Shown: piece after piece, positions 1 through 5,235 of the stretch | Position numbering within the stretch: the stretch's first letter is position 1 | Layout of the letters: each line of letters starts with the position of its first letter | Source: Deltaproteobacteria bacterium | Lineage (GTDB): Bacteria; Desulfobacterota; Desulfarculia; Adiutricales; JAGVGV01 | DNA: 5,235 nt | Reading direction: 5' to 3' | NCBI GenBank assembly: GCA_015233515.1 | Contig: JADFXS010000223.1 | Location: 1 to 5,235 of the forward strand | Position numbers and translations under genes: made by a program | The notes under the pieces: model-generated | The model's database searches: none | The model's input: the letters and a program-made list of their open reading frames with translations, nothing else | Told to the model about the DNA's origin: nothing

Positions 1-67
1 CGCGTTGGGTACCTTTCTGGATAAATATCTTGGATATGTTCTTGCACACGATTTTAGGAGCGCTCAT
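1..67 (-). CDS. ABC transporter ATP-binding protein, second of the operon (N-terminal fragment)
   Basis: The gene begins with ATG at 67-65 and runs off the left edge after 22 codons. The visible protein starts MSAPKIVCKNISKIF and continues IQKGTQR. This is the typical first beta-strand of a NitT/TauT-type ATPase (I-x-x-K/E-N-I/V-S-K-x-F), which in the family comes roughly 20-30 residues before the Walker A loop. That loop is outside the window. A purine-rich Shine-Dalgarno site, AAGGAAAG on the minus strand (72-79), lies 4 nt upstream of the ATG. The gene follows the second permease on the same strand after a 167-nt gap, so it is probably the last cistron of the importer operon. It is distinct from the ATPase encoded at 3302-4057, whose N-terminus differs. 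Family assignment rests on only 22 residues and on context. The strand and start are well supported. Confidence 0.72.
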   Translation of the reverse strand, partial: MSAPKIVCKNISKIFIQKGTQR

Positions 68-77
68 GAATCTTTCC

Positions 78-238
78 TTAATTCAGGAGGTGATTGCCAA
101 ACTGGGAATTTTGGCCCAAATCGAGGAGGACAAAATTTTGAAGCCGCAGGAATACCGACGTATTTTGAGGACTTCAAAATTGAGCCCGACAAAGAGTTGG
201 GCCAAAAGGGCGGTTTTGCAATTACCTCTCAAGTTTAA
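78..238. repeat. Long imperfect palindrome between permease and second ATPase (MITE-like or structured RNA)
   Basis: The two halves of this gap are inverted copies centred near 157.5. Segments 87-102 and 213-228 pair at 14 of 16 positions. Segments 109-119 and 197-207 pair perfectly (11 bp, TTTTGGCCCAA and its complement). Segments 134-143 and 172-181 pair perfectly (10 bp, AATTTTGAAG). Segments 151-155 and 160-164 pair perfectly around a CGAC loop. Blocks keep register to within 1 nt, with unpaired internal loops at 103-108/208-212, 120-133/182-196 and 144-150/165-171. A TTAA occurs symmetrically outside both arms (78-81 and 235-238); the right one overlaps the TAA stop of the permease. This could be a palindromic miniature element with a TTAA target duplication, or a transcribed structure that sets expression of the downstream ATPase. 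Plus-strand open frames through the region have no start context and are best treated as by-products. Confidence 0.8.
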
Positions 239-1116
239 AAATTTTCTATTCCCCGTTTATAAGGGCAAAGCAGCTTTTCCAGGCCGATTATCAATAGGGA
301 ACTCAGCCAGGCGACTATGGCAATTATGACCATGCCCCCGATCACCAAAGCCGAGTCCGACATTTTCTGCCCTTGGACGATTATGAAGCCTAAACCCGAA
401 CGGGCGCTGACCAATTCCGCCGCCAAAACGCAAGTCCAGGCGCTGTTGAGCGATATCTGCAGGCCGGCGAAGATCGCCGGGAAAGAGGCCGGGAAGCTGA
501 CCTGGACAATTTCGTCCATCCTTTTTCCACCTAATACCTTGACCACGTCATATAATTCCGGCTCGATCAGCCGGATGCCGGTATAAGCGTTGAGCAGGCA
601 CGGCACGAACGTCCCGATGACAATAATGAATATCTTGGACGATTCTCCAACACCGAACCAGAGGATGGCAATAGAGACCCAAGAGATAGGCGGCATAGGC
701 TTGAAAATGTCGAAAACCGGCTTGACGATCGCGTCCACATACGGGTTGAGGGCCATGAACAGCCCCAGGGGAATGGCTATGACCGAAGCCAGGACGAAAC
801 CGAAAAAAATGCGGGTCATACTGGCCCAGAGGTGGCCCCAGATGGTCAAACCGGCCAGGGTGTCCGTCAGGAGGCGCTGGAAACGTTCCACCACTTCCAT
901 GGGTGAAGCCAGGGCCCCCATGAACAGGCCCGATTTGGCCACATAGTGCCAGACCAATAGAAAGAGCAGCGAAGAAAACACATAAAGAAGATACTCATTG
1001 GTCACGATCCGCTGGATAGTCCAAGGCTTTTTTTCCTTGACGGATTTCTGGATTTCGTTGGCGATGGAACGGTCTTGCGGGGCTTTGCCCTTGATGGTGT
1101 CAGCTGAACTTTCCAA
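235..1116 (-). CDS. ABC transporter permease, NitT/TauT family (second membrane subunit)
   Basis: This 293-residue inner-membrane permease belongs to the binding-protein-dependent transport family (TauC/SsuC-like). A charged, poorly hydrophobic N-terminal extension of about 40 residues precedes the first membrane helix (about 43-60). Further hydrophobic segments lie near 101-121, 143-158, 162-180, 219-236 and 258-277. The family hallmark KPMPPISWVSIAILWFGVG is at 139-157. The cytoplasmic EAA-type coupling loop is at about 190-213 (VVKVLGG, then FPASFP); this is where an ATPase docks. AAELVSARSGLGFII at 232-246 is also typical of the family. The start is TTG at 1116-1114: AGGAGG (1126-1131) sits 9 nt upstream, and no ATG or GTG is suitably placed. 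The start lies 6 nt after the stop of the preceding permease, so the two are probably translationally coupled. It is clearly diverged from the first permease, indicating a heterodimeric membrane domain. Substrate unknown. Confidence 0.95.
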   Translation of the reverse strand: MESSADTIKGKAPQDRSIANEIQKSVKEKKPWTIQRIVTNEYLLYVFSSLLFLLVWHYVAKSGLFMGALASPMEVVERFQRLLTDTLAGLTIWGHLWASMTRIFFGFVLASVIAIPLGLFMALNPYVDAIVKPVFDIFKPMPPISWVSIAILWFGVGESSKIFIIVIGTFVPCLLNAYTGIRLIEPELYDVVKVLGGKRMDEIVQVSFPASFPAIFAGLQISLNSAWTCVLAAELVSARSGLGFIIVQGQKMSDSALVIGGMVIIAIVAWLSSLLIIGLEKLLCPYKRGIENF

Positions 1117-1122
1117 AGTAAC

Positions 1123-1917
1123 CTACCTCCTGATTCCGGCTAAAAGACGGCGTTCCACGCGATCGATGGCGTAACCGATCACCGCGCCCACAAAGCCGAC
1201 CGCGACCATACCGAGCACCACCATCTCCGGTAACCCCAAACTACGACCCATGGTTATTAAAAAGCCTAATCCCTGGTCCGAGGCTAAAAGTTCGGCGCCG
1301 ACCAGGTTCACCCAGCAGCAAGCCAAGGCGATTTGCAGCGCGCCGAAAACCATGGGCATGGCGGACGGAATACATAACTGTTTGAATATTTGCCAATTAG
1401 TGGCGCCATACGTGCGAGCCATCTGAATCAACGTCGGATTGGTCATGCGCACGCCCACAAAGGCGTTGATAACGCACGGCACTACCCCGCCCAGCCAGAT
1501 GATGAAGACCTTGCCCTCCAAACCGATGCCGAACCAGAACACGGTCAAGGGTATCCAGGCAATGGGGGGAATCGGGCGGATCAACTCGAAAATAGGGCGA
1601 GCCAGCCCCCGGACCACGGTAAACCAACCCATGAACAACCCTAAAGGCAAACCGATAGCCAGACTCAGGATATACCCGATAAAAGCTTCCTGGGCGCTGA
1701 CCCAGGCGTGAACCCCGATCACGGCCCCATCCGGGTTGGGATCCGTCAATTTAACGATAAAAAGTTTGATCACGGTGGAAGGCGCGGCCAACATCGTATC
1801 CGGAACAATACCTAAATCCACGATCAATTCCCAGACAATGAAAAAAGCCGAGACGCTAAGAATAGGCAGCACTATCAAGCCTAGCGGCTTTTTAACTTTT
1901 ATTTCCTCATAGGCCAT
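1123..1917 (-). CDS. ABC transporter permease, NitT/TauT family (first membrane subunit)
   Basis: This 264-residue inner-membrane permease of the TauC/SsuC type is close to the usual family length of 250-270. Hydrophobic segments lie near 12-35, 75-98, 115-131, 136-155, 190-210 and 232-250. The conserved segment RPIPPIAWIPLTVFWFGIG is at 114-132. The EAA coupling loop is at about 166-188 (MARTYGATNWQIF, then IPSAMP), with its invariant glycine at 171. GAELLASDQGLGFL follows at 207-220. The ATG start at 1917 has GGAG 7 nt upstream on the minus strand. The gene is preceded by a 150-nt gap containing a strong stem-loop after the binding-protein gene. Its last codons (Arg-Arg-TAG) carry the AGGAGG ribosome site of the next permease. 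It probably pairs with that permease to form the translocation pore. Which substrate it carries cannot be told from the sequence. Confidence 0.95.
   Translation of the reverse strand: MAYEEIKVKKPLGLIVLPILSVSAFFIVWELIVDLGIVPDTMLAAPSTVIKLFIVKLTDPNPDGAVIGVHAWVSAQEAFIGYILSLAIGLPLGLFMGWFTVVRGLARPIFELIRPIPPIAWIPLTVFWFGIGLEGKVFIIWLGGVVPCVINAFVGVRMTNPTLIQMARTYGATNWQIFKQLCIPSAMPMVFGALQIALACCWVNLVGAELLASDQGLGFLITMGRSLGLPEMVVLGMVAVGFVGAVIGYAIDRVERRLLAGIRR
1126..1131 (-). promoter_or_regulatory. Ribosome binding site of the TTG-started permease, inside the upstream gene
   Basis: AGGAGG on the minus strand overlaps the last Arg codons and ends just before the TAG stop of the first permease. It lies 9 nt before the TTG at 1116. 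It decides the unusual TTG start and suggests that ribosomes finishing the first permease restart on the second. Confidence 0.75.
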
Positions 1918-2002
1918 TATTTATCTCCATTGGTCCATCTGGAGCAGTCGCCGGCGCTCTCATCAGTTTCACGAGAAAGAGGTTAAATCCCGAGATTGCA
2001 GC

Positions 2003-2055
2003 CTTCCGATCTGTTCACCCGACTCGGATTATTAAGTCGGGTGAAAGACCGGAAG
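2003..2055 (-). promoter_or_regulatory. Strong intercistronic stem-loop without U-tract (REP-like mRNA stabiliser or processing site)
   Basis: The arms 2014-2024 and 2035-2045 pair perfectly over 11 bp (TTCACCCGACT and its complement) around a 10-nt loop. Beyond one bulged base (2013), pairing continues for 10 more positions (2003-2012 with 2046-2055). The single non-Watson-Crick pair there, 2009/2049, is U-G in the minus-strand transcript but A-C on the plus strand, so the structure is built for the operon mRNA. It begins 12 nt after the stop of the binding-protein gene. No run of T follows (GCTGCAATCTCGGG on the minus strand), so it is not a normal intrinsic terminator. Similar stem-loops after binding-protein genes, such as the REP elements between malE and malF, block 3' exonucleases and raise binding protein over permease; the same role is inferred here. 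Confidence 0.8.
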
Positions 2056-2067
2056 AGTTGAAATTAA

Positions 2068-3150
2068 CTATTTATCGGTGGGGATGGGAGTCTTGACCAA
2101 TTTCAGGAATTTATCGGTTACATACCCGCTCTTGTTGACCTTCTCCAATTCTTCCGGCTTGAAACGACCTTGCGTCGTGAAAAATTCGGCGATCAAACGC
2201 TGCCATTTGGCCGCGGTGCTCTCGCCTTTAGAGGAATCAAAAAGTTTTAATTGTTCTTCCAGGGTCCAGGTGGGGTGAGTGTCGATATCCTTTTTACACA
2301 TTTCCTCGGTCATTTCCTGGCCGCCCCAATCCTTCATGAATTTTTGATAAAGTTTGACCACGTCGGGGCTGCTGCCTTTGGCTTTGACATAATTTACACC
2401 GCGTAAATAAATGCGTATAAACTTGGCGACCAATTCCGGGTTTTTATCGCAAAATTCCTTATCGCCCACCAAAGTGATCGGCAGATAGGCCTTGACCATC
2501 TGCAGGTCGGAGATCTTTTTCCAACCTTTCTGTTCCGCCGTATAGCAATAAGGCGCCCAAATGACCGCCACATCGCCCACACCCTTTTCAAAAGCGGCCA
2601 CGATGGAGGCTTGGTCCATCTGTTTCACCACCACGTCGGCATCCTTTAATCCTAAAGCCTTCAGCCAGGTGCTCATGGAATAATGCACAGAGGAGACGGT
2701 CGTGACCAGGATGGTTTTGCCTTTTACAGTTTCAGGCGACCCGTAAATGTCCGGATACTCTTTGTTGAAACCTTTTGCCTTCAAAATGGGGCTGTCCGGC
2801 CGCACGTAAACATTGTTGGTAACGGATTCATCATCGCCCAAGCCGATCATATAAGCATTGTGACGAAGAGCGCCCACGACCTGAGGAACGCCACCGGTGC
2901 TGCCAAGAACCCATTGCTTGGCCGGCAAGGCTTCCATTTGGGCTTTACCCGATTCAAAGAAAATCAGTTCCAGGTCCAAGCCTTCTTCCTTGTCCCAACC
3001 TTTTTGTTTGGCCAGCCAAGGCATGAAAGTTTCGAATTCCGGCATCCAACAGGTTTTAAGTTTGACTGCATCCGCAGCCTGAGCCGGAACCAAGGAAAAA
3101 ACAAAAATTCCGGCCAGAATCAGGACCCCTAGTAAAACTAACTTTTTCAT
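2068..3150 (-). CDS. ABC transporter substrate-binding protein, NitT/TauT family, exported
   Basis: This 360-residue periplasmic binding protein is of the TauA/SsuA/NrtA type. A Sec signal peptide occupies residues 1-25: KK, a hydrophobic core LVLLGVLILAGIFVF, then a PAQA|AD cleavage site. The mature part starts with a beta-strand and a family-like entry (VKLKTCWMPEFETFMPWLAKQ). It then shows the alternating pattern expected of a two-lobed fold, including TVKGKTILVTTVSSVHYSM in the hinge and second-lobe region and DVAVIWAPYCYTAEQKG further on. The C-terminal region after about 270 is long and charged. Four cysteines remain in the mature chain. There is no lipobox, so it should be soluble in the periplasm. 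The ATG start has AAGGAG 6 nt upstream. It sits between an ATPase gene and two permease genes, and its message is followed by a stable stem-loop, consistent with high expression. The ligand could be a sulfonate, taurine, an aromatic acid or another small anion; nothing visible decides this. Confidence 0.95.
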   Translation of the reverse strand: MKKLVLLGVLILAGIFVFSLVPAQAADAVKLKTCWMPEFETFMPWLAKQKGWDKEEGLDLELIFFESGKAQMEALPAKQWVLGSTGGVPQVVGALRHNAYMIGLGDDESVTNNVYVRPDSPILKAKGFNKEYPDIYGSPETVKGKTILVTTVSSVHYSMSTWLKALGLKDADVVVKQMDQASIVAAFEKGVGDVAVIWAPYCYTAEQKGWKKISDLQMVKAYLPITLVGDKEFCDKNPELVAKFIRIYLRGVNYVKAKGSSPDVVKLYQKFMKDWGGQEMTEEMCKKDIDTHPTWTLEEQLKLFDSSKGESTAAKWQRLIAEFFTTQGRFKPEELEKVNKSGYVTDKFLKLVKTPIPTDK

Positions 3151-3251
3151 TTTGAGCTCCTTTTTGAAACGTACTGGTTAAAGTGGTTAAAAGTTTTCCT
3201 CAAAATTCGTGCCCATGCCTGGAGATTCGGCCATTACTTACGAGTGTGGTC

Positions 3252-3262
3252 TCACCTCCTTT
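3252..3262 (-). other. Near-perfect Shine-Dalgarno sequence with no gene in register
   Basis: The gap between the first ATPase and the binding-protein gene (3151-3301) carries AAAGGAGGTGA on the minus strand, a near-complete match to the 16S rRNA tail. The only nearby ATG (about 17 nt beyond it) would give a 15-codon peptide and is too far away. The GTG inside the motif is too close and stops after 5 codons. The real ribosome site of the binding-protein gene is a second one, AAGGAG, just before 3150. The motif could be a ribosome standby site, a relic of a lost start, or chance. No terminator hairpin is visible in this gap, so the two genes are probably co-transcribed. Confidence 0.4.
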
Positions 3263-3301
3263 GACTCTGGATTTTTCTCAACATTCCGGGCGGCAGGGTT
3301 C

Positions 3302-4057
3302 TTACCACCAGCGGATCAGTTCAGTGACCTTCTTACGGATTTCGACGAATTTAGGATCGATCAGACTGCGGGGACGTGGTAAATCCACGATAACCTCGGC
3401 CTTGATGGTTGTAGGTTTATTGCTTAAAACCAGAATACGCTCCGAAACATACACCGCTTCCTCAATGTTATGGGTCACAAAAAGAACGGTCGCCTTCAAG
3501 GTCTGCCACAGCTTGACCAGTTCATCCTCCAGGTAATAGCGGAGTTTGACATCCAGCTGACCGTAAGGTTCGTCCATCATCAAAAGATCCGGTTCCACGG
3601 AAAAGGCCCTGGCCACCGCGATGCGCTGCATCATGCTGGCGGAAACCTGGTTGGGGAAAAGGCTGGCCGTGTCGGCCAGCCCGACCAAGTTCAAGATTTC
3701 ATCCAATTTCTTGTCGATTCTGTCTTTTGGAAAATGCTTGATCTCCATGCCGTAAGCCACGTTGTCCCGTACGGTCCGCCAAGGAAGACAAGTCGGCTCC
3801 TGGAAAACAAAAGCCAAATTGTGTTTCTTGGGATCGGCCACTTCCCCGTCCACGTAAATGTCGCCGTCCGAAGTAGGTATCAATTTGGAGAGGCAGTTGA
3901 GAAAAGTGGTCTTGCCGCAGCCGGTGGGGCCGACAATGGCCAGGAACTCTCCCTCGGCCACGGTGAAATTGATGTTATCCAAAACTAAAAGTTCACCAAA
4001 ACGCTTAGTTAATTCCCTGACTTCAATCTTGTTGCGTCGGCCTTGATAGTCGCCCAC
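3302..4057 (-). CDS. ABC transporter ATP-binding protein with degenerate signature motif
   Basis: This 251-residue cytoplasmic ATPase powers the importer (TauB/SsuB-like). Numbering from the GTG start, Walker A GPTGCGKT is at 43-50, the Q-loop FVFQEP with Gln86 follows, Walker B LLMMDEP is at 158-164 with catalytic Glu163, the D-loop GQLD is at 166-169, and the H-loop is His196 in VTHNIEEA. The ABC signature at 138-142 reads VSASM followed by MQR, where the family has LSGGM/Q-(R/Q)QR; both glycines are replaced while all other motifs are intact. I chose GTG at 4057 because GGAG lies 7 nt upstream. An in-frame TTG at 4105 would add 16 residues (MRQTNVIINF...) but has no ribosome site. The gene leads the operon, 151 nt ahead of the binding-protein gene. 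A second ATPase starts at 67, so a mixed ATPase pair is likely. Confidence 0.93.
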   Translation of the reverse strand: MGDYQGRRNKIEVRELTKRFGELLVLDNINFTVAEGEFLAIVGPTGCGKTTFLNCLSKLIPTSDGDIYVDGEVADPKKHNLAFVFQEPTCLPWRTVRDNVAYGMEIKHFPKDRIDKKLDEILNLVGLADTASLFPNQVSASMMQRIAVARAFSVEPDLLMMDEPYGQLDVKLRYYLEDELVKLWQTLKATVLFVTHNIEEAVYVSERILVLSNKPTTIKAEVIVDLPRPRSLIDPKFVEIRKKVTELIRWW

Positions 4058-4064
4058 TTTATGA

Positions 4065-4068
4065 CTCC
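4065..4068 (-). promoter_or_regulatory. Ribosome binding site deciding the GTG start of the first ATPase
   Basis: GGAG on the minus strand, 7 nt before GTG at 4057. The alternative upstream TTG at 4105 has nothing comparable, so this site supports the shorter protein. Confidence 0.6.
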
Positions 4069-4120
4069 ATTTCCAAAAATTAATTATTACGTTCGTTTGC
4101 CGCAACGCTATTGATGGAAA

Positions 4121-4170
4121 GCCGCGGGAGCGGATTTGTCGTATCGCCGACGGCTGAACCTGTCCGCGGC
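4121..4170. repeat. GC-rich inverted repeat in the presumed 5' leader of the operon
   Basis: GCCGCGG at 4121-4127 is the exact complement of CCGCGGC at 4164-4170, 36 nt apart. Inside, GTCG and CGAC (4138-4141 and 4148-4151) can form a small second stem. CGCGG/CCGCG at 4166-4178 offers an alternative pairing. If the operon transcript starts above 4170, this would be a structured leader about 60-110 nt before the ATPase start. Low specificity; no riboswitch class recognised. Confidence 0.35.
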
Positions 4171-4283
4171 AAACCGCGAAGAATCCTCGACATATAATGA
4201 ACGAAATCTTTTTGTTATCAGCTCGCCAACCCGGTGCACGCTTCGTGGTCGGCGCTCGCTTGCATGTTCAAATTTTATTTGGC

Positions 4284-4352
4284 GATAACCGCCTCCAGAG
4301 TGGTTATCTGGTTGATAAATTTATGGTCTGGGTCGCCAAGATATGGATAACC
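4284..4352. promoter_or_regulatory. Cluster of GATAACC half-sites, possible operator
   Basis: GATAACC (4284-4290) and GGTTATC (4302-4308) form a perfect 7-bp inverted repeat whose half-site centres are 18 bp apart, a spacing suited to a dimeric regulator. A third copy, GATAACC, lies at 4346-4352, and a shorter GTTATC is at 4214-4219. They sit 230-300 bp upstream of the first ATPase start, in the region where the operon promoter must lie. The regulator is not in the window. Confidence 0.4.
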
Positions 4353-4522
4353 GATTGATATGTTCAGATTTATGAGCCAAAATCAGATGTTTTCCTCCTG
4401 AAATTGGTCAAGGTCTTGAAAGAATTTATTCGAGCGATAGTCTCTGGTTTTCCGATTTGCATGATTTTTGTTGGAGTTTTTCTCCTCTCTGTCTGCTCTG
4501 TTCGGTTGAGACCCTTTGCCAC

Positions 4523-4565
4523 GTCGATGAAGGCTGATGTTTGGTGCAAGATATATCAGATTTCA
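4523..4565. repeat. 43-bp direct repeat, copy 1
   Basis: This segment matches 4624-4666 at 37 of 43 positions by hand alignment. It contains a small inverted repeat, CTGATGT (4534-4540) and ATATCAG (4553-4559), which pairs with one G-T and encloses a 12-nt loop. Function unknown; it could be a binding site or small hairpin. Confidence 0.7.
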
Positions 4566-4623
4566 GAAGCTGTCAACATTTTTTCTACCCCACCAACCGC
4601 AAAACCAAAAGCTTCTAATGGAA

Positions 4624-4666
4624 GTCGGCGAAGACTGATGTTTAGTGTAAGATATATCAGAATTCA
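4624..4666. repeat. 43-bp direct repeat, copy 2
   Basis: Second copy, offset by exactly 101 bp from the first. The same inverted repeat is preserved, CTGATGT (4635-4641) and ATATCAG (4654-4660). Similarity continues weakly afterwards (ACCGCAA with flanking pyrimidines recurs at an offset of 99 bp), so the whole unit may be an old tandem duplication of about 100 bp. Confidence 0.7.
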
Positions 4667-4739
4667 AGCGCCGAAAGCTTCTTCCTTCCCGGTTACCGCA
4701 AGGAACCGCACCTGACATCAAGGAAATTTTCGATATTCT

Positions 4740-4765
4740 ACTCCCCATGCCGGGGCCACGGGAGT
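4740..4765 (+). terminator. Hairpin followed by pyrimidine-rich tail, weak terminator candidate
   Basis: ACTCCC (4740-4745) pairs with GGGAGT (4760-4765), with further pairs inside around a GC-rich loop. On the plus strand it is followed by TCTTCTTT. No plus-strand gene ends here, so its use is uncertain; on the minus strand no U-tract follows. Confidence 0.3.
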
Positions 4766-4894
4766 TCTTCTTTAATCTATACAAACGATACGATAAAGAT
4801 ACCACAGCACAGCTGTCAGCACAATAATCACTAATTGATCGTATCTCTCCACTTTCTGGTAACGATCAGATCTCCTTGAGAAAAATTCCCTCCA

Positions 4895-4916
4895 GGCGGC
4901 CGAAGCACGGCCGTCC
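4895..4916. repeat. CGGCCG stem-loop
   Basis: CGGCCG (4897-4902) and CGGCCG (4908-4913) pair around AAGCA. Two more G-C pairs follow after a one-base bulge. It is compact and GC-rich in an AT-richer surround. On the minus strand a TTTTT run follows only about 10 nt beyond the stem, so it is not a clean terminator. Confidence 0.4.
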
Positions 4917-5041
4917 GCTAAGGCAACCGCCCACAAAGAGGATATGTTCTAATAAGCCCGCGCAAGTTTTGTCCATGACACAGGTGTATCTCGTTAGGCA
5001 GGCTTGGCTTCTCATCTCACAGCGCCATCATTTGCGTCATA

Positions 5042-5080
5042 AATTCGGGCAGCGTTCAATCTCCGAACGCTACCCGAATT
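5042..5080 (-). terminator. Stem-loop terminator of the right-hand gene
   Basis: Segments 5042-5057 and 5065-5080 pair over 16 positions around a 7-nt loop (AATTCGGG then AGCGTTC and their complements). The one irregular pair (5050/5072) is G-U in the minus-strand RNA but C-A on the plus strand, so it favours the minus-strand transcript. It begins 3 nt after the TGA of the right-hand gene. The following tract is short (UUUAUG partly within the stem), so it is either a weak intrinsic terminator or a 3'-end-protecting hairpin. Confidence 0.7.
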
Positions 5081-5083
5081 AAA

Positions 5084-5235
5084 TCAACAGTTTATGCCCG
5101 TCTTCTTTTTGAAAAGATTGACGCAATTGATGCCCATCTCCAGTTTTTTAGCGATGTTGAACTTGGCGGCCATGCCGTCCACGGTACCGGGTCCCTCGGA
5201 AATTCTAAAAATATTGAGGTCTTCCCTGACTTCAT
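5084..5235 (-). CDS. Unrecognised protein, C-terminal fragment
   Basis: An open frame enters from the right edge and ends with TGA at 5084-5086, giving 49 residues. The visible part begins EVREDLNIFRISEGPGTVDG, continues MAAKFNIAKKLEMG and ends in INCVNLFKKKTGINC. The composition is that of a soluble protein: alternating charged and hydrophobic residues, a GPGT turn and a lysine-rich end. The tetrapeptide GINC occurs twice in the last 15 residues, so the chain ends in a cysteine. I do not recognise the family. The frame is believable because its stop is followed at once by a strong stem-loop oriented for this strand, and the other five frames here are poor. It is upstream of the importer operon on the same strand but separated by about 1 kb and the hairpin, so it is probably a separate transcription unit. 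The start lies outside the window. Confidence 0.7.
   Translation of the reverse strand, partial: EVREDLNIFRISEGPGTVDGMAAKFNIAKKLEMGINCVNLFKKKTGINC

Follow-up and report, generated by a model that had tools for sequence, protein, structure and literature searches.

The sequence between positions 87 and 228 of the window (the whole stretch of DNA analysed, 5,235 nucleotides in length) is very probably a copy of a MITE, a non-autonomous DNA transposon, which lies between the stop codon of a permease gene and the Shine-Dalgarno sequence of the gene that follows. The element is 142 bp long and carries no transposase gene. This interpretation is based on dispersed copies that are nearly always intergenic, sharp ends, duplications of 4 or 5 bp at the insertion sites, near-identical copies within one genome (G109) and a fold maintained by compensatory changes. 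The MITE is ordinary in kind; what is unusual is the presence of a conserved, structured core on different ends.

The window is probably a complete metagenome contig, as the longest contig recorded for its own protein is 5235 bp. Its minus strand encodes an NMT1-type ABC operon, followed by the start of a second ATPase gene at position 67 (Table 1). The nearest named genome relatives of permease 2 are Desulfobacterota-type MAGs, with 74–78% identity. Permease 2 and the second ATPase gene are separated by 167 nt, and this gap is filled by a single long interrupted palindrome whose forward orientation, as defined for the family, is on the minus strand, i.e. in the direction of the operon. A search of positions 1–1200 revealed one promoter-like and one terminator-like site, both outside positions 60–260.

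Table 1. Operon genes of the window and parts of the repeat element, with the basis of assignment where given.
Feature	Position	Strand	Remarks
ATPase	3302–4105	-	
Substrate-binding protein	2068–3150	-	
First permease	1123–1917	-	
Permease 2 (BPD_transp_1), intact	235–1116	-	Stop codon at 235–237, six bases before the element
MITE copy (very probable), interrupted palindrome, 142 bp	87–228	-	Fold, blastn, alignment to copies
5′ terminal inverted repeat GAGGTAATTGC	218–228	-	Pairs with 87–97; aligned to terminal repeats of other copies
Near-invariant asymmetric apex	144–171	-	TCCTCAAAATA (171–161), loop, TATTCCTGCGG (154–144)
3′ terminal inverted repeat GCAATCACCTC	87–97	-	Pairs with 218–228; aligned to terminal repeats of other copies
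Shine-Dalgarno-like AAGGA of second ATPase gene, uninterrupted by the insertion	75–79	-	Read directly
Second ATPase start codon, ATG	65–67	-	Read directly; next residues resemble the ATPase starts of relatives

Folding of the element gives −54.8 kcal/mol and 51 base pairs; 1000 dinucleotide shuffles have a mean of −29.3 (sd 3.5) and none folds as well. Pairs that join one arm to the other number 44, against a mean of 9.1 and a maximum of 38 in the shuffles. An earlier, sequence-only reading of this DNA described paired blocks in register about one centre with internal loops, and considered their length and order to be beyond chance; both statements are borne out. The minus-strand RNA of positions 60–260 folds at −59.6 kcal/mol (z −3.4), which none of 200 shuffles equals. 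When 1456 segments of 142 nt were scanned (both strands, in steps of 7), the one starting at 85 ranked first by both measures (plus strand; −60.9, 43 pairs). A GC-richer stretch of the permease gene at position 820 (minus strand) is a close second (−58.6, 41 pairs), and with so narrow a lead, folding alone does not single out positions 87–228; homology does.

The ends of the element are at 87 and 228, as determined by alignment to other copies. The symmetric TTAA sequences, which had been proposed as borders, are found outside these ends. The TTAA at 78–81 is 5 bases beyond the element and overlaps the Shine-Dalgarno sequence AAGGA (79–75), and the TTAA at 235–238 contains the permease 2 stop codon. 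A TTAA-bordered element is ruled out by these ends together with the 4- or 5-bp duplications of the family. Thus the suggestion of a MITE-like insertion after the permease stop holds, given the dispersed copies, sharp ends and duplications, but insertion at TTAA has to be abandoned. The terminal inverted repeats pair at 13 of 15 end positions in the window copy; the mean of 31 copies is 13.5 and the minimum 11. A covariance model matches positions 87–230 of the window from model position 1 to 144, the window having been part of its training set.

Several other repeats are present in the window. Positions 2003–2055, between the substrate-binding protein and first permease genes, contain the inverted repeat CTTCCGATCTGTTCACCCGACT...AGTCGGGTGAAAGACCGGAAG, a possible intercistronic hairpin; when the scanned segments are ordered by arm pairs, that at 1954 is one of the first eight. 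In two further inverted repeats, 2092–2108 with 4396–4412 (17 of 17 positions) and 2422–2448 with 4314–4340 (27 nt at 70%), one arm is in the substrate-binding protein gene and the other lies upstream of the operon; they may be the remains of a paralogous gene fragment, inverted and now decayed. Also upstream of the operon is a 43-nt direct repeat, 86% identical (4523–4565 and 4624–4666). Near the contig end, at 5041–5083, is a strong hairpin, AATTCGGG...CCCGAATT, perhaps a terminator; the scan has one of its best folds at 5020.

Copies of the element are present in other genomes; the lack of any, combined with loss of pairing in close relatives, is what the sequence-only reading had named as evidence against it. 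The window alone as a blastn query finds matches in 13 of 395 genomes at E<1e-3, the best being 5.8e-15 over 115 bases. These genomes are a sample of one phylum, that of G002, the genome of the operon relative L002; the two best candidates per genome were scored and E-values are per genome. One of the 13 genomes, G073, has a 23-base match only, and is absent from the genomes matched by the covariance model termed R1. This model was built from an alignment of eleven copies and the window (A1), in which two-sided changes are found at 19 of 42 predicted pairs. R1 matches 94 of the 395 genomes at E≤0.01, where the best eight candidates per genome were scored and E-values are again per genome, so that up to about four of the 94 could be due to chance. 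The matches listed all cover the whole model, at 141–148 nt or so.

Copy numbers can be high. Seven genomes have 149, 46, 49, 30, 26, at least 150 and 25 R1 matches among the best 150 candidates scored in each, counts that may include one palindrome on both strands; in G109, about 70 distinct places are found among the matches listed. A search of G109 for the terminal repeat, with up to two mismatches, reveals 420 sites, or about 210 elements, and the reversed control gives 1 and 0. Twenty copies from this genome have a mean identity of 99.3%. In four copies the contig end coincides exactly with the element end, as is usual for assembly-breaking repeats. Also in G109, three copies of the element are spaced regularly at 456 bp (L306:1499–2554), apparently because a segment with the MITE has been duplicated in tandem.

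The distribution of the family is patchy. In a control set of 32 genomes, mostly of other phyla, there is one marginal match (E 0.008), and in six Desulfovibrio-like or delta genomes also one (6e-9). By blastn, the element is not matched in any of the genomes of the seven nearest relatives of the operon, and R1 likewise has no match in two of these, G002 and G007. No match was found in plasmids for two copies of the element, nor in viral contigs for one exact apex pattern, which is a narrow test.

Sixty copies were examined with their flanks, 20 from G109 and 40 from elsewhere. The G109 element reads AGTGTCC...GGACACT, and 17 of the 20 copies duplicate exactly 4 bp and no other length (two copies, L159 and L162, have a common right flank and may represent one site); with shuffled flanks the mean is 2.8 and the maximum 8. 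The left flank is ANNT in 19 of the 20 copies, and TANNTA is found on both sides in 11. Outside G109, where three of the 40 copies have no recognisable end and were excluded, an exact 5-bp duplication is found in 20 of 37 (shuffled mean 0.6, maximum 5). Duplications of 2, 4, 6 and 8 bp were seen in 2, 3, 2 and 1 of these copies, respectively. The window copy is flanked by CTTGA and CTGAA and has no exact target-site duplication at its ends; this is taken as decay, since the family has duplications.

With respect to genes, 88 different copies were considered, 22 of which are unclassable; 65 of the 66 classable copies are intergenic. Those between co-directional genes number 42, those between divergent genes 18 and those between convergent genes 5, and one is inside a 148-aa open reading frame that may be spurious. 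Between co-directional genes, 15 copies are in the sense and 27 in the antisense orientation (P 0.09).

In 11 of 13 relatives with the same operon the orthologous gap is 0–33 nt, and subtraction of the element from the window gap (167 − 142) leaves 25 nt, an ordinary gap size. The element is present in one of the 14 operons compared, the window included. The two remaining gaps are 135 nt (L002) and 128 nt (L006, measured to the last ATG, and unclassified). The L002 gap contains an unrelated inverted-repeat element at 6841–6968, with ends TACTGCGAACTGGCATAAT adjoining TA, and the genome that carries it contains 43 matches (E≤0.001), two of them weak, with the best 40 of 404 candidates scored. 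It is a different MITE, and therefore the same gap has been entered by two unrelated MITEs in two lineages. The window copy has the longest branch and is the most diverged of 31 aligned rows, with at most 75% identity over the core; its age is indicated by these properties and by the lack of an exact duplication. No other copy was observed with its end sequence, GAGGTAATTGC.

Could the element have acquired a role at this locus? A co-opted MITE whose hairpin tunes the ratio of transporter subunits would fit an insertion that separates two genes of the same operon and leaves the ribosome site free, and the different MITE in the same gap of a relative implies that long hairpin spacers are tolerated or favoured here. 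However, co-option seems unlikely, as the divergence and imperfect arms of the window copy are as expected of decay, and a single operon of the 14 has the element.

It is very improbable that the palindrome evolved in place as a cis-acting mRNA structure for control of the last ATPase, be it a riboregulator or a hairpin for intercistronic stability or processing. The strong fold adjoining the ribosome site, the covariation across copies and the sense orientation of the window copy would be in keeping with such a structure, but the copies are dispersed beside unrelated genes with duplications, the structure is not conserved at the orthologous gap, where 11 of 13 relatives lack it, and the copies have no sense bias. 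In addition, there are no Rfam matches in the window at the gathering score. Control of the last ATPase, one of two possibilities put forward in the sequence-only reading, thus has no support as an account of origin. Covariation, which that reading had suggested looking for, was indeed found, but it is among dispersed copies and not at this locus.

Also to be considered are repeats of the REP/BIME type, moved by a RAYT (a single-strand hairpin transposase). REP/BIME units are likewise dispersed intergenic palindromes of high copy number, as described in PMC3733652, and the conserved hairpin tip with fixed mismatches is reminiscent of them. Nevertheless, units here are 142–146 bp and have target-site duplications, in contrast to the 20–40 bp given for REPs in the same source, and duplications of fixed length point to a staggered double-strand cut, which makes this assignment extremely improbable. 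Lastly, the view that the inverted repeat has no relatives and is accidental or decayed, which the comparable fold of the permease-gene stretch at 820 might bring to mind, can be dismissed, refuted as it is by the shuffles and by the blastn (best E 5.8e-15) and R1 copies elsewhere.

The properties of the MITE family itself were analysed in an alignment (A3) of the window and 30 forward copies, each from a different genome, the model matches being 126 in both orientations. Columns have a mean identity of 0.65 and 0.76 in the two terminal repeats, 0.88 in both core halves and 0.96 and 0.94 in the apex halves. This ranking of core over ends is biased, since a core-trained model was used to find the copies. 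Although A3 is not structure-fitted, 97.9% of 898 cells pair. Two-sided changes are found at 17 of 29 pairs and in 64 cells; shuffles give 6.6 and 13.8, and none of 500 reaches either value. When partners are slid by 1–3 columns, two-sided cells fall to 2–6, but the structure was derived from the same alignment and is therefore favoured over the slid versions. RNAalifold leaves the terminal arms of A3 unpaired, as the end-types differ. One-sided changes are found in 10 cells only, which indicates that intermediates with G-U pairs are rare, and mismatches next to the apex are retained across copies. Perhaps the constraint is on a DNA hairpin, which fits these two observations at least as well as a constraint on RNA.

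A core of ~100 bp is common to elements whose terminal repeats are of at least four kinds and whose duplications are of two lengths. The end-type GAGACCTTTG is associated with 5-bp duplications and GTGTCCATCC with 4-bp duplications; elements with GGGTACCTTG have a 4-bp repeat, TTTA or TTGA, in four of eight copies. A 181-bp group with GGGCTCGCTCAAAAATAAC ends has mainly the apex in common with the family. There are also family ends on other cores: L309:1499–1637 has GTGTCC ends and an ATAT 4-bp repeat on both sides, and L276:1385–1516 has GAGACC ends. Together with the varied end-types, these two elements show that ends and cores occur in different combinations. Inverted pairs of family ends that are almost coreless, 37 and 48 bp in length, were seen at L272:1480–1516 and L308:602–649.

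A tree of the core only (98 columns) is poorly resolved, with 4 of 28 inner branches starred. It has 9 end-type changes, where the minimum is 4 and the shuffled mean 15.2, but the number of swaps is not established by it; in the labelling, L152, whose own end is AGTTCCC, was placed in the GTGTCC group. It is possible, though less likely than not, that the elements form a phylum-wide modular superfamily in which a selected hairpin core has exchanged ends, duplication length and probably transposase. Such a core might ride several unrelated transposases, perhaps because a host or transposition protein is bound by the apex.

The MITE family is apparently undescribed, as judged from the searches made: no description was found in Rfam or in the open-licence papers searched, and six family strings are absent from those papers. 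The nearest described analogue, by description and not by sequence, appears to be Chunjie, a MITE of Geobacter uraniireducens (Chen 2008, as reviewed in PMC10969869). According to this review, Chunjie is also non-coding and dispersed, has terminal and direct repeats, is from a related kind of bacterium, and has been reported within an operon without disturbing it, as appears to be the case with the window copy. It differs in its length of 178–235 bp, compared with 142–146 bp here. QMITE2 of Coxiella burnetii, as described in PMC5896051 and PMC10969869, is likewise a palindromic MITE (150–190 bp) of intergenic and 3′ regions, its transcript would form one long hairpin, and its stem is conserved beyond one species. 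The direct repeats given for QMITE2 are 7–11 nt with a GTAG REP, and those of the present family 4 or 5 bp; here too the comparison is by description.

The terminal repeats reported in PMC4596501 for ISNme1, of the IS5 family (GAGACCTTTGCAAAA), and for the BrickBuilt MITE of P. gingivalis (GAGACCTTTGCA) are the GAGACC end-type of the family. This suggests that an IS5-type enzyme may act on elements with that end-type. The window copy, with its end GAGGTAATTGC, differs from both, and BrickBuilt, as described there, is made of internal tandem repeats, unlike the family here.

An autonomous partner was searched for. DDE_Tnp_1 (PF01609) was detected at 15 places in 4 genomes, with no flanking pair of family ends within about 1500 bases. 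GAGACC ends with non-family letters after them were found at 16 places in 9 of 18 genomes, and TGTCCATCC ends of this kind at 18 places in 9 of 20; neither set has a recognised insertion sequence. The 34 end sites probed consist of slightly changed family members, nested copies and other short elements, matches to unrelated genes, and ends truncated at contig boundaries. No IS5 element with GAGACC-type ends was found in the genomes examined. The GxxExxY nuclease (PF13366) was considered as a required partner and rejected; it is in 7 of 9 genomes examined and absent from G109 and G354, which have the highest match counts.

Copies of the MITE probably move by cut and paste, with a transposase supplied in trans that would recognise the terminal repeats and make a staggered cut of 4 or 5 bp. 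At the window locus, insertion between the permease stop codon and the next Shine-Dalgarno sequence would have broken neither gene and kept the operon direction. The copy today is probably a passive spacer and hairpin, and an effect on mRNA stability or polarity, if any, would be a by-product. Elements with different terminal repeats have probably acquired the core from one another, and it may thus have been moved by more than one transposase.

By its R1 matches, the family occurs in 94 of the 395 genomes sampled from a large, environmental phylum, with copies at contig ends and between operon genes. It should be pointed out that a riboswitch cannot be taken for granted wherever an intercistronic gap covaries strongly; here the covariation belongs to a mobile repeat. 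If the core is indeed common to different ends, then MITEs may arise not only as deletion products of a single IS, but also as hairpins that change transposases.
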